This document shows, piece by piece, positions 1-59,433 of a stretch of DNA of 59,433 bases (the first letter of the stretch is position 1; the number at the start of each line of letters is the position of its first letter). The stretch is taken from positions 1 through 59,433 of IMG/VR virus record IMGVR_UViG_3300033553_000061; one strand, 5' to 3'. Below the pieces are notes generated by a model, which saw nothing but the letters and a program-made list of their open reading frames with translations, was not told the origin of the DNA and made no database searches. This DNA comes from a virus. The position numbers and the translations under genes are program-made.

Positions 1-244
1 CCCATATGGATTCGCCCCTATCATCTGGCCACCCATGCCCCCGCCCCTGATCAAGCGCGCCCCCCACGGCCACCCGCCACCATGAGTCAGGGATGGCCAC
101 GCCACCCGAAGAGATAAGCCCCGCCCCCACGCGCGCATGGATTCGCCCCTATCATCTGGCCACCCATGGCCACGCCCCCGCATTGAGCGCGCCCCGCCAC
201 CCACGCCGCCCCATGGCCACGCCACCCACGCCCCCGAGATGGCC
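1..244. repeat. Left-end C-rich direct repeats
   Basis: The left end has no convincing gene. A 32-base direct repeat is present at 6-37 and 137-168 (both begin ATGGATTCGCCCC). Between and after the copies are many short GGCCACGCC, CCATGGCC and CACGCCCCC words, very like the tandem array at 5877-6008. Short reading frames here have a composition imposed by the repeats and lack ribosome sites. The role is unknown; terminal or recombination repeats are possible. Confidence 0.7.
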
Positions 245-301
245 GCCCATTGTTTCGCGTTCCAGAACGCACTGTTGAATAGAACAAGGGGAGAACAGAT
301 A

Positions 302-395
302 GGCAACCTGTGGTTTGCCATATCCCTATGGCCTATATGCGAGATGACCCCCTAGCCCCCCTTATATCGCCGCTATGGGCAACCGTGGGTTTACC
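302..395. promoter_or_regulatory. Pair of operator-like inverted repeats
   Basis: Two related 18-base imperfect palindromes lie 76 bases apart: GGCAACCTGTGGTTTGCC at 302-319 and GGCAACCGTGGGTTTACC at 378-395. Each has GGCAACC and GGTTTRCC half-sites. They sit upstream of the promoter at 449-477 and look like binding sites for a dimeric regulator. No regulator is assigned. Apart from these, 245-448 holds nothing recognisable. Confidence 0.4.
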
Positions 396-448
396 ATGCC
401 CCCGCCCCCTGATGATTGTGACCATTGCGGGGCATGGTCTACTATCGG

Positions 449-477
449 TTGTCTATGTCATCGGGGGACGCTATATT
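449..477 (+). promoter_or_regulatory. Promoter of the left module
   Basis: TTGTCT (449-454) and TATATT (472-477) are separated by exactly 17 bases, a good sigma-70-type match in a gene-free stretch. It lies 48 bases before the first left-module start. A G5/C5 hairpin (486-490 with 500-504) and a strong ribosome site (AAGGATCAGACC, 513-524) follow. The 17-base spacer and TTGT start match the rightward promoter at 55433-55461. Confidence 0.6.
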
Positions 478-524
478 GCGTAGAGGGGGGCGATTCCGTC
501 CCCCGCTAACCGAAGGATCAGACC

Positions 525-761
525 ATGGCCAATCTTATGACCCTACGCCACGCCGCCGCGAAAGCCGCGCGCTATGCGAAAGTAGCAATCGGCGATTGTG
601 AATCCGCGCGCCGCTATGACTTGCCGCTAACCGCCGCCGCCGCCGCCATGCGCGCATGGGAACATTATGCAATCATGGCGAAGCTTAACCGCCATATCGC
701 CGCGCTTGAATTGCACGCAACCGAGTCGGCCATGCGTGCCGCAATCAACGGGGGCAAGTAA
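525..761 (+). CDS. Small Ala-rich helical protein, unknown
   Basis: First gene of the left module, 78 residues, about one third alanine, predicted almost wholly helical with regularly spaced Arg/Lys. No family recognised. The start is fixed by AAGGATCAGACC directly before ATG, a leader sequence repeated before the genes at 1203 and 3232. It lies one base before the next gene, so the two are probably co-translated. Codon choice (GCC/GCG for Ala, TTG for Leu) matches the rest of the left module and differs from the main phage genes. Probably an early accessory protein; that is inference only. Confidence 0.6.
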   Translation: MANLMTLRHAAAKAARYAKVAIGDCESARRYDLPLTAAAAAMRAWEHYAIMAKLNRHIAALELHATESAMRAAINGGK

Positions 762-762
762 C

Positions 763-885
763 ATGGAATTTATCAACGCCGCCCCCGGCTTCGCTGACCT
801 AGCACGCGACTTTATCGTGGCCGATATGGCTCGCGCGCTTATCATATCTGCAATCATGCTTGGCGCATTGCTTCGCATCATCTGA
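763..885 (+). CDS. 40-residue putative membrane peptide
   Basis: A 40-residue frame beginning one base after the preceding stop. The N-terminal half is amphipathic (MEFINAAPGFADLARDF) and the C-terminal half is a hydrophobic helix (ALIISAIMLGALLRII), so it is probably a single-pass membrane peptide. There is no strong independent ribosome site, and translation is likely coupled to the upstream gene. Length and hydrophobicity recall small phage inner-membrane or superinfection-exclusion peptides, but nothing identifies it as one. Confidence 0.5.
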   Translation: MEFINAAPGFADLARDFIVADMARALIISAIMLGALLRII

Positions 886-905
886 CCCCCGAAGAGGAAA
901 ACATC

Positions 906-1133
906 ATGACATTTATAGGCATATTTACCGAAGACGGTTTAGACGGAATCGCCGCCACGGAATCCGGCTTTAACAAGGAACGCCGCGACTTGATCAAAAT
1001 GGGGTTTACCGTGAAAGCATATCGCACAACGGACGAAAGCGAATTGCACGCGATTCATGATTGGATCAGGGATGGCCGAAGCTTCGCAACTGCCCGGGCG
1101 CGCGTAGAGTCTGGCCAGTTTGCCCCCGATTGA
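906..1133 (+). CDS. Unknown 75-residue protein
   Basis: A small soluble protein of mixed alpha/beta pattern, with a hydrophobic N-terminal strand (MTFIGIFTEDGLDGI) followed by charged helices. The start is supported by GAAGAGGAAAACATC just before ATG, close to the leader used at 4658. No domain recognised. It is followed by a strong hairpin (1146-1163) and the repeated leader of the next gene, so it may end a short translational unit. Confidence 0.55.
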   Translation: MTFIGIFTEDGLDGIAATESGFNKERRDLIKMGFTVKAYRTTDESELHAIHDWIRDGRSFATARARVESGQFAPD

Positions 1134-1145
1134 TTGCATCGCTTA

Positions 1146-1205
1146 GGGGCGGAACGCCGCCCCCTTGCCATGCAATCCCGCATGATACCAAAGGATCAGA
1201 CCATG
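1146..1205 (+). promoter_or_regulatory. Leader repeat copy 1: two hairpins plus ribosome site
   Basis: A GC hairpin (GGGGCGG, loop AACG, CCGCCCC; 1146-1163) is followed by a second inverted repeat (CATGC, loop AATCCC, GCATG; 1169-1184), then AAGGATCAGACC and the ATG at 1203. Bases 1155-1205 are identical to 3184-3234, a 51-base exact repeat. The shared part contains the ribosome site, so it is probably a common 5' leader controlling translation or transcript stability. Confidence 0.6.
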
Positions 1206-1394
1206 AACCAATCCGCCCCTCTTCGCTTTAAGATGATTGCAACCGTAGACGGGGGCACCCGTCTTGTGCGCGCCCCCGTGGCCATGGCGCGGGGCTCCTA
1301 TCCATTATGGGCGGCCATGGTGGAACGCCGCCCCGCTAACGCATTGCTTCGCGACATTGAAGACTCCGAAGCCGCTAACGCAATCTTTAACTGA
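1203..1394 (+). CDS. Unknown 63-residue protein
   Basis: Small protein starting at the ATG directly after the repeated leader. An in-frame upstream ATG at 1170 would add MQSRMIPKDQT, but that segment is the leader repeat and is better read as untranslated. The sequence has a strand-rich start (RFKMIATVDGGTRLVRAP) and an acidic, Ala/Asn-rich end. No family recognised. It ends 25 bases before the large gene at 1420. Confidence 0.5.
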   Translation: MNQSAPLRFKMIATVDGGTRLVRAPVAMARGSYPLWAAMVERRPANALLRDIEDSEAANAIFN

Positions 1395-1419
1395 TCAGCA
1401 AAAAGAAGGAAAACAGACC

Positions 1420-2934
1420 ATGACTCAGACAGTATTTAATAACCGCATGGTGGCGCATGTTTGGGCGCAACAGTCGCAAGAATCCGGGCGAAGCAATAAC
1501 GGCCAATTCTATTTTGAGGGGCGCGCAATCTATTCCTATGGCCGCCACTATATCGCCGGTTACGCTTTGCCCCTGCAAAACGGAAAACACCTATTCCTTG
1601 TAAACGCCGATAAATATTCCCCCACAACCGGCAAACATACAAATTACGTCTATTATGCGATTCCGGGCGCGGCGTATAGCGTCCCCAATCTAACCGAATT
1701 GGCAAGCATGATGGAATCGGGGCTCAATGCGTGGGACTACCACGCCGCGCCCGGCGGCCACACCCGCCCCGTAAAACGCCCCGCCACCATGGCGGAACGC
1801 CGGGCGGCTTTGCCAGCTATCAAGCGCGCAATGCTTGCCGGATGGCCGGGCGATTCCTTGGCGTCTTCAATCCTTGCAGCGTTTGGCCAGCGAAGCCCCG
1901 AGACCATGGCCGCCACCATGGGGCGCAAAGTCATCAGCGAAGCAAAGCGCGAAGAGGAACGCCGGGCGAAATATGCTAGGGACCTAAATGCGCGCGCCGC
2001 GAAACATTTTGCCGCGAAAAGCCCCGCTGAAGTGCGCGCCACCATTAGCGCAATCCTTGCCCGTCATCAGGGGCAATGGGGGCGCGATAAATTAGGCGAT
2101 GAAAGCCGCGAAGCATTGCAATGTATCAAAGAAGCGAAAGCGCGGGGCTGGACTCGTATCCATGCCAAGCTAACAAGACGCCGCGCCATGATACGCGCCG
2201 CAATTGCGGACTATGACAACCGGGCGGCCATGGCCCATAGGCAAGCCTCAAAGCGCGAAGCAATCGGGCGATTCCGCGAAGCCGCGCGCAATTGCACGCG
2301 ACTTACAACGGGGCTGGAATCGGCGAAGCTTGCCGGTGATGATAACCCCGCCACGCGCGCCGATTGGTGGCGCAATCTAGGCGATGCGGTAGACTCCATC
2401 TTGCGCCACCATAGCCCCGCCCCCGCCACGGTTTCACGGTTGCACGCAATCCGCGAAGCCGCGCGGATTAAAGCCGCTGAAGAGCGCGAAGCCGCTACCG
2501 CCGCGCGCTACGCCGCTGAAGAGGAAAAGCGCGCGGCTTGGATCAGGGGCGAAGCCGGAAACCATAATGCCCGGCTAAGCGATAAACGGGGGGGCGCATT
2601 GCTTCGCGCCGCTGATGTAGAACGCGACGAATCCGGTGTCATCATCGGGGGCGTTCTGCAAACAAGTCATGGTGCAGCCGTTCCTCTCACCCACGCATTG
2701 CGAGTCTTCGCGTTCCTGCGTCATTGCCGCGCCACGGGGGCGGGATGGCATAGCAATGGCCGCGCGCTTCGCGTGGGGCACTTTCACGTTGATAGCGTGG
2801 CGGCCAATGGTGACTTTGTGGCCGGTTGTCATCGGATCAATTGGGGCGAAGTGGAACGCATTGCGGATTCATTGAATATCTTTGAAACCGTAACCGCTGA
2901 AGACACGACGGAATCTAGCAGGGGGGCGGCTTGA
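1420..2934 (+). CDS. Large Ala/Arg-rich left-module protein, unknown
   Basis: 504 residues, the largest left-module product. The first ~120 residues look globular, with many Tyr and Gly (YFEGRAIYSYGRHYIAGYAL). Residues ~125-410 are long charged helices very rich in Ala, Arg and Glu, likely coiled coil. The last ~90 residues are again globular. The start is chosen because AAGAAGGAAAACAGACC stands just before ATG 1420; longer in-frame extensions run through the preceding gene. GANTC sites occur about every 126 bases. No family recognised; a DNA-binding or structural early protein is conceivable. Confidence 0.65.
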   Translation: MTQTVFNNRMVAHVWAQQSQESGRSNNGQFYFEGRAIYSYGRHYIAGYALPLQNGKHLFLVNADKYSPTTGKHTNYVYYAIPGAAYSVPNLTELASMMESGLNAWDYHAAPGGHTRPVKRPATMAERRAALPAIKRAMLAGWPGDSLASSILAAFGQRSPETMAATMGRKVISEAKREEERRAKYARDLNARAAKHFAAKSPAEVRATISAILARHQGQWGRDKLGDESREALQCIKEAKARGWTRIHAKLTRRRAMIRAAIADYDNRAAMAHRQASKREAIGRFREAARNCTRLTTGLESAKLAGDDNPATRADWWRNLGDAVDSILRHHSPAPATVSRLHAIREAARIKAAEEREAATAARYAAEEEKRAAWIRGEAGNHNARLSDKRGGALLRAADVERDESGVIIGGVLQTSHGAAVPLTHALRVFAFLRHCRATGAGWHSNGRALRVGHFHVDSVAANGDFVAGCHRINWGEVERIADSLNIFETVTAEDTTESSRGAA

Positions 2935-3161
2935 TGCGTAGCGTCTCTTCAAATATCGGCACGCTAACAATCTTGAATCGGTTGCCTAGCAGTCGCCACG
3001 GAAACCCGCGCTTTCTGCTATATATCGCCGGTTTCCATTGCGTAACCGCGCCGGATTCCCCCCTTGGATATTCCGTCATGAACATGGATGGCAAAGAAGT
3101 TCGCGCTACAATCGGGGTCTATTATGGCCGCGCTACTCTCAACACGGTTGAACTGGCCTAA
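2934..3161 (+). CDS. Unknown 75-residue protein
   Basis: The ATG overlaps the TGA of the large gene (TGATG), the usual sign of translational coupling. The product is basic at its N-terminus and then strand-rich (FLLYIAGFHCVTAP, YSVMNMDGKEVRATIGVYYG). No domain recognised. It is followed directly by the second leader repeat, which restarts translation of the next gene. Confidence 0.5.
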   Translation: MRSVSSNIGTLTILNRLPSSRHGNPRFLLYIAGFHCVTAPDSPLGYSVMNMDGKEVRATIGVYYGRATLNTVELA

Positions 3162-3173
3162 GATTGTATATCG

Positions 3174-3234
3174 GGGGGCGGCGCGCCGCCCCCTTGCCAT
3201 GCAATCCCGCATGATACCAAAGGATCAGACCATG
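3174..3234 (+). promoter_or_regulatory. Leader repeat copy 2
   Basis: A perfect 20-base palindrome (3174-3193, GGGGGCGGCG and its complement) is followed by the CATGC/GCATG inverted repeat (3198-3213) and AAGGATCAGACC before ATG 3232. Bases 3184-3234 match 1155-1205 exactly. The upstream hairpin is conserved in structure although its sequence outside the repeat differs from copy 1, which argues that the hairpin matters. Confidence 0.6.
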
Positions 3235-3432
3235 TTTAAAAATATTGATCGTATAGGCGACTCGTTATTGTTCCATAATGGTGATGATGGGCCATGCTTC
3301 GCACTATCGGGCGAAGCCGCGCGGGGGCTTGCATTGGCAATTATTGACGGGGCTGATGATATTGAATCAACGTCTTTTGACAATTCCGATTGGCCCGGCG
3401 TTATATTGAACCTGAGCGGGGGCAAAAAGTAA
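3232..3432 (+). CDS. Unknown acidic 66-residue protein
   Basis: Starts at the ATG ending the second leader repeat and stops at TAA 3430-3432, whose last base is the first base of the next ATG. The product is acidic, with a GDDGPCFALSGE turn and an Ile/Asp-rich middle (ALAIIDGADDIEST). No family recognised. The tight overlap with the next gene points to a small coupled unit running to about 4628. Confidence 0.55.
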   Translation: MFKNIDRIGDSLLFHNGDDGPCFALSGEAARGLALAIIDGADDIESTSFDNSDWPGVILNLSGGKK

Positions 3433-3620
3433 TGGATATTGAAACCAAACGATTTAGAATCCGAAGCGCGCCGGGCGCGGGATTCTATCTGACAAAAAAG
3501 GCAACCGGCGATATTGAATTTATATCACAAGCCCCGAGTGCAAACCGGCTTGCCATGATAACGGAATCGCAATTTGATCGCGAAGCCGCTGAAGCAATGG
3601 AGTCGGGCGCATGGAATTGA
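3432..3620 (+). CDS. Unknown 62-residue protein
   Basis: ATG overlaps the preceding TAA (TAATG). The product is small and of mixed structure (RFRIRSAPGAGFYLTKKATG) with an acidic C-terminal helix. The next gene starts inside its last ten bases. No function can be proposed; synteny only places it in the left-module accessory cluster. Confidence 0.5.
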   Translation: MDIETKRFRIRSAPGAGFYLTKKATGDIEFISQAPSANRLAMITESQFDREAAEAMESGAWN

Positions 3621-4156
3621 AACCGCATTTTATGATCAGCGAATCCGATGGCGGCCTATATGATACGCGCGCCCCGAATTGGTCCCACGCCCCATTGCGC
3701 CCGGACTATGCGCGGCACTTCACAACCATTGAAACCGCCGCCCAATTCAAAGCAACAATTCGCGCGGGCGGCTATGCTTGGCCGGGCGGCTATTCCTTGG
3801 CGCTATATTGCGCTGATGGCGGCGCGCTTTGTTTCGATTGCGGGCGCAAAGAGGCGCGGGCGATTCTGGACTCCATCATGACGGATTGCCGGGACGGTTG
3901 GCGCGTCATTGGTTGCGGCGTGGAATATGACGGCGAAGAATCCGGCGTCAATTGCGACCATTGCGGCGCGGCTATCAGCGAAGCCTCCGAAGAGGATTCA
4001 TGCCCATGGGAAATTGTGTTTCACCATGGGGGCGGATGGCGCGCTATTCGTAACGGGGCGGCCACGGATTCCGATGTCACAGAATATTGCGCAACCGAAA
4101 CCGAAGCGCGCGAAGCCGGGCGCGAAGCATGGGGGGACTCAACAGATGACAATTGA
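3611..4156 (+). CDS. Cys-rich putative zinc-binding protein
   Basis: 181 residues. Cysteine pairs CFDCGRKEA (near residue 77) and CDHCGAAI (near residue 116) look like zinc-knuckle ligands. The region between them is GCGVEYDGEESG, and the C-terminus is acidic and Glu-rich. The zinc motif points to nucleic-acid or protein binding; the specific role is unknown. It starts within the previous gene and overlaps the next by 11 bases. GANTC sites are very dense here and in the next gene (20 counted in 3600-4680). Confidence 0.6.
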   Translation: MELKPHFMISESDGGLYDTRAPNWSHAPLRPDYARHFTTIETAAQFKATIRAGGYAWPGGYSLALYCADGGALCFDCGRKEARAILDSIMTDCRDGWRVIGCGVEYDGEESGVNCDHCGAAISEASEEDSCPWEIVFHHGGGWRAIRNGAATDSDVTEYCATETEAREAGREAWGDSTDDN

Positions 4157-4628
4157 TTACATTCCCGAGAATTTAGAATTATGGAAAACGCCGGACTCAT
4201 GGTTTGGGACGCCGTGGAACGGTTACTATGTTTTTTTGGGACGCCATAGGGATTCTGATGACTTGTCCGAATCCAATTACCATTGCGCATTGCGTGAATT
4301 GGGCGGCGAATCCGAAACCGTTGTTACCGTATGCGAGTCGCATTGGGCAGTCGGGTGGATTGAATGGATTGCGATTCATAAGAGCGATTCAAAGTCTCTC
4401 GCAATCGCTGATGACTTGGCGGGGGCGTTGTCTGATTATCCCGTATTGGATGAAACCGACTTTTCCAAACGGGAATGGGAATCGGTTTGCACCAATTGGG
4501 AAAGCGATTCAATTGGAGACCGAGTCGAGAATCTTAGACGGTGCCGCATGTCAATTTTTCAAGCGCGCCGGGATTATTTCCCATCTGATGACTCGGGCAA
4601 TTTGTTCGAAATTTACCGCTCATATTGA
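4146..4628 (+). CDS. Unknown Trp-rich 160-residue protein
   Basis: Starts at ATG 4146 inside the end of the previous gene. Notable for many Trp residues (LELWKTPDSWFGTPWNGYY; SHWAVGWIEWIAIH), acidic overall, with a mostly helical C-terminal part. No family recognised. Local composition is more AT-rich than the neighbours and has the highest GANTC density in the window. An upstream in-frame extension exists but runs through the previous gene without a ribosome site. Confidence 0.55.
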   Translation: MTIDYIPENLELWKTPDSWFGTPWNGYYVFLGRHRDSDDLSESNYHCALRELGGESETVVTVCESHWAVGWIEWIAIHKSDSKSLAIADDLAGALSDYPVLDETDFSKREWESVCTNWESDSIGDRVENLRRCRMSIFQARRDYFPSDDSGNLFEIYRSY

Positions 4629-4657
4629 GCCCCACAACCGAAGAGGAAAACAGACCG

Positions 4658-5671
4658 ATGACTAAGTTTTTTGAGACTTTCAAAGCCGCGCGCCGCAATG
4701 CCCCTAGCTTCGCCGCGCAAGGATATAAGACTCAACCATATAAGGGGGCGGACTATTCCGGCCCTGATGATGGAATCGGATTCGCCGCCTATGCCAAGCG
4801 CAAGGCAACCGCGCTTTGTTATGCTGATGTAACGGCCAGAGACGCAGCCGAATCCGCGCGCGACGAATTGAGCGAAGCATACCGGGCGCATGGGTCAGGA
4901 ACGCCGGAACATAAAGCCGCGCTTGCAAAATTGAACGCCGCCGAATCCGCTGCCCGGCTTGCAAGCCGCGCCACCTATGGCCACGCCACGGGGGGCAATG
5001 GTGCCGCTGATTGGTTGCGTTATGTCGGGCGGGTTATGCCTGATGGCGGGGGGCGGCGCGGCGCGTGGGACCATGGCGGCGATTGCGGATGGTACACTGA
5101 CCCCCACGGGGGCGTTTTTAATGATGGCTCTGGCCTATGTTATGGCGTTGTTTATCAGCTAACCGGCAAAGATGGCAAAGCGCGCTTTGTGGCGGGATTC
5201 CAGTTTGGTGGCGTAGACGGGGGACCTAGCCTTGATCTGGCCACCATTTACGAATCCGGCGAAGAGGGGGCTGATTACGATTCCGCCGAAGATTCCGGCG
5301 TGGTCATCGCCGCCGATGATATGGCGAAGAAAGCCGCCGAAGAGGAGAAGGAATATCAAACCGCATGGCGCGCCGGATCAGACTACGCCGAAGCCGCCGA
5401 AGACGTGGGGACGCTACGCCGCGAAGCATTGGCCATATTGAAAGAACGCCGCGAAGCCGCCACAACCGGCCCGGCTTTTCCGGCTTTGTGCGATGCAATC
5501 CGGGGGCGCGTGGAATCCTTGCGCGAAGAGATGGCCGAAGCGCGCGAAAAAATGTCCGAATTGGCCGCCGGTGACTATGGCGAATTGATATTCTGGCCGG
5601 GCGAAGAGCGACTCCAATCCGCATTTTGCGAGGGGGCGGGGCTTGATAAAATGCCGGGTGCTTCGGCTTGA
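4658..5671 (+). CDS. Unknown 337-residue left-module protein
   Basis: ATG 4658 follows GAAGAGGAAAACAGACCG, the same leader type as 906 and 1420. The N-terminal ~110 residues are Ala-rich helices. The middle (about 125-205) is Gly-rich and probably globular (GGDCGWYTDPHGGVFNDGSG, then FVAGFQFGGVDGG). The C-terminal ~120 residues are charged helix with coiled-coil character (KERREAATTG, REEMAEAREKMSELAAGD). No family recognised. It ends by overlapping a small membrane-peptide frame. Confidence 0.6.
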   Translation: MTKFFETFKAARRNAPSFAAQGYKTQPYKGADYSGPDDGIGFAAYAKRKATALCYADVTARDAAESARDELSEAYRAHGSGTPEHKAALAKLNAAESAARLASRATYGHATGGNGAADWLRYVGRVMPDGGGRRGAWDHGGDCGWYTDPHGGVFNDGSGLCYGVVYQLTGKDGKARFVAGFQFGGVDGGPSLDLATIYESGEEGADYDSAEDSGVVIAADDMAKKAAEEEKEYQTAWRAGSDYAEAAEDVGTLRREALAILKERREAATTGPAFPALCDAIRGRVESLREEMAEAREKMSELAAGDYGELIFWPGEERLQSAFCEGAGLDKMPGASA

Positions 5672-5811
5672 ATCCGGCACGCGCCGCCGGGCGCATCATC
5701 GCCGCTATCATCATGGCCGCCGCTATCATCGGGGCCATGGTGGACTCGGTGTATTGGTTGCCATGGGGCTTTGCTTTCGCGGCTTTGTTCTGGAATGTTT
5801 CGCCGGATTAG
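5668..5811 (+). CDS. 47-residue putative membrane peptide (TTG start)
   Basis: A short frame whose TTG start overlaps the previous TGA (TTGA). It encodes two hydrophobic segments, RIIAAIIMAAAIIGAMV and LPWGFAFAALFWNV, separated by a short polar turn, as in a two-helix membrane peptide. An internal ATG at 5713 would leave most of the hydrophobic part. It is the last gene before the terminator at 5837. Size and topology would suit a holin-like or membrane-stress peptide, but there is no proof. Confidence 0.45.
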   Translation: MNPARAAGRIIAAIIMAAAIIGAMVDSVYWLPWGFAFAALFWNVSPD

Positions 5812-5836
5812 ACGCCGCCCCATAACGCCACCCATG

Positions 5837-5870
5837 GCCCCCGCTAAGCGATTGGCGGGGGCTTTGCTTT
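5837..5870 (+). terminator. Rho-independent terminator of the left module
   Basis: A perfect 8-bp stem (GCCCCCGC 5837-5844, GCGGGGGC 5855-5862) with a 10-base loop is followed by TTTGCTTT. It closes the rightward left-module genes just after the 47-residue frame. Confidence 0.8.
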
Positions 5871-5876
5871 GCCCGA

Positions 5877-6008
5877 TGGCCACGCCCCTGCGCCCCTAGC
5901 TGGCCACGCCCCTGCGCCGCCACGCCACGCCCCTGCGCCCCTAGCTGGCCACGCCACGCCCCTAGCTGGCCACGCCCCTGCGCCCCTAGCTGGCCACGCC
6001 ACGCCCCC
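5877..6008. repeat. C-rich tandem repeat array
   Basis: Five irregular units begin at 5877, 5901, 5946, 5967 and 5991, each starting TGGCCACGCC; most end CCCCTAGC. Unit length is about 21-45 bases, with internal CACGCC duplications. The same words fill the left end (1-244), so the left module is bracketed by related repeats. A long leftward reading frame across the array is a composition artefact. Confidence 0.8.
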
Positions 6009-6015
6009 AAAAAAT

Positions 6016-6057
6016 TAGGTCAGCATTGCTGTCTTATAATAGGTCAGCATCCCTGTC
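6016..6057. repeat. Iteron-like direct repeat TAGGTCAGCAT..CTGTC
   Basis: Two 18-base copies (6016-6033 and 6040-6057) share TAGGTCAGCAT, two variable bases, then CTGTC, with a period of 24. The core ATAGGTCAGC occurs once more in reverse at the right end (59405-59414). They lie within a gene-free stretch (5812-6374). Iteron or regulator binding is possible. Confidence 0.5.
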
Positions 6058-6152
6058 CTAAAAATCCGCTTGATTGACGGTGTGCTTTCAGTTGACATTG
6101 GAACCTGTTACCAAAGCCACGGGTTGATTTGAGAAGGGAATTTTTTCGACAT

Positions 6153-6223
6153 GCTACTTTGCCAACCCAGCCCGATGCAAAATTCCAGCTACTTTGCCGA
6201 CTCAGCCCGTTGCAAAAATTCCA
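6153..6223. repeat. Head-to-tail 35/36-base direct repeat
   Basis: Copy 1 (6153-6187) and copy 2 (6188-6223) both read GCTACTTTGCC, then a C-rich middle, then TGCAAAATTCCA, with a few substitutions and one extra A. The copies abut exactly. No coding sense was found. The rest of 6058-6374 holds a possible CCCGGC/GCCGGG hairpin near 6319-6344 and no clear promoter. Confidence 0.6.
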
Positions 6224-6374
6224 CGGCGCGGGCCAAAATCAGACCGCTCGTAAACCGCTCGACACTATGCTATGCTGCCGCTATTAACCCAGATCAGGTC
6301 CGGGCGGCAGGCCCGGCTCTACTCGATTTGGAAGGCCGGGAGCCGTCGAGCAGATGAAACACCCGGAGCCTGAC

Positions 6375-6860
6375 ATGGTACACAGAATGACGACATGGAC
6401 CTTGAACGCGGTACTGGCCACAATGGCTGCGACTGCTGTTTTCCTCCCAGCCCCCGACGAGATCAGAAAGGCGATTCAGTACAATCGACAGCCTGTCCAG
6501 CTTGAACTCGAAAGCCTCGGCCCCGAGGTCATAGGGACCACAGCCAGAGACGATCTGAGCGCCGCTTCGGTCGAGGTCCGCTTTCCCCCAGCAGTAGATT
6601 GCCTCAAGTCTGACGGCACCTTGACCCCCAACGACATCGAACGGTGCGTGCCCGGCATGGTCGATAAGGTCAAGAGTTTCGACCGCAAGGCATTGGCCCG
6701 GATGAACTTCGGACAAACCGTCTATCCCAACCCCACCATCGAAGAGACCCGGCTTGCCGTGATCAACCTGTGCCGGGCGAACTGGTCAGCCAACAGGATC
6801 ACAGGGCCACACCCAAACACCGATGATTGCAGGTCAATGACAGTAGGTGTTGCCTACTGA
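6375..6860 (+). CDS. Exported or membrane-anchored unknown protein
   Basis: 161 residues from ATG 6375, chosen because CGGAG stands 7 bases upstream; ATG 6354 lacks a site. A hydrophobic stretch near residues 8-25 (TLNAVLATMAATAVFLP) acts as a signal or anchor, followed by a soluble part with four Cys (DCLKSD, ERCVPG, LCRANW, DDCRSM), which suggests disulphides in the periplasm. No family recognised. Possible roles are envelope modification or superinfection exclusion. A hairpin overlaps the stop codon. Confidence 0.6.
   Translation: MVHRMTTWTLNAVLATMAATAVFLPAPDEIRKAIQYNRQPVQLELESLGPEVIGTTARDDLSAASVEVRFPPAVDCLKSDGTLTPNDIERCVPGMVDKVKSFDRKALARMNFGQTVYPNPTIEETRLAVINLCRANWSANRITGPHPNTDDCRSMTVGVAY
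6841..6859 (+). other. Stop-codon hairpin
   Basis: CAGTAGG and CCTACTG form a perfect 7-bp stem with loop TGTTG, spanning the end of the exported-protein gene (TGA 6858-6860). There is no T-run behind it, so it is more likely a transcript-end stabiliser than a true terminator. Confidence 0.45.
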
Positions 6861-6899
6861 CCTATTTCGGGCTAGTTTCCTACTTGTCAGGAGACTGAG

Positions 6900-6995
6900 A
6901 TGCGTGGTCCCATACCATCGCAGAGGCGGATTTGCTACCGGGTCTGGTCCCCCGGAAAACGAATCCGCCTCATTCGTTTCAATGAATCCGCGTAA
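6900..6995 (+). CDS. Possible 31-residue basic peptide
   Basis: A short frame with a very good ribosome site: AGGAGACTGAG then ATG, nearly the same as the AGGAGACTGAA before the gene at 16098. The product is basic, MRGPIPSQRRICYRVWSPGK plus eleven residues. It lies alone between the exported-protein gene and the promoter at 7075. It may be a real small protein or a leader peptide; the ribosome site is the only evidence. Confidence 0.35.
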   Translation: MRGPIPSQRRICYRVWSPGKRIRLIRFNESA

Positions 6996-7003
6996 ACGAA
7001 TCC

Positions 7004-7059
7004 TGAGCGACCATTTCACTAAAAGCTGAGCGACGAAACCTGAGCGACTTTTTTCGCTC
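7004..7059. repeat. Triple TGAGCGAC repeat with hairpin
   Basis: TGAGCGAC occurs at 7004-7011, 7027-7034 and 7041-7048. The last copy also forms GAGCGA, loop CTTTTT, TCGCTC (7042-7059). The cluster lies just upstream of the operator-promoter at 7075. It could be regulator sites, or the hairpin with its T-rich loop could slow upstream transcription. Confidence 0.4.
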
Positions 7060-7074
7060 CCTGCCCACTCAGGG

Positions 7075-7105
7075 GGTTGATAGTCAACCGAGGGTCGCCT
7101 ATGTA
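7075..7105 (+). promoter_or_regulatory. Operator-promoter P1
   Basis: The palindrome GGTTGATAGTCAACC (7075-7089) contains the -35 box TTGATA (7077-7082). The -10 box TATGTA (7100-7105) lies exactly 17 bases downstream. The arrangement, including CAACCGA in the spacer and CCTAT at the -10, is shared with 14781-14811. It drives the rightward genes from 7146. Confidence 0.7.
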
Positions 7106-7145
7106 GGGTGCAGACGAATGATTCCCGACACAAGGACCACAGACC

Positions 7146-7424
7146 ATGGTTGGAACCCTCCCTAAGACCGCGCTGCTCTTGACCCGCCACCACACGGTCA
7201 TCGGCTCGTTCGATAGCTACTTCGCTGTGGCACAAGAGATCGGTTTCCATGTCTCCGACGACGGCGTGGTCATGTTCGACGATGTGCCACAGAACCCGAC
7301 GTACATCTACGATCCGACCGGGGACAACCCGAACGCTTTCTTCTCCAAGGATGACATCCTGCGAGATTGGGCACGCTCTCACATGGCCGCACCCGGCTAC
7401 AAAATTTACCGCTACCTCGCATAA
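7146..7424 (+). CDS. Unknown 92-residue protein
   Basis: First gene after promoter P1. AAGGACCACAGACC precedes the ATG. Soluble, with alternating strands (ALLLTRHHTVIGSFDSYFAV) and a FDDVPQNPTYIYD turn. No family recognised. The position directly after an operator-promoter suggests an early protein. Confidence 0.6.
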   Translation: MVGTLPKTALLLTRHHTVIGSFDSYFAVAQEIGFHVSDDGVVMFDDVPQNPTYIYDPTGDNPNAFFSKDDILRDWARSHMAAPGYKIYRYLA

Positions 7425-7434
7425 AGGACCAGAC

Positions 7435-8223
7435 ATGACCCGCTCAACAGATCAGGCAGTATCCGAAGAGATCAGCCACGCTTTCAAGGAATGGCTCTCC
7501 TGCCACCAGTACCATTACAATCAGGCTGGGATTGGCCAGCAAGCACGTCTCCGCACGCTCCGCAAAACCATCCTGAAAGCCGTCTTCTCGACGTATCAGG
7601 TAGACCGCTTGGTCGAACTGCCCGAGCGCGATGCTCTCGATCTGGCTGCCGCTCTGGGCATCACAGTGAAGAGCCCCGAGATCGCGATGGAGATGGAGCC
7701 CCGACGCAACATCCAAGCACGTCCGGTCGTGGTCCTGTCCGAAACAGAGATCGAGATCGACGGCGTGACATACACCGCCGAGAACCAGATACGTGGTGCC
7801 GAAGCACACGCTGCCGCAGAGCGCAAGGTGTGCTTGGACCCTATCGTGGCCGCACCCTACGGCGAACGCTCCATCCAGCTAGGCCGCATAAGGAATCGCA
7901 TCGAACAGTTTCGCCTTGAGAACCAAGCCAAAGCCCAAGCGAAAGCAGAGGCCGAGGACCACGCCGACCTGCGCGACGAACTCTGGACTGTGGTGGCCGC
8001 GTACCATCGCCGCAACACCTTCATACTGATCAAGCAGGGTCTCATGACTGCTGATTGGCAGGAGGCGTTCGAGAGCCAGCACACAGAGGCAGCGATGCAC
8101 CTTGAGCCTACACGCCTGATCGGTAAGATCAGCGACGTGCGCGCCGAGGCCGCCAAGCTGTTCCACGGCATCTCCCCAAACGATCTCACAATCCGTGTGA
8201 TCCTCAAAAAGAAAGACTCCTGA
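7435..8223 (+). CDS. Unknown 262-residue helical protein
   Basis: Starts at ATG 7435 after AAAGGACCAGAC, a site repeated at 19305; an upstream in-frame extension would overlap the previous gene out of context. The sequence is mostly helical. A strand pair near 95-112 (VVVLSETEIEIDGVTYT) is followed by a long Ala/Lys/Glu coiled-coil region near 155-185 (KAQAKAEAEDHADLRDEL). No domain recognised. The next ATG overlaps its TGA, so the two are coupled. Confidence 0.6.
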   Translation: MTRSTDQAVSEEISHAFKEWLSCHQYHYNQAGIGQQARLRTLRKTILKAVFSTYQVDRLVELPERDALDLAAALGITVKSPEIAMEMEPRRNIQARPVVVLSETEIEIDGVTYTAENQIRGAEAHAAAERKVCLDPIVAAPYGERSIQLGRIRNRIEQFRLENQAKAQAKAEAEDHADLRDELWTVVAAYHRRNTFILIKQGLMTADWQEAFESQHTEAAMHLEPTRLIGKISDVRAEAAKLFHGISPNDLTIRVILKKKDS

Positions 8224-8540
8224 TGAATATCGTTGCAGACCCCCGCTACGCCACGACCATCGTTTTTGATTTTATCAACAACCTCAACCGGCACCTGTCC
8301 TACACCAAGAATGTCGATGCTGATCGGTTCGGTTCCAAGAACCAGACCGCTCGGGAGAAGGCACAGGCCAAGGCCATGAAGGGCTGGCACGCCAGCGCCG
8401 ATAAGGCTCTCAAGGACACGCCTCGCAGCCGCCAAGTCATCCGACGCATGGCCCGGCAGCAGCGCAAGAGCATGACGCACAGCGCCAAGGTGCAAGCCAT
8501 GCGCGACCAGATCGCCGGTGGCGCGGCAGCCGTCCAGTGA
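8223..8540 (+). CDS. Small, strongly basic protein
   Basis: 105 residues, ATG overlapping the preceding TGA. The C-terminal two thirds are rich in Lys and Arg (REKAQAKAMKGWHASADKAL, RSRQVIRRMARQQRKSM), so nucleic-acid binding is likely. It could also be a partner for the acidic tails found on other phage proteins, which is inference. No family recognised. Confidence 0.6.
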   Translation: MNIVADPRYATTIVFDFINNLNRHLSYTKNVDADRFGSKNQTAREKAQAKAMKGWHASADKALKDTPRSRQVIRRMARQQRKSMTHSAKVQAMRDQIAGGAAAVQ

Positions 8541-8635
8541 CCGGCGCAATCATCTGCGGGATCGTGGCTTTTGCCACGGTCTACCGCGCCGTCCAGACCT
8601 ACATCATCGCAAAGGACCTGACTCAACATGGCTAA
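8537..8635 (+). CDS. 32-residue membrane peptide (GTG start)
   Basis: A GTG overlapping the previous TGA (GTGA) opens a 32-residue frame with one hydrophobic helix (GAIICGIVAFATVYRAV) and a polar tail. Its stop overlaps the next ATG by eight bases, leaving no gap in the operon, which supports it. No function known. Confidence 0.45.
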   Translation: MTGAIICGIVAFATVYRAVQTYIIAKDLTQHG

Positions 8636-9224
8636 GATTTTCCACCGAAAGGCCCGCAAGGATTACCCTGATCAGGGGATCGAGAAGGGTGATATGTACT
8701 ACACGGCCAAGATCAAAACTGGCCCCCGGTCGAGCCGCGTGCTGCGCTCCAAGACGCCATTGCGCCCGAGCCAGATGACAACCAGCCCCTTCAAAAGCGG
8801 CTACCACGCCATGATGGAAGCGTGGGAGGCCGACAAGGAACCGGACGAGAGCACGATCCGGGACGCTGCCGAGGCGTGCCGGGAATTGGCCGAGGCTGCC
8901 AGCGAGTCCTACGAGAACATGCCCGAGGGCTTGCAGCAGGGCGACACGGGCCAGATGCTTGAGACCCGGCGCGACGAGTGCGAATCCAAGGCCGACGATC
9001 TGGAAGGTTTCGCCGACGAGTACGAGTCCCTCGAAGTGCCCGAGGAACCTGATGCCATGGACGAACCGACCGGCGACGAGAACTCGAACCCGGCAGGTTG
9101 GGAAGCCTACGAAGAATGGCAGTCGCTGCACGATGACTACCAGACCCTTCTCGCCGAGTATGACGAAGAGAAGCAACGCATCACCGCCGAGGCAGGCGAC
9201 CTGATCGGAGACATGCCAGAATGA
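8628..9224 (+). CDS. Acidic phage protein, unknown
   Basis: 198 residues. A basic N-terminal ~45 (MAKIFHRKARKDYPDQGIEK, then DMYYTAKI) is followed by a strongly acidic helical remainder (YEEWQSLHDDYQTLLAEYDE). Similar basic-head/acidic-coil proteins occur in early regions of other siphoviruses, but no function is known to me. AAAGGACCTGACTCAAC precedes the ATG. The stop overlaps the next start (ATGA). Confidence 0.6.
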   Translation: MAKIFHRKARKDYPDQGIEKGDMYYTAKIKTGPRSSRVLRSKTPLRPSQMTTSPFKSGYHAMMEAWEADKEPDESTIRDAAEACRELAEAASESYENMPEGLQQGDTGQMLETRRDECESKADDLEGFADEYESLEVPEEPDAMDEPTGDENSNPAGWEAYEEWQSLHDDYQTLLAEYDEEKQRITAEAGDLIGDMPE

Positions 9225-9370
9225 AAAGAATGTTCATTGCTATTACAATGGGAGTGTGCGCTGCCGCCTTGAGCCGCGCCATTATGGGTGACGCAGCCAC
9301 ACCGATGATGCAGGTTCTTGGTGGTTTGCTAACCAGCGCGATGTATCTTATATGCCCGGAGCCGAAGTGA
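9221..9370 (+). CDS. 49-residue putative membrane protein
   Basis: ATGA overlap with the acidic protein gene. Two hydrophobic stretches (FIAITMGVCAAALSRAIM and VLGGLLTSAMYLICP) suggest a small two-pass membrane protein. It ends one base before the HD-hydrolase start. No family recognised. Confidence 0.5.
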   Translation: MKRMFIAITMGVCAAALSRAIMGDAATPMMQVLGGLLTSAMYLICPEPK

Positions 9371-9371
9371 T

Positions 9372-9926
9372 ATGACAAAGCCAGTAGTAAAATTCCGGGT
9401 CGCCTGTGGCTCCAAGATGATTGAGGACATGCTCAATCCCAAGCCCGAAGAGATTGATCTCAAGGGGATCGAGAAGAATCTCAAGGCCATGAAGCGGTAC
9501 GCCAGCAACCCGGACGCTCTGACCGTCCACCAGCACCGTCTGCTGGTCTACAAGCTGGCCGTGGCCGACACGACCGGATACATATCTGAGCGCATCCGTC
9601 CGAACGTCCTCGAATGGTGCCTGCACCACGACGACCACGAGGGCATCATCGGCGACATCATCTCTCCGGTCGAGGTCCTGATCCGGTCGCAGGGCAACAT
9701 CCTCGACCGCGTGAAAGCGGAATTGGACATCGCCATCTGCATCGCCAACGGGGTCGGCTACCCCACGTATGAGGTGCGCAACGTGACCCACCATTACGAC
9801 AAGATGGCAGGCACGCTGGAATGGATTCATTGCCTCAAACGGCCCCCGACCAAGTGGAACTACAAGGTGCCGGAATACATGGAGGATGTCGGCTATAAGC
9901 TGACCCTGTGGGCGCAGACGCAATGA
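9372..9926 (+). CDS. HD-domain phosphohydrolase (YfbR-like)
   Basis: 184 residues. The HD signature is visible: His near 53-55 (TVHQHRLLVYKLAV), HHDDHE at 85-90, and GDIISPV at 94-100, the pattern of YfbR-type 5'-nucleotidases and related phage hydrolases that bind a divalent metal. It probably trims deoxynucleotides or related phosphates as part of the nucleotide-pool genes downstream (ribonucleotide reductase, MazG-like, ThyX). The exact substrate cannot be told. Starts one base after the preceding stop and overlaps the next gene by four bases. Confidence 0.7.
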   Translation: MTKPVVKFRVACGSKMIEDMLNPKPEEIDLKGIEKNLKAMKRYASNPDALTVHQHRLLVYKLAVADTTGYISERIRPNVLEWCLHHDDHEGIIGDIISPVEVLIRSQGNILDRVKAELDIAICIANGVGYPTYEVRNVTHHYDKMAGTLEWIHCLKRPPTKWNYKVPEYMEDVGYKLTLWAQTQ

Positions 9927-10513
9927 AGGATCAGTTCGCATACGTCCGCGATGAACGCAGGCAGGATGGGGCCACCACGTACTGCGTCCAGACCCTGACT
10001 TGCGTGGTCTGCAACACCAAGTTCGAGACCCGAAAATCCAAGATGCGCAAGCCTGCCGATCAGATCGCGAACATGGCCACCCGGGCCGGTTGGGTCGCTG
10101 ATCTCAAGAAAGGTCAGCACCTCTGCCCTAAACACAACCCGCAGCATAAGGACGAGACCATGCCAGCAGCAGTCAAGGACACGCCCACGATCAGCACGCA
10201 GACACGGCGCGCGATCTTCCGGGCCATCGACGATTCGTATGACGAGAAGAAGCAACAGTACGTCACCGGGGTCTCGGACAAGAGCATTGCGCTTGAGGTC
10301 AAGACAACTTGGGGCTGGGTGGCCCGCATCCGTGAAGAGAATTTCGGCCCGGCTGGCCCGGACCCTGCGCTGGTGGCCTTTGCCAAGCAGGTCGATCAGA
10401 TGGCTGGGCAAGTCCGTGATCTGGAAGCCAAGGCCATGAGAACCGCCGAAGAGGCCGAGGCCATGGGCAAGGTTCTCGCCGAGATGAAAAAGAAGATGGG
10501 AGAATTGACATGA
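9923..10513 (+). CDS. Zinc-finger/helical DNA-binding-like protein
   Basis: 196 residues from ATG 9923. The N-terminal part has a CVVCNTKFETRK knuckle (C near 33 and 36) and CPKHNPQHKD (near 70) as a second ligand set, so a zinc finger is likely. The middle (SDKSIALEVKTTWGWVARIR) reads like a helix-turn-helix. The C-terminal 60 residues are coiled coil. Probably a DNA-binding protein; specific role unknown. Confidence 0.6.
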   Translation: MKDQFAYVRDERRQDGATTYCVQTLTCVVCNTKFETRKSKMRKPADQIANMATRAGWVADLKKGQHLCPKHNPQHKDETMPAAVKDTPTISTQTRRAIFRAIDDSYDEKKQQYVTGVSDKSIALEVKTTWGWVARIREENFGPAGPDPALVAFAKQVDQMAGQVRDLEAKAMRTAEEAEAMGKVLAEMKKKMGELT

Positions 10514-10746
10514 ACGCCAAAGAACAACGCCGTGGCACGCTTATGTGGGACCGCCGCAACCGCTTGATTATCACGCTCCGGGAAGAAGGGTATAACCCCT
10601 CTGAGGCGGCCACGATCCTTGCTTCGGCTCTGGTCGAGGTCTCCCTCCATCACCTCCATGTGACCGTCCCGGAGATGCACAAAGCCCTCGACAAGCAGAT
10701 CGTAGAAGAGGCGCGGATAAACAAAGAAATTGGATTGCACCAATGA
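10510..10746 (+). CDS. Unknown 78-residue helical protein
   Basis: ATGA overlap with the zinc-finger gene and with the next gene. Helical, with a basic N-terminus (EQRRGTLMWDRRNRLII) and an EEGYNPSEAATILA segment that could form part of a helix-turn-helix. No family assigned. Confidence 0.5.
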   Translation: MNAKEQRRGTLMWDRRNRLIITLREEGYNPSEAATILASALVEVSLHHLHVTVPEMHKALDKQIVEEARINKEIGLHQ

Positions 10747-11147
10747 CCAAGTACCCCAAAGGCAACGAACCGGACTACAACGAACTCCCCTTGCTCACCA
10801 AGGAAAGCCGCACAGGACGGTTCGTGCATAATGCGACCCCTTACAAAGAGCCAAAGGTCATGATGATCGCCCACGTCCCTATGAGTAACAAAGCTTTGGC
10901 TCTGTCTCATATGGTCAACGCGGACTTCTCGGAGATCGAGCGCCGCGTGCTGGGCCACATGCAGGTCAAGAAAGACCCGAGTTGGCTTCGGATAGTCGAG
11001 GTGCTGGAACTCTCTATGGTGCAGGCTATGGGTCGCTGGATGGCCCGTATGTGGGCATATGGAAACATCGAAGCGGTGCAGGAGCGCATCGACGAGGAAG
11101 GCTGCGGGGCTGTGATCTGCGCGGCCCGGCTGATCGAGAATGACTGA
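10743..11147 (+). CDS. Unknown protein with polymerase-motif-A-like stretch
   Basis: 134 residues. NADFSEIERRVLGHM (near 59-73) closely resembles motif A of family A DNA polymerases and the copy in this phage's own polymerase (DADLNAIENRVLGW). No motif B or C is present and the protein is far too short to be a polymerase. The C-terminal half is helical and contains CGAVICAARL. The resemblance may be chance. Overlaps its neighbours by four to eight bases. Confidence 0.5.
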   Translation: MTKYPKGNEPDYNELPLLTKESRTGRFVHNATPYKEPKVMMIAHVPMSNKALALSHMVNADFSEIERRVLGHMQVKKDPSWLRIVEVLELSMVQAMGRWMARMWAYGNIEAVQERIDEEGCGAVICAARLIEND

Positions 11148-11373
11148 TCGGTGCTGGGTGTTCTCCGCTCTGCTGTGCAAGCATTGCAACAACGTGATCT
11201 ACGGCCACCAATCGCTCCGGGACAGTGTTCGCCTGCCCATGCTGACGGCAGGAGCCAAGACCGCAGGAGGCGTCCAGAGCGGCAATGATTGGTACTGCTG
11301 CCGAGGCTGCCGTACCGCCCACCAGATCAGCCCGGGAGTGAAAAGTCACACGATCTCGGTGCCCCGGCCTTGA
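11140..11373 (+). CDS. Cys-rich small protein, likely zinc-binding
   Basis: 77 residues with CKHCNN near 14-17 and CCRGCRTAH near 53-56, the layout of a treble-clef or zinc-ribbon protein. It starts inside the previous gene. It is followed by a palindrome (GGCCACTGTGGCC, 11400-11412) and the ribonucleotide reductase ribosome site. Role unknown. Confidence 0.5.
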   Translation: MTDRCWVFSALLCKHCNNVIYGHQSLRDSVRLPMLTAGAKTAGGVQSGNDWYCCRGCRTAHQISPGVKSHTISVPRP

Positions 11374-11429
11374 TCGCCACAACAACTTGCGTTTATGAAG
11401 GCCACTGTGGCCAATCTCAGGAGAATTTG

Positions 11430-13949
11430 ATGACACGTTTTACCGCCCCGATCTCAGAGCAAATTTGGGACATGAAGTACCGCTTCAAGGATGCTCAAGG
11501 CAATCCCATTGACAAGACGGTCGAGGACACATGGCAGCGTATCGCTGACGACCTTGCCCGGCCTGATGACGACACAGATGGGCTGTTCGAGAGTTACGCA
11601 GAAGAGTTCTACAACGCCCTCGAAGACTTCAAATACCTGCCCGCTGGCCGGATCACCGCTGGGGCTGGTACGGCGCGCGCCGTGACCCTGTTCAACTGCT
11701 TCGTCATGGGCACCATCCCCGATTCCATGGGCGGCATCTTCGAGATGCTGCGCGAAGCGGCCCTGACCATGCAGCAGGGTGGCGGTATCGGCTATGACTT
11801 CTCGTCGATCCGCCCCAAGTCATCGCTGGTCAAGAAGCTGGGAGCCGACGCCTCCGGGCCGATCTCGTTCATGGACTGCTGGGACGCCATGTGCCGCACC
11901 GTGATGTCCGCAGGCAGCCGCCGTGGCGCGATGATGGCCACCATGCGCTGTGATCACCCTGACATCCGAGACTTCATCACAGCCAAGCAGGACGCCTCCC
12001 GCCTGCGCATGTTCAACCTGTCCGTCCTGATCACCGACGACTTCATGGACGCTGTGAAGGGAGACGCATGGTGGAACCTTGTCCATGTCGAGCCCCCGAA
12101 GAACGGTGACAAAGCAATTCAGGATCATGATGGCGTCACCAACCGGGACGGTTCAGGTCTGCCGCGCTACATCCACGATTCAGTCAAGGCCCGGGACCTC
12201 TGGGACCTGATCATGCGATCAACTTACGAGGCTGCCGAGCCGGGCGTTATTTTCATCGACCGGATCAACCGGGACAACAACCTCAACTATTGCGAGACAA
12301 TCAGCAGCACGAACCCCTGTGGTGAGCAGCCGCTGCCGCCCTATGGTGCCTGCCTTCTGGGCTCTATCAATCTCGCCAAGCTGATCGAGAAGCCGTTTAC
12401 CAAGAACGCCGGGATTGATCGGGAAGAACTCGCAAAACTGGTCGCTACAGCCGTCCGCATGATGGACAACGTGATCGACGTGTCAAACTTCCCGCTGCCG
12501 CAGCAGGAGGCCGAGGCTAAGGCCAAGCGCCGCATTGGTCTGGGTGTGACGGGCCTCGCCAACGCCTTGGCCATGTGTCGTCTGCGCTACGGCTCTGACG
12601 AGGCCGCATCGCGCGTTCGCACATGGATGTGTATCATCGACGAAGCGGCCTATCGGGCCTCGGTCGAACTCGCCCGGGAGAAGGGGGCGTTCCCCCTGTT
12701 CGATGCTGACGCCTATCTGGCCCCGGGCACGCACGCTTCGCGCCTGCCGACGCACCTGCAAGACGACATCCGGGAGCACGGCATCCGCAACGCCCTGCTG
12801 ACCAGCATCGCACCCACCGGCACGATCAGCCTCTACGCTGGCAATGTGTCATCTGGGATCGAGCCTGTCTTCGCCTACAGCTTTACGCGCAAGGTATTGC
12901 AGCCCGATGGCAGCAAGACAGAGGAACTGGTCGAGGATTATGGCGTGGCCGAGTACCGTAAGTTCTGGAAGCAGAAAGAGTGGGACATTATTCTGGAAGA
13001 GGACTTCGACGCGGACGAACATCTGCCCGACTACTTCGTCAACGCTCAGACGCTCTCGCCAATGGAACACCTCAAGATGCAGGCCGCTGCTCAGGAGCAT
13101 GTAGACTCGTCGATCAGCAAGACGATCAACTGCCCGGTGGACATCTCGTTCGAGGACTTCAAAGAGGTCTACATGCAAGCCTACATCTCAGGCTGCAAGG
13201 GTTGCACGACCTACCGGCCTAACGACATCACAGGCTCGATCCTGAGCGTGGAGCCGAAGAAAGAAGAGCCCCGGGTGATCGAAGTGGAGCCGAACGCCCA
13301 TAAGTGGGACCCCGAGGCCGCCGAGGAATACTATGGCCGGGAGGAAGCGGTAATCTACGATAGCCCCAACGGCCCTGAGAACACCGCCGAGTTCCATGTG
13401 AATTGGTCAGAGGATACCCTGCCTGATCGGCCCGAGGAACTGGAAGGCTCGACGTACAAGATCAAGGTCGGCGATCAGAAGGCAGTCTATCTGACGATAA
13501 ACGACGTGGTTGAATCGGACGGCACCGTTCGGCCTTTCGAGATTTTCCTGAGATCGAGCGACCCGTCCCATGACGAGTGGATGGTGGCCTTGTCCCGGAT
13601 GGTCTCTGCGATCATGCGTAGACGGCACGACTCGTCGTTCGTGGGTCCTGAGTTGATGCGTGTCACGTCAGCCATCACAGGCGGGTTCCAGCGTGGTCAG
13701 GGCCACCAGCCCAGCCTCGTGGCCGCCATTGGCCGCAAGATCAAGGAACACGCCGAGCGGTGCTCTACGAACGATCTGGATGGCGACTACATCCCAGACT
13801 TCCCGAGAGAGACTCAGGATGCGGTTCTTCGGATCAAGCACGAGAACGCCTTGAGAGGCAAACCCTGCCCGAAGTGCAACGGCTACAACACCAAAGTTGA
13901 GTCCGGGTGCCTGACCTGTCTCGACTGCGGCCATAGCAAGTGTGGCTGA
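11430..13949 (+). CDS. nrdJ: B12-dependent (class II) ribonucleotide reductase
   Basis: 839 residues. Reduces ribonucleotides to deoxyribonucleotides using adenosylcobalamin, feeding phage DNA synthesis. Visible elements are LFNCFV (Cys 90, first redox Cys), NPCGEQ (Cys 297 and Glu 299, radical site), ACLLGSINL (Cys 308, second redox Cys), and APTGTISL in the phosphate-binding part. A C-terminal TSCPD-like segment is at about 675-790, and a terminal zinc ribbon has CPKC and CLTCLDC. Start chosen at ATG 11430 after AGGAG. No partner R2 subunit is present, as expected for class II. A cobalamin riboswitch was not seen upstream. Ends at a terminator. Confidence 0.93.
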   Translation: MTRFTAPISEQIWDMKYRFKDAQGNPIDKTVEDTWQRIADDLARPDDDTDGLFESYAEEFYNALEDFKYLPAGRITAGAGTARAVTLFNCFVMGTIPDSMGGIFEMLREAALTMQQGGGIGYDFSSIRPKSSLVKKLGADASGPISFMDCWDAMCRTVMSAGSRRGAMMATMRCDHPDIRDFITAKQDASRLRMFNLSVLITDDFMDAVKGDAWWNLVHVEPPKNGDKAIQDHDGVTNRDGSGLPRYIHDSVKARDLWDLIMRSTYEAAEPGVIFIDRINRDNNLNYCETISSTNPCGEQPLPPYGACLLGSINLAKLIEKPFTKNAGIDREELAKLVATAVRMMDNVIDVSNFPLPQQEAEAKAKRRIGLGVTGLANALAMCRLRYGSDEAASRVRTWMCIIDEAAYRASVELAREKGAFPLFDADAYLAPGTHASRLPTHLQDDIREHGIRNALLTSIAPTGTISLYAGNVSSGIEPVFAYSFTRKVLQPDGSKTEELVEDYGVAEYRKFWKQKEWDIILEEDFDADEHLPDYFVNAQTLSPMEHLKMQAAAQEHVDSSISKTINCPVDISFEDFKEVYMQAYISGCKGCTTYRPNDITGSILSVEPKKEEPRVIEVEPNAHKWDPEAAEEYYGREEAVIYDSPNGPENTAEFHVNWSEDTLPDRPEELEGSTYKIKVGDQKAVYLTINDVVESDGTVRPFEIFLRSSDPSHDEWMVALSRMVSAIMRRRHDSSFVGPELMRVTSAITGGFQRGQGHQPSLVAAIGRKIKEHAERCSTNDLDGDYIPDFPRETQDAVLRIKHENALRGKPCPKCNGYNTKVESGCLTCLDCGHSKCG

Positions 13950-13970
13950 GAAAATCCCACAAGAATTGGG

Positions 13971-13999
13971 AGGCCAGATTCCGTTTGGCCTTCCGCTTT
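13971..13999 (+). terminator. Terminator after ribonucleotide reductase
   Basis: AGGCCA (13971-13976) pairs with TGGCCT (13986-13991), loop GATTCCGTT, followed by TCCGCTTTTT. The stem can be extended by GG/CC with one bulge. It follows the stop by about 20 bases. Confidence 0.7.
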
Positions 14000-14022
14000 T
14001 TCCTGACTGACCGGAGATTCAA

Positions 14023-14355
14023 ATGAAAACCTACATGATCCGAGACAAGAACGACCTGACCATCCACGGCATCTTCTGGTGCAACCCTGTGGACCTATTC
14101 TGGACGCTAGACGAGATGGGAGTTACCGAGGGGATGGAATACACCATCCTGACAAAGCCCGGTGGGCTCTTCGCTTCGGGTGAGGGCTGTACCGTCCGTC
14201 AGACTTCCGACTCGCCAGAAGAGGACTTGTTGACGGACGCCGAGTGGGGTCCGCTTAGTTTCGACACGCTTTCCGAGGCCCTATGGGAACAAGTCCACAT
14301 TCAGGCGGGGGCCAAGTGGCACCCTTGCCCTGAGTTTAGCATGGGCGAGGACTAA
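14023..14355 (+). CDS. Unknown acidic 110-residue protein
   Basis: ATG after CCGGAGATTCAA. Acidic and soluble, N-terminal strand YMIRDKNDLTIHGIFWC, then alternating strands and helices. No family recognised. It lies between a terminator and a leftward gene, so it may be transcribed by read-through or from an unrecognised promoter. Confidence 0.55.
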   Translation: MKTYMIRDKNDLTIHGIFWCNPVDLFWTLDEMGVTEGMEYTILTKPGGLFASGEGCTVRQTSDSPEEDLLTDAEWGPLSFDTLSEALWEQVHIQAGAKWHPCPEFSMGED

Positions 14356-14358
14356 GCC

Positions 14359-14523
14359 ATGACCCATGCCATCTGGATGGAGGCACGCTGCGGCTCGTAT
14401 CGCCGGGTCAGCAGAATTACGCTATCGGGCTGCCCGTTGAGTGAGCACATATATCGTTGGACTCGTCATGAAGGGACCGGACCCAAACTGAATCAACAGG
14501 GTCCATGCTATCGAAGTGGATGA
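14359..14523 (+). CDS. Doubtful 54-residue frame
   Basis: An ATG three bases after the previous stop opens a 54-residue frame (MTHAIWMEARCGSYRRVSRI...). Most of it overlaps the better-supported leftward gene at 14417-14707. It may be the remnant of a longer gene cut when the leftward gene was inserted, or not coding at all. Confidence 0.25.
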   Translation: MTHAIWMEARCGSYRRVSRITLSGCPLSEHIYRWTRHEGTGPKLNQQGPCYRSG

Positions 14524-14707
14524 TCCGAACGCCGCCGTGGTGCAACGAAATAGCGTCGAGACTGTCTACCGCCGGGGGGTTGGCCGTGGGTCCCGCGTAG
14601 ACCAGAACGGGTCCTGCGTCGATGCACTGGATATACCCACCATCCTGCCCGCCGATCACGCGGACCCAAGCGCCCTGTGTTACAGTGAACTTTTTAGTGT
14701 AACTCAT
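14417..14707 (-). CDS. Tail-associated small protein, inverted paralogue
   Basis: 96 residues on the opposite strand to all its neighbours. It starts MSYTKKFTVTQGAWVRV and shares DxGPVLVxA and VRSLHDESNDIC with the tail-region gene at 25668-25952 (MSYTKDFTATQADWLLV, DKGPVLVQVA, IRSIHDENNVVC), so the two are clear paralogues. GGAGATGGATC precedes the ATG. The tail copy sits beside fibre-type genes, so this is probably an accessory virion protein. Its own promoter is not obvious. Likely a translocated duplicate. Confidence 0.75.
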   Translation of the reverse strand: MSYTKKFTVTQGAWVRVIGGQDGGYIQCIDAGPVLVYAGPTANPPAVDSLDAISLHHGGVRIIHFDSMDPVDSVWVRSLHDESNDICAHSTGSPIA

Positions 14708-14780
14708 GATCCATCTCCATATTTGAGCCCTGACCATAGACGAGGTTCTACGGGGCTGATAACTTTTTTTCCGGCTTAGG

Positions 14781-14811
14781 GGTTGAAGGTCAACCGATAG
14801 TAGCCTATCTG
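14781..14811 (+). promoter_or_regulatory. Operator-promoter P2
   Basis: The palindrome GGTTGAAGGTCAACC (14781-14795) contains -35 TTGAAG (14783-14788). -10 TATCTG (14806-14811) is exactly 17 bases away. It matches P1 at 7075 closely across box, spacer and palindrome. It drives DUF932 and the genes after it. Confidence 0.7.
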
Positions 14812-14837
14812 TTGTCCACGGGGAGAGAATCCCCTTG

Positions 14838-14876
14838 ATGCAAACCCCTACGACCAAAGGAACTAAGCACCTATGA
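14838..14876 (+). CDS. Possible 12-residue leader peptide
   Basis: ATG 14838 opens MQTPTTKGTKHL, whose TGA overlaps the DUF932 start (ATGA). A small GGGGA/TCCCC hairpin lies just upstream, between it and P2. The ATGA coupling suggests a leader that could set DUF932 translation, but such short frames arise by chance. Confidence 0.25.
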   Translation: MQTPTTKGTKHL

Positions 14877-16042
14877 CAACCCTCATGCAAGCCTCGAACG
14901 AATGGATGAAGCGCCCGGCAGACGAGCGTTTCCTGTCCCTCACTGAAATGCACGCCCAGATGAAGACGACCCGTGAGAACTCGGTGCAGCGTACCGTGTC
15001 CACCCGTCAGATCGAAGTCCAGCCGCACGCTGCTGATCCCATCCGTGGCATCACCATCGCGAACGAGACCGGCCTGATCGACCCGACGCATTGGTCTTTC
15101 GGCCAGTTGGCATCGCTCTCCGGTGCGCCAGCATCGTACCTGCGCAAGCTGCCCGCGCCCATCGTGGCCGACGCCATGAACTACGGCCTCCGGTTCAACC
15201 GTGACGCCGAGGATGTGAAGCTGCTGGCAACCACGACCAAGGTGTCTAAGCCCCGTGACTATGGCCTGCCGGGAGCGGTGCCATCCGTGCCCGGCTCACA
15301 AGACATCATCGAGCACACCTCTCTGCGTGCCGCGACCGGCTCGAACTATGGCCGCATCTGGAACGAAGACATCGTGAGTGCCCTCATGGGCAAGTTCGGC
15401 GATGGCCGCACTGGCGACTTCCGTGTGCCGGGCGAGTTTGGCAAGGACGTTCCGATCACACGGGAGAACACGACCATCTACGGTTCCGACCGGGATATGT
15501 TTGTGTTCCTCGCAGACGAGACGAACCGGATCGAGATGGACGACCGCCGCAACGGCCAGAAAGGTTCATTGGCCCGAGGCTTCTTCGTCTGGAACTCGGA
15601 AGAGGGCAGCAAGTCCATCGGTGCCGCGTTCTTCCTGTTCGATTACGTCTGCATGAACCGGATCGTCTGGGGCGTGCAGGAGTTCAAAGAGATTCGCCTG
15701 CGCCACTCTGCTGGTGCCCCTGATCGCTGGTTGGAAGAGATTCAGCCGGTCCTGATGGAGTACAGCAATGCCTCGGCTCTGCCCATCGAGCAGACCATCG
15801 CCGAGGCACAGAAGAAGCGGGTCGATGACGACCTTGCCAAGTTCCTGTCGAAGCGGTTCACCAAGTCCGAGGCTAAGGCAATCGAGACCGCCCACCTCCG
15901 GGAAGAGGGCCGCCCCATCGAGACAGTTTGGGACGCCGTGACCGGGGTAACAGCCTATGCCAAGTCCATCCCGCACCAAGACGACCGGGTGAACATGGAA
16001 CGTAAGGGCGGCAACCTGCTCGATCTGGTCGCTGTCAACTAA
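14873..16042 (+). CDS. DUF932 phage/plasmid-like protein
   Basis: 389 residues matching the DUF932 (phage/plasmid-like TIGR03299) pattern: an N-terminal part ending in SFGQLASLSGAPASYLRKLP, a core with ATGSNYGRIWNEDIVSAL and GSDRDMFVFLADE, and RGFFVWNSEEGSKSIGAAFF followed by FDYVCMNRIVWG. The family is common in phages, plasmids and mobile elements and often sits near replication or anti-defence genes; its activity is not established. It is the first large gene after promoter P2 and is followed by a very stable hairpin. Confidence 0.85.
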   Translation: MTTLMQASNEWMKRPADERFLSLTEMHAQMKTTRENSVQRTVSTRQIEVQPHAADPIRGITIANETGLIDPTHWSFGQLASLSGAPASYLRKLPAPIVADAMNYGLRFNRDAEDVKLLATTTKVSKPRDYGLPGAVPSVPGSQDIIEHTSLRAATGSNYGRIWNEDIVSALMGKFGDGRTGDFRVPGEFGKDVPITRENTTIYGSDRDMFVFLADETNRIEMDDRRNGQKGSLARGFFVWNSEEGSKSIGAAFFLFDYVCMNRIVWGVQEFKEIRLRHSAGAPDRWLEEIQPVLMEYSNASALPIEQTIAEAQKKRVDDDLAKFLSKRFTKSEAKAIETAHLREEGRPIETVWDAVTGVTAYAKSIPHQDDRVNMERKGGNLLDLVAVN

Positions 16043-16050
16043 TCGCTGAA

Positions 16051-16078
16051 CCCACCGAGGGGGGAGCCCCTCGGTGGG
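16051..16078 (+). terminator. 12-bp hairpin after DUF932
   Basis: CCCACCGAGGGG pairs perfectly with CCCCTCGGTGGG, loop GGAG. No T-run follows (GACACAAC), so it is a weak intrinsic terminator at best. It may attenuate transcription or protect the DUF932 message. The AGGAGACTGAA site of the next gene follows directly. Confidence 0.55.
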
Positions 16079-16097
16079 GACACAACAGGAGACTGAA

Positions 16098-16202
16098 ATG
16101 TTCTGGATACTTCACCTCGTCGCGCTGCTGGTGTTCGCCCCGGCTCTGTTCGTGACCATCCCGCTGCACATCATCGCGAACAACCAGTTGAAAGGGAAGT
16201 AG
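16098..16202 (+). CDS. 34-residue membrane peptide
   Basis: An excellent ribosome site (AGGAGACTGAA) precedes ATG 16098. The product is one hydrophobic helix (FWILHLVALLVFAPALFV) with a short polar end (NNQLKGK). It abuts the next ATG. First of three consecutive membrane-peptide frames. Confidence 0.55.
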   Translation: MFWILHLVALLVFAPALFVTIPLHIIANNQLKGK

Positions 16203-16406
16203 ATGTGGCCCCGGGTGACGCTTTTCCTCTGCGCGCTTGTCTTTATGACGGCTTTCTGGACGGTCGTGATCCGGTCCATCTACTGCGGGTGCCTGTGGCT
16301 CCCGATCACCAGCTACGCTGAGCAGAATGTCATAATGGCATACTTTGTCATCGTGCTGATAGCGATCAACGTAATCGTCGAAAGGGATGATGATGACCAT
16401 TATTAA
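16203..16406 (+). CDS. 67-residue two-pass membrane protein
   Basis: Starts right after the preceding TAG; AAAGGGAAGTAG supplies the ribosome site. Two hydrophobic segments (VTLFLCALVFMTAFWTVVI and IMAYFVIVLIAINVIV) enclose a CGC loop, and the C-terminus is acidic (ERDDDDHY). No family recognised. Membrane location is well supported; function unknown. Confidence 0.55.
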   Translation: MWPRVTLFLCALVFMTAFWTVVIRSIYCGCLWLPITSYAEQNVIMAYFVIVLIAINVIVERDDDDHY

Positions 16407-16518
16407 CGCAGTCTGTATCGCCTCGTTACTGGCCATGGTCAGCTTCGGAGTCTACCGGGCCGGGTTCTCCTACCAAGAGGCCCTGACCACCACCAGAGAG
16501 AGCCTTGGAGGGCACTGA
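16393..16518 (+). CDS. 41-residue membrane peptide
   Basis: Three consecutive in-frame ATGs (16387, 16390, 16393) follow GAAAGG; the third has the best spacing. One hydrophobic helix (AVCIASLLAMVSFGVYRAG) is followed by a polar tail. It overlaps the previous gene and ends one base before the next start. Confidence 0.5.
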   Translation: MTIINAVCIASLLAMVSFGVYRAGFSYQEALTTTRESLGGH

Positions 16519-16519
16519 G

Positions 16520-16717
16520 ATGACAATCATAGAACTAGCCGCAGACCTGCGCTCGAAGCTGAAAGAAGCCGAGAAGATCGCCAGCACGATTGTCCAGAAT
16601 GGATACGACGTGGAGATATACTCGTCCACACATTCGATCAACACGATGAAGGCTCAGCGCCCTGCCCCAACCGCCGTGGTGATCGAAGCCTCGGTCAGCA
16701 GAACGGAGACTATCTGA
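16520..16717 (+). CDS. Unknown 65-residue protein
   Basis: ATG 16520 after GGAGGGCACTGAG. N-terminal helix (MTIIELAADLRSKLKEAEKI), then short strands. Its stop overlaps the next ATG (TGATG), so it is coupled to the DUF550 gene. No family recognised. Confidence 0.55.
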   Translation: MTIIELAADLRSKLKEAEKIASTIVQNGYDVEIYSSTHSINTMKAQRPAPTAVVIEASVSRTETI

Positions 16718-17181
16718 TGTACGATATGGTATCTCACCTTGACCGGCAGGCCGCTTTCAGCCGTGTCACCTTTGGCCCCGGCCCCCGCACCAAGGGAGTC
16801 TGCGATCACGTCCGCAAGGAACTGGTCGAGGTCGAGAAGGTCTACGAAACGAGGACGTGCACGATTGTCACGGGCTATTACTTCGACCCGATTTCACAAA
16901 GCCGGGTCGAAAAAACTGAGGAAGTTCCCGTGGAATCCTCCCCCGAGAAAACACACATGGGTGCGGCAGAGGAATGGACTGACGTTGCCATCCTCGGCCT
17001 CGACGGCCTCATGCGTGCGATCTGGGCCGCACACCCCGAATGGGACAGTAAGATGGTGGCCTTACAGGCAGTACGCATGATCACATGGAAGCAGGGCAAG
17101 AACGAGCGCCGCAACTGGCCCGATTGGCGTGACGCTGAGCCGGGCAAAGCCATTGAGCATGTACGGGGGTTCGAGGACTGA
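16717..17181 (+). CDS. DUF550 MazG-like dATP/dGTP pyrophosphohydrolase
   Basis: 154 residues matching the DUF550 family: LDRQAAFSRVTFGPGPRTKG, then HVRKELVEVE (metal-binding EVxxE-type helix), EEWTDVAILGLDGLMRA, and the C-terminal KNERRNWPDWRDAEPGKAIE. Members are all-alpha NTP pyrophosphohydrolases; some act on purine dNTPs in phages with modified adenine. No PurZ-type adenylosuccinate synthetase was found in the window, so a 2-aminoadenine genome is not indicated. Likely role: removing unwanted dNTPs. Confidence 0.85.
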   Translation: MYDMVSHLDRQAAFSRVTFGPGPRTKGVCDHVRKELVEVEKVYETRTCTIVTGYYFDPISQSRVEKTEEVPVESSPEKTHMGAAEEWTDVAILGLDGLMRAIWAAHPEWDSKMVALQAVRMITWKQGKNERRNWPDWRDAEPGKAIEHVRGFED

Positions 17182-17182
17182 C

Positions 17183-17458
17183 ATGGGATGGTTCTCGAAG
17201 CGGCCCAAAGTAGGCGCGACTGTGATCGGCATCGGCTGTCGAGGTTGCATGGCCTCTAACCATGTAGCCCTCTGGGTCGGTGAGATCGTAGGCTTCTCGT
17301 CGAACGCTCACGCGCCAGAGAGCGCGGACGTTAAAATCTACAAAAGGTTCGGGGGTCCGGGGGATTCCCGGGACCGCGATCTCGGCATTGAACGTCCCGT
17401 CTGGGACAATGGGGCGTTCCAACGCATCGCTCCGAACTTCTACCATTTTTACACTTAG
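17183..17458 (+). CDS. Unknown 91-residue protein
   Basis: Starts at ATG 17183 just after the DUF550 stop. Basic N-terminus (MGWFSKRPKVGATVIGIGCR), then GEIVGFSSNAH, suggesting a small beta-rich fold. It ends eight bases before thyX. No family recognised. Confidence 0.5.
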   Translation: MGWFSKRPKVGATVIGIGCRGCMASNHVALWVGEIVGFSSNAHAPESADVKIYKRFGGPGDSRDRDLGIERPVWDNGAFQRIAPNFYHFYT

Positions 17459-17466
17459 GAGAGACC

Positions 17467-18435
17467 ATGACCACCAGACCCCACAGCCCCGCCATGGACG
17501 CCCAGCTTGGCGTCTCTCACTCCGTCCTCGACCACGGCCTGATCCGGGTCGTCGATTACATGGGTAACGATGACGCCATCGTGCAGGCTGCCCGGGTCAG
17601 CTACGGCGCTGGCACCAAGACGCCCAGCGATGACCGCAGCCTGATCCGTTACCTGCTGCGGCACCGGCACACGACTCCGCTTGAGATGTGCGAGATCAAG
17701 CTGCACGTCAAGCTGCCCGTCTTCGTGGCCCGCCAGTGGATTCGTCACCGGACGGCCAACGTAAACGAGTACAGCGCACGATACTCGATCTTGGCCAACG
17801 AGTTCTACATCCCGGAGCCCGACCAGATCATGCCCCAGAGCAAGACGAACAAGCAGGGCCGGGAGGGCACGCTGCCCGAGGACGTGCAGCAGGCCATGCG
17901 TTCGACCATCGAGATGCACTCGGCCAACAGCTACGATCTGTACCAAGAACTTCTGACCGGGTGGCCGTGGTTCAACGAGAATGGCGACCAGTACGTCATC
18001 CCGGGTGGAATGGGTGCTGAGATCGAAGATCGCATGAATCACGAAGCCGGTCACGGCATGGCCCGGGAGATGGCACGCATGGTTTGCCCGCCGAACATCT
18101 ATACCGAATGGTACTGGAAGGTGGACCTGCACAACCTGCTGCACTTCCTGTCGCTGCGGGCCGACCCCCATGCCCAGATGGAGATCAGGGTCTACGCCGA
18201 CGTGATCTGCAAGCTTGTGCAGGAGTGGTGCCCGGTCGCGTTCGAGGCGTTCGAGGACTACGTGATGGGTGGCGTCCGGTTCTCGAAGCAGGAGATGCAA
18301 GTGCTCCATGCGCTGATCGAGAAGTCCACGCAGGGCACCGCTCCCGACTTTCTCAAGAGCCTCGTGTCTATGGGTGATCTCAGCGTTGGGGAGCAGCGCG
18401 AACTCATGATTAAATTGGAGCCTGAATTTGATTGA
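17467..18435 (+). CDS. thyX: FAD-dependent thymidylate synthase ThyX
   Basis: 322 residues. Makes dTMP from dUMP with methylene-tetrahydrofolate, NADPH and FAD. The ThyX signature RHRTANVNEYSARYS is at 93-107, and HTTPLEMCEIKLHVKLPVFV before it is also typical. AGGAGAGACC precedes the ATG. Its end overlaps the DHFR-like gene by eight bases, pairing the two folate enzymes. ThyX releases tetrahydrofolate rather than dihydrofolate, so a reductase partner is not strictly required. Confidence 0.95.
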   Translation: MTTRPHSPAMDAQLGVSHSVLDHGLIRVVDYMGNDDAIVQAARVSYGAGTKTPSDDRSLIRYLLRHRHTTPLEMCEIKLHVKLPVFVARQWIRHRTANVNEYSARYSILANEFYIPEPDQIMPQSKTNKQGREGTLPEDVQQAMRSTIEMHSANSYDLYQELLTGWPWFNENGDQYVIPGGMGAEIEDRMNHEAGHGMAREMARMVCPPNIYTEWYWKVDLHNLLHFLSLRADPHAQMEIRVYADVICKLVQEWCPVAFEAFEDYVMGGVRFSKQEMQVLHALIEKSTQGTAPDFLKSLVSMGDLSVGEQRELMIKLEPEFD

Positions 18436-18844
18436 TCGCCCGCAAGTGAACCTCGTGGCCGCAGTTGGCCCCGGAGGGACCATCGGCCCGGCTGACGGGC
18501 TGCCGAGTATGATTGACAAGGACGAGGCCATAGATTTTCAGAATTGGTTCCTCGACATGACCCGTGGGGGCATCATCATCTTGGGCAAGCGTTCCGAGGG
18601 CTGGCTGCACGAACGGGGGTTCTACGGCCTGCCGGATGAATGGTGCATCGAGACGTGGGAGAGGCAGGACCCGGACGAGTTCATGACCGCGTTGAAAGAG
18701 CGCAACAAGCCAATCTTCATCTCTGGGGGGCTCAGGACCTATGAGACCTTCATGCCTTATGTTACGCAGTTCTTTATCCGCCGAGTCGCTATGCACTCGC
18801 CATATGAGAACTACCTGCCGCCACTGTTTGGGAGACTGCAATGA
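18428..18844 (+). CDS. Dihydrofolate reductase-like protein
   Basis: 138 residues, short for DHFR (about 160). NLVAAVGPGGTIGPADGLP is the N-terminal substrate/NADPH loop, GGIIILGKRSEG matches the second nucleotide-binding strand, and PIFISGGLRTYETFMPYV matches the conserved GG-x-x-x-Y segment. It overlaps thyX, consistent with a role in folate turnover for dTMP synthesis. The central region is reduced, so activity is not certain. Confidence 0.8.
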   Translation: MIDRPQVNLVAAVGPGGTIGPADGLPSMIDKDEAIDFQNWFLDMTRGGIIILGKRSEGWLHERGFYGLPDEWCIETWERQDPDEFMTALKERNKPIFISGGLRTYETFMPYVTQFFIRRVAMHSPYENYLPPLFGRLQ

Positions 18845-19176
18845 ACCGAGAACAAAGACGCACGCTTGAAGCAATCCACCGGGGCCAGAGCAAACGCCAG
18901 CCCACCTTGCCGCCAGCCAGACAGGACGGGAGGCCGCTCTATTTCGACATCGAGAAGGGCCAATACGTCCAGTGCTACACCTGTGAGAAGGAAGGCAACC
19001 TCGCCCGGTACGGATTCGAGAAGGCGTTTCTGGCTGACCCGGCGAACTCACCGGACGGCTCCGGGGACCTCATGACGGTCTGCCACATGCACCTCCCGTT
19101 CAACGCGGTGATCTGGAACCAGCACAACGATTTCTGCCGCAATAAATCCGACACGGAAAGGTGGCGGGAGGCTTGA
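18841..19176 (+). CDS. Unknown Cys/His protein, likely zinc-binding
   Basis: 111 residues, ATGA overlap with the DHFR-like gene. Basic N-terminus (MNREQRRTLEAIHRGQSKRQ) and one metal-site candidate made of CYTCEKEGN (near 45-48) with CHMHLPF (near 81-84). No family recognised. Its last codons overlap promoter P3. Confidence 0.55.
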   Translation: MNREQRRTLEAIHRGQSKRQPTLPPARQDGRPLYFDIEKGQYVQCYTCEKEGNLARYGFEKAFLADPANSPDGSGDLMTVCHMHLPFNAVIWNQHNDFCRNKSDTERWREA

Positions 19177-19201
19177 CGAGCAACCATTTGTTGACTATCT
19201 A
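19170..19201 (+). promoter_or_regulatory. Operator-promoter P3
   Basis: -35 TTGACG (19173-19178) and -10 TATCTA (19196-19201) are 17 bases apart. The imperfect palindrome GGCTTGACGAGCAACC (19170-19185) covers the -35, and a second CAACC..GTTGAC pair fills the spacer. It is weaker in symmetry than P1 and P2 but has the same geometry. It drives DUF3310 and the following genes after a 100-base leader. Confidence 0.6.
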
Positions 19202-19304
19202 CTGACCCCACACCCCTGTTGTGTATTTCAGGGGGAGAAGGCACCCCCGGCAGGTTTCATTGGTCTGTACCTGTCGGGGCTGCTGATAAACAAAGGACCA
19301 GATC

Positions 19305-19754
19305 ATGACCCAAGAACCCCTCTCAGCCCTCGACCAGCAGGTCGGCGGCCAGCACTACAAGAAGGGCATCCAGCCTTTCGCGCTCTCGATGGCCAATGGT
19401 CACGACGGCTGCATCCACGCCATCACCAAGTACATGACCCGGCACCGTCGCAAGGACCCCGCCAAGGGGTACGAGGACTGCCAGAAGGCCCACCATATCA
19501 CTGGCATCCGGCTCGAACTGATCAAGGTGTACGGGCTGCCGCGCGCCCCGTCCGCGCCTCAGATCATGATCCGTGATTACGTGAAGTCGAACGAACTCTG
19601 CCTCACCGACGCTGCTGCAATCTATGCCATCGAAGCATGGAACGAGAGGTCGAACGTGGACCACGAAAAGTGGCACGATGGCGTTCGGCAATACATCCGG
19701 GCAGCCGCCCGGTACGCCTACCCTGAAACCTTCAACGAAGAGGACTTCGTATGA
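19305..19754 (+). CDS. DUF3310 protein (T7 gp1.7-like)
   Basis: 149 residues. The N-terminal QVGGQHYKKGIQPFALSMA and HAITKYMTRHRRKDPAKGYE are the DUF3310 signature, followed by DCQKAHHITGIRLEL. T7 gp1.7, a nucleotide kinase acting on dTMP/dGMP, carries this domain. Here the domain is followed by an extra ~70 residues. AAAGGACCAGATC precedes the ATG. A role in nucleotide supply fits the context; kinase activity is inference. Confidence 0.8.
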   Translation: MTQEPLSALDQQVGGQHYKKGIQPFALSMANGHDGCIHAITKYMTRHRRKDPAKGYEDCQKAHHITGIRLELIKVYGLPRAPSAPQIMIRDYVKSNELCLTDAAAIYAIEAWNERSNVDHEKWHDGVRQYIRAAARYAYPETFNEEDFV

Positions 19755-20332
19755 CTTTCTTTCCTGCAACTGCCGAAACCTATGTGGTCGAGGTGAACCC
19801 CCAATCTTCTCAGGGGTACATCTGTATCCCCGTGATGGGCTGGGTGATCGAGAACAACCGCCCCTTGCCGCTGACCCTCAATGGCAAGCACACCCTTGCC
19901 GGGGCCTGTGGTGTTCTGTTCCCGGGTGGCATGGTCGAAGACATCGTGGCCAGTGTGGCGTTTGATACCGTCGAAGCGTGGCTGGACTCCAACCCCGGAT
20001 CGAGCCGCAAGAGCCAAGCCCCGGCCAAGACGAAAACCCCGACCCCGGCTCAGGAGCCCGACGACGGTTCGGCATACGAGATCGAGTGGACCACGAGCAC
20101 CTTCAAGAACAACTCGTTCTGGCATTATGATGACGGCGAACACGAGTTCGTCTTCCAGATCGACGGGGAGAACGAGTTGCCCAAGGCCACCAAGAAAGTG
20201 GTCAAGATCAAGCGCGACGAGTTCATGGCCATGAAGAAAAACATCGACGCTCTGACGGTCGAAGAGATCATGGCGGCAGAACCGCTGGATGTCGAAGAGC
20301 CCGACGATGACGACGGGATGGACATGCTCTAA
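19751..20332 (+). CDS. Unknown acidic-tailed protein
   Basis: 193 residues, ATGA overlap with DUF3310. A strand-rich N-terminal domain (AETYVVEVNPQSSQGYICIP) is followed by a Pro/Lys/Thr linker near 85-105, then a second domain with DGEHEFVFQIDGEN. The C-terminus is acidic and ends DDDDGMDML, a variant of the D-L-I/M tail on other phage proteins. The linker and acid tail recall single-strand DNA-binding proteins, but no OB-fold signature is clear. Confidence 0.6.
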   Translation: MTFFPATAETYVVEVNPQSSQGYICIPVMGWVIENNRPLPLTLNGKHTLAGACGVLFPGGMVEDIVASVAFDTVEAWLDSNPGSSRKSQAPAKTKTPTPAQEPDDGSAYEIEWTTSTFKNNSFWHYDDGEHEFVFQIDGENELPKATKKVVKIKRDEFMAMKKNIDALTVEEIMAAEPLDVEEPDDDDGMDML

Positions 20333-20631
20333 TGGCCGACCTGTTCGACATCGACGCGATGCTGAGCGACGACTCCGATGACACGGTGGGTGATGCAACC
20401 TACCGTGTCACGGCGAACGAGTTGCGCCAGTTCATCGAACGCATGGAGCGGGTCAACGCCGAGAAGGCCGACCTCTCCGAGCAGGGCAGAGAGATCATGG
20501 CCGAAGCCAAGGCACGCGGCTATGACACAAAGGTCATGGGTAAGATCATCGCCATGCGTAAGCGAAACGCCGACGACATCGCAGAAGAGGGGGCTGTCAT
20601 GGAGATGTATATGGAAGCCCTTGGCATGTGA
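20332..20631 (+). CDS. GapR-like nucleoid protein (DUF2312)
   Basis: 99 residues. The last ~75 match the DUF2312/GapR family closely: VTANELRQFIERMERVNAEK, then EAKARGYDTKVMGKIIAMRK and EEGAVMEMYMEALGM. In Caulobacter GapR binds overtwisted DNA ahead of replication forks and RNA polymerase and helps topoisomerases. This copy adds an acidic N-terminal ~22 residues (DLFDIDAMLSDDSDD). A phage copy may manage supercoiling of replicating phage DNA or interfere with the host protein. The family is essentially alphaproteobacterial, supporting host assignment. Confidence 0.85.
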   Translation: MADLFDIDAMLSDDSDDTVGDATYRVTANELRQFIERMERVNAEKADLSEQGREIMAEAKARGYDTKVMGKIIAMRKRNADDIAEEGAVMEMYMEALGM

Positions 20632-20831
20632 GGGACCGGGCCCTGCTCGACGAGATCGAAGCCCTTGGGGCAGATACCGTATACCTGATCAAGCGCGCGG
20701 ACGGCCTCTGGGCAGCGCATGTGCGCCACCCCGGGGCCGGGCCATCCCGATACGCCGTCGTAAATGATCGAACTCTCCGAGGTGCCCTTGAAGGCGTCTT
20801 GGTCGATCCAGAAATTGAGGACCTTATATGA
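20628..20831 (+). CDS. Unknown 67-residue protein with EDLI tail
   Basis: GTG start overlapping the GapR-like stop (GTGA). A small alpha/beta protein (TVYLIKRADGLWAAHVRHPG) ending PEIEDLI, nearly identical to the end of the methylase and of the DUF2800 nuclease. The tail resemblance is the best reason to think it belongs with the DNA-metabolism proteins. No family recognised. Confidence 0.55.
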   Translation: MRDRALLDEIEALGADTVYLIKRADGLWAAHVRHPGAGPSRYAVVNDRTLRGALEGVLVDPEIEDLI

Positions 20832-20977
20832 ACCAGCGTGTAACAGCCTGCCGGGCGATGGCTTGGAACTTCCTTTCCGCTGCCGCCGAGTGCGAGAAGA
20901 TAAAGAGCCCTCTCGCCCAATACTACCGGAGCAAAGCCTCTATGTGGCTGCGCCGGGCCGCAAAGGTGATGTCATGA
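20828..20977 (+). CDS. 49-residue basic helical peptide
   Basis: ATGA overlaps on both sides (with the 67-residue gene and with the methylase) make it part of the coupled chain. The product is helical and basic (ACRAMAWNFLSAAAECEKIK, YYRSKASMWLRRAAKVMS). No function known. Confidence 0.5.
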   Translation: MNQRVTACRAMAWNFLSAAAECEKIKSPLAQYYRSKASMWLRRAAKVMS

Positions 20978-21708
20978 GTATCGAACCGACGTGCGAGTTC
21001 TGCGGACTCGTGGACAAGAGCCGCTGCAAGACAGAGGCCGCTGCTGAGGACTGCCAGCACGCGCCGGTCGAGGGTAAGGGTCCTATCGTCCGCACAGGCC
21101 CTCTGGCGGGCCTCAGACGCCGCCACTACAAGGTGATCTATGCCGACCCGCCGTGGTCCTACAAGACGTACAGCAAGCCCAAGGAAGGGACGGTGCCGCA
21201 CCGCTCCAAGGACGAGCCGTACAAGAGCATGACGAAGGAAGAGTTGCTGGCCTTGCAGGTCGAGGAACTGGCCGACAAGGACTGCGTGCTGCATATGTGG
21301 ACGATCTCGTCCCATCTCGATCAGGCCCTTGCCCTCGGTCGCGCTTGGGGCTTCACGTTCAAGAGCCTCGGGATCGTCTGGGTCAAGACACAGAAGGGCG
21401 ACCCGGAGAGACCAAAAATGGGGATGGGCCACTGGTTCCGGCAAGAGGTTGAGGTCTGCCTGCTGTTCACCCGAGGCAAGCCCAGCCGGGTCTCTGCCGG
21501 GGTGCGGCAGACGATCCTCGAACCGGCCCGGGAGCACAGCCGCAAGCCTGATCTGGGGTACGATCTGGTCGAGGCTCTGTCCGAAGGCCCCTACCTTGAG
21601 ATGTTCTCCCGGTCGAGCCGTCCGCTCTGGACTGCCATGGGTGATCAGAAGGGCAAGTTCGATAGGATCGACGAACTCGAAGAAGCTGAGATCGACGACC
21701 TGATATGA
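20974..21708 (+). CDS. MT-A70 family adenine-N6 methyltransferase
   Basis: 244 residues. YADPPWSYKTY (catalytic DPPW at 58-61), DCVLHMWTISSHLDQAL, GFTFKSLGIVWVKTQKG and GHWFRQEVEVCLLFTRG are the MT-A70 hallmarks; the family transfers a methyl group from S-adenosylmethionine to adenine N6. An N-terminal CEFCGLVDKSRC...CQH cluster (7-29) looks like a zinc finger added to the core. It ends EAEIDDLI, the shared acidic tail. Start is ATG 20974 in the ATGA overlap. Likely role: methylating phage DNA against host restriction. Target sequence unknown. Confidence 0.9.
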   Translation: MSIEPTCEFCGLVDKSRCKTEAAAEDCQHAPVEGKGPIVRTGPLAGLRRRHYKVIYADPPWSYKTYSKPKEGTVPHRSKDEPYKSMTKEELLALQVEELADKDCVLHMWTISSHLDQALALGRAWGFTFKSLGIVWVKTQKGDPERPKMGMGHWFRQEVEVCLLFTRGKPSRVSAGVRQTILEPAREHSRKPDLGYDLVEALSEGPYLEMFSRSSRPLWTAMGDQKGKFDRIDELEEAEIDDLI

Positions 21709-22199
21709 TCTTGGCGGGCACAGGACACAGACCAGACAGGACCGGGGGCTACGGCGTCCGGGCCGTCCGGGACTTGCGGGCCTTTGCCGTTGACCGGCTC
21801 CGCGTCTTGCAGCCCAGCCTCGTCATCTCAGGGATGGCTCTGGGCTGGGATCAGGCTCTCTGCCACGCGGCCATCGAACTTGGCATCCCCTTCCACGCCT
21901 ACGTCCCCTTCAATGGGCAGGAGTCCGCGTGGCCATGGTACTCTCGGGACCTCTACAACAAGTACCTGAAAGCTGCCGAGGGGATCGTGATCACGTCGCC
22001 GGGCGGTTTCAGCGGTAAGGCCATGCAGGCCCGCAACGAGGCTATGGTGGACGCCTGTGATCGCGTCCTTGCCCTCTGGGATGGCTACAAGGCCGGGGGG
22101 ACATGGAACTGCATGGTCTACGCCCGGGATCAGGGCAAGCCGATCACCTACTGCTGGCAGCATTGGATGGAATGGGAGTCCGGGGAGCGCCTGATCTAA
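21705..22199 (+). CDS. SLOG-domain (YpsA/DUF1273-like) protein
   Basis: 164 residues. GTGHRPDRTGGYG near the start, SLVISGMALGWDQALCHAA and VPFNGQESAWP are typical of the YpsA-like SLOG group, Rossmann-type proteins thought to bind nucleotide-derived ligands. AGGIVITSPGG-type strands and a FSGKAMQARNEAMVDACDRV helix follow. It ends the rightward arm; its TAA overlaps the stop of the convergent gene. Function in phages unknown. Confidence 0.8.
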   Translation: MILAGTGHRPDRTGGYGVRAVRDLRAFAVDRLRVLQPSLVISGMALGWDQALCHAAIELGIPFHAYVPFNGQESAWPWYSRDLYNKYLKAAEGIVITSPGGFSGKAMQARNEAMVDACDRVLALWDGYKAGGTWNCMVYARDQGKPITYCWQHWMEWESGERLI

Positions 22200-22699
22200 G
22201 GAACGATGTGGAAAGTGTTGGACCAATCGCGGGTCTGCTTTACGGGAAAGCCCGTCTTACTCATGTCCCGCGTCAACTGGATGCGGTAGGTGCCCGGGGG
22301 CAACCGGCACGGACGACCGAAGAACCACGACCAAGAGACCGTGTTGCCCACGCCAAGAACCTCGGTCGTGTCATAGTCATCCAGCCCGGAGCCTGAGCAC
22401 ACGTTCTGGAAAACGCCCTGCCGACCATCTGGATTGACCCGTTGCGCCTCGGCCACCCAGAATCCTCTGTGATCGGTAAGGATGCGACGGGCATAGACCA
22501 TGGTGGGGTCGCTCCCCTCGTCATGATCCGGCACGTAAATCTCGTCCAGAATGAACCAATCCGTAGCAGGGACATCCGCACGTTTCACGGCCTCCCGATA
22601 CTCGATCAGATGGACGGTCAGATAGGCCAAGGTCAGGGCGATGAACGCCTCAGTCGCCCGGCGAACGAACCACCGGAAGCTGGGGAAACGAGAGGTCAT
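22196..22699 (-). CDS. N-terminally anchored unknown protein of the lysis region
   Basis: 167 residues from ATG 22699, which overlaps the preceding stop (ATGA). One N-terminal membrane segment (FIALTLAYLTVHLIEYREAV) is followed by an extracytoplasmic-looking beta domain (VSWSWFFGRPCRLPPGTYRI). It is the last gene of the leftward arm, directly after holin-like and spanin genes, so an envelope role is likely. No family recognised. Confidence 0.6.
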   Translation of the reverse strand: MTSRFPSFRWFVRRATEAFIALTLAYLTVHLIEYREAVKRADVPATDWFILDEIYVPDHDEGSDPTMVYARRILTDHRGFWVAEAQRVNPDGRQGVFQNVCSGSGLDDYDTTEVLGVGNTVSWSWFFGRPCRLPPGTYRIQLTRDMSKTGFPVKQTRDWSNTFHIVP

Positions 22700-22974
22700 T
22701 GAAGTGCGTCCTTTACCATGGCCATGAGGGACGACTTGGTTGCCGCCCACATGGTAAGAAGGAACCCCAGCAGTACCGCCGTGTTCCTCATACTTGCCAG
22801 AAGCTTGAACGTGCCTTCCCAATTATGATACCAATCCAGCGCGCGGATGGCCGCCTCCGATTGCTCAGGAGTGAGGGCTACGATGTGTCCCGTCTCTACC
22901 ATCCGACGCAGGTCAGCAAGAGTATTCTTCTGACTGTCATCGAGACTAGAACTGTCCCCTTTACCCCAAAACAT
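22696..22974 (-). CDS. Holin-like or lysis-region membrane protein
   Basis: 92 residues. A charged N-terminal ~65 is followed by one hydrophobic helix near the C-terminus (TAVLLGFLLTMWAATK) and a short amphipathic end (SSLMAMVKDALQ). GAGGA precedes the ATG. Position after spanin and endolysin genes supports a lysis role such as holin or antiholin. It could also be an unrelated membrane protein. Confidence 0.55.
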   Translation of the reverse strand: MFWGKGDSSSLDDSQKNTLADLRRMVETGHIVALTPEQSEAAIRALDWYHNWEGTFKLLASMRNTAVLLGFLLTMWAATKSSLMAMVKDALQ

Positions 22975-22977
22975 GAA

Positions 22978-23259
22978 CTATTCCTCAGTGCCTAAGTCGT
23001 CCCTGACTCGGTTGTATTGATTGACGACGTTCTGGTGTTTCTTCCGGCAAGCGGCAAGGGCAACTCGGGTCGCACCGAGAGCCACTATGGCGTCTCCCGG
23101 GAGGCCGGGGTCATAACACACTTTTTCGTCTCGGGGGTCGAGGGGAGGGGCCTTGTACGGGGCCGCAGCACTATTCGATAAGGAGCAGCCGCTCACGAAT
23201 AGCAGGGTCAATAGGGCAAGAAGCAGTCGGGATGCTTTTGAGGTCTGTGACAAGTTCAT
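22978..23259 (-). CDS. Rz1-like outer-membrane lipoprotein (o-spanin)
   Basis: 93 residues from ATG 23259. A basic start (MNLSQTSKASR), hydrophobic segment LLLALLTLLFVSGC with lipobox VSGC (Cys 25), and a Pro-rich mature part (APYKAPPLDPRD) fit an o-spanin lipoprotein. The first half lies inside the i-spanin gene in another frame, the classic overlapping Rz/Rz1 layout. It joins the i-spanin to fuse inner and outer membranes at lysis. Confidence 0.8.
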   Translation of the reverse strand: MNLSQTSKASRLLLALLTLLFVSGCSLSNSAAAPYKAPPLDPRDEKVCYDPGLPGDAIVALGATRVALAACRKKHQNVVNQYNRVRDDLGTEE

Positions 23260-23524
23260 TATAGAGCCTTTCAGTCTCGGCGATCTCGTTCTCTGTTTGA
23301 TCTGCTCTCGCACGAGCATCTTGGGCGATCCGGTTCGCTATTTCAAGCTGCCGTTGGGACTCGATCAGCTCCTTTCTGAGTTCCGTAGCCTCACAATCAG
23401 AGGTAGCATCCATTCTCTGATAGACTGTCCATCCGACAAACGCCAGAGCCAACAGGATCACTTTTCCTGCTGGCCCCATGAGGATGGACATGATCTGTTT
23501 CCCGAGAAGGGACCAGACGATCAT
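23171..23524 (-). CDS. Rz-like i-spanin
   Basis: 117 residues, start overlapping the endolysin stop (ATGA). One N-terminal membrane helix (VILLALAFVGWTVYQRM), then a long coiled coil (ELIESQRQLEIANRIAQDAR...) ending in CPIDPAIRERLLLIE. Order after the endolysin and overlap with the lipoprotein gene make the spanin call secure. Confidence 0.82.
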   Translation of the reverse strand: MIVWSLLGKQIMSILMGPAGKVILLALAFVGWTVYQRMDATSDCEATELRKELIESQRQLEIANRIAQDARARADQTENEIAETERLYNELVTDLKSIPTASCPIDPAIRERLLLIE

Positions 23525-24393
23525 GCAATCAGTCCTATTACGCAGAGAGCATGTTCATCCGTCCGTCTGCGCACCAACCCACGCACGACACGGCCCCCGG
23601 CCTTGTTCCACCACGTCAGCGCCTCACAACCCCCTTCGATGTCGCCTGAGTTGAGCCTACGTGTCGCCGTGGACTTGCCTGCGCCGTGGACTCCGACATT
23701 GTACGAGAGGCTGACATATGCGACCTCCCGCTCCCGGGGCAACCAGAACTGGCGCGTTTTGTCTGTGAAATAGGCGTTCAAGCCACGGCGGTAGCTGCCG
23801 ATCTCGCGCGCCAGCATGGCGTCACATTGGGCCTTGGTGTAGGTGTCCCCGGGCCGCACGCCCTTGGTCTCGCCGTAACATACCGTCCAGACGCCTACGA
23901 TGTCCTTGTAGGCTGCCAGCCGCAGACCCTCCCACCGGCCAATGAAAGGCACCGCCATCTCAAGGAAGTCCCCACCTGTTGCGGGGCCGGTACTGCTGCC
24001 CGGGACCACGGCCACGGGAGGCCGCTTGGACATCGCTTGGATCACCGTGGACTGCTCGGCGGAACTGACCTGTTCCGGCTCCGGGAGCACGATGTCCTCG
24101 ACCACCGCCTCACCTATGGACAGGAACACCATGGCCGCCCCGATCAGGAAGGACCCGATGAACACAGCACTGGCTGTCCGTCCGCTGCGAGTCTGGTCGA
24201 TCAGACGGCCCAGAATACCGGCGATGAAGAACACGAATGACGCCCACCCGATCAGGTACGGGTCCGTCTCGATCCTTAAAAACCAATAGAGCAAGTTGGG
24301 CAGCACCAGAGCGGCTGCGCTCAGGTAAAACGACCACATGGAATAGGAGCGGAGAGCGATATTCCCGGCCCCTTCTACAAGGTAGAGTCTCAT
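23521..24393 (-). CDS. Membrane-anchored GH24 endolysin (holin-like domain fusion)
   Basis: 290 residues. Residues 1-100 carry three or four membrane helices (SFYLSAAALVLPNLLYWFLR, YLIGWASFVFFIAGILG, SAVFIGSFLIGAAMVFL); this part resembles the short DUF7940-type membrane proteins often next to phage lysozymes. A Pro/Ser linker (100-140) leads to a GH24 lysozyme with the full E-8-D-5-T triad: Glu 155, Asp 164, Thr 170. SYNVGVHG and GLVRRRTDEHALC also fit the family. GGAAGGA precedes ATG 24393. A single frame joins the membrane and lytic parts. Cuts peptidoglycan at lysis. Confidence 0.88.
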   Translation of the reverse strand: MRLYLVEGAGNIALRSYSMWSFYLSAAALVLPNLLYWFLRIETDPYLIGWASFVFFIAGILGRLIDQTRSGRTASAVFIGSFLIGAAMVFLSIGEAVVEDIVLPEPEQVSSAEQSTVIQAMSKRPPVAVVPGSSTGPATGGDFLEMAVPFIGRWEGLRLAAYKDIVGVWTVCYGETKGVRPGDTYTKAQCDAMLAREIGSYRRGLNAYFTDKTRQFWLPREREVAYVSLSYNVGVHGAGKSTATRRLNSGDIEGGCEALTWWNKAGGRVVRGLVRRRTDEHALCVIGLIA

Positions 24394-24407
24394 TTTGAAT
24401 CCTTCCG

Positions 24408-24902
24408 TTACGCGGGGACGCGCAGCCCCGTATATTTGTTGGTGGCATAGTCGCCTGTGGTGATCAGGAACGATCTGGCCACGATCCAAGACGTGCCGTC
24501 ATGGTACTGCAAGTCGAAGTCAAGCGGGGCGTACTGATTGCCTTTGGTTGCGATCTTGAACTGGTTGATCGTCTTGGCCGTGTTGAAGGCGAACTCAAGC
24601 CAGTTCGTGTCGCCAGAGGTGATCACCGCCGTTGACCAGCCGTTGCCAGCTTCGTTGTTATCAAAGGCCAAGTTCGCCCCGTACCCTGCCAGAGCAGACG
24701 ACGTGGTGCCTGTCCCAGAAGTGCCGTGAACTGCGGCCTGTATGCCGTCGTCAACAGCCTCGTAGAGATACAGTTCTGCCAGCCAGATATACCCACTGGA
24801 AGGCCGGTTGCGAACGAACATGCGCCACCGCGTATAGAGCGGGTTGGCTTCAATGCCTGCGGCAGCCCCCGAGAGGATGCCCGGAAGAATCCCAACAGTC
24901 AT
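24408..24902 (-). CDS. Discoidin (F5/8 type C)-like tail protein
   Basis: 164 residues. ANLAFDNNEAGNGWSTAVI and LEFAFNTAKTINQFKIATKG with DFDLQYHDGTSWIVARSF match the F5/8 type C carbohydrate-binding jelly-roll pattern. It overlaps the DUF2793 fibre gene (ATGA), so it is probably a receptor-binding or fibre-tip component recognising cell-surface glycans. Confidence 0.7.
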   Translation of the reverse strand: MTVGILPGILSGAAAGIEANPLYTRWRMFVRNRPSSGYIWLAELYLYEAVDDGIQAAVHGTSGTGTTSSALAGYGANLAFDNNEAGNGWSTAVITSGDTNWLEFAFNTAKTINQFKIATKGNQYAPLDFDLQYHDGTSWIVARSFLITTGDYATNKYTGLRVPA

Positions 24903-25543
24903 GCTGCAAGGTCCCCGAACAGGAAGTATTCGTTCGTGGCGATAGGCACCAATGAAACGCCGACTCCAGTGGCCGAGATTTTCTTGTTGCTCCCCTTAGA
25001 CCTGATCGTGACGCCGACCCCGGCGACGAACGTGGTCTGCCCGGCCCCTTTGGCTGCCACAGTCAGGGCTCCCGTTCCGGTGAGGTCAGGAGGCACCGTG
25101 AAGTTGTGGGCTGCGGCCACATTCATGGTGATGAAGTGTCGCCCGGAGAGTTCCGCATCGGTGAGCGTGAAGGCCGCCGTTTTCGTCTGGTAGACTGTCC
25201 CGGTAGTCGCCAAAATCCAAGCTGACCCGTTGAAGCGATACAGCCCGGCCAGAGCCACGTTATAGGCCGACCAGCCTTGCGACGGGACGATCTCGACCCA
25301 TGCAGCGTTGTCTCGGATCACGATGGACTGAGCAGCAGCTATCCCGGCCCATGCAGCCGAGGCGATGTGAACATCCCCGTCCGTGGGAGTGCCGGGGGCC
25401 GCAGCCAAAGCAGAAAGGACGACGGGCTGAGCCAGAGCCGAAAGCTTCTGGATGTTGGCGTCCATGCCGGGCTTCCAAGTATCGTCTCCGAGGGTCCAGA
25501 AGGCTGTGAGGCCGAGACCCGGGAGTGTGCGTTCGCCAGCCAT
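24899..25543 (-). CDS. DUF2793 tail-fibre-type protein
   Basis: 214 residues. LPGLGLTAFWTLGDDTWKPG, APGTPTDGDVHIASAAWAGI and GWSAYNVALAGLYRFNGSAW are the DUF2793 signature, found in tail fibres and gene-transfer-agent fibres of alphaproteobacteria. The C-terminal ~90 are beta-rich repeats (TVPPDLTGTGALTVAAKGAG). GGAGG precedes the ATG. Likely part of the host-binding fibre. Confidence 0.75.
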   Translation of the reverse strand: MAGERTLPGLGLTAFWTLGDDTWKPGMDANIQKLSALAQPVVLSALAAAPGTPTDGDVHIASAAWAGIAAAQSIVIRDNAAWVEIVPSQGWSAYNVALAGLYRFNGSAWILATTGTVYQTKTAAFTLTDAELSGRHFITMNVAAAHNFTVPPDLTGTGALTVAAKGAGQTTFVAGVGVTIRSKGSNKKISATGVGVSLVPIATNEYFLFGDLAA

Positions 25544-25671
25544 TATGCTGATCCTCCATATTCAGTTCCATAGTTGCGACCGTAACCTATGAGAACAGGG
25601 GCGACCACTTCGCCAACTGCAATCCTCACATGGGCTGCGCTCTGCCGTCCGCGCCGTCTAGCCCGAGTCAT
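25543..25671 (-). CDS. 42-residue tail-region peptide with YGxxYG end
   Basis: ATGA/TAATG overlaps on both sides place it firmly in the operon. Basic N-terminus (MTRARRRGRQSAAHVRIAVG), then IGYGRNYGTEYGGSA. The end resembles that of the tail-tip protein (YGIGYGEDYGARVA), suggesting a shared C-terminal motif in this tail module. No family recognised. Confidence 0.55.
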   Translation of the reverse strand: MTRARRRGRQSAAHVRIAVGEVVAPVLIGYGRNYGTEYGGSA

Positions 25672-25952
25672 ACTGGTGCCGTCCCGGGTGAGACCACACA
25701 GACGACGTTATTCTCGTCGTGGATAGACCGGATGTAGACTCCGTCTCCCACCTCCATGCCGTCCACCGTCAATTCCATAAGTCCCGGGTCATTGATCTCG
25801 ACCCCTTCAGGGGAAGAACTGCCCGGAGATGCCTGAGCGACTTGGACCAATACAGGACCCTTATCTTTCAGTTGCAGGAAAGCGCCGGGGCCTGTGTTTG
25901 AGACCAAAAGCCAATCGGCCTGTGTCGCTGTGAAGTCTTTGGTGTAACTCAT
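25668..25952 (-). CDS. Small tail-associated protein (paralogue of 14417-14707)
   Basis: 94 residues, beta-rich (FTATQADWLLVSNTGPGAFL, DKGPVLVQVA, DGVYIRSIHDENN). GGAGACCATCAAC precedes ATG 25952. Lies between the gpJ-like tip gene and the fibre genes, so it is probably a small virion or tail-fibre accessory protein. A second, inverted copy lies in the rightward early region. Confidence 0.65.
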   Translation of the reverse strand: MSYTKDFTATQADWLLVSNTGPGAFLQLKDKGPVLVQVAQASPGSSSPEGVEINDPGLMELTVDGMEVGDGVYIRSIHDENNVVCVVSPGTAPV

Positions 25953-26009
25953 GTTGATGGTCTCCAATTTTGTTTACCCTAGTCGAAGCCCCGGGTGTTG
26001 TGAAGCTGG

Positions 26010-29000
26010 TTATGCGACTCGTGCGCCGTAGTCCTCGCCGTAGCCGATGCCGTAGGAGCCTTGGCGAATGTCGAAGACAAGCCGGTCGCCCCAGAGGGCA
26101 CGCAGCCCGTCCCGGTCAGACGAGAACTCAATGAAACCAAAAGTCACCGGGCTGAAAGAGGCTATGGGGATGATATAAGAAGTCCCGGTGAGCCCGGTGA
26201 TCTCGTGCGAGTAGTTTCCTGCTGAATCGTAGAAGCGCAGAACCGTCGTTTGGCCTACTTCCGGCGTGGCCGACCCGTCAGTCCAGCTATTGATCACGGC
26301 GTCTTCTGTAGCCCGGTTCCGGTTGACCCACGAGGCTGTGATGGTGGCAGGCAATGCAGCCCCGGTAGTCAGGAAAGAATAGTCCACACCTACGAACGGG
26401 CCGTTACCGTCAAGCTGGCAATCAGCAGGCCGGAAAGGAGCGAAAGGCCGGTTCGTAAAGGTCACGGTCAGATCAGCCGCGTCAGCATACGCCAGCGTCT
26501 CGAAGTTCGTTCGGGGAAGGAGCCGGTAGGTCCGTACCTCTCCCGCTGCCCGTTCTTTCGGATCAGCCCGGAGCACGCCCGAAGGAAAAGCCCAGATGCG
26601 AGAACCCACAGGCCACTCGACCGGCACCGTGTCCCAGATGCCCCGAGAGACCGTCCACTCCCCGGCAACCGTGTCGTAAGAGTCCAGCATGACCAGTTCC
26701 GTTTCGGCTTCGACTACCCCCAGCATGAGGATGTCGCCGACCTCTTGGTCCCCGAACAACAGCCGGTCCACGATCCCGAACGGCAGGATCGACTGCACCT
26801 CTCGGGGCAGAATTACCTCAGTCAAAGCAGACCGAGTCACGGGGACGGAGGTGATCTCTTCGACCACAGTGGCCCCGTTGGCTTTCACGACATCTGTCCA
26901 GACCTGCACGTTGAAAGGGCGCGGGTTGTTGTCAGCCATGATCATCCCGGGAACGGCAGGCTCTGCCTCGTCGATCTCCACCGTCGTCAGACCTGCACGC
27001 ACCATGGCTGGATGGGGGGCTGTGATTACTGTCTCGACATCCATGGGGTCTGCTGCAACACGGTCGTCTGTGTCGAGAAGGGAGCCTTGGCCACCAGAAT
27101 AGCTGGTCTGTTCGAGAGCGTAGATGTCCTCGGACAGATCGAGCGTGATGTTGCGGTCGCTGGGGCTGCCGTAGTCGATGCCCAGAACACGCATCACGGC
27201 CAGCACCAGACCCTCTTCGCCCCAAGACAAGGTTACGACATCGCCGGGGCGAAGCTTCCAATACTTGCGGTTTACCTGAGCCTGACAAGTGAACACAGGG
27301 TAGCCTGCGGACTCGACATCCCGGTCGGCCACGACCTTGGCCAAGATCGCATTGCGGATGCCATAGTAGTTCCGCGTCTCAGAGATGATGCCACCGTTCA
27401 TGGCGATGTTGCCAAGGTTGTGGCTGCTGACCGTGGCGGCCTTCTCTGTGATCGGGTCGGTATAGCTGACCACAATCTCGTTGATTGTTTCGCCCCATGC
27501 CTTGCGTTTCTGGCTGGTGAGGTTGGCGGTGCTCTCGCCGATGTGCATAGCCTCTTCGATGACATAATCATCCCGGAGAAGCTTCAACGTCCAGAGCGCG
27601 GTCTGAGGGTCTTGGTAGAGGAACGCCTGAATATGATCGAGAACTTCCTGCACGAACTCTTCGATGGTGCTCTGTTCGACCCAGATCATAGACAGGCCGA
27701 AGAACTCAGATCGTAGCGTTACTGCCGCGTCCACGAAAGACGCCGTGTCGATCATGGCCGGGGACTCACCTTTACCCCAAACGGCGTTGGTCAGGCACTC
27801 ATAGATAATCTGTGCCGGATTGGCATCGGGCAGGACTCCCAGCGTACCATCGACCTCACAGTGCTGCGTGCCCTCGACCTTGGGCGGCCCTTTGAGGACG
27901 ACCTGAGTGTACCGTTGCGTCCAGTAGGTCAAGACGGGAGTGGACCTGTTGGCATTGGTGTAGGCCACGATCCAACGGGTGCCGGGCCGGAAGATCGTCA
28001 GCGACTTGCGGAACACGCCGAAGCCTTCTCCGCTGACATCGTACCCTGTGTCCGCGCCGGTCTCTCCAATCGGGTCGGCGTAAGGGAAGATCGGAGTATC
28101 GAAGTCGATCTCCCCGCTCTCCAAAGCGCCGTAGCCCATAAGATAGGCGTTCCCTACCCAAGACTCCGGGCCGTCGCCCCCGATGGGGGATTCATAAGCG
28201 CCTATGGCCGTGTTTCCCGAGTACCCTACAAGCCCTGAATCAATCGCCAGTTCGGCGTAAGGCAGCTTGAATTGGATACCGTCCGCTGTGTCTGTCGGGT
28301 TGGCCTTTTCGACGAACGGAACTTCCACTCGGCTTAGGGTGTCCTCGCCACGGAAAGTGACGGTGAACTCACGCGGCCCACCATCGGTCGAAGAGACCGA
28401 TGCACCATCGGTCCAGAACGTCGTCGAGATCAGAACTTTACGGACTGCGGTGCCCAGAGGAATCGATTCTTCGACGACATAGTTGGCCGACAAATACTCA
28501 GTCCGTTCCCGGTCATAGGTCGCCAAGATAACGTCGTCTACATCCAGCGCGTAGATGCGAATGTGGTGCCGCGCAGGCACCGAGGTCGGGACACTGTTTA
28601 GGAAACCTACGTTGTAGTTGATCTTCAACTCCGGGAGCCAGCCCTGCTCAGCCGCAAGGGTAGCCTCTTCCTCAGTGAACATTGAGAAGTCGAGGACCGT
28701 GTAGGGGCGTCTAAGGTCGTCAATGGCCGGTGGCGCGACGAGGCTATACATGGTCGTGCTGTTTTGCGGGCTGGGAGGGTCCACAAGCCCCGGAGGGGGC
28801 ACGTCGATACCATCTGGGTCATCCACCATCACCCCGTCAACAATGATCGGGGGGTAGATCGAATAGTTCGCTTCGAGTTGCTGCGGGAGCCGGGTCAGGT
28901 TGACCTTCATGGGTGGCAGGTAGGGATTGTTGGTCGTCCACCGGAACCCACGCTTCGGAGGTTGGCGACCTATTCCGAACACATAGTTGACCAGTGACTG

Positions 29001-29372
29001 AATCGTACCCACGTTTCGTATTGGCTCTTCGCCCCCAAGGTTTCCCCGGAAGAACAGATGGGCCAAACCGGGATACCCCGGCATGGTTTCAATGGTGCGC
29101 TCCGGGCGATCTGCCAACAGAACGGATGCGATCTGATCATCTGTGCCGATATAGGCTTCGACCGTGCCTACACAGCCGCCCTCTCCCTCGTCCCCGCCGA
29201 AGAGGTCAGGGAGATGGACTTCGATGTCCACCCGCTCAGTATAGCGTCCGCACCAGATCGGCTTTTCCTTGACCCAGCATTGGTTGTAGCTGTCCACAGG
29301 CCCGAAGCAGATGCCGTAGTCGATGCTCAGGAGGTAATCAAATACCTCTGGTTTATCCTTCTTACTGCTCAT
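26010..29372 (-). CDS. gpJ-like tail tip / host-specificity protein
   Basis: 1120 residues from ATG 29372. The N-terminal FDYLLSIDYGICFGPVDSYN is typical of central tail-tip proteins. The middle (about 540-800: IYECLTNAVWGKGESPAMID, ALWTLKLLRDDYV, KYWKLRPGDVVTLSWGEEGL) matches the Phage-tail_3/gpJ-type hub. C-terminal beta domains (about 970-1100) resemble fibronectin-like modules. It forms the tail tip and connects to receptor-binding fibres. Ends in YGIGYGEDYG. Confidence 0.85.
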   Translation of the reverse strand: MSSKKDKPEVFDYLLSIDYGICFGPVDSYNQCWVKEKPIWCGRYTERVDIEVHLPDLFGGDEGEGGCVGTVEAYIGTDDQIASVLLADRPERTIETMPGYPGLAHLFFRGNLGGEEPIRNVGTIQSLVNYVFGIGRQPPKRGFRWTTNNPYLPPMKVNLTRLPQQLEANYSIYPPIIVDGVMVDDPDGIDVPPPGLVDPPSPQNSTTMYSLVAPPAIDDLRRPYTVLDFSMFTEEEATLAAEQGWLPELKINYNVGFLNSVPTSVPARHHIRIYALDVDDVILATYDRERTEYLSANYVVEESIPLGTAVRKVLISTTFWTDGASVSSTDGGPREFTVTFRGEDTLSRVEVPFVEKANPTDTADGIQFKLPYAELAIDSGLVGYSGNTAIGAYESPIGGDGPESWVGNAYLMGYGALESGEIDFDTPIFPYADPIGETGADTGYDVSGEGFGVFRKSLTIFRPGTRWIVAYTNANRSTPVLTYWTQRYTQVVLKGPPKVEGTQHCEVDGTLGVLPDANPAQIIYECLTNAVWGKGESPAMIDTASFVDAAVTLRSEFFGLSMIWVEQSTIEEFVQEVLDHIQAFLYQDPQTALWTLKLLRDDYVIEEAMHIGESTANLTSQKRKAWGETINEIVVSYTDPITEKAATVSSHNLGNIAMNGGIISETRNYYGIRNAILAKVVADRDVESAGYPVFTCQAQVNRKYWKLRPGDVVTLSWGEEGLVLAVMRVLGIDYGSPSDRNITLDLSEDIYALEQTSYSGGQGSLLDTDDRVAADPMDVETVITAPHPAMVRAGLTTVEIDEAEPAVPGMIMADNNPRPFNVQVWTDVVKANGATVVEEITSVPVTRSALTEVILPREVQSILPFGIVDRLLFGDQEVGDILMLGVVEAETELVMLDSYDTVAGEWTVSRGIWDTVPVEWPVGSRIWAFPSGVLRADPKERAAGEVRTYRLLPRTNFETLAYADAADLTVTFTNRPFAPFRPADCQLDGNGPFVGVDYSFLTTGAALPATITASWVNRNRATEDAVINSWTDGSATPEVGQTTVLRFYDSAGNYSHEITGLTGTSYIIPIASFSPVTFGFIEFSSDRDGLRALWGDRLVFDIRQGSYGIGYGEDYGARVA

Positions 29373-29565
29373 TATTGATACGCTCTCTTGCCACCGCAAC
29401 GGAGCGTTGCACGTTGGCGTCTTCAATTTTTTCCATGTCTTCGAGAGGCAGGCCCTCCCGGATCAGCCGCTTCCGGTCTAGTCCCAGCAACTCGGCGTGT
29501 CTGAGAGAACCCAGCACGCAGAACCCTGCTTGGCGGATGTCGGCCACGGTCAGCTTATCCGTCAT
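29362..29565 (-). CDS. Small tail-region protein, unknown
   Basis: 67 residues with VADIRQAGFCVLGSLRHAEL followed by a helical, charged tail. Overlaps the gpJ-like gene by eleven bases and the upstream gene by four. Small proteins of this kind precede tip proteins in related siphoviruses; possibly a tail-tip assembly factor. No family recognised. Confidence 0.6.
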   Translation of the reverse strand: MTDKLTVADIRQAGFCVLGSLRHAELLGLDRKRLIREGLPLEDMEKIEDANVQRSVAVARERINNEQ

Positions 29566-29807
29566 TTTTTGCCTCCACTTTTCATGGGTCGGGTGTGGGA
29601 CTCTTTGTCCCAGAACCCGATGTCGTTTGGACTCTGCACTGTGAGCGAACCAAACACCACAGGGATCGGACGACCGGCCTCGGCTGTGGGGTTCTCAAGG
29701 TCCTCGGTGCTGGGCGGCTTCTCCTGCTTGGGCTTAGGCATAAGCAGATAGCCGACATAGTTGATCGCTACACCGATGGCCAGTTGAACTAGGAACGGGA
29801 TGGGCAT
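29562..29807 (-). CDS. Small tail assembly protein with N-terminal hydrophobic segment
   Basis: 81 residues. Hydrophobic start (FLVQLAIGVAINYVGYLLM), Lys/Pro linker, then AEAGRPIPVVFGSLTVQSPN, a segment seen in proteins encoded just before tip proteins in many siphoviruses. Probably a tip assembly component comparable in position to lambda gpI. Confidence 0.6.
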   Translation of the reverse strand: MPIPFLVQLAIGVAINYVGYLLMPKPKQEKPPSTEDLENPTAEAGRPIPVVFGSLTVQSPNDIGFWDKESHTRPMKSGGKK

Positions 29808-29820
29808 GTGTTGATCCTAA

Positions 29821-30672
29821 TCAGGTATGGTTGTTCTTGCCGACCGGGTTGCCCGAGGTTGGAATCCAAGGGTGGCCGCCGTACCGTTGGACATTATTGT
29901 GCAGCGTGCCGCAACCTTCAACCGTGTGAGGGCAGCCGAGGTACACGTTGACCGGATCGTCCACAGCCAGACCGATAGGTGGCCCGGAGATGACCACGAC
30001 CATGGTGCCCTCAATCCGTAAGATGCCGCGTGCCTCGGTCCCGGAGTCGCCCTGCCAATCGAAGAGACCTCCAATAAAGTTAGCAGCCGTGAAAGCCCCC
30101 ATCCAGCCGCCCGGGAGTGTGATCTTGTTCCCTGCGATGGAGCCTGCCGTGCTGGGGATTGCCGTCTTTGTCGCCCCGCATTGCGCGCCGTAGAGCGCCA
30201 ACGGACAGGACCACTGGTAGTGTCTGCGCAAACCCGGCCTGCGCATCCCTGCGCTCAGGGCTTCGCACATAAGCGTGGCCTCTGATCCTTTTCGGCTGGA
30301 TTCAAGAACACGGCCCGTCCAGATCACCGCGAAGTTGGCTCCCGTGGCAAACCCGACCGGATCGTCCGGGTTGGCGACGTGGCCTTGGCGGATGATGACG
30401 TTGACGATCCGGCCCGGGGGAAAGATGCGGAACAGGTCGGCAACGGCTGAGAGGGAGGGGACGGTAATGGGAACCTCCCGACCAGAGAGACCCCCTTTAC
30501 TGACGATCTTGCCACGAGATATGGGCAGAGGCGAATACGTTTTGCCATCGAAAGTGATCTCCCCTTCACCGTCATTGTAGAGGTATTCCTGATCGGCCTC
30601 ACCATAGATGAACTGATAGAGTTCTACCTGCTGTCCACGGTCCCGGCTGCCTTCATAGTCGTCGATGCCCAT
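29821..30672 (-). CDS. BR0599/DUF2163-type distal tail protein
   Basis: 283 residues. The family is recognised from ITFDGKTYSPLPISRGKIV, a RGHYQWSCPLALYGAQCG-like segment (here RRHYQWSCPLALYGAQCG) and the C-terminal LGCPHTVEGCGTLHNN with GHPWIPTSGNP. The Cys-containing end may bind iron or iron-sulphur, as in the related lambda gpL type. Conserved in gene-transfer agents and phages of alphaproteobacteria, next to the tip protein. Structural part of the distal tail. Confidence 0.82.
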   Translation of the reverse strand: MGIDDYEGSRDRGQQVELYQFIYGEADQEYLYNDGEGEITFDGKTYSPLPISRGKIVSKGGLSGREVPITVPSLSAVADLFRIFPPGRIVNVIIRQGHVANPDDPVGFATGANFAVIWTGRVLESSRKGSEATLMCEALSAGMRRPGLRRHYQWSCPLALYGAQCGATKTAIPSTAGSIAGNKITLPGGWMGAFTAANFIGGLFDWQGDSGTEARGILRIEGTMVVVISGPPIGLAVDDPVNVYLGCPHTVEGCGTLHNNVQRYGGHPWIPTSGNPVGKNNHT

Positions 30673-31868
30673 TAATCATTTTCCCCGGACTGCAAGGTCT
30701 GCACGGCGATCTCGACATTGGAGACCTTGTTGGTGATCCACCGCACAGACAGAGTGTCCGAAGCGAATCGCCAGTGATGGCAGAACGATATTCTCGTCCC
30801 TTGTGTCACATCCTGAGCCCATCCGTCCACCACCGTCAGTTGGCTATCCGAGCCAGAGACAACGATGTTTGCAATCCGATTGACCTGATACGATCCATCC
30901 TCGAAGAACGCGATCAGCACGTTGTATGTGGTCGATCCTGCGTAGGCTGCTGCGAAGTCAACACCCGGAGCCACCAGCGTAAATGCCCCGGAAGTGACCG
31001 TTCCAATGTGACTGACATCATCCTGCCAACTAGGCATGAAGAACCCTGTCCTCTGGCCCTTGTGGCGCAAGAAGAAGGCGATCAAGGCGTCCGTCGCCTC
31101 GGCGGTCATGTTGCTGTAGCCCATCTTCTCGATCCGGGACTGATCCAGTTCGGGAGTGGAGACCCAGATCGTGCCCCGGCCTGAATCAACCGTCTCGAAC
31201 AAGGCGTCGAACTCAATGCTGATCCCGTCGCGCCAGTTCGGCTCGGTCAAGAACAGTTCGCGGCCCTCGAACGTGGGCAAGATCACCTCGGGGTACGGCT
31301 GCGGCTCCCAGCCGGGGTCCACATCGAAGCGGACGTTGCCGTTCCAGACCATATCTGTGATCGACTGAAAGGCGACCTTGGGGGCCGTCCTGCCCTTGTG
31401 GGCCATCATGACCCGTGAGCCATTGGCAAAGCCCACAGAGAGGTTGCCTTCAAGCGTCACGGTCGATCCTACCACGGACAAGATCGTGGCCGCTTCTTCG
31501 TTGACTTCATCCGTGATGATGATCGGCTGCCCCGGAACAATCCAGAACGGGGGCGTGGCGATGGTCAGGACATCGGTAGCTACAGTCGCGGCTGCCGTCA
31601 GAAACGTGCTGCGCCACCGCACCGGGATGAAGAACAAGCGTTCCGGTCTCTCTGCCATGTCGGCCATGTGCCGTTGCATCCCGGCAGACTTGAGCACCGA
31701 GACGTACTGCAAGGCGATGCGGGCCGACTGACGCATGGCCTCTCTGGTTTCCGTGCCGTTGCGCGACCGGAAGATGTTCGTCTTGAACGTATAGTCCTCT
31801 GTGACTTCACCCGACCAGTTAGGCCGGGTGACTGCGATGACTTCGTTGCGGTCGAGTACCTTGATCAT
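30672..31868 (-). CDS. Distal/minor tail protein
   Basis: 398 residues between tape measure and BR0599-type genes. FFLRHKGQRTGFFMPSWQDD, PFWIVPGQPIIITDEV and GSRVMMAHKGRTAP recur in minor tail proteins at this position. Mostly beta. It likely forms part of the distal tail or baseplate ring. It overlaps both neighbours by one to four bases. Confidence 0.7.
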   Translation of the reverse strand: MIKVLDRNEVIAVTRPNWSGEVTEDYTFKTNIFRSRNGTETREAMRQSARIALQYVSVLKSAGMQRHMADMAERPERLFFIPVRWRSTFLTAAATVATDVLTIATPPFWIVPGQPIIITDEVNEEAATILSVVGSTVTLEGNLSVGFANGSRVMMAHKGRTAPKVAFQSITDMVWNGNVRFDVDPGWEPQPYPEVILPTFEGRELFLTEPNWRDGISIEFDALFETVDSGRGTIWVSTPELDQSRIEKMGYSNMTAEATDALIAFFLRHKGQRTGFFMPSWQDDVSHIGTVTSGAFTLVAPGVDFAAAYAGSTTYNVLIAFFEDGSYQVNRIANIVVSGSDSQLTVVDGWAQDVTQGTRISFCHHWRFASDTLSVRWITNKVSNVEIAVQTLQSGEND

Positions 31869-34800
31869 CCGAGAGCCGCCTTAACTTCTGTCCGTTTCGC
31901 CCGTACCGCGTTGACCAGAACCTCTTCGCCCCGTGGAGTGGACAGAGCCCGTTCAACAGCCTCAGCCGGATCGAAGGTGTTGATGATGGTCATGGCCCTT
32001 TGCGTTGCCGCCCCGGCCTTCCCGCCGCCGTTGAGCATATGGCGTGGGTCGTCCTGAGTCAGCATCTCTTCGCCCTTCTTGGCAATGATCGGAACCTCTC
32101 CCGGTGACAGGCCAATCATGCCGCCAGAGTGATACCGGCGTGCCCCGGCGAACATGGCTGGGCTGACCTGCCGGGTGCCATTGCCAGAGCCAACCCGGGA
32201 AGAGCCCACGAGGCCGCCTGTGTGTCCCGTACCGATGCCGATCAGGCCACCGAAGCTGGTGCCTCCGAACGCTGCCTTGAGACCATTGAAGATCGCCTGT
32301 TGGATGATCATCTGGGCGATCTTGATCAGGAAGTCTGCGGCGAATTTGAGGAACGCATCGCGCGCCGCCTCGCCCACGGACTTACCCTCAGCAACCTGCT
32401 GGGCAAACTGATCGAACGCACTGGACAGGCCGCCGATGAAGAGCCCGGCAACCTTGTCCCATTGCAGATAGGCGTTCTGTGCCTCTGCCCCGAAGGTCTG
32501 GGTTTCCAGCTTGGCGACTTGCAGCTTGGCGATGGCCGCGTCCGCAGCACCTCCACCCACGGCAGCCCACATAGCCTGAGCGTTCGCGATGGCTGCCAGC
32601 AACTCGGCGTTTACCTCCCCGACCTTGAGTTTCAGGTTATCCACCTGATCGGTGTCCCCTGCCTTTTTGGCAATCTCAATCTGCTGCACCAGCGCGGCCC
32701 GTTGGCTGAGAAGATTGTTTACCTCTTCCTCTGCCTTCTTGGCGGCTTCGCTGGCCGAGACCGATTCCTTCTTAGCCAGTGCCAGATCGAACACGGCAGC
32801 CGTCTGCTGCTTGATCGTTTCCAGTTCGGCAGCCGAGATGTTCGGGTTGTCTGCTTTGGCTTCCCGGATGGCCTCTTCGATTGCGGCCTGCCGCTCTTTG
32901 CCTTGGTTGATAAGCTGCTGCTGGGAGACCTCGAACTGCCCGTCTGCGATACGGTTCTGAGTGGACTCGCGCTGCCGCTCGGCTTCGTCTGCTGCCTTCT
33001 TCTGCTCGGCTGTCAGGGTCTCGACTTCCTTGACCACGCCACCGTAGGCCGCAAGCAGGCCCTGAGCCCGGGCGCGGTGCCCAGCCATCTGGTTATCGAC
33101 CTTCTCGTCAGATGTACCGGGTGCGCCACCATTGTTCTCGTCTGTCCGACCACCACCATCGGGCGTGCCTGTGTTGATGGCAGCGTAGATGCGTTTCAGG
33201 CCGTCACCAGCCTTGATGCCCGCGTCCGCAAGATACTTGCCTGCCGCGATGACCTGATCCTCGACCGAGGACGATTGGCTGACGCCATACCGCTTTTGGT
33301 TGAACTCAGAAAACTGGATCAATCCGATGTGTTCGTTGTTCGTGCCGCCCCGGATACCGGGATCGAGCGTGCCGATAGTCTCGTAGGAGATGACCGTCAG
33401 AAGGTCCTCTGCTGCCAAGCCCATTTGCTGAGCCAGAGCCGTCACCGAGCGCACCAGTGCCTCGTCACGTGAGCCTGACCCGGCTGCTGCGTTACGGACG
33501 AACTCAGACTCGAAGCTGGCCGCGCTGCGGCTGTTGAACTTGGTGTCCAGTTCGCCCTTGGCCTGAGCCGCCAGCCGCATGGCCTTCTCGACATCTCCGA
33601 AGTTCCGAGCCAGCTTGATCGCCTGCTCGGTCAGCTTGTCGATGGCTTCGATCTCGCCGAGGTGTTCCAGTTCGGCTGCGAGGCTCGGGATTTTCTTGGC
33701 GATCTCTTCCAGCGCCCCGTCGAACTTCTTGGCCTTCTCGGCGGCTGTCTCGTTCGCTGCTGCCGAGTCCTTGAGAGTCCCGTTGAGTTCTTCCAGTGCT
33801 TCGCGCTGCTCTTCTACTGTGCCGGTCAGAGCCTTGATGACAAGCTGTCCACGACGTATCGCTTCGGCCTGTTCCTTGATGCCTTCTGCCCCGGCTACCA
33901 GAGCCTCTGCGTACCTCTGGTTGGCCTTGCTGCCATCGTTGTACTTCTCGGCGATCTTGTCGATCTCGGTCGCCAGATCGACGAGGCTGATCTCACCGTC
34001 ATTGGCCGCGTCGATCAGATTGTCGATCTCCCGGACGAACTCTTTCGAGGCCCCGGCCCCGAGGTTCTTTCCGAAAAACCGCGTGAAGAAGGAACCGCCC
34101 TGCTGGTTCTCTGCTTTGTTGAAAGCGTCCAGCGTGTCTTTGAAAGTCTCTTCCAGATCACGAAGGTTCTTCCGGGCCTCTGTGACCGAGAGAGCCTTCT
34201 CGATGCTCTTCCCGAAACCCTCGACCTTGCGGCCTGCTGCGTCATAGCTGTTCTTGACGCGATCCACGATGCTCTCGTGCTCGATCATGACCTCTGTGGC
34301 GTTGGTGCCTGCGGTCGCCCAGAGAGCGATGCCAGCACCGATTGCGGCCACCAGCAAGCCAATGCCCGTAGTGGACAGGAGGGCGATCAGGGCCGCTTTG
34401 ACACGGGTGATCGTGGTGGCGAGAACAGCCATGCGACCGGCAGCCCCGGTGGCCGCCGCTCCTGTAGCCGTGACGCCTGCTGCCGCGCTGACGGCAGCCG
34501 CCCCGAGATCCTTCATGCCCGCCGCGATTGCGAGGACAATGGGGGTCAGTTTCAGACCGGCAAAGGCAGCAAGTACCGCCGTGAACACGCGGAAGTGCTC
34601 AATGGCAAAAGCGATGACGTTGATGACCGCACCCACCGCCGCAGACACACGCGCCGCGAAGTCTTGGAAGTCAGCCGATTTGAGGGTCACGACAAGGGTG
34701 TCCACCAAGTCGGTGATGGCGTCTAGGAACCCAGCCTCACCGAAACGGAGCATCGCCTCGAACGCTTCATTGGAGAGCCGACCGAACGATGCCGATGTGG

Positions 34801-36898
34801 ACTTGAGAGCCTGAGTCAGACCGGGGCCAAACCGCTTGGTCAACTCGTCAGCAAAGGGGATCAGAGCATCGGCGGTGACTTCGCCCTGCTCCATCATCTT
34901 GATCAGTTCATCCGTGCCCACACCGAGGCCGTCAGCCATCAGTTTTATCGCACCGGGAAGTCTGTCGCCTAGCTGTTGGCGCAATTCTTCCATTTGTACC
35001 GCACCCTTAGAGACAATTTGAGTCAGCGCGGTAAAGACGCCAGCCATCTCTTCGGTGGACGAACGGTTGACCCGCGCAGCCTCGGCTACGGCGGTGAAAA
35101 TCTTGCGGGTTGCCTCCCCTTCCAGACGGGTGTTCTGGGTGGCGATGGAGAACTTGGAATACTCAGTGGCCAAGATGCCGAAGGACACGCCGAGCCGGTC
35201 GGCGGTGCGACGAAGGAAGTCCAGTTCCTGAGCGGCCAGCTTGGTGTCTCCACCCGTAGCCACAGACAGGCGGGCCTGTGCAGCCTCAAGCTTCTGATAG
35301 GCGTCCACGGTGCCCTTGAGGGTCTGGATGACGGCGAACAGGCCGCCATAGGCAGCCACAAGGGACAGAACCTCACCACGGATACGCTGCAAGAGGCCCA
35401 GAGAGCGCCTGCTGTCGCCGTAGAACTCCCGGTAGGCTGCGGCCAAGCGACCACCAGAGGTCGCTGCACGATCCGTTGCAGACGCCGCAGAGCGGGCCTC
35501 CCGTTCGACTTTAGAGAGACCACCCGAGGCGCGTTCGGATGCGTTGTAAATGTCATTCAGCGCGCGCTGTTGCTTCTCGGCTGCGGCTGCGTTCTTCGTG
35601 AGCGCAGAGGATGTCCCAGACAGGATTTTCTGGAACTTGGCCTGCTTGCCGTTGATACTCTCGATGTCCGTCCCGGCTTCCCGGTAGGCACGGCCCATGA
35701 GTTCGAGCGCCAGACGCTGCTCGACATACTCAGTCTTGGCCGCCCCGGCTGCGATCTTCGTCCGGGCGAACGCCTCGGCCATCTCCCGTGTAGGGACTCC
35801 GACCTTGCCGATCTCTGTGGCCATGCGTGTCGCTTCGGTGCTCAGCTTGGCGTACTCACGCTTCGCTTCGAGCGTGGCCCGGCGCTGCCCCTGTAACTCG
35901 GTTGTCAGCTTGCCGAGAGACCGACCGGCGAGTTCCGCCAGAGCCCCGTCAGCCTTACCGGCTGCCACCGCCAGATCGACGTAATTCTTCTCGGCCTTGC
36001 TGATCGACTGCTCTTGCCGGGTGAGCGAACTCGTCGCCTTGTCCACCCTGCCCGAGAGCCGGGTCTGTTCCTTTCCGAGAGCAGAAGACTGAGCCTTCAC
36101 AGAGGTCAGGTTGTCCGCGATCTGCCCGAGGACCTTCTCCTGCTTGGTGACATTGGTAGCAGCTTGTTCTGACTGCTGGCCGAAGATGGCCATGGCCGAA
36201 CCAGCAGCCCTGATCTTGCCGCCGACTTCCCCGTACTCAGTTGTCAGCTTGTTGAGCGCGGCCTGTTGCTTATCTACGGCAGCAGCAGAATTGGTGAAGG
36301 TGTTTTTCAGCGTGTTGCTGGGTTCGACTACAGCAGAGATGCGGTCGGCCAGATCGGCATACCGGGCTTTGGCTTTATCCAGAGCCGCGTTCTGTGTCGC
36401 GATCAGGGCCGGGAGTTCTTTCTGCCGGGACGCAAGTTTTTCCTGAGCCTTCTCGGCTACCGTGTAGGAGGATGCCAACTCACGCTGACTTGTCTTGGCG
36501 TCCCGGACTGCACTCTTCTGACGTGCCAGTGCGTTCGTCGCGCCGTCCTGCTTGCGGGCGAACTTCTCGGCTGCCTTGCTGACATCATAGAGGGCGTTCT
36601 CGAACTTGGCTGCATCCTGTGTCCCATCGACGAACGCTCGTTCGAGGCGTGCCAGTTCCTTCTCAGCTTGACGCAATTCTCCGCCCAGCTTGTCTGCGAT
36701 CTTGAGCCCACCGAGGCTCTTCTCCAAAGTAGAGATGGCAGCACCAAGCTGACTGAGGGAGGATTCAGTCTTGTCGGCGCTGCCACCCACGCCCTTGGAG
36801 GCGTTGGAAAATTCTTCGAGGGCCGCAGTAATCTTGCTCAGGACCTTTTCAGCTTCGTCCTTGGCGCTGATTACCAGATCGACATTTCTGCGGGCCAT
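31865..36898 (-). CDS. Tape measure protein with embedded lytic domain
   Basis: 1677 residues, setting tail length. Residues 1-500 are Ala-rich coiled coils. About 530-725 is the TIGR02675-type tape measure domain (RLSVATGGDTKLAAQELDFL, FTALTQIVSKGAVQMEELRQ). About 780-860 is hydrophobic. About 1140-1285 resembles a transglycosylase-like domain (VISYETIGTLDPGIRG, HIGLIQFSEFNQKRYG) probably used to pierce peptidoglycan during entry. The C-terminal ~200 is Gly-rich and helical. AAGGA precedes the ATG. First gene after the frameshifted chaperone, as in lambda. Confidence 0.93.
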   Translation of the reverse strand: MARRNVDLVISAKDEAEKVLSKITAALEEFSNASKGVGGSADKTESSLSQLGAAISTLEKSLGGLKIADKLGGELRQAEKELARLERAFVDGTQDAAKFENALYDVSKAAEKFARKQDGATNALARQKSAVRDAKTSQRELASSYTVAEKAQEKLASRQKELPALIATQNAALDKAKARYADLADRISAVVEPSNTLKNTFTNSAAAVDKQQAALNKLTTEYGEVGGKIRAAGSAMAIFGQQSEQAATNVTKQEKVLGQIADNLTSVKAQSSALGKEQTRLSGRVDKATSSLTRQEQSISKAEKNYVDLAVAAGKADGALAELAGRSLGKLTTELQGQRRATLEAKREYAKLSTEATRMATEIGKVGVPTREMAEAFARTKIAAGAAKTEYVEQRLALELMGRAYREAGTDIESINGKQAKFQKILSGTSSALTKNAAAAEKQQRALNDIYNASERASGGLSKVEREARSAASATDRAATSGGRLAAAYREFYGDSRRSLGLLQRIRGEVLSLVAAYGGLFAVIQTLKGTVDAYQKLEAAQARLSVATGGDTKLAAQELDFLRRTADRLGVSFGILATEYSKFSIATQNTRLEGEATRKIFTAVAEAARVNRSSTEEMAGVFTALTQIVSKGAVQMEELRQQLGDRLPGAIKLMADGLGVGTDELIKMMEQGEVTADALIPFADELTKRFGPGLTQALKSTSASFGRLSNEAFEAMLRFGEAGFLDAITDLVDTLVVTLKSADFQDFAARVSAAVGAVINVIAFAIEHFRVFTAVLAAFAGLKLTPIVLAIAAGMKDLGAAAVSAAAGVTATGAAATGAAGRMAVLATTITRVKAALIALLSTTGIGLLVAAIGAGIALWATAGTNATEVMIEHESIVDRVKNSYDAAGRKVEGFGKSIEKALSVTEARKNLRDLEETFKDTLDAFNKAENQQGGSFFTRFFGKNLGAGASKEFVREIDNLIDAANDGEISLVDLATEIDKIAEKYNDGSKANQRYAEALVAGAEGIKEQAEAIRRGQLVIKALTGTVEEQREALEELNGTLKDSAAANETAAEKAKKFDGALEEIAKKIPSLAAELEHLGEIEAIDKLTEQAIKLARNFGDVEKAMRLAAQAKGELDTKFNSRSAASFESEFVRNAAAGSGSRDEALVRSVTALAQQMGLAAEDLLTVISYETIGTLDPGIRGGTNNEHIGLIQFSEFNQKRYGVSQSSSVEDQVIAAGKYLADAGIKAGDGLKRIYAAINTGTPDGGGRTDENNGGAPGTSDEKVDNQMAGHRARAQGLLAAYGGVVKEVETLTAEQKKAADEAERQRESTQNRIADGQFEVSQQQLINQGKERQAAIEEAIREAKADNPNISAAELETIKQQTAAVFDLALAKKESVSASEAAKKAEEEVNNLLSQRAALVQQIEIAKKAGDTDQVDNLKLKVGEVNAELLAAIANAQAMWAAVGGGAADAAIAKLQVAKLETQTFGAEAQNAYLQWDKVAGLFIGGLSSAFDQFAQQVAEGKSVGEAARDAFLKFAADFLIKIAQMIIQQAIFNGLKAAFGGTSFGGLIGIGTGHTGGLVGSSRVGSGNGTRQVSPAMFAGARRYHSGGMIGLSPGEVPIIAKKGEEMLTQDDPRHMLNGGGKAGAATQRAMTIINTFDPAEAVERALSTPRGEEVLVNAVRAKRTEVKAALG

Positions 36899-36901
36899 CT
36901 A

Positions 36902-37243
36902 CTATTCCTTATCGAACAATCCCTTGTGGGGGCTTGTCGTCACGTTAAGCTGTTTCGTCAGCTTTGAAAACTCTTTGCGTGCGGGCTTTGATAGGATGGA
37001 CTGCACCGCGTACATGAGAAGCTGGCTCTCTGTGATTATCTTGTTGTTCTGCCTTTCTTCGACCAAGGCCGCCTCGTCATAGAGGCGGCCAAGAGGATAC
37101 ACCATGGCAGAGGGATGGTGGGCTTCTATCAGGAGGCTAACTTGACGCCGGATTCCCCAATACCACCCAGAGAAGCTATTGGCGTTATCTCCGTCAGAAC
37201 CCCAGATACCGCCGTCACCATTCTCGTCAGGGATTCTATCAAC
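36902..37243 (-). CDS. Tail chaperone T extension reached by -1 frameshift
   Basis: The frame is open from the slippery site to TAA at 36902, giving 113 residues fused after residue 119 of the G-type protein (232 total). It runs VDRIPDENGDGGIWGSDGDN ... KGLFDKE. The part after ATG 37105 alone (67 residues) has no good ribosome site, so frameshifting is the better explanation. The fused G-T form would chaperone the tape measure during tail assembly, as in lambda. Confidence 0.8.
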   Translation of the reverse strand, partial: VDRIPDENGDGGIWGSDGDNANSFSGWYWGIRRQVSLLIEAHHPSAMVYPLGRLYDEAALVEERQNNKIITESQLLMYAVQSILSKPARKEFSKLTKQLNVTTSPHKGLFDKE

Positions 37244-37599
37244 TTTTTTACATCGGCCTCCGAATAGAAGGTCTCGTGGAAGATCGCCTCGACCAGTTCA
37301 AGCTGCGTGTTGAACGGCAGCTTGGTGGCCGTGGCTACCGTCTCCGGTGAGTAGTCATCCGAGGCCAGAGCGATGGCTGCGCCGATCACCTCTGGCATCT
37401 CACGAGTGAAAGAGGCGATGGCCTTCTTTGCGTCCCCGTTAAATTCTCCACTCGTGACCTTGCCGAAAATCATAGCGACCTCCGGGCCGTAGTCCTGAGC
37501 AGCGACCATGAGATCGGAAGCAGAGATGCCGCGAACGGCGATCTCCTGATCCCGATACTGCACAGTGGTCCGATGGATTGTAATGTCGCGCAGTCCCAT
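37129..37599 (-). CDS. Tail assembly chaperone (G-type)
   Basis: 156 residues from ATG 37599 (AAGGAAAAAAGGT upstream). Fold by context: between the tail tube and tape measure genes. ISASDLMVAAQDYGPEVAMI and TQLELVEAIFHETFYSEAD resemble tail chaperones of other siphoviruses. Contains the slippery heptamer at codons 117-119. Probably binds the tape measure with its frameshifted form. Confidence 0.8.
   Translation of the reverse strand: MGLRDITIHRTTVQYRDQEIAVRGISASDLMVAAQDYGPEVAMIFGKVTSGEFNGDAKKAIASFTREMPEVIGAAIALASDDYSPETVATATKLPFNTQLELVEAIFHETFYSEADVKKLIESLTRMVTAVSGVLTEITPIASLGGIGESGVKLAS
37243..37249 (-). promoter_or_regulatory. Slippery heptamer A-AAA-AAG
   Basis: In the chaperone frame the codons are GTA AAA AAG, so the heptamer A AAA AAG is exactly in phase for a -1 slip, the same site as in E. 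coli dnaX. After slipping, the -1 frame is open through the chaperone stop and continues in the T frame to 36902. Confidence 0.8.
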
Positions 37600-37610
37600 A
37601 CCTTTTTTCC

Positions 37611-38387
37611 TTAGCTAAGCGTCGGTGTGCCGTCGCGGTAGATGGCCTCACCAACAGTGGGTTTCAGAATTTCGAGAGCCAGCGGAATTTGCTGCCACTC
37701 GTCACCCTTGAGGGCGTAGTCGCCGTTGGGTGTGATCTTCACGTATGGCATGAAGAACACCGCGTCGGACCCTTTAGGGTTCTTGGTGATGTACATCATG
37801 GCACCCTCGACCGGCTCAGAGCCAGAGATCACGCGCTCACGGGTCGAACCGGCAACGGCGTAGGTCACGTCGATGTCAACACCGTCAACAGCGATGGCCG
37901 AGCCTTCAAGGAAAGTGATGATGCCGCTCAGGAGGTCAACCGTGTAATCAACATCCACGACCAGAGGCGTCGCGCCTGCTGCAACGTCAAACCCGGTTGC
38001 GTCGATGCCGAAGTAGCCTGCGGGGTTGGCACCAGTGACGCCCAGCTTGTAGCTGTGCCCGGCCTTGATGGTCGTAAGGACTTCCGTGTCCAAAACGACA
38101 CTGGCCTGCGTGACCGTGCTGTCAGAACCGAAGAAGAACAGGGCGACGTTTTTCGGGTCGATGTTGTCCGTGGTCAGCGACCCGGTACGGTTGACTTCCA
38201 GAGGAACAGAGTCATCTTTTTCGCGGATGCCCTCGTCCGAGGAATAGTGATCCAGAGTCTCGGACTCGATGGTCAGAGAGAACTCAGGGGTGTTGCCGAT
38301 GTAAAAGAAGCCGTCTGGCGTCTGCGTGCCGACTTTGAAGCGGGCGAAGTGAACTTGGCCGCGCCCGAGGGTATAGTTGTTAGCCAT
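37611..38387 (-). CDS. Major tail tube protein
   Basis: 258 residues from ATG 38387 (AAAGG upstream). Beta-rich: NYTLGRGQVHFARFK, EFSLTIESETLDHYSSDEG, SGIITFLEGSAIAVDGVD, AMMYITKNPKGSDAVFFMPY. The EGIREKDDSVPLEVNRTGSL segment and position before the chaperone genes fit a lambda gpV-like tube protein. It forms the tail tube hexamers. Confidence 0.8.
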   Translation of the reverse strand: MANNYTLGRGQVHFARFKVGTQTPDGFFYIGNTPEFSLTIESETLDHYSSDEGIREKDDSVPLEVNRTGSLTTDNIDPKNVALFFFGSDSTVTQASVVLDTEVLTTIKAGHSYKLGVTGANPAGYFGIDATGFDVAAGATPLVVDVDYTVDLLSGIITFLEGSAIAVDGVDIDVTYAVAGSTRERVISGSEPVEGAMMYITKNPKGSDAVFFMPYVKITPNGDYALKGDEWQQIPLALEILKPTVGEAIYRDGTPTLS

Positions 38388-38409
38388 GGTGATGACCTTT
38401 CTGCTGGTT

Positions 38410-38946
38410 TTAGACCGTGTACGGGTCCGTGACATCCTCAACTATGTCGAGGACAATTAGAAGCCAAAAGTAAGCTTTGGCCGAGATTTCATCGGGGGGC
38501 CGAACCACTCCGGTCCCGATGGCGATCCGGGTTACGTGACGCAACAGACCCAACGGGCCATCTGCATCTCGCATTGCCGAAACCTTCTTGCTCTCAATGG
38601 CCATGCGTTTTCTAACATCAGCCAAGGCGACGTGTGCCGGGTCGGTTGGGTTCTCTTTATCATCGTCGAGGAACCCTTGGATCATCAGTTCCCATCCCCC
38701 GGCGCTGTAGCCAGAGTCAACAGGAGGCGGTATCTGATCAATCGGTATGGGGCTCTCAAGAACCGAGAGCATGGGGAGAGGATCACCCTCTCCGAAGATG
38801 GCCCGGCCCCGGAAGACTTTATTGTCCACGGTGCCCTCAGCGCCAGAGAAGTCCAGCACGTACCCATTGTCGGGCGTGATCTCCCGCAAGGCCACGCAGA
38901 GACGCTTCATGACTTCGAGTCGTAGGGGGTTTGAGATCGCGGGCAT
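38410..38946 (-). CDS. Tail terminator-like protein
   Basis: 178 residues. RLEVMKRLCVALREITPDNG at the start and GYSAGGWELMIQGFLDDD in the middle fit the gpU/tail terminator type at this map position (between the Z-type and tube genes). It would cap the tail and stop tube growth. GGAG precedes the ATG. Assignment relies mainly on synteny. Confidence 0.65.
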   Translation of the reverse strand: MPAISNPLRLEVMKRLCVALREITPDNGYVLDFSGAEGTVDNKVFRGRAIFGEGDPLPMLSVLESPIPIDQIPPPVDSGYSAGGWELMIQGFLDDDKENPTDPAHVALADVRKRMAIESKKVSAMRDADGPLGLLRHVTRIAIGTGVVRPPDEISAKAYFWLLIVLDIVEDVTDPYTV

Positions 38947-39564
38947 TTACAACTCCAAAAGTCTCAGGAACTCTGCTGATAGGTCCCGTTCTATCTCAGG
39001 AACCATATCGTTGGCAACGCCTGACCCGTCGATGCTGCGGAACACCTGATCGACCGATGGTCCGTACAAGAGGTACAGGCCCTTGCTCACACGCCGGGCT
39101 GAGGTCTTATTGGCCAAGCGTTCGCCCGGGCGCAACCGGATAGCCAGACCGAGGTTGTACTTCGTAGCCACGTCTGCCGAGCCCTGTGGGAGCCGAAGCG
39201 GGAACACCCGTTTCATGAAGCGGGCCTTGCCGGGTGCAACCTCGACCACAACACCAGCACGCCCTATCCGGGGCGCAGAGGTCAAGAAGCGTGCGAGGCT
39301 GGTCGGCCTACCGCGTGCGGTGATCTTGCCCTGTAGGTGAGCAGGAGACGCCTTCTGAGACACGTAGAGGCCCTTGCCGCCCGGCGCGACGTAGGAGGCA
39401 GGCAGGTTGACCTGATCCCTGATCTTGCGGGCACCTTCGGCGCGCTTGTCTCTGGTGATCTTGTTGATGGCTTGCGAGGCCGCGCGCTTGATCTTATCGG
39501 ACGACCCTTTGGTGAAGTCCAGATCGGTCAGGCCCTCGACAAAAACGGCGAACTCACTGGCCAT
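38947..39564 (-). CDS. Minor tail protein Z-like
   Basis: 205 residues. RAASQAINKITRDKRAEGAR, RDQVNLPASYV, and RGRPTSLARFLTSAP match the gpZ/tail-completion family. A basic protein that helps complete the tail-head end. It lies one base before the terminator-like gene. Confidence 0.75.
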   Translation of the reverse strand: MASEFAVFVEGLTDLDFTKGSSDKIKRAASQAINKITRDKRAEGARKIRDQVNLPASYVAPGGKGLYVSQKASPAHLQGKITARGRPTSLARFLTSAPRIGRAGVVVEVAPGKARFMKRVFPLRLPQGSADVATKYNLGLAIRLRPGERLANKTSARRVSKGLYLLYGPSVDQVFRSIDGSGVANDMVPEIERDLSAEFLRLLEL

Positions 39565-39568
39565 GAGG

Positions 39569-39964
39569 TCACGCCGCGATCAGCGAACCGTCCGGGAGGG
39601 TCTTACCAACCAGAGCGGTCGCGGACATCTCGGAGACCTCGACGGTGATGGTCTGGCCGTCAGCAGGTTTCACGGACTCGACGAACCAGCCTTCGTCAGC
39701 GGCGAAGATAATCAGGCAACCTCGGCGAAGCGTCACGGTGGCCAACTGTGCTTTCCAGAGCACTACGGTCGTTGGGCGTTCGTGAGTTTCAGCATACGAG
39801 AGGTTGGTGCCTGCCAGATCGCCCACAACCTTGGGGGCGTCATGACGGCGTGCGGTGATCGGGTCGGCCAGCAGAGCGCCGGTCGATTCATAGAAAGAGG
39901 CAGGCCGCGCCATGAAGTCATGGAGCACCTGCCTCGCATTGGCTTTGATCTCAGCCAAGGACAT
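39569..39964 (-). CDS. Head-tail connector-like protein
   Basis: 131 residues; MSLAEIKANARQVLHDFMAR, then a beta-rich part (TLRRGCLIIFAADEGWFVES). Size, fold pattern and position between head and tail genes suggest a head completion or connector protein comparable to gpFII. Not certain from sequence. Confidence 0.6.
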   Translation of the reverse strand: MSLAEIKANARQVLHDFMARPASFYESTGALLADPITARRHDAPKVVGDLAGTNLSYAETHERPTTVVLWKAQLATVTLRRGCLIIFAADEGWFVESVKPADGQTITVEVSEMSATALVGKTLPDGSLIAA

Positions 39965-39966
39965 GC

Positions 39967-40341
39967 TTAGAGCATTTCCGAGCCGTCAGACTTCTTTTCT
40001 GTGCCTTTGGCCTCAGCAGCTTTCTTGGCGTCAGCAGCTTTGGTTTCAGCAGTCTTGGCACTGGCTGTCTTGGGCTCAGCGCCTTTCTTTGCTTCGGCCT
40101 TTTTGCCACCGATCTTCTGAGGCGTGGCTTTGCTGTCGGACTTGTCCACTTCGATTGCACCGGAAGAAAGCAGTTCCTTTGTGGTGTCATCGTTCGGGTC
40201 CATATCGACCAAGCCGTTGGCTTTTACGATGACAACGGAGGGCGGTGTCGGCGCAATGCCTTTGCCCTTGTCGCCACGTTTGCCGGGGGTCTCGGTTACA
40301 TGGACCTCTGTGATCGCACGGTATGTTTTGGTAGCAGCCAT
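39967..40341 (-). CDS. Head-region protein with Lys/Ala-rich tail
   Basis: 124 residues. The N-terminal ~65 are ordered (YRAITEVHVTETPGKRGDKG, NGLVDMDPNDDTTKELLSSG, so it may bind a partner). The rest is low-complexity Lys/Ala/Glu (AKTAETKAADAKKAAEAKG). AGGGAG precedes the ATG. Lies just after the capsid gene; role unknown, perhaps in head completion. Confidence 0.6.
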   Translation of the reverse strand: MAATKTYRAITEVHVTETPGKRGDKGKGIAPTPPSVVIVKANGLVDMDPNDDTTKELLSSGAIEVDKSDSKATPQKIGGKKAEAKKGAEPKTASAKTAETKAADAKKAAEAKGTEKKSDGSEML

Positions 40342-40387
40342 TGAATTATCTCCCTAGATGACTGTTGCGTTTGGGGTTTTGGTGACA

Positions 40388-40409
40388 GGGGCCGGGACTG
40401 ACCGGCCCC
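40388..40409 (-). terminator. GC hairpin after major capsid gene
   Basis: GGGGCCGG and CCGGCCCC form an 8-bp stem with a six-base loop, 15 bases after the capsid stop on the leftward strand. No T-run follows, so it may lower downstream expression or protect the abundant capsid message rather than terminate fully. Confidence 0.5.
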
Positions 40410-40424
40410 CCGTCAGGCTTGCAA

Positions 40425-41483
40425 TTACGCTACAACGCGGGCGCGGAAGGTCGCGTTCGGGTTGAGAGGAACCATCAGAGGTGCCGACTGCGACATAACG
40501 AATGTCGCCGAGGGGTCTTCCTGATTCCACATCTTCGGGAAGATGGCGAGAGGCTGGAAGTTCGACTGCACGTCCTGAATAGCGCCGAAGCAGCGGATGC
40601 CACCAACGCTGGGGGACGTGAGAACGATGTCCTTCGGGTTCATGAAGTCAGTGACGGTTCCGTCAGGCAACTCATAATAATCCGAGTAGACGTACACGTC
40701 GGTCGTGCCGTTAAGCTTGCCGACATACTCTACGTCCAGACCTTCCATGACGCCGAAGCTGAGATCGAGTCCGCTCTGCTGGGACGGGCGATAGTCCGTC
40801 TTGATCAGATCGCGGATTTCAGTATCAGCGCGCATCACTTCCCACGCATCGGTGCCGACCGTCAGACGGTTGGAGACGCCACCGTGTTTGGCACGGCGCA
40901 TTGTCTTCTTCCAGCCTTCCAGCAGACCCAAGATGGATACCCCGGCATCGCCCCAGAAGTTACTGGCGGTCAGCGTGACATCGTGGCCAGCAGCACGCTG
41001 AAAATCGACGACCTTGCGAGGATAGTTGTCGTCTTCCAGAGTGACCTTACCGTAGATGATCGCCTCGGCGGCCATCCATTCCCAGCGACGTTCGATGGCT
41101 TCACGGTGCTGACGAAGGATGTCAGCCACGATGGCCTGATAACGCTGAGCAGGGCTCATGGGTGCGGACGAGTTGAGTTCCCCGAACCCGGCTGCGCGAC
41201 GGATCACGCGGCTTGCGGACACGGTGTCCTTGGGCTTGACGTAGGCCGGTTTGACCGAGCCACGCTCTTCGGCTGCACTGTAGATCGGCACACCCTGCGC
41301 GGTCGGAACAACCAGCGGAGCGATCTTGCGATTCTCTTGCAGTTTCGAGAAGTCGATCTCTTCGGTGTCGAACTGGATTGTCTGGCCGAAGCACAGGTTC
41401 AACCAGTAGTTCGACGGGGCTTCCATGTGGCGCATCGTACCCAGAAGAGTAGACGTGTCGTAGATGTTGTTGGCGAGTGACAT
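40425..41483 (-). CDS. Major capsid protein E
   Basis: 352 residues of the Phage_cap_E (lambda gpE) family: the N-terminal NYWLNLCFGQTIQFDTEEID, the middle SVKPAYVKPKDTVSASR, QRYQAIVADILRQHREAIER, and the C-terminal GGIRCFGAIQDVQ with PKMWNQEDPSATFVMSQSAP. HK97-fold subunit forming the icosahedral shell. Preceded by the decoration protein as in lambda (D then E). AAAGG precedes the ATG. Confidence 0.92.
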   Translation of the reverse strand: MSLANNIYDTSTLLGTMRHMEAPSNYWLNLCFGQTIQFDTEEIDFSKLQENRKIAPLVVPTAQGVPIYSAAEERGSVKPAYVKPKDTVSASRVIRRAAGFGELNSSAPMSPAQRYQAIVADILRQHREAIERRWEWMAAEAIIYGKVTLEDDNYPRKVVDFQRAAGHDVTLTASNFWGDAGVSILGLLEGWKKTMRRAKHGGVSNRLTVGTDAWEVMRADTEIRDLIKTDYRPSQQSGLDLSFGVMEGLDVEYVGKLNGTTDVYVYSDYYELPDGTVTDFMNPKDIVLTSPSVGGIRCFGAIQDVQSNFQPLAIFPKMWNQEDPSATFVMSQSAPLMVPLNPNATFRARVVA

Positions 41484-41527
41484 GCTGGTAAACCTTTCTT
41501 GCCTGTCAGACCTCAGCGACTACCCAA

Positions 41528-41965
41528 TTAAGGGTAGATCGCGTCAGAGTCATAGTTTCCTTTGGACACGTAGATCGTAGGCGAAAGGGAACCTTGGAAG
41601 GCCGCTTTCTTCATCGCGTCAGTGGTGTAGCTAGCATCCCAATTCAAGGCGTTCATCTCGAAGTGGCCCTGCACGTAGACCGGAAAGTCCACTGTCGTCG
41701 AGGCAGGGATGGTGATGTCGGTGGCAGCGATGTAGTTCGCCTTGTCGGCAGCAGTTGCGCCAGCTTGCAATGCGGGACCACCGGCAGCATCCAACACGTC
41801 GAGGAAGGCAATCGTCAAACCGCCTACGCCAGAGGTGATCGAGATGCTAAGTGTGGTCAGAGCAGGCGTGTCGCCGTACTGCCAGTTCTGTCTGTTTCCC
41901 CAAGTCTGCTTCTCGAAGCCAGCAATGCCGGGTGCGGAGTAGGGAACCTTATTGTCAACGGCCAT
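41528..41965 (-). CDS. Head decoration protein D
   Basis: 145 residues. Position before the capsid gene and the pattern GDTPALTTLSISITSGVGGL, ADKANYIAATDITIPASTTV, FPVYVQGHFEMNALNWD match the HDPD (lambda gpD) family. Trimers stabilise the expanded capsid. AAAGGA precedes the ATG. Confidence 0.82.
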   Translation of the reverse strand: MAVDNKVPYSAPGIAGFEKQTWGNRQNWQYGDTPALTTLSISITSGVGGLTIAFLDVLDAAGGPALQAGATAADKANYIAATDITIPASTTVDFPVYVQGHFEMNALNWDASYTTDAMKKAAFQGSLSPTIYVSKGNYDSDAIYP

Positions 41966-42005
41966 GGTGTTGTCCTTTCAGTTGACGGGTTGTGCCGGTT
42001 ACGGC

Positions 42006-42464
42006 TTACGCTGTTTTCTTGGGGCGCATGTCGCGGCCCGTCAGCATGGAGAAGGACTCGAGCAGGTTGTCCGAAGTCACGGCACCGTCCTTGCCCTTCG
42101 GATCGTCTACGTTCGCGCCAATCTCAGGGCCGTCCATATGCGATGCAAACGGGGTGGGCGCGGGAACGACTGCTGCGGGTGTGGTGGGGGTCGCCGGGTC
42201 GGCGGCCTGCGCGGCTTCCTTCGGCATCTTGCCAAGGGCTGCGACTGCTGCTGTGGCGTCCATGCCGGTGTCGGCCAGAGCGCGTGCTGCGGTCGGGCGG
42301 TCCTTGGCTTCGTCGCTGTCCATGATGGCCGAGGTGCGTTCGCGTTCTGCGGTCGCGCCAGCCGTCATGCCTTCGTCGCGGGCGGTTGCAACTGCTGCAT
42401 CCATCTGCGCCTGAGTGATGCTGCCTTCATTGGCAGCGGGGGTTTTGGGGGTACTGTTAGCCAT
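42006..42464 (-). CDS. Nested scaffold protein (internal start)
   Basis: An in-frame ATG at 42464 with GGAGCACACC upstream would give the last 152 residues of the protease as a separate product (MANSTPKTPAANEGSITQAQ...). The layout mirrors lambda Nu3 inside C. Content (Ala/Thr-rich helices, then RDMRPKKTA, a basic end that could bind capsid) fits a scaffold. Inferred from the ribosome site and analogy. Confidence 0.65.
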   Translation of the reverse strand: MANSTPKTPAANEGSITQAQMDAAVATARDEGMTAGATAERERTSAIMDSDEAKDRPTAARALADTGMDATAAVAALGKMPKEAAQAADPATPTTPAAVVPAPTPFASHMDGPEIGANVDDPKGKDGAVTSDNLLESFSMLTGRDMRPKKTA

Positions 42465-43349
42465 GGTGTGCTCCATCTCCGTTGCGGCCAAGTCGGCCAA
42501 TTCTTCTTTCATCGCCCCGATGCGATCTGCGAAACCAATGTCCACAGCGTTCGATGCGTCGTATGTAAGCGCCTCGGTATCCCGAACTGCTTGCTCTTCC
42601 ATGCCACGGTTCGCGGCAACGAGGCCAACAAATTCTCCGTAGATACGGTCGATCCGGTCCTGAATACGGCCTTTAGCCGCAGCAGGCAATGCTTCATAAG
42701 GGTTGCCTTCGATCTTATGCTTCCCAGCATAGATGAAAGTGACCTTGACGCCCATCTTGTCCATGCGTTCGCTGACATCCATGTGCATCGTGACCACGCC
42801 GACCGAACCAACGCCGCCCGAGCGGGCCATGGTGATGGAGTCGGCAGCCGTTGCGAGGCTGTAGGCAGCGGAGAAGGCGTAATCATTGGCCACCGCGCGC
42901 ATGGGCTTATCGCCTCTCATGCCTGCGATCTTCTCGGCCAACTCGAAGTTCCCCGCGACCTCGCCACCGGGGCTGTCGATGTCGAACACAATCGCGCTCA
43001 CGTCGGGGTCATCCATGCCGCGCTCGACGGCGCGGTCAATGTACTGGTAGCCCGTGGCGAACGAGCCGAACTTGACGCTAAGCTTGTTCATGAGGACCCC
43101 CGTGATGGGGATGATCAGGGTGCCGTTCTGGACATTGTAGGGACGCAGCCACGAGATGAAGTCGTCATCATCATCCCAGAACTCGTCATGCAGCATGTTG
43201 TCCGAGACATCCATGGCCTCGCCAAACTGAGCGTGGGCTTGCATGTCCACGATGCTGTGGGCGAACAGGTCCTCACAGCCCGGCTGCAAGAGCAGGGGGC
43301 TCTGAGCCATCCGGGCCATCAGGGTCCCGCCATCATTCCTCTTTGGCAT
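42006..43349 (-). CDS. S49 head maturation protease with C-terminal scaffold
   Basis: 447 residues from ATG 43349, chosen for AAGGACGGTGCAA upstream and overlap of 17 bases with portal. The S49/SppA core is clear: VFDIDSPGGEVAGNFELAE, NDYAFSAAYSLATAADSITM (nucleophile Ser 160), SGGVGSVGVVTMH, and AGKHKIEGNPYEA. Residues ~296-447 are Ala-rich and helical and form the scaffold, as in lambda C/Nu3. Processes the prohead. Confidence 0.88.
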   Translation of the reverse strand: MPKRNDGGTLMARMAQSPLLLQPGCEDLFAHSIVDMQAHAQFGEAMDVSDNMLHDEFWDDDDDFISWLRPYNVQNGTLIIPITGVLMNKLSVKFGSFATGYQYIDRAVERGMDDPDVSAIVFDIDSPGGEVAGNFELAEKIAGMRGDKPMRAVANDYAFSAAYSLATAADSITMARSGGVGSVGVVTMHMDVSERMDKMGVKVTFIYAGKHKIEGNPYEALPAAAKGRIQDRIDRIYGEFVGLVAANRGMEEQAVRDTEALTYDASNAVDIGFADRIGAMKEELADLAATEMEHTMANSTPKTPAANEGSITQAQMDAAVATARDEGMTAGATAERERTSAIMDSDEAKDRPTAARALADTGMDATAAVAALGKMPKEAAQAADPATPTTPAAVVPAPTPFASHMDGPEIGANVDDPKGKDGAVTSDNLLESFSMLTGRDMRPKKTA

Positions 43350-45018
43350 TTGCACCGTCCTTGTCATTGTCGTCAGCTTCCCGGGGGGTGCCCGATGCCG
43401 CATTGACGCTGTTGTCTTCATAGAGTTCGATCCCGCGTTCGTCACGCTCGGTCGCCTCCCTTTGAAGCTGAGCGTAGACTTTCCGCCAGTCTTTGCCAAG
43501 GCGGCTTAGTTCATCCTCGTGGGTGGACAGGCCGTACTTGATCCGAAGAACCGCAGCCTGCGTCTCTTTCAGTTCGTCGATCTGGCCGCGCGATGCGCCA
43601 ATCCAATCGGCCTGCGTCAGAGCGTCAAACATGAGGTTCTGGTGGCCGTTGGTGTAGAGCAGCCCCGCGTCCCGGGCAGGATAGGACTCGATCTGATCCT
43701 GATTGATCGCCTCTTCCAGCCACAGCCGGAAGATGTAGTTCGCCATCCGGTCGGCGACCTCTTTCTTCCGGGTCTGCATGAAGCGGTGGGTCTGGGCCAT
43801 GGCGGCCCGGGCAGACGAGTAGTTCGTCTTGCTGTAGTCCCGGCTCAGTTCTTCATAGGACACGTTGAGCGCCACGGCGATGTAGCGCAGCAGCGATGTC
43901 TCGAAGTCCTGACCGACCCCACCGGGCGTACCGGCAGGCGTCAGATTAAGCTTGGTGCCCGGGAAGAGGTGAGGGACCCGCACGCCGTCGATCTGCATGT
44001 TCTTGGACGATCCGGTGTAGTCACTGACGGCAGCCAAGAAGTCGGTCGCATAGTCGCTGACTGCGGACGCGGTGTCGCCTGCACCCATCTGCTGATAGAC
44101 GATCTCAGGAGGCAGTTCGCTCTCGATGCTGGCCGCGTAGGTCGCGTTGACCACGGCGTTCTGCAAGGTGACATCGCGGAACTTCTTGGTGATCGCCAGT
44201 TCCCGCAAGCTGGTCGAGATGTCGGACACGGCCCGGCTCTGATCGACACGCTTTTCATTGAGGATGTGGATTACCTGCTGACGGCCCCAAGGTTTCTGGA
44301 AGCCGACCTCTTTAAAATCCAGAAAGTCGTTGTGAGCCAGAGCCATCTGGTAATCGTGGGGGTGCCGGGTGCGGATGAACGCAGAGACCGGGCCACCGTA
44401 CCTGTCGAACTTGATCCCGCCCTTGACGTTGGGATTGCCCAACTCAGTGTAGGGGGTCATCAGCCGGTCAGGGTCGATCATCTGGATGGCCGTCTTGAAC
44501 TCCCGGCGTGTGGTGTTGATCCACTCGCATGTCGCCAGAACCTCACCGCCGTAGACGAAGACGCCCACAGCCAGCCGGATCAGGGATGTCAGATCGGACT
44601 TGCGCCGGGCGTCCACCCAGCAATGCGGGCTCTCGGCCCAGACCTGAAACTTGGCCTCGACCTCTTCCTGAAAAGCTTCTGCGCGTTCGTCGGTCCAGCC
44701 GAGGATGTGTGTGTTGGGCTTCGCATTGAGCACATACATATGGCCCACGATGGCGTCTTTATGAAGCTGTTCGCCACCAGCCACGTAGGCGTCATTGCGG
44801 CCCAGATCGCGTGACCGTGCGTCGAGCATGGACTTGTCCGGGAGGATGTCCGCATCGGCAGATTGCAGGGGAGGCGACCATGTGTTGATCTGCTTGTCGA
44901 ACTGCGCAGCGCCGTCATAGGCACCAGAGAACGCCAGTTCCTTGCCTCGGCCTCCTACAAGTTCTTCGATGTCTCGGGCGATCTGCGCCTGCTCGGCGTT
45001 GAATACTTGGATGCCCAT
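43333..45018 (-). CDS. Portal protein (lambda family)
   Basis: 561 residues of the lambda portal family: SRDLGRNDAYVAGGEQLHKD, WVDARRKSDLTSLIRLAVGV, QMIDPDRLMTPYTELGNPNV, HILNEKRVDQSRAVSDISTS, and ALNVSYEELSRDYSKTNYSS are all characteristic. Forms the DNA entry vertex. The C-terminal ~30 are acidic and probably disordered. Overlaps the gpW-like gene by one base and the protease gene by 17. Confidence 0.93.
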   Translation of the reverse strand: MGIQVFNAEQAQIARDIEELVGGRGKELAFSGAYDGAAQFDKQINTWSPPLQSADADILPDKSMLDARSRDLGRNDAYVAGGEQLHKDAIVGHMYVLNAKPNTHILGWTDERAEAFQEEVEAKFQVWAESPHCWVDARRKSDLTSLIRLAVGVFVYGGEVLATCEWINTTRREFKTAIQMIDPDRLMTPYTELGNPNVKGGIKFDRYGGPVSAFIRTRHPHDYQMALAHNDFLDFKEVGFQKPWGRQQVIHILNEKRVDQSRAVSDISTSLRELAITKKFRDVTLQNAVVNATYAASIESELPPEIVYQQMGAGDTASAVSDYATDFLAAVSDYTGSSKNMQIDGVRVPHLFPGTKLNLTPAGTPGGVGQDFETSLLRYIAVALNVSYEELSRDYSKTNYSSARAAMAQTHRFMQTRKKEVADRMANYIFRLWLEEAINQDQIESYPARDAGLLYTNGHQNLMFDALTQADWIGASRGQIDELKETQAAVLRIKYGLSTHEDELSRLGKDWRKVYAQLQREATERDERGIELYEDNSVNAASGTPREADDNDKDGANAKEE

Positions 45019-45251
45019 TACAACATTCTCACTTTCATCGGCCCGATCACAGTGACCCGGCCAAGCTTGAGTTTCAGTTCATAGATGTACGCGCGAAGAC
45101 GGCCTGCGTTCGCTGCCGTGAACTCTACGCGCTCACCGTTCTGGTCCACGAATGTCCGGGCGGTCCCACCCATCAGGAGACTGTGCAGAGCCTTCTCGGC
45201 GTCTGCAAGGTATCCGGTGTAGAGGGTGATCTCTTCTGCTGTCAGGGCCAT
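45018..45251 (-). CDS. Head-tail joining protein W
   Basis: 77 residues, gpW family: EEITLYTGYLADAEKALHSL, FVDQNGERVEFTAANAGRLR and YIYELKLKLG. Sits between terminase and portal as in lambda. It plugs the portal and joins the head to the tail. Confidence 0.87.
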   Translation of the reverse strand: MALTAEEITLYTGYLADAEKALHSLLMGGTARTFVDQNGERVEFTAANAGRLRAYIYELKLKLGRVTVIGPMKVRML

Positions 45252-45260
45252 GTTTTACCT

Positions 45261-47411
45261 TCATGCAAGATCGGAAGCTAGTTCCTTGAGTGATCGCCGT
45301 TTTTTAGGTTCGGCGTTGTAGGGCTTATCTTCTAATTTCGGATCGAATACCAGATCATTCATATCCCATTCTTCCGCCCACAGAGGCGGCTCTTGCCAGT
45401 TAATATGCTCTACGTTGATGCCGGGCGTCAACTGCGCTGCCAGACAGTAGGCCAAGAGGTCCCAGCTTTCGTTGCGGAAACGCTTGGGATTGATCCACCC
45501 TTTTGCCGGATCACGGACCTCGACCGTCAGTTCGATGAAGAAATTATCATCCAGCCAATCGGGAAACAGGATGCCGTTGCCGGGCTCGATCCGGTCGAGC
45601 ATGTGGTTGAGAGTATCCTTGACCAGATTGGTGTTCACGAAGAGCACAGGGACTTCCCCGCGTGCCCCCGCGTGCCTGTCTTTGCGTTGGCTGTCCGGGA
45701 AGGTGATGTTGATCCGGGGGGCCGTCTTGGTCGAGGCACCCTTGAGCAACATAAACCGCCCGGCCATGCCCGGACGCCACTCATAGATGCCCTCGTCGGT
45801 GTCCTTGGCCTCTTCCCCGTCTTCCGTGCGGTCGCCCCACTTGAGCCACCGATAGAAGTCATAGGCGTTCGAGGTCGTGCCCTCTTTACCGCCTGAGTCA
45901 CAGACCGTGAACCGCACGCCCATCTCCCGGCCAGAGCCGTCGATCAGGGGGTACGTCTTGTTGATCACCTCTTCGACCAGAAGCTTCCAATCCTCGGGGT
46001 GCGCGCCCGGATTGACCCAGAACCTCTCGCCGTCCGCATCGACACGCTTGGACTTGCGGATGTCGAAGCGGTCCACGACCGAGATGTCCTTGTTGGTGTG
46101 GATGCCATGGACCTGCACGACGAATCGGTTCTTCTGCACGTCGATGCTGGCAATCAGAAACCGGACGCCGATGGGGACCTGCTTCGGCGTGAGCGACTTT
46201 GCCCGGCCTTTGATGACCTCGGGGACCCGATCATTGGTCATCGACTTGGGGGTGTAGGGTTTGCCTTGATCAGTGTTCACCGTCGTCTTGAGAGACTCCT
46301 CGGATTGGTTGCTCTCGTATTCCCGCTCGGCGACGATGTAGTTGAACACCAGTGTCTTCCAATCGGAGAACGCGGCAGCCACACCCTTGAGCCAGAACGA
46401 TGCGATGCTTGACCTGATCGGGGTGCCATGGATGACGCCCTCCGGGTCGATGGTGCAGTTGTCGGGAACCCAGCGACCGTGACGGTTCATCTCGTGCTTG
46501 CCCGGGCGGCCATCCTTGGGGTCGTGATGGTAGATGCCCTCGCAATGGGGGCACGCCAGATGTGCGTTCTCAGCCGCTTCCATAGCGTCCGGGATGTCGT
46601 CATAGACCAACAGTTCAAAGTCAGGCTCGAACCAGTTCCGGCAGTCCACGCATTGCCAGTACCACATGCGTCGGTCGCCCTGATTGTAGATCGCCAAGAT
46701 GCCCTGCGTGGGCGGGGCCTCGTGCTTGGTCGTCTTGATCCACTTGGGGTTATCCACAGAGTAGCCGGGGGAACTCTCTGCCGCACACATGCCGTGGCTA
46801 CGAAACGTGGTCGCACGCTTCCGGGCCAAGGCAAAGGCCGAGCCCTCGCCGTCCACGTTGGCTGGCATACGGTCATAGTCCGTCAGCCACAGCCGGGGGA
46901 TGGGCTTGCCCGAGAGTTCGTTGATCGCGGGCCACGAGAGGGAGAGCATCATGCCTGAGCGGTATTGTTTGTCGAACGTGTTGTCGCTCTGGGTGCCAGC
47001 CGCCAGCATAGCGCCAATCTCGGGACTGTGCCTGTGCAGGCGATCCACACGACGGATGGAGAAGTCGCGGGATGTCGTTTGCGAGGTCTGCACGATCATC
47101 ATGTCTGCCGGGTCGCACTTGGCTGAGTACCCCACCCAATTGATAACCATGTCCGTTTTTCCCGTCTGCGCGGGACCAGCGAACGCCATGCCGGTGAACT
47201 TCTGCGATTGCAGCACGTCCATCGGCTCGACCAGATAGGGCGTGACGCTGTTGAGCCACGGACCCACATAGGCTCCCGGGTTGTTGAGGTGACGGTAGGC
47301 TTCGGCGGCCTCAGAGACCGACATGCGCTGAGCGGGACGGACGGCCTCAGCCGAGTCCACGATCAGTTGTTCGAGGCTGGAATTAAATGAGGTCGGCGAA
47401 GTCATCATCAT
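45261..47411 (-). CDS. Terminase large subunit (GpA family)
   Basis: 716 residues from ATG 47411 (GAGG nine bases upstream; ATG 47405 is an alternative). Walker A GPAQTGKT at 79-86, ATPase coupling and DYDR-type motif (PRLWLTDYDRMPAN), a zinc pair site (WQCVDCRNWF, HLACPHCEGIYHH), and nuclease-region VRFTVCDSGGKEG. The GpA family makes cohesive ends in lambda, so cos-type packaging is plausible. The ATG lies within the small-subunit gene. Confidence 0.93.
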   Translation of the reverse strand: MMMTSPTSFNSSLEQLIVDSAEAVRPAQRMSVSEAAEAYRHLNNPGAYVGPWLNSVTPYLVEPMDVLQSQKFTGMAFAGPAQTGKTDMVINWVGYSAKCDPADMMIVQTSQTTSRDFSIRRVDRLHRHSPEIGAMLAAGTQSDNTFDKQYRSGMMLSLSWPAINELSGKPIPRLWLTDYDRMPANVDGEGSAFALARKRATTFRSHGMCAAESSPGYSVDNPKWIKTTKHEAPPTQGILAIYNQGDRRMWYWQCVDCRNWFEPDFELLVYDDIPDAMEAAENAHLACPHCEGIYHHDPKDGRPGKHEMNRHGRWVPDNCTIDPEGVIHGTPIRSSIASFWLKGVAAAFSDWKTLVFNYIVAEREYESNQSEESLKTTVNTDQGKPYTPKSMTNDRVPEVIKGRAKSLTPKQVPIGVRFLIASIDVQKNRFVVQVHGIHTNKDISVVDRFDIRKSKRVDADGERFWVNPGAHPEDWKLLVEEVINKTYPLIDGSGREMGVRFTVCDSGGKEGTTSNAYDFYRWLKWGDRTEDGEEAKDTDEGIYEWRPGMAGRFMLLKGASTKTAPRINITFPDSQRKDRHAGARGEVPVLFVNTNLVKDTLNHMLDRIEPGNGILFPDWLDDNFFIELTVEVRDPAKGWINPKRFRNESWDLLAYCLAAQLTPGINVEHINWQEPPLWAEEWDMNDLVFDPKLEDKPYNAEPKKRRSLKELASDLA

Positions 47412-48072
47412 CGTCATCATCCTCTTCCAGAGCCGTGTTGAGCACGAGTTTCTTATCCTTCTTGGCCTCAGCCAACATGCCATCCAGTTCGGCCAACTGA
47501 GGGCCGGTCATGGTGGCGGCAGCGTTCTCCTGCAATGATAGGAAGATCGTGCTTTGCAGCTTGTCGGTCATCTCGTTCAACAAGTCACGCTGTTCTTCGC
47601 TGAGCCCTGACTGCCGTTCGATGGTGTCGCCCCAAAGCTGGATGGTGAACTTGATCGTCTGGAACATGCCACCGATGCACGACCGGATCGTCTCGGTGCG
47701 CCACAACTGGCCTGCGTTCTCTTCCCACTTCTGCCGCTTCAACTGAGCGTCCCAGAACGCGGTGTTGATCGCCGGGGGCAAGTCCTCTCGCTTGATCTGA
47801 GCCAGAACATCCTCGACGCTGATCTTCGGCTCCACCAGATAGGCTGCCGCCGTCGCCAGATCGTAGAGGTGTTGGGTCTGCGTGCGGCCCCGGACCCGGC
47901 TGCTCTTGATCGGGCAGTTGACCAGCAGCCGTTTGACCTTGGCCGGTTCCATGGCGAACACCTGAGACAGAAAGCTGACGGTGACGCCTTGCAGCGCACT
48001 GTCTGCGAGGCCGGTTCCTTCAAGCTTCTTCTTCTCTGCTGCTGCACTCAGCCGGTCGTCGATGTCTTCCAT
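47383..48072 (-). CDS. Terminase small subunit (Nu1/DUF1441-like)
   Basis: 229 residues directly before the large subunit. GVTVSFLSQVFAMEPAKVKR resembles the winged-helix DNA-recognition part; the middle is helical (ERQSGLSEEQRDLLNEMTDK). The last 15 residues are almost all acidic and end DDDFADLI, the tail shared with replication proteins here. It recognises the packaging site and recruits the large subunit. Confidence 0.82.
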   Translation of the reverse strand: MEDIDDRLSAAAEKKKLEGTGLADSALQGVTVSFLSQVFAMEPAKVKRLLVNCPIKSSRVRGRTQTQHLYDLATAAAYLVEPKISVEDVLAQIKREDLPPAINTAFWDAQLKRQKWEENAGQLWRTETIRSCIGGMFQTIKFTIQLWGDTIERQSGLSEEQRDLLNEMTDKLQSTIFLSLQENAAATMTGPQLAELDGMLAEAKKDKKLVLNTALEEDDDDDDDFADLI

Positions 48073-49568
48073 CTTGATACTGCTTTCTTCAATCTTACCC
48101 TCACCGCCTCGGTGATCTGGTCCTGTGTCGCGCCGCGTTGTTTCAGCACTTCCAGAACGTCATAGTCCCCGGTGCCTGCTGTGAGGATTCGATGCAGGAA
48201 CACCTTATCCTCTTTTTGCCCTGACCTGTGCAGCCTCTTGATGAACTGCCGGTAGAGTTCGAGGCTCCAAGTCAGTCCGTACCACACAGCGATGTTACTC
48301 GCCTTCTGAAAATTCAGACCGTGGCCTGCACTCGCCGGATGGGTGACAAGCATCTTGATCTTGCCCGCGTTCCAATCCCGCATGTCATTCTTGTTCTCGC
48401 CAAACACCCGGCACCATGGGTACTTTTTCCTGATGGCATCTTTATCGAATTTGAAACTATAGGCAACCAGTATTGGCCGACCGGCAGCTTCTTCGATGAT
48501 GGAGTCGAGGACATCCATCTTGTGATCGTGGATTCTAAAGGCACTTCCGTCCTCTCGATATAGGGAGCCATTGGCATACTGCAAAAGCTTCCCGGTCAGG
48601 ACGCCACTGTTCACAGCCTCAATGATCTCGGGCTCCCCCCAGCGGTCCAGCACCTCGAAGGCAGTCTCTCTCTCGAACTCCCGATACCCATCCATCTCTT
48701 TCCGGGTCATGTGAACCTCATGGTCCACTTCGATCATGGGAGGCAGATCGAGATAGTCTTCTTCCCTCAGCGAAAAGAAAACGTCCTCAATCGCGGCCAT
48801 GATCTCCCGCTCGGAATGAGGGAACGGGGATACCTTATCGGTGTACCTGTCGGTCGCAAACCAGCGACGTTCGTAGGCCGTCTTGGATGATCCCAGCCTC
48901 TTGCCTTGGTCGATGGCGAAGATCGGGCCGAAGAGGTCGATCAGGCCGTTTGGGCTGGGGGTGCCTGACAGTTCGATGATCTTCTTCGTCTTGCCGTGGA
49001 CCCTGTGCAGGACTCCGAGTTCGGTGAAATTCGGGTTCCCTACGGTCCCGTCCTTTCGTGGTTTCGGAGTCGTTCTGGTCACGCCCTTCTTGAGCCTGCT
49101 GGCCTCGTCATAGACGATCATGTCGAAGTTCCAGCGTTTCGTCCCGATTCCCTTGAGCAGCCACAGCAGGTTCTCTCTGTTGACGATGGTGATCTGGGCG
49201 GCCTGCTTGAGCGCGGCCCGGCGTTCATCCTTGCTCCCGGTCACGACACGGTAGGTCAGATGCCGGGCGAACTCCCACTTGGCGATCTCTTCGGGCCACG
49301 TTTCCTCGGCCACTCGGAGCGGGGCGATGATCAGAATGTTGTGGACGATCCGCATACGCAAGAGATGCTGGATTGCATAGAGTACCGCAGCCGTCTTACC
49401 GAGCCCCATTTCTGCCCCGACATAAACGCCCGGCAGGTCGATCATCTTCTGCGCCATCCACTTCTGGTAGGGACGAAAGTTTTCGTAGCCCAGAACCTCT
49501 TCGGGCGGGCCATAGATCAGTTCGATGGCTTCAATGTCTGCGAGGTGCTTGGGGTTTACGAGTTTCAT
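48048..49568 (-). CDS. SNF2-family helicase/ATPase
   Basis: 506 residues. RPYQKWMAQKMIDLPGVYVG with Walker A GAEMGLGKT (51-59), YDEASRLK (Walker B near 154), KIIELSGTPSPNGLIDLFG (motif III), HPASAGHGLNFQKASN and QFIKRLHRSGQ (motif VI) are SNF2 hallmarks. Probably a DNA translocase assisting replication or recombination. Directly linked to VRR-NUC and polymerase genes, an arrangement seen in many siphoviruses. Confidence 0.93.
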   Translation of the reverse strand: MKLVNPKHLADIEAIELIYGPPEEVLGYENFRPYQKWMAQKMIDLPGVYVGAEMGLGKTAAVLYAIQHLLRMRIVHNILIIAPLRVAEETWPEEIAKWEFARHLTYRVVTGSKDERRAALKQAAQITIVNRENLLWLLKGIGTKRWNFDMIVYDEASRLKKGVTRTTPKPRKDGTVGNPNFTELGVLHRVHGKTKKIIELSGTPSPNGLIDLFGPIFAIDQGKRLGSSKTAYERRWFATDRYTDKVSPFPHSEREIMAAIEDVFFSLREEDYLDLPPMIEVDHEVHMTRKEMDGYREFERETAFEVLDRWGEPEIIEAVNSGVLTGKLLQYANGSLYREDGSAFRIHDHKMDVLDSIIEEAAGRPILVAYSFKFDKDAIRKKYPWCRVFGENKNDMRDWNAGKIKMLVTHPASAGHGLNFQKASNIAVWYGLTWSLELYRQFIKRLHRSGQKEDKVFLHRILTAGTGDYDVLEVLKQRGATQDQITEAVRVRLKKAVSRWKTSTTG

Positions 49569-49885
49569 AGCATCCGATCAATGTCGTCCAGTGTGGGTCC
49601 GAAGTTGCTCTTGGGAAGTATCCAGAGGATGCGCAGACCATCCTCTACCTTGTCGCAGACATGCACCTCCATGCCAGCCGCCCTCATGCGTTCATGTTCG
49701 AGAACCTGAGACCTGCGCGGCACCTCACCGGGGGCCTTGAACTCGATCCAGACGGTGCCACGATCCTCCCGGGAGAACACACGATCTGGGGCACCCTTGC
49801 GTCCCGGCCACTGGACCTTTCGGACGAAGTACCCAGCCGCCGTCGCACGCTTGACCACAGGCATCTCGATGGCGGCTTCACGCAT
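49565..49885 (-). CDS. VRR-NUC nuclease
   Basis: 106 residues. KRATAAGYFVRKVQWPGRKG, APDRVF, and WIEFKAPGE match the VRR-NUC PD-(D/E)XK core (D, then E-x-K). Endonuclease thought to act on branched DNA with the SNF2 helicase. Ends TLDDIDRML, a divergent form of the acidic tail. AAGGA precedes the ATG. Confidence 0.88.
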   Translation of the reverse strand: MREAAIEMPVVKRATAAGYFVRKVQWPGRKGAPDRVFSREDRGTVWIEFKAPGEVPRRSQVLEHERMRAAGMEVHVCDKVEDGLRILWILPKSNFGPTLDDIDRML

Positions 49886-49886
49886 A

Positions 49887-52001
49887 TCAGTCCTTCTTGA
49901 ATACCTTGGTCGTGAACCCGGCAGAGCCGAGCGGGAGATCGGGAGCCCAGCGGGGCTGTTCTTCCATGCACTCGATCAGCAGAGCCAGATCGCGGTCGGC
50001 CTTGCTCTCGTCTGTGAGGGCTACAATTTGGTCGTGGACATGCAGGCGGATGTCAAGCTGGTAGCGTTTGTGTGCCAGCATCATGCCGTGGGCCAAGAGG
50101 TCCCGGCTGATCGCTTGGTCCACGTTCTCGGTCAGCTTGCCCGGGTGCGTCTGCTGCCTCACCCACTGTTTGCGTTCGTTGAGACCCATGTAGGTGATGG
50201 TGTCCTTCATGTCCCCCCATGGCGCACGCTTCTGTTCGATCTTGGCGTTCTTGTAATGCAGGTAGCGGCCCGAGGGCAGCTTGATCCGCATGTACGGGCC
50301 TTTGATGTCGAACGTGACCTGATCGAACCTCTGCGGGAGTCCTGTCTTGATGCACTTCTTGGCTGCCCGTTCGATGGCGTACCAGTAGCTTTTCACCTCG
50401 GCAAACTCACGCCGGAAAGTCTCCACGCTCAGCTTGGAATCTTCGAGCGTAAAATGCTTGACGCCCATGCCCCAAGCGTATCCGAGCAGGCCGGTGGCTT
50501 CGATCTCGCCGGTTGTCAGGTCCTCGTAGGTCTGCCCCGCGCCCAGCATGTAGCCACAGCCCAGAACGCCCGGCTTGGCGATGGTTCTCTTGGCGCTGTT
50601 GCCGCCGATGTACTCAGCCCAGAGTTCGTCATAGGGGCGGTGGAACAGGTAGGCGGCGAAGTCCACATAGGGGTCGCGCTTGTTCTCGAAAACCCGAAGG
50701 ATTTTCTTGCACCGGGAGAGCCAGCCCAGCACGCGGTTCTCGATGGCGTTGAGGTCGGCGTCGATGAACATCTGCCCATCAGGAGCCTGAGCCACAGGCC
50801 GGATTGAGGACGCCAGAACGTCGAAGGTGTTGGGGTAGATCAGTTCGATGGATTCACGGTCGAGGGTAGCCACGTTAGCCGCGTGGACTTCGATGCGCTT
50901 CTCGAACTGCTTCTCGGGCCGGGGCAGGTTCTGGGCCTGAAAGAGACGGCCTGCCCAGCGTGCTGTGCGCTGTGCCCCGGCGAACTGCAAGGTGTAGCGA
51001 AGCAGGCCGAACTGGCCGTTGCCAATCGGGTCCGTGGCCTTCTGCAAGGCATGGAATTTCTTGATCGACGACCGGGAGAGTTCGAGCCTCTGGTCGAGGG
51101 TGGCCATCAGTTCTTCGTTGAACTGGTATTCCATCCATTGCATCTCGTCCCAATGCTCAGGCTGCTTGTCGAAGTACCCCCGGGCCTGTCTGACGTGGCC
51201 CTTCTTGAGATCGTCGAACGGATAGCCCTGCTGCTGCAACCACGGCAACAACTGCTTCGGTGACATCGGGTTGGCGAGATGGGTCAGTTCCTGCATCTTG
51301 CGGAAACCGATCTGGTAGGACTCGTCGTAAATCTGGACGGCGTTGTGGACCATATCGAGATTGATCGGCAGACCGCGCCGGTTGATCGTCTGATCCAGTT
51401 CCCACAGTTCCCATTCGTGGGCCGGGGGCGCATAGGGATCGAGCCGCTTCTTGATCTCGTATTCCGCTTGCGTGTCGCCCCGGTTGTATTCGAGATAGCC
51501 TTCCCAATCTTCGAGGTCCTGATACCAGTAGGTCCGCTCCATCAGACCCATGGACGCCTTCTTGCGCGACTTCTTCTCCATCGAGAATTTGCGCATCAGC
51601 TTGCGCCCGGTGTCCAGTTTCAACTTGTCCATCGGGAGGCCGACTGCCGGGCCTGCCTTTTCCAGAGAGCCGGGATAGGAGCAAAGCTGAGCCATGGCCA
51701 TGGTGCAGCGCCACTGGCGCACATCTATGGGGATGCCGAGGCAGTTCTCCGTGATGTTCATCTCGAACGGCGCGTTCCATGCCCACTTCTGCACTTCCGG
51801 GTCCACCAGAGCCTCAGCGAACCACTTAGGCGTCTCCTGCCCCTCTGCCGGTATCCACTGGTCCTGTTCCTTCCCATTTAGGATAGGAGCGCACATGAGG
51901 ACTTCGGTGCTCTGGTCCCGAGAATAGACATCCGACCCAACCTTGGTCAGATCGGTTTTTGAGAACGTCTCATAGTCAAAATTGAGAATATCAAGAGCCA
52001 T
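49887..52001 (-). CDS. DNA polymerase I (family A)
   Basis: 704 residues from ATG 52001. N-terminal 3'-5' exonuclease (NFDYET: Asp 9 and Glu 11) and then the polymerase: motif A DADLNAIENRVLG (near 412), motif B KRTIAKPGVLGCGYMLGAG (near 470-485), motif C HVHDQIV (near 657). No 5'-nuclease domain. Replicates phage DNA with the VirE-type primase-helicase and DUF2815 protein. The ATG overlaps the preceding membrane-protein stop region. Confidence 0.95.
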   Translation of the reverse strand: MALDILNFDYETFSKTDLTKVGSDVYSRDQSTEVLMCAPILNGKEQDQWIPAEGQETPKWFAEALVDPEVQKWAWNAPFEMNITENCLGIPIDVRQWRCTMAMAQLCSYPGSLEKAGPAVGLPMDKLKLDTGRKLMRKFSMEKKSRKKASMGLMERTYWYQDLEDWEGYLEYNRGDTQAEYEIKKRLDPYAPPAHEWELWELDQTINRRGLPINLDMVHNAVQIYDESYQIGFRKMQELTHLANPMSPKQLLPWLQQQGYPFDDLKKGHVRQARGYFDKQPEHWDEMQWMEYQFNEELMATLDQRLELSRSSIKKFHALQKATDPIGNGQFGLLRYTLQFAGAQRTARWAGRLFQAQNLPRPEKQFEKRIEVHAANVATLDRESIELIYPNTFDVLASSIRPVAQAPDGQMFIDADLNAIENRVLGWLSRCKKILRVFENKRDPYVDFAAYLFHRPYDELWAEYIGGNSAKRTIAKPGVLGCGYMLGAGQTYEDLTTGEIEATGLLGYAWGMGVKHFTLEDSKLSVETFRREFAEVKSYWYAIERAAKKCIKTGLPQRFDQVTFDIKGPYMRIKLPSGRYLHYKNAKIEQKRAPWGDMKDTITYMGLNERKQWVRQQTHPGKLTENVDQAISRDLLAHGMMLAHKRYQLDIRLHVHDQIVALTDESKADRDLALLIECMEEQPRWAPDLPLGSAGFTTKVFKKD

Positions 52002-52182
52002 GCTTACCCCTGACAAGAAACCACAGGGCCAGCGATGTCACGATGAAAACCGTGAAAGGCCAGAGCAGGACGCAGAAGATGTAGGTGAGCCAGAGGGGGC
52101 CGGTTCTGACCTTACCCTTTTCGGCTTCGTAGAGGTATTGGGCCGTAAGGATCGAGCCCATGATGTAGAGGAAAATGGTCAT
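51991..52182 (-). CDS. 63-residue membrane protein
   Basis: From ATG 52182 in an ATGA overlap. Two hydrophobic parts (IFLYIMGSILTAQYLYEA and LTYIFCVLLWPFTVFIVTSL) indicate a two-pass membrane protein. It is embedded among replication genes; it might tether replication proteins to the membrane, which is speculation. Confidence 0.55.
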   Translation of the reverse strand: MTIFLYIMGSILTAQYLYEAEKGKVRTGPLWLTYIFCVLLWPFTVFIVTSLALWFLVRGKHGS

Positions 52183-52442
52183 ATCGGGTTCCTTGTTCTT
52201 ACGCGGTCGCCCACAGGCACCGTCCAGAACGCGGCACCGCCGTTGCTGAGCAGCACGTCGCCGTTGAGCCGGGTCACGCCCACGACTTGCAGCCATCCAC
52301 GCTCAGGGAACTCTACCATCATGCCGGGCATGACTGTCTTGGCCGTCCGGGAGATCACTCTGCCGGGGCCTTCTTCCCGGGTCGCGGTCTGGGCCTCTAT
52401 GGCCTCCTGCAACTCGGCTAACAATGTCGGTATGTCGCGCAT
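52179..52442 (-). CDS. Unknown 87-residue protein
   Basis: ATG after AAGACCAGAC, the same type of site as elsewhere in the phage. N-terminal helix (MRDIPTLLAELQEAIEAQTA) followed by small beta-rich domain (GMMVEFPERGWLQVVGVTRL). No family recognised. Coupled by ATGA to the membrane protein. Confidence 0.55.
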   Translation of the reverse strand: MRDIPTLLAELQEAIEAQTATREEGPGRVISRTAKTVMPGMMVEFPERGWLQVVGVTRLNGDVLLSNGGAAFWTVPVGDRVRTRNPI

Positions 52443-52468
52443 GTCTGGTCTTCATGCTGGGGGTAAGA

Positions 52469-52490
52469 GGGGGCCGGTTGCCCGGCCCCC
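52469..52490 (-). terminator. GC hairpin after ssDNA-binding protein gene
   Basis: GGGGGCCGG and CCGGCCCCC form a 9-bp stem with a four-base loop, eight bases after the DUF2815 stop. The following leftward sequence (TCTTACCCCC) has no T-run. Probably attenuates transcription or stabilises the message of this abundant protein. Confidence 0.55.
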
Positions 52491-52498
52491 AAGGATCG

Positions 52499-53176
52499 TT
52501 AAATCAGATCGTCATCGTCTCCCGAGTCGTTCTCGTCATCGAGATCGCCCTCGTAAGACACGTCGTCATCATCCAACAGATCATCAGGATCGCCGCCACG
52601 GTTGGCAAAGGGTTCGCCATCCATCAGGAACTGGACAGTCGAGAACGAAGCGTTGATGCGGTTCGGCATCTTGCGCTTGGGGTCCTTTTTCTGCCCGTAC
52701 AGTTCAACGATACCGTTGACATAGCACCCGGCGTAGGGTGCGCCCTTCCGGCCTTCTTCTGCTTCGATCCACTTGTTATCACTACCCTTGCGGTTCGTGA
52801 TGACACGAGGCGGATACTTGGCAGGAGACGAGCAGGACAGGATGTAGTGCCCGGCATACTCGTCGCGCGGTGTCTGAAAATGGTCGTCATTGTCGCCGTT
52901 TTTGAAGCAGGTCATTGACGCCGGAATTTTCGGCCAGTTCTTTTCGTCGCCCCATGCCTTTTCCTTGGCGGCATGAGAACCCGCCTTAATGCCCGCCAGA
53001 ATGGCCTTGAGGTGGGGGTTGTCCTTTTTGGGGATCATGAACACGCAGTTGAAAGTCTTACGGGTTGTACCGTCGTCATTCTCTTGTTCCTGCGGGTCGA
53101 AGATGTGGGGGAACGACAGGCGTGCTCCCTTCACTACCACGGTGCGCGGGTCTCTCTCTTTTTTCTTGTCAGCCAT
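52499..53176 (-). CDS. DUF2815 ssDNA-binding protein
   Basis: 225 residues. VVVKGARLSFPHIFDPQEQE, PYAGCYVNGIVELYGQKKD and NRINASFSTVQFLMDGEPF are the DUF2815 signature, an OB-fold-like family thought to bind single-stranded DNA in phage replication modules. The C-terminal ~30 are acidic and end GDDDDLI, reminiscent of acidic SSB tips that bind partner proteins. Lies between the nuclease DUF2800 and polymerase genes. Confidence 0.85.
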   Translation of the reverse strand: MADKKKERDPRTVVVKGARLSFPHIFDPQEQENDDGTTRKTFNCVFMIPKKDNPHLKAILAGIKAGSHAAKEKAWGDEKNWPKIPASMTCFKNGDNDDHFQTPRDEYAGHYILSCSSPAKYPPRVITNRKGSDNKWIEAEEGRKGAPYAGCYVNGIVELYGQKKDPKRKMPNRINASFSTVQFLMDGEPFANRGGDPDDLLDDDDVSYEGDLDDENDSGDDDDLI

Positions 53177-53194
53177 TTTTTCAGTTCTCTCGGG

Positions 53195-54511
53195 TTAAAT
53201 GAGATCGTCGATCTCGGGGTTATCCTCGAACATTTCATCCAGCAGATCATCGTCATTCGGAATCTCTGCCCGAGGGTCGTTTTCGGGAACCAAGATCGGC
53301 TTTGCGTCACCAACGACAACGAGCCGTTCGTAGCGGGTCCGGTACTTGGCCTTCCCGACTTCTTCCTCAACATAGGTTGGGGAGCGAAGTTTCTTTGCCC
53401 ACGCTTCGTCTCCGAAGTCGTGTTCCAGCATTATCTCGGCCTTCTTTTCATCGGCCCACTTGCGGGCTCCTGACCGACCGGGGACGCGCTTCAACCCGGG
53501 GGTCGGGCGTCCTCGTGTAGCGTCCTCCATCGCTTCCTCATGCAAGGCTTTCAAGAGCCCTGTGATCAGCTTCTCATGGAGCAAAATCTGCGATCTTTGC
53601 GCCGGGGTCAAGGCCCTACGGTCGATAAGATCAGGCTCGGCTCCTACCGCCAGATCGTCTTCCAACTCGTCCAGATCAAGGTCGATCAGATCGGCAGCAT
53701 ACTTGATCCGCGTCTTGCACGTATTGTGGAACGCGGCCTTGCAGAACTTGCATTGCTTCTCGCCCGGCACGCGGGGCTGGCCGGGGATCATGGTCTTATC
53801 GGCCAACTTGCGGATGCGCTTCAATTCCTTGAGCACATGCCCCAGCGTTGTGCGCCAGACGCCACCACCACCCGGAGCCCGGGGCTGTTCGATGATGATG
53901 ATGACCTCGATAGCGTCCCGGGCCTTCTCCCACGTCGGATATTCGTCCTGCATATCGGCACTGGTCTGCCAGTGCTCGAAGAACCGATCCTCTGCGAACG
54001 TGTCCCAGACGCCGCCCGTATAGAGCGTAGCCTGCTCGTTGTGCTCGGGGGCGACGGGCACGCCAGCGCCCCACTTCCAATCGAACGTGGTCAGCCGCCA
54101 CATGATAGGATTGATCACGAAAGAATCGGCGGTGCCACTCTCGTCATCCCCTATCCAGTTCGCCAGATTGACCCGGCGTTCGACATACAGTTCGGCCCCG
54201 GGTGTGTCGGCCAGAGCCCAGATGGTATCGAGACCCGAGACCATCTTGTTCGCCATCTCGCTGGTAAACTCACGGTACTGCCCGTCCTCGCAGAGCATCC
54301 GGTCGCCTACCAGATACCAAGGGTCGAGGCCGAGTTCGAGACAGTCAGCCGCATAGTCGTGAAACACGGTGCCCTGAATAGCCTCTTCGCCTGCCGTGTC
54401 GGGCAGACCCTCTTCCTCTTCCACAGAGCCGAGGCACCGCACCCAACGGTGGGCCGTGGACGGCGACCGTTTGGAGTGGAACCCCGGGATTTTGATCGGC
54501 TCTGGGAGCAT
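53195..54511 (-). CDS. DUF2800 PD-(D/E)XK nuclease
   Basis: 438 residues. STAHRWVRCLGSVEEEE and EAIQGTVFHDYAADCLELG are the DUF2800 start; GTADSFVINPIM and the strand LTTFDWKWGAG fit the D...E-x-K nuclease core (substituted KWG). CKFCKAAFHNTC (near 255) is a Cys cluster like the iron-sulphur site of Cas4/AddB-type nucleases. Acidic end PEIDDLI. Probably a replication or recombination nuclease. Confidence 0.8.
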   Translation of the reverse strand: MLPEPIKIPGFHSKRSPSTAHRWVRCLGSVEEEEGLPDTAGEEAIQGTVFHDYAADCLELGLDPWYLVGDRMLCEDGQYREFTSEMANKMVSGLDTIWALADTPGAELYVERRVNLANWIGDDESGTADSFVINPIMWRLTTFDWKWGAGVPVAPEHNEQATLYTGGVWDTFAEDRFFEHWQTSADMQDEYPTWEKARDAIEVIIIIEQPRAPGGGGVWRTTLGHVLKELKRIRKLADKTMIPGQPRVPGEKQCKFCKAAFHNTCKTRIKYAADLIDLDLDELEDDLAVGAEPDLIDRRALTPAQRSQILLHEKLITGLLKALHEEAMEDATRGRPTPGLKRVPGRSGARKWADEKKAEIMLEHDFGDEAWAKKLRSPTYVEEEVGKAKYRTRYERLVVVGDAKPILVPENDPRAEIPNDDDLLDEMFEDNPEIDDLI

Positions 54512-54643
54512 TTATGAGTGGTCTCCCGACTTGGGTTTGCCGTCCTGTTCCCACCTGTAGCGGGCGATGGACATATCCCGGATCAGCTTGTGGGCTGACG
54601 TGGGGTCCGTCGTCATGACGGTATTGTTGAAGATGATCGTCAC
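54512..54643 (-). CDS. 43-residue protein (GTG start)
   Basis: A GTG overlapping the previous stop (GTGA) opens a 43-residue frame filling the gap between two genes, ending one base before the DUF2800 start. Polar, helical (SAHKLIRDMSIARYRWEQDG). The exact fit into the operon is the main evidence; function unknown. Confidence 0.45.
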   Translation of the reverse strand: MTIIFNNTVMTTDPTSAHKLIRDMSIARYRWEQDGKPKSGDHS

Positions 54644-54915
54644 TGGATGTGCTCGAACCGCTTCTGGCCGTTCCCCCGGTTCCCGAAGAAATTAGAGACC
54701 GAGCGGACGCACTCGACGAGGCTGCCATTGCGCTTGTGCTTGATGCCCCACTCGTCCGTATCGCCCAGCCAGACAAAACCAACCACGGTGTACGTGTGGC
54801 CATTGCCAAGATGCCGGAACGACTCATCGAAGAGGTCCATCGGCGCAGGCTTGCCGTGGACATCGAGCGTGCGGTGGCTAAAATGAGGGTCGCGGTGATC
54901 TATTGGCAATGCCAT
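54640..54915 (-). CDS. Unknown 91-residue protein
   Basis: Small beta-rich protein: FRHLGNGHTYTVVGFVWLGD, DEWGIKHKRNGSLVECVRSV. AAGGACCAACATC precedes the ATG. Looks like a small SH3-like or KOW-like fold by strand pattern, but no family is assigned. Lies in the replication operon. Confidence 0.55.
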   Translation of the reverse strand: MALPIDHRDPHFSHRTLDVHGKPAPMDLFDESFRHLGNGHTYTVVGFVWLGDTDEWGIKHKRNGSLVECVRSVSNFFGNRGNGQKRFEHIQ

Positions 54916-54943
54916 GATGTTGGTCCTTGTGTCAGGGAGGTAA

Positions 54944-54961
54944 GCGGGGCCGAAGCCCCGC
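54944..54961 (-). terminator. UUCG-tetraloop hairpin
   Basis: On the leftward strand GCGGGGC, loop TTCG, GCCCCGC: an extra-stable C(UUCG)G tetraloop with a 7-bp stem, eight bases after the preceding stop. No T-run. Likely an attenuator or RNA end protector for the first gene of the leftward arm. Confidence 0.6.
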
Positions 54962-54969
54962 CGTAGCGA

Positions 54970-55371
54970 TCACATGAGGTCTTCGCCCTCTTCCTCTTCT
55001 TCTTCCTCTCCGAACGGGTTCTCGCCGTTCTGGAACTGCTCAAGATAGTCCAGAGCATCTTTGAAGTTGTCGGGATCAAGCGTGGTGATGCGCTCAACGT
55101 CGAAGTGCGTGATGATCGCCTTCACGTTGGCTTTCGCCGTGTCGCGTTCGTCTTTGTCGCCCGTCTTGAGATATTCCCCAAAGGCTGCGGCAACGTCGTC
55201 TGCGGTCGGGCCTTTCTTCGCGGCAGGCTTCTTGCCCGCAGCAGGTTTGGCAGCAGGCTTGCCCGCAGGTTTGCCCGCAGGTTTGGCAGCAGGAGCAGCG
55301 CCGCCTGAGAGGGCTGCGGTGTTGGCCTCGACGGCCTCGGTCAGTTTTGCGATTGCTGTTTCGAGAGACAT
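54970..55371 (-). CDS. First leftward gene: Lys/Ala-linker acidic-tailed protein
   Basis: 133 residues from ATG 55371 (AAAGGA upstream). N-terminal helix MSLETAIAKLTEAVEANTAA, then a KPAGKPA/KPAAKPA repeat linker, a compact domain (TADDVAAAFGEYLKTGDKDE, HFDVERITTLDPDNF) and an acidic end EEEEGEDLM. Proteins of this plan precede DUF2815/DUF2800 genes in other phages; their activity is unknown. The linker-domain-acid-tail plan resembles a replication accessory factor. Confidence 0.7.
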   Translation of the reverse strand: MSLETAIAKLTEAVEANTAALSGGAAPAAKPAGKPAGKPAAKPAAGKKPAAKKGPTADDVAAAFGEYLKTGDKDERDTAKANVKAIITHFDVERITTLDPDNFKDALDYLEQFQNGENPFGEEEEEEEGEDLM

Positions 55372-55410
55372 GATGGTCCTTTCCAGAGTGTTGTCTTTAC
55401 CGAAGCCCAG

Positions 55411-55439
55411 ACATAGTATCGCGCCCATGGGGTTGTCAA
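55411..55439 (-). promoter_or_regulatory. Leftward promoter PL
   Basis: On the leftward strand a perfect -35 TTGACA (55439-55434) is followed after 17 bases by CTATGT (55416-55411); TACTAT with a 15-base spacer is an alternative. The -35 lies inside the palindrome 55429-55443 shared with the rightward promoter. It would drive the 33-kb leftward arm. Confidence 0.6.
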
Positions 55440-55461
55440 CCCCTCGTTGACCATCTATATG
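55429..55461 (+). promoter_or_regulatory. Rightward operator-promoter P4
   Basis: The 15-base palindrome GGGGTTGTCAACCCC (55429-55443) overlaps -35 TTGTCA (55433-55438); -10 TATATG (55456-55461) lies 17 bases downstream. The palindrome resembles those at P1 and P2 (GGTTGA...TCAACC). It drives the helix-turn-helix gene at 55488. Confidence 0.7.
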
Positions 55462-55487
55462 GGTTCCGACCCTGATTGGAGAATGAG

Positions 55488-55739
55488 ATGCCCACCTATA
55501 AGAACCCGGAAGACGCGGAGAGCGATCTTCACAAGCTTCTGTTGCGGGCGGTTCCGAAGAACAAACTCGGAAACAAGACGCTGACGGAACTGGCCAGACT
55601 AACCCATTTGTCTAAGTGGGGGATTCGTAAATGGATCAACAACGACAAGATTACCCCTGAGAGAGCGCAGCAGATTGTCAAGCTGTCGGAAGGGCGTGTC
55701 AAGATCGAAGATTTCCACCAATACGTTTACAAAGACTAG
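55488..55739 (+). CDS. Small helix-turn-helix regulator
   Basis: 83 residues from ATG 55488 (GGAGAATGAG upstream). KTLTELARLTHLSKWGIRKW, followed by KITPERAQQIVKLS, is a Cro/CI-type helix-turn-helix. It sits immediately downstream of the bidirectional operator, like Cro in lambda, and is the only clear transcription regulator in the window. It probably binds GGTTGA/TCAACC palindromes at P1-P4 and PL; this is inference. Confidence 0.75.
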   Translation: MPTYKNPEDAESDLHKLLLRAVPKNKLGNKTLTELARLTHLSKWGIRKWINNDKITPERAQQIVKLSEGRVKIEDFHQYVYKD

Positions 55740-55809
55740 GGAACCGGCCTAATCTGGCCGGGCCGCCTCCTGACAGGGCTCCCCTTATCTTTGACGAATA
55801 GGACCAGTT

Positions 55810-58599
55810 ATGACCACGACTTTTGCCCTTTATAACAATATGATACTGTATTCTCTCGGCTCGGGAGATAACCTCGGGAGGGCGAAAAACACCAAGGAAA
55901 CGATCAAGAAACTGATCGTCCGATTCCGCGAACCACACGTCACCCCGGAGAAGTACCGGGAGTACAAAGCGGCCTCAGATAAGCGGCAGCGGACCCTCAA
56001 GGGGTCAAACGGCTGGATGATGCGCGGGGCCGTCAAGAAGGGCGAGAACCGCAACCGTAACTCGATCCAGCCCAGCCTTCTCATGACGCTGGACATCGAC
56101 TACGCCACCCCTGAATACATTGAACTTTTGCTGGCTGGAAAAATCCTGCCGGGCGTCTTTCTGATCGCCCACAGCACCCGCTCTCACACGCCTGAGAACC
56201 CCCGTATCCGAATCATCATCTTCCTCAAGGAAGCCGTCAGCCGGGAGCGGTATCAGGCCGCCAGCCGGATCGTGGCCCAGCTTGCTGATCCGAACATGGA
56301 ATGGACTGACAAGGTTTCGTTCCGCCCGGCGCAGATGATGTATATGCCGACTGTCTCCAAGGACATGGCCAAGCATTACATCTTCCACGAGCAGCAGGGC
56401 GACCTGCTGGATCACGAGGACGTGATCGAGACATGGGAGATGACCAATGGCTCAGCCGAGGACATCGGGAACCTGCCGCGCACCCAGAACGAAGATGAAC
56501 TGCGTGAGAGCGAAGAGTTCGCCGAGGACCCCCTTACGAAGAAGGGGCAGGTCGGGGACTTCTGCCGCACTTACACCATCACGGAACTGGTGACGGGCAA
56601 GGACGGAGAGCCCGGCATCCTCGCAGACATATACGAGCCGGTTGAGTGGGCCAACGGTGCCATCTCCCGGATGACCTATCTCGGCGGCACAACATCGAAC
56701 GGTGCTGTGGTCTATGAGGACAAGCATGTCTACTCCCACCACGGCTCCGACCCGACCTCAGACATGCTGACCAACGCCTTCGATCTGGTCCGCATCCACA
56801 AGTTTGGCAAAGACGACAAAGAGTCCGAGAAGGACACGCCGCTCAAGGACCTGCCATCCAGCAAAAAGATGACCGATTATCTGCGGGACGACAAATTCTA
56901 CAAAGAGGCGATGGCCGAGAGCCGCTACGACATCGAAGATATGCTGACCGATGACGACGTTGACTACGTGGGCGAAGCCGCCAACGAGATCGACGAAGCG
57001 GAGCAGGCCGAACTCGACGAACTTATGGGCGTTCCGATTGAGTCGATCTCGACCACGCCTCGGTTGCGCAAGAGCCACCGCCGTAACCTTGCCGAGAAAC
57101 CGCCGACCAAGTGGATTGCCAAGGAACTGAGCCTGACCGACGACGGCATTATCAGGACCACGACCCACAACATCGGCACAATCGTCATGAACGATCCGAG
57201 GTTGTGGAGGAAGATCGCGTACAACGAGTTCTCCTACCAGATCGTGCTGACCGACGACATTAAAACCAAGACAAAGCTGATCCCGACCTATTACTGCAAG
57301 AACAAGCACAACGGCGACCGTTGGCAGGATTACTTCGACACGATCTGCCGCGCGATCATCGAGAGTCCGTCCGACAAGGGTGGCTATGACATCTCTGTGC
57401 CGATGGAGAAGGTCAGGCAGGGCATCGAACTGGCCGCACGGGTCAACACCTTCCACCCGGTTCGTGAGCGCATCCTCGACCACGCTGAGCACGGCCCCGA
57501 GGGTGTTGACCTCGACACGGTGCTGATCAAATACTTCGGAGCCGAGGATAACGCTTACACGCGGCAGGTCTCACGCATCATGCTGATCGCCAGCGTTGCC
57601 CGGGTGTTCGAGCCCGGCTGCAAGTTCGACTTCGCCCTGATCCTCGAAGGTATTCAGGGCATCGGTAAATCGACCGCGATCAAGCGCCTCTACGGCGAAG
57701 AGTATTTTGGCGAGATGGACTGCGATCTGGGGAACAAGAAAGAGGTCGCCGAGCAGATGTTCGGGAAGTGGGCTCTGGAACTGCCAGAACTATCCTCCAT
57801 GCACAAGGGTGAGGCCAACCACACCAAGGCGTTCATGTCCCGGCAGCACGATGACGTGCGGCTCAGCTACGAGAAGCACACAGCCGAACTGCCGCGCCAG
57901 TGCGTCCTCTGGGGCACGACCAACGATACCGAGTATCTGCGGGACGTGACGGGGGGTCGGCGCTACCTCCCGATGCCCATCGCAAACCTGCCCATCGACT
58001 CCATCGCCATCATGCGGGCCAAGGCTGGCATCTGGCGCGCGGCCTACGAGGCTTACGTCCAGATGCGGGCAGATACGCCCAGCGACCGCGACCTGCCCCT
58101 CTACCTGACCGGGGAGGCCGACAAGATCGCCAAGAAGCTGCAAGAGCGTGCCCGTAAGACAGAGGCGTGGGAGACGTGGCTCGACGAGGTTGAGGATTGG
58201 ATGGATGATGACATGCCCCTGCAATCCTTCATTGCTCAGGCGGATGTTAATGACGCCTCTCTGGATGACTCCATGTTCCGGGGCCACCACCTTGACTCCA
58301 TCGTCTGCCGGGTCGCGTTTACGCGCAAGGAAGCGATCAGAGAGGGTCTGGGGCTCCATGGCAACGTGCCCAATGGCGCACAGCCTGATGCCTTCTGGAA
58401 GAGCGTTCTGAAAGCACTCTCTGCAAAGGGCTGGCACCATGAACGGGTGAAGATCGGCGGGAAGCAAAAATCCTACATCATCCGGCCAGACATAACCCCA
58501 GATGAACGCTACCAAGGATTTCGTATTATCAAACCGGCGCAGGCCCCTGAATCCGGGCTCTACCGAGTTGATGATGAAGACGACAACGACCTCATGTAA
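55810..58599 (+). CDS. VirE/VapE-type primase-helicase
   Basis: 929 residues. N-terminal archaeo-eukaryotic primase-like region (LLMTLDIDYATPEYIELLL near 90; HSTRSHTPENPRIRIIIFLK near 120). C-terminal VirE ATPase with Walker A GIQGIGKST (about 614-622), LPELSSMHKGE, DDVRLSYEKHTAELPRQ and TNDTEYLRDVTGGRRYLP. Ends DEDDNDLM, the shared acidic tail. Probably primes and unwinds DNA for the family A polymerase encoded on the other arm. Confidence 0.9.
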   Translation: MTTTFALYNNMILYSLGSGDNLGRAKNTKETIKKLIVRFREPHVTPEKYREYKAASDKRQRTLKGSNGWMMRGAVKKGENRNRNSIQPSLLMTLDIDYATPEYIELLLAGKILPGVFLIAHSTRSHTPENPRIRIIIFLKEAVSRERYQAASRIVAQLADPNMEWTDKVSFRPAQMMYMPTVSKDMAKHYIFHEQQGDLLDHEDVIETWEMTNGSAEDIGNLPRTQNEDELRESEEFAEDPLTKKGQVGDFCRTYTITELVTGKDGEPGILADIYEPVEWANGAISRMTYLGGTTSNGAVVYEDKHVYSHHGSDPTSDMLTNAFDLVRIHKFGKDDKESEKDTPLKDLPSSKKMTDYLRDDKFYKEAMAESRYDIEDMLTDDDVDYVGEAANEIDEAEQAELDELMGVPIESISTTPRLRKSHRRNLAEKPPTKWIAKELSLTDDGIIRTTTHNIGTIVMNDPRLWRKIAYNEFSYQIVLTDDIKTKTKLIPTYYCKNKHNGDRWQDYFDTICRAIIESPSDKGGYDISVPMEKVRQGIELAARVNTFHPVRERILDHAEHGPEGVDLDTVLIKYFGAEDNAYTRQVSRIMLIASVARVFEPGCKFDFALILEGIQGIGKSTAIKRLYGEEYFGEMDCDLGNKKEVAEQMFGKWALELPELSSMHKGEANHTKAFMSRQHDDVRLSYEKHTAELPRQCVLWGTTNDTEYLRDVTGGRRYLPMPIANLPIDSIAIMRAKAGIWRAAYEAYVQMRADTPSDRDLPLYLTGEADKIAKKLQERARKTEAWETWLDEVEDWMDDDMPLQSFIAQADVNDASLDDSMFRGHHLDSIVCRVAFTRKEAIREGLGLHGNVPNGAQPDAFWKSVLKALSAKGWHHERVKIGGKQKSYIIRPDITPDERYQGFRIIKPAQAPESGLYRVDDEDDNDLM

Positions 58600-58617
58600 C
58601 CCTGATAGGAGACGACC

Positions 58618-58911
58618 ATGGACAAGAAATATGCAGCACATGAAAAAGCCACCCGTGTAGCAACCAGAGCCTACAGCGAAGAATTTGAGCGCCAATCCAA
58701 GAAGACTGCCAAACTGATGTTCGAGCGCATGACCAGCGTATCGGCCATAACCCCTTTTCCGGGGGAACCCGTTAGCACTTTTTCCGAACGCCTCCGTGAC
58801 ACGGTACTCGATATGCGTGACGTTGCCATGAGGCATGGAGGGGCATCGACACTACAGGATATGGGCAGCCTCGAAGACTACATTAAGAAGAATTTACAAG
58901 ACTTCCTCTGA
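58618..58911 (+). CDS. Unknown 97-residue helical protein
   Basis: ATG after AGGAGACGACC. Helical and charged throughout (KATRVATRAYSEEFERQSKK), ending LEDYIKKNLQDFL. Last rightward gene before the terminator at 58959. No family recognised; perhaps a replication accessory protein because it follows the primase-helicase. Confidence 0.6.
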   Translation: MDKKYAAHEKATRVATRAYSEEFERQSKKTAKLMFERMTSVSAITPFPGEPVSTFSERLRDTVLDMRDVAMRHGGASTLQDMGSLEDYIKKNLQDFL

Positions 58912-58955
58912 TCCCCCTCACAGGGACATCCCCCTCACAGTAATCCCCGTCACAG
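58911..58955. repeat. Triple ATCCCC(C/G)TCACAG repeat
   Basis: Three 13-base copies at 58911-58923, 58928-58940 and 58943-58955 (the last with G for C). A fourth related ATCCCCG begins the terminator stem at 58959. Similar words (CCCCCTCACGGGG) recur near 59358. Could be binding sites at the end of the rightward arm. Confidence 0.5.
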
Positions 58956-58958
58956 GTA

Positions 58959-58984
58959 ATCCCCGTGGCGGGGATTTTATTTTG
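58959..58984 (+). terminator. Rho-independent terminator, right end
   Basis: ATCCCCG, loop TGG, CGGGGAT (58959-58975) is followed by TTTATTTTG. A textbook intrinsic terminator 48 bases after the last rightward gene. Confidence 0.85.
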
Positions 58985-58999
58985 CCGAATACAACTCTA

Positions 59000-59318
59000 G
59001 GGGGTAGCAGGGGGTAGCAGGGGGGTAGTTTTCTGAGAGCCCTTATTTATATGGTCGAAGTAACCTTTTCAGGGGTAGCAGGGGGGGGTCCCAGCTTTAC
59101 AGCTTAGAAAGCCTGAAAAACTGTGAGAGCACCTTTTTTGCTGTGGGGAGGGCAATTCGAGGGTTCCTCCCCCACATAACCCCTATTCCCTATATTCTTA
59201 ACTTTTTATACTTATACCCTTACTACCCCTACTATACCCCCCTTAATAATCATAAGAATAAGGGGTCCCAGCTATAGTAAGGGGGGCTCCTACCCCCCTG
59301 CTACCCCCTGCTACCCCC
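59000..59318. repeat. Perfect 29-bp inverted repeat with G-rich arms
   Basis: The arm 59000-59028 (GGGGGTAGCA units) is the exact reverse complement of 59290-59318. A third partial copy lies at 59072-59088, and GGGGTCCCAGCT is directly repeated at 59085-59096 and 59262-59273. The right arm also forms a local hairpin (G6/C6, 59281-59298). The enclosed 260 bases include an AT-rich part (59185-59260). The whole stretch 58985-59433 has no gene and could be an origin, a packaging region or a genome end. Confidence 0.8.
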
Positions 59319-59433
59319 ACGTCTGGGAGCAAAATGCAAAAAATGCACAGTGCTTCTCCCCCTCACGGGGAATATCCCCCACACAGGGGAAATAAGTAAG
59401 TAAAGCTGACCTATACCGAAAACTGTGGGGAAC

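Follow-up and report, generated by a model that had tools for sequence, protein, structure and literature searches.

The left end of this phage genome carries a block of small genes whose DNA, coding and noncoding alike, is almost certainly under sequence-level selection specific to that region, and which is densely loaded with GANTC, the site methylated by CcrM, an adenine methylase tied to the alphaproteobacterial cell cycle. The window, meaning the whole stretch of DNA that was analysed, comprises the 59,433 bases of the viral record; the block is hereafter also called the module, and the remainder of the genome the body. We read the block as the early module, of the host-takeover type, in a virulent member of the Casjensviridae that probably has an alphaproteobacterial host, with GANTC sites loaded for the host CcrM. 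This full reading is in our view evenly balanced, and its narrower core, that the block is a resident early module, is very probable. Both the signature at the DNA level beyond codons and the GANTC loading had been missed in a preceding sequence-only reading of the window.

Genome context and extent of the module

The portal protein shares 83 % amino acid identity with that of Synechococcus virus S-ESS1 (Casjensviridae), with Achromobacter AchV4 and Ruegeria phages next, which places the window phage in the Casjensviridae. The genomes of the window phage and S-ESS1 measure 59.4 kb and 60.4 kb, and their left ends are collinear, with a homologous module at the same end. In the window, 12 ORFs lie on one strand between 525 and 5811, the majority shorter than 100 aa, forming a small-gene cluster near a genome end of the kind that marks host-takeover or early modules. 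The sequence-only reading had confined the distinct region to this span. The region is indeed distinct, but its limits are wider: trinucleotide composition changes at 6285, so the block extends from 1 to ~6285 and takes in the noncoding left end and the junction control region (Table 1).

The module had also been credited with its own promoter, repeated leaders and a terminator. The leaders are borne out, since a 60-nt leader occurs twice, in copies that are 97 % identical, and a 19-nt leader occurs three times, whereas the promoter-like site and the hairpin are plausible matches rather than proven elements, site totals in the promoter and terminator scan being near the shuffle mean. GC-rich repeat arrays were found at both block edges, in line with the proposed bracketing by repeats; however, GGCCACGCC, which occurs at 95, 168, 215 and 5878-5992, is also present inside a gene at 4979.

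Table 1 Features of the left block of the window.
Feature	Position	Strand	Remark
Left noncoding end, GGCCACGCC-type repeats	1..524	.	S/W clustering as in block (0.187)
Sigma-70-like promoter match TTGTCT-17-TATATT	449..477	+	consensus match only
78-aa ORF	525..761	+	without family match
40-aa ORF	763..885	+	same frame as mechanical ORF 667-885; start taken from the sequence
75-aa ORF	906..1133	+	
60-nt leader, copy 1	1146..1205	+	
63-aa ORF	1203..1394	+	
504-aa protein, phrog_7247	1420..2934	+	E 1.7e-93
~75-aa ORF, phrog_20597	2931..3161	+	
60-nt leader, copy 2	3175..3234	+	
66-aa ORF	3232..3432	+	
62-aa ORF	3432..3620	+	
181-aa ORF, phrog_18452	3611..4156	+	label 'DNA ligase', doubtful
160-aa ORF, phrog_4313	4146..4628	+	function unknown
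337-aa protein, phrog_8188	4658..5671	+	relatives within phiCbK-like terminal repeats
47-aa ORF	5668..5811	+	
Terminator-like hairpin, 12 pairs	5836..5863	+	
GGCCACGCCCCTGCGCCCCTAGCT repeat array	5878..6013	.	
Junction control region, TAGGTCAGCAT and CTACTTTG repeats	6016..6285	.	also at S-ESS1 junction
Whole block	1..6285	.	65 GANTC sites vs 20 expected

Codon habits and a regional DNA signature

Measured codon fractions agree with the earlier claim that the module prefers TTG/CTT/CTA, GAA and AAT and the body does not. For leucine, the module and body fractions were.41 and.13 for TTG,.24 and.09 for CTT,.15 and.02 for CTA,.09 and.45 for CTG, and.04 and.30 for CTC; elsewhere they were.83 and.40 for GAA,.59 and.20 for AAT,.63 and.22 for AAA,.74 and.22 for CAA, and.77 and.34 for TAT. 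The k-mer comparison that had been proposed revealed a sharp 4-mer shift between module and body. The correlation between neighbouring bases classed as strong (G/C) or weak (A/T), termed S/W, reached a lag-1 autocorrelation of 0.246 in the module, against a mean of -0.057 (sd 0.013, maximum -0.022) over 96 body segments of equal length (z 23). Compared with equal-length body segments, the module also holds 99 six-base palindromes (mean 26.8, maximum 43) and 60 GANTC sites (mean 12.5, maximum 21; z 13). The observation of a distinct left module was therefore correct and understated, as the differences in codons, clustering, palindromes and GANTC lie far beyond chance.

By codon positions 1-2, 2-3 and 3-1, S/W was 0.19, 0.33 and 0.24 in the module versus 0.04, -0.08 and -0.11 in the body; it was positive in the module's noncoding flanks too, and synonymous shuffling of the module lowered it from 0.249 to 0.182. 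Intergenic DNA of the bodies gave 0.00-0.04 in the window, S-ESS1, R16L, DSS3-P1 and AH2, against 0.24 in the module. Since the clustering extends over every codon position and into noncoding DNA and is missing from body intergenic DNA, it is a regional property at the DNA level and not codon usage alone; and since the body intergenic value is only 0.019 in the window and 0.000 in S-ESS1, the module cannot be explained simply as relaxed or noncoding-like DNA.

A weakly expressed, fast-evolving module at mutational equilibrium, set beside a body under translational codon selection, would require no special selection. The module codons do look non-optimal, and its proteins diverge faster than those of the body (54-64 % against 83-84 % identity to S-ESS1). 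This explanation is nevertheless unlikely, because the low intergenic values of the bodies, together with 0.028 in intergenic DNA of a host-like replicon, are far from that of the module (the Chi body, at 0.151, is a partial exception), and because it does not predict a GANTC excess in all frames.

GANTC loading of the module

An unbiased ranking that covered 96 palindromes of four bases and 0-5 central Ns put GANTC at the top for the modules of the window (Table 1), S-ESS1 (60 observed, 19 expected), the Erythrobacter phage R16L (81/21) and the Ruegeria phage DSS3-P1 (60/18), where the Markov and shuffle expectations used in this work cover local composition and not every constraint. It was also first in five IMG/VR phages (L023, L024, L028, L031 and L047). 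Among alpha-type phages, the four strongest had module observed/expected ratios of 3.2-3.9, against at most ~1.0 in beta/gamma-host phages, and in the blocks of six beta/gamma-host phages GANTC ranked from 45th to 92nd. Enrichment was weaker in Rhodobacter RcCWillis (48/27) and Sinorhizobium RHph_X2_30 (31/22), the phiCbK block was neutral, and the Brevundimonas and RHEph01 ends were depleted. The GANTC-rich phage L031 was binned in a gammaproteobacterial Marinobacter MAG, possibly wrongly, and the S-ESS1 record lists Synechococcus as host.

GANTC exceeded the synonymous expectation in all three frames. For frames 1 and 2, the counts versus synonymous shuffles were 10 vs 1.8 and 10 vs 5.2 in the window, 22 vs 2.8 and 12 vs 3.2 in R16L, and 13 vs 1.6 and 15 vs 4.3 in DSS3-P1. 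At the protein level, [DE]S dipeptides in the window module showed a three-fold excess (44 vs 13.8) and were not raised in the bodies. The central N is free, with A/T prevailing in the window and G/C in the other phages, and the two complementary forms are about equally used, as expected for an enzyme that reads GANTC on double-stranded DNA; with their palindromic symmetry, the sites have the features of a CcrM substrate. In the two largest genes, the window and S-ESS1 have 5 of 13/17 and 1 of 11/15 sites in common, so density is kept and positions turn over, and this turnover at constant density persists past synonymous saturation.

Avoidance of GANTC by the bodies owing to CcrM was considered but not upheld for the window phage, as gamma-host relatives show the same ratio of ~0.5, and synonymous shuffles of the window's body genes give 55 vs 57.8.

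Long residence of the module

Comparison with relatives, as had been suggested, showed that S-ESS1 carries this module too, at the corresponding end and with a matching 4-mer shift, and has a homologous junction with related repeats, across which the two genomes align. The abrupt change at ~6285 could by itself suggest an assembly chimera, but an independent record with the same junction makes this possibility negligible. Third-base identity between the window and S-ESS1, taken at conserved amino acids with 4-fold codons, was 0.42-0.54 in the module, similar to the 0.44 and 0.47 of body genes, indicating that synonymous sites are saturated. None of CCGCGG, GCCGGC, CGGCCG and CCWGG occurs in the modules of the window, S-ESS1 and R16L, and their bodies have none or hardly any; GGCGCC is likewise missing from the modules save for one S-ESS1 copy, and is absent or nearly absent in the bodies. 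That module and body lack identical restriction sites points to a shared restriction history, which argues against both a chimera and a recent import.

A foreign cassette acquired recently, with donor codon usage retained, would account for the sharply different codon and k-mer habits and for the gene relatives in unrelated phage lineages. It is very unlikely in view of the S-ESS1 module with the same site, signature and saturated third positions, the restriction sites missing in module and body alike, the extension of the signature beyond codons, and the bacterial genomes, in which relatives were found only in phage-like contigs of one MAG. The module is neither absent from relatives nor unameliorated within one lineage. 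On the evidence of these comparisons, it is a long-term resident of the lineage, neither chimera nor recent import. The idea of an exchangeable cassette holds as far as its genes have relatives in unrelated phages, but the module itself is a stable resident, collinear with S-ESS1, whose signature has outlasted synonymous saturation.

The idea that a first-injected region avoids restriction sites was also rejected: avoidance of 6-bp palindromes is stronger in the body, with 265 against 867 expected, than in the module, with 121 against 163, and both lack the specific sites.

Module proteins and their relatives

The module proteins had been described as matching no known family. This held for Pfam, where the search gave no family match, but not for PHROG, where five proteins matched four families of unknown function (7247, 8188, 20597 and 4313) and one labelled DNA ligase. 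The 504-aa protein matches the phrog_7247 profile over its full length (residues 3-502) and has conserved ends and a long helical middle. Its predicted fold is confident (pLDDT 90.6); a PDB structure search with the model gave nothing below E 0.28, and its viral matches were uncharacterised phage proteins, one labelled DUF8033, so no function is assigned.

Relatives of the 504-aa protein occur in several unrelated phage lineages, mostly in early or terminal regions: inside the terminal repeat of Caulobacter phiCbK-like phages, at the left end of an Autographiviridae Rhizobium phage and near an end in Erythrobacter phages, as well as in Brevundimonas, Xanthomonas and Achromobacter phages. IMG/VR scans with the single 504- or 337-aa protein gave no matches, and the family alignment as query found phrog_7247-type relatives in 71 loci. 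Among GTDB genomes, relatives were confined to two phage-like contigs of one MAG. The position of the block, its homologs in terminal repeats and at the left end of a T7-like phage, and the promoter-like site suggest early expression. An anti-host or counter-defence function, as already raised by the sequence-only reading, is a plausible prediction from position and gene type.

Possible reading of the sites by CcrM

CcrM is moderately likely to be the reader of the module GANTC sites. In this mechanism, the host CcrM would methylate the sites, so that early phage DNA would bear the host m6A mark and be treated as host-like; the marked DNA may then be transcribed early by host RNA polymerase, possibly via GcrA, or may instead be spared by a methylation-sensitive process. 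The PF01555 methylase is absent in the window, S-ESS1 and R16L and present in DSS3-P1, so for the window phage the host CcrM would have to act.

The GcrA/transcription step is doubtful. GcrA recruits polymerase and binds methylated GANTC, one of its targets being a coding region that holds three sites (PMC3667746); a GcrA homolog is found in phiCbK (PMC3556154) and, by annotation, in RHph_X2_30. However, the extended GcrA motif YGAKTCK was not enriched among 266 module sites (-1 Y 0.46, +1 K 0.50), which argues against a plain GcrA-promoter model.

GANTC might also be read by a factor other than CcrM, such as a protein encoded by the phage, a factor in recombination or packaging, or a further binding protein of the host, with methylation incidental. 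The missing extended GcrA motif, the window phage's lack of a PF01555 methylase and the uneven GANTC strength among alpha phages speak for such a reader, but the free central N and palindromic symmetry fit a GANTC methylase, and the enrichment was seen in Erythrobacter and Ruegeria phages and not in the beta/gamma-host phages examined; we therefore judge it rather improbable.

Reading by CcrM could be one case of a wider rule, which we put forward tentatively: first-expressed phage modules may be loaded with the sites of host orphan adenine methylases, heavily enough to bend protein sequence, so that DNA marked as host-like would serve early takeover as a switch or shield that depends on methylation. 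Salmonella, the host of Chi, has Dam, whose site is GATC. In the Chi early block GATC was the top palindrome (50 vs 20.9; z 4.8 against synonymous shuffles), which fits the rule. The ratio was 1.27, 1.13 and 1.55 in the Serratia, Pectobacterium and Pseudomonas relatives, and as the Serratia and Pectobacterium relatives lack the loading seen in Chi, the rule was not adopted as the verdict. TTAA-type motifs in the Brevundimonas and phiCbK modules were mostly noncoding arrays and were set aside.

Comparison with known systems

The Bacillus phage SPO1 carries a host-takeover module in its terminal redundancy, and both it and the window have, near a genome end, a group of small genes of early type whose functions are unknown; the likeness is one of arrangement, and we know of no compositionally distinct, methylase-site-loaded block in SPO1. 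The first-step-transfer region of phage T5 is a terminal pre-early region that is injected first. The window block resembles it in being terminal and probably early; two-step injection is a feature of T5. The T5 region is mentioned in the available part of PMC3556154, which also gives the phiCbK terminal repeat as 10.3 kb and, in that part, does not describe a distinct composition for it. This repeat is like the window block in holding relatives of the 504- and 337-aa proteins and in its S/W clustering, and unlike it in being GANTC-neutral and belonging to a different phage lineage. Pelagiphages, compared between whole genomes, are depleted of GANTC (PMC9516812); they too are shaped by the CcrM motif, but by depletion rather than local enrichment inside one module. 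In GcrA/CcrM epigenetic transcription, methylated GANTC recruits GcrA and RNA polymerase (PMC3667746, PMC7987155) at host promoters with few sites, unlike the ~65 sites spread throughout coding DNA in the window without the extended motif.

Early phage regions hold many unnamed small genes and are usually studied one protein at a time; here, selection acts on the DNA of the region, with a strength sufficient to dictate dipeptides. If CcrM reads the sites, phage early expression would be wired to the alphaproteobacterial cell cycle.

S/W clustering in other phages

Early blocks of this kind in Casjensviridae share a second and wider property, S/W clustering. The comparison phages were picked as relatives of the window phage, not at random, and several genomes were covered in part only. 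In 64 scored IMG/VR loci, the median S/W was 0.07 at the phrog_7247 match and -0.03 far away, and it exceeded 0.05 in 39. Blocks were also found without a phrog_7247 match, in DSS3-P1 (0-6 kb), AchV4, AH2, Chi (0.22 vs 0.04), RcCWillis, RHph_X2_30 and the Serratia, Pseudomonas and Pectobacterium Casjensviridae. No block was found in the first 50 kb of RDJL1 or of Loktanella pCB2051-A, in Klebsiella N133 the early position showed no clear block, and T7 had at most a trace. Clustering also occurs in the phiCbK terminal repeat and in Brevundimonas phages, and the block is early or terminal in these and in RHEph01. In most of the Casjensviridae examined, S/W clustering marks small-ORF early-type blocks, and the measure is a simple locator of such blocks in unannotated phage genomes.

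Palindromic sites in the window and in related phages

S-ESS1 (NC_052968), a relative of the window phage, has Synechococcus as its host on record but carries a module rich in GANTC, the site of the methylase CcrM, like those of Erythrobacter and Ruegeria phages; this host record may be worth checking. Roseobacter phage RDJL Phi 1 was nearly devoid of GANTC, with a single site across its first 50 kb. A gene annotated as a GcrA-like cell cycle regulator was found immediately past the early block of Rhizobium phage RHph_X2_30 (7562-8206).

For the early block of Xanthomonas phage AhaSv (18.6-23.6 kb), the top palindrome was CCGG, strongly enriched at 85 copies versus 34.5 expected, and a link of this enrichment to a methylase is possible. 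In the body of the window (6354-59433), 6-bp palindromes reached only about 30% of their expected number, and CCGCGG, GGCGCC, GCCGGC, CGGCCG and CCWGG were each absent.

Repeated motifs

Caulobacterales phages carried dense noncoding arrays of GTTAAC/TTAA repeats upstream of the early module, which we presume resemble CtrA-type TTAA boxes.

Table. GTTAAC/TTAA arrays in Caulobacterales phages.
Phage	Position
L004 (phiCbK)	1.9-2.7 kb
L008 (Brevundimonas Leszy)	17.9-18.2 kb
L012	17.8-18.1 kb

The heptamer GCGAAGC, which forms a DNA mini-hairpin of unusual stability, occurred 27 times in the window module (525-5811, both strands counted), a count that Glu-Ala codon pairs alone may account for.

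Follow-up and report, generated by a model that had tools for sequence, protein, structure and literature searches.

A probable Cro-type divergent promoter switch in an integrase-less Chi-like phage, with an operator shared with integrase-bearing relatives

Results

Gene layout and relatives of the window

The window analysed here is the whole of the 59,433-bp virus record IMGVR_UViG_3300033553_000061. Two operons diverge at the locus under study. Rightward, a gene for an 83-residue helix-turn-helix (HTH) protein (55488..55739, plus strand, ATG at 55488) is followed by a primase-helicase gene (55810..58599, plus strand) whose product is 59% identical to the DNA primase/helicase of Synechococcus virus S-ESS1. 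Leftward, on the minus strand, the first gene is P0002 (54970..55371), an Ala/Lys-rich protein with an acidic tail that was called from its translation and from alignment of its start and upstream sequence with S-ESS1. It is followed by a DUF2800/Cas4-like exonuclease (53195..54511), a Gp2.5-like ssDNA-binding protein (SSB; 52499..53176, PHROG 112) and the DNA polymerase region, an order also seen in AchV4 and YSD1. No RNA families were found in the window.

By DNA comparison, the closest named relative is S-ESS1 (Sessunavirus, Casjensviridae), with 73% identity over 73% of a 4-kb query around the switch. The window carries the core genes of the Casjensviridae in their order (primase, HTH, divergent DUF2800/SSB/DNA polymerase operon, terminase), this gene order recurs in YSD1, JS26 and AchV4, and the window falls among Casjensviridae members in terminase and DUF2800 trees. 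Judged by its sequence, the window is an integrase-less, Chi-like (Casjensviridae) siphovirus.

Several features of these records were seen in passing. In S-ESS1 (L001, NC_052968.1, 487-3310) the primase-helicase is annotated as two overlapping genes, where the window has one 929-residue frame; a frameshift or sequencing error is possible. S-ESS1 is named as a Synechococcus virus; its switch promoters match the alphaproteobacterial consensus and its relatives infect proteobacteria, and its host assignment may be worth rechecking. Positions 1-300 of the window are noncoding and C-rich and contain repeated units, among them CATCTGGCCACCCATG near 22 and near 153, and S-ESS1 has a similar repeat-rich noncoding stretch downstream of its primase gene. 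A 58-kb sequence filed under a Deltaproteobacteria MAG (L141, JAJDAO010000097.1) has the HTH gene and the switch, and is probably a phage genome binned with that MAG.

The first rightward gene encodes a Cro-like protein

The first-pass annotation of this DNA had called the product of the first rightward gene a Cro-like HTH protein, and HTH_3, profile and fold comparisons all agreed. The protein matched HTH_3 with 24.9 bits, above the cut-off of 23, and no other HTH_3 protein turned up in the window. It also matched YdaS with 26.1 bits, below the curated cut-off of 30, and the next gene is the primase. When a profile of 13 homologues was compared with the PDB, only Cro proteins matched (3bd1, E 0.005; Cro hybrid 5w8y, E 0.005). 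The AlphaFold model (mean pLDDT 81) had as its top fold match the prophage Cro protein Xfaso 1 (probability 0.96, E 0.42). The product is a small, single-domain HTH protein that resembles Cro in sequence and fold, and we propose it as the repressor of the switch. Small XRE-type proteins can alternatively occur in toxin-antitoxin-like modules, which we counted against the Cro reading. AchV4 encodes a homologous HTH protein, gp71, 47% identical and at the same divergent position. In KPN_BP (L006 1257-1806) and in the equivalent region of the genome G012, another small HTH-like gene separates the Cro-like gene from the primase.

Two divergent promoters with conserved geometry

Two promoters, with TTGTCA rightward and TTGACA leftward and each with a 17-base spacer to a -10 box, had been proposed between the operons, and we recovered both at 55411-55461. 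The rightward promoter (55433..55461, plus strand) has its -35 box at 55433-55438, a spacer of 17 bp and the -10 box TATATG at 55456-55461 (or CTATAT at 55455-55460). The leftward promoter (55411..55439, minus strand) has its -35 box at 55439-55434 and, 17 bp on, the -10 box CTATGT at 55416-55411. A strict sigma-70 scan listed neither promoter, and both -10 hexamers match the E. coli TATAAT poorly. The pair does fit the alphaproteobacterial promoter consensus, CTTGAC-N17-CTATAT (PMC2573895). At least 10 of its 12 positions were matched at four places in the whole window, two of which are the switch pair, a count that is not significant since single-base shuffles of the window yield 2-11 such places.

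Among the 11 related loci that have TTGTCAA at the switch, 10 have TAT at exactly 17 bp on the rightward side. The leftward -10 box lies at exactly 17 bp in five loci (CTATGT in the window, S-ESS1 and L010; TTATAT in L009; CTATAT in L017) and is poor outside these five close members. As this geometry is conserved across related loci, and not because of match counts, we judged the promoters to be real; the comparison supports a pair of divergent promoters with overlapping -35 boxes.

The putative operator lies beside the palindrome

As first noticed, a perfect palindrome, GGGGTTGTCAACCCC (55429-55443, 7-bp arms around a central T), covers both -35 boxes. A palindrome of this arm length is not significant alone, as the window has nine with a loop of 0-1 and shuffles have 5-14. 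Its GGG(G)...CCC(C) flanks are confined to the window and three close relatives, S-ESS1, L009 and L010. We rejected GGGG...CCCC as a family-wide operator on the basis of this restriction, and the flanks may be of local importance. The exact 15-mer is useless as a family marker, with more than 100 matches in viral contigs.

Operators were sought in 15 regions upstream of HTH homologues, whose proteins reach down to approximately 20% identity with that of the window. All 4+4 inverted repeats with gaps of 0-12 were counted without a preset word, and 200 dinucleotide-shuffled sets served as the control. CAAC-N5-GTTG ranked first and was present in 12 of the 15 regions, against a shuffled maximum of 3 of 15 for any repeat. 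The 12 include close relatives, yet they span proteins approximately 30-78% identical to that of the window, and their spacers have otherwise diverged. At the switch of the window, the putative operator reads GTCAAC-CCCTC-GTTGAC (55435..55451; core 55437-55449). It is centred 7 bp to the right of the palindrome; its left half overlaps both -35 boxes, and its right half lies within the rightward spacer and is not required by any promoter element.

The operator could instead be GGGGTTGTCAACCCC itself, with one dimer centred on 55436 over both -35 boxes. This 15-mer is a perfect palindrome; S-ESS1 and L010 have it whole, and L009 has 13 bp of it. However, its half-sites stand in the reverse order (GTTG-N1-CAAC), 1 bp apart, unlike every dispersed copy of CAAC-N5-GTTG, and its TTGTCAA core is accounted for because two overlapping -35 boxes and one half-site must spell it. 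Five loci without the GGG..CCC flanks have the HTH gene, and of these L012, L013, L017 and L141 keep CAAC-N5-GTTG, which is degenerate in L139. We therefore give the palindrome only a slim chance of being the operator. The original proposal that one dimer on the palindrome would block both arms needs a change of site, as the repeat that the family conserves is CAAC-N5-GTTG, 7 bp to the right; its other part stands, as the shifted site still overlaps both -35 boxes.

CAAC-N5-GTTG was absent from the switches of YSD1, JS26, Axp2 and AhaSv, for which reason we rejected it as the operator of all Casjensviridae, and it was absent or unclear at the switches of Rhodobacter, Ruegeria and Chi-like relatives. 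We also set aside a reading of the repeat at the switch as an RNA hairpin, because it lies upstream of both predicted starts, near 55468 rightward and near 55404 leftward, and is transcribed from neither promoter; an RNA hairpin role may apply to the AchV4 sites beside start codons. The annotated start of AchV4 gp72 (L005 3845-3872) falls on the switch operator, and this gene therefore probably begins further downstream.

Further copies in the window

A second exact copy of CAAC-N5-GTTG (19181-19193) lies in the spacer of a predicted promoter, CTTGAC-N17-CTATCT (19172..19200, plus strand), upstream of gene 19305-19754. S-ESS1 and the genome G003 have the same layout, TTGACTAC-CAAC-N5-GTTG-ACTATCT, upstream of the orthologue of this gene. 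The third exact copy, at 29397 in the tail-gene region, may be due to chance. With three copies against approximately one expected there is no enrichment, and we rejected a genome-wide dispersal of the operator in the window.

A candidate early control region (302..476, plus strand), weak when taken alone, precedes the first rightward gene. It contains the near-matches GGCAAC-N5-GTTTGC at 302, GGCAAC-N5-GTTTAC at 378 and GTCTAC-N5-GTTGTC at 437, together with a predicted promoter, GTTGTC-N17-CTATAT, at 448-476. The equivalent noncoding stretch of S-ESS1 has two exact CAAC-N5-GTTG sites. As control sites, the near-matches in the window are suggestive only.

Most integrase-bearing relatives carry arrays of the same word

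The statement that the window has no lysogeny genes was upheld for integrase and CI-like repressor. We found no homologue of the CI-like gp78 of AchV4, no PF00589 tyrosine integrase and no second HTH_3 protein, and 30 further window proteins had no integration-family match in PHROGs; the search was directed at these four targets. The window therefore does not have the CI-type repressor and integrase of a lambda-type genome. AchV4 has an integrase, excisionase-like genes and the 231-residue gp78, and its authors obtained no stable lysogens; operators are not mentioned in the published description (PMC7996906).

A gp78 homologue and a tyrosine integrase occurred together in ten of the phages checked (AchV4, KPN_BP, G010, G012, SS2019XI, RHph_X2_30, PS6, AH2, RcRios and RpoS-V18). 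Both were missing from the remaining virus records checked, including the window, some of these records being fragments. In the first seven of the ten, CAAC-N5-GTTG or the overlapping TCAA-N7-TTGA ranked in the top four of all inverted repeats enriched in the genome; SS2019XI, RHph_X2_30 and PS6 had been chosen by their repressor only, ahead of site counting. AchV4 has 14 sites against 1.2 expected and SS2019XI has 12 against 1.4, and nine of the 14 AchV4 sites are intergenic in a genome that is only 5% intergenic. Many genomic copies, as in stoperator systems, are thus present in these seven phages and not in the window.

AH2, RcRios and RpoS-V18 have integrase and CI-like genes and no CAAC-N5-GTTG array, which also counts against generalising the operator to the whole family. 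Across 21 genomes, operator enrichment was associated with lifestyle at a modest Mann-Whitney p of 0.045, uncorrected for relatedness; the value is modest because these three phages have no array, and S-ESS1 and G008 show a mild excess. Other repeats were enriched genome-wide in AH2 (W03, NC_018283.1; AACA-N6-TGTT, 8 against 0.5 expected) and RcRios (W05, MW677523.1; CCTG-N9-CAGG, 13 against 1.6), and are possibly the sites of their own repressors. In G006 (IMGVR_UViG_3300025805_000002), AAAC-N1-GTTT occurs 20 times against 0.15 expected, which looks like a repeat array of another kind.

This distribution bears on whether the repeat is bound by a host factor, or is part of an extended signature of host RNA polymerase promoters, with the HTH protein acting elsewhere. 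In favour of this, the -35 boxes largely dictate TTGTCAA and the word is located in promoter spacers. However, the GTTG in the spacer belongs to neither promoter element, and the dispersal of the word tracks the phage repressor gene. The word is also found in phages of Klebsiella, Achromobacter, Pseudomonas, Sinorhizobium and Marinobacter, which argues against one host factor. We consider this explanation very improbable.

The phage might also be temperate by an unrecognised route, such as another type of integrase or extrachromosomal maintenance, which would make the locus a true lysis-lysogeny switch. Lysogeny by other means is known in phages, and relatives of the same gene order have integrase and a CI-like repressor. 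Against this stand the negative searches of the window for a tyrosine-integrase domain, a gp78 homologue, a second HTH_3 protein and PHROG integration families, and we regard it as the least probable of all the readings considered. We favour the original suggestion of a timing switch in a lytic phage over a lysis-lysogeny switch.

The integrase-less clade

In terminase and DUF2800 trees, the window groups with G003, G006, G008 and G011 in an integrase-less clade that lies among integrase-bearing lineages, and at least two to three state changes are needed. These trees have a midpoint root only, and the S-ESS1 rows were too short to place. Because of this rooting, loss of lysogeny in the clade of the window is plausible, and not more. 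Those members of the clade that were checked keep the switch operator, which is degenerate in G011/L139. Since the operator persists there without a CI-like gene, its conservation must depend on some protein besides the CI-like one. We tentatively entertain the possibility, which we hold at somewhat less than an even chance, that an obligately lytic clade has kept the Cro half and its operator as a stand-alone replication timer, having lost its CI-like repressor, its integrase and most dispersed operators. If so, the repressors of temperate relatives could still recognise and shut down the switch of the lytic phages.

Discussion

Our analysis suggests that the locus is probably a Cro-type, autorepressed divergent promoter switch that times two replication operons and shares its operator with a lysogeny circuit. 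Following entry, host RNA polymerase would fire both promoters. The rightward transcript would yield the Cro-like protein first and then the primase, and the leftward transcript the exonuclease, SSB and polymerase. The Cro-like protein would most likely bind as a dimer to CAAC-N5-GTTG (55437-55449), which lies within the rightward spacer and overlaps both -35 boxes. With rising amounts of the protein, the dimer would block the rightward promoter, and with it its own primase operon, and would compete with recognition of the leftward -35 box, so that the exonuclease/SSB/polymerase operon would be reduced or timed. The binding of CAAC-N5-GTTG by the Cro-like protein, the repression of both arms and the timing role are what we infer from this arrangement.

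Strand-specific RNA-seq of the Casjensvirid JS26 found the first leftward genes, gp82-80, strongly expressed in the middle and late periods, and placed the replication cluster gp77-84 in the middle class (PMC8754663). If this pattern held in the window, repression would be stronger on the rightward arm. The JS26 data are indirect for the window because the JS26 switch does not contain CAAC-N5-GTTG.

The operator word is spread through the genomes of most integrase-bearing relatives, alongside a CI-like repressor, and for this reason the circuit looks like the Cro half of a lysogeny switch. Although circuits of this type are well known, a Cro-only form and the CAAC-N5-GTTG operator family appear to be unreported, and a limited literature search found no earlier report of either the switch or its operator. 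The new elements are where the operator lies, that integrase-bearing relatives share it and that it is retained in the absence of CI and integrase. These results offer a concrete, testable operator code for a replication switch in a common phage family. We found no described switch for this family, and one operator word connects its lytic and integrase-bearing members. They open the questions of what becomes of a lysogeny circuit once lysogeny is lost, and of whether a Cro protein is of use without CI. The integrase, CI-like gene and operator arrays of AchV4 and KPN_BP raise the further question of which members described as lytic have hidden lysogeny control, which bears on the choice of phages for therapy.

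The locus resembles the CI/Cro region of lambda in having a Cro-like HTH gene first in a rightward early/replication operon, divergent promoters and an operator over promoter elements, the promoters and shared operator being recognised here from anatomy and conservation. Unlike lambda, the window has no CI gene opposite Cro, its leftward arm consists of replication genes (exonuclease, SSB, polymerase), and its switch has a single operator instead of three. Where relatives have the CI-like protein, it is encoded elsewhere, after the helicase gene. PY54 offers a Cro-type protein with a single palindromic operator, the 16-bp OR3, but PY54 is temperate and its Cro represses cI and not its own synthesis (PMC4488713), whereas the site in the window lies in the promoter of the Cro-like gene. 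The AchV4 lysogeny module has the HTH gene gp71 at the same divergent position, with the CI-like gp78 and integrase, and differs in its int, xis and cI-like genes (PMC7996906), which the window does not have. The stoperators of Cluster A mycobacteriophages are also dispersed repressor sites, numbering 20-30 in temperate genomes, and members whose repressor is damaged or deleted (D29, MissWhite and Jeffabunny) are obligately lytic (PMC6550527). Those sites, however, are asymmetric and 13-14 bp long, a monomer binds them, and there is neither a Cro analogue nor a divergent switch (PMC6550527), whereas the sites in the family of the window are dyad-symmetric and the Cro-like gene persists.
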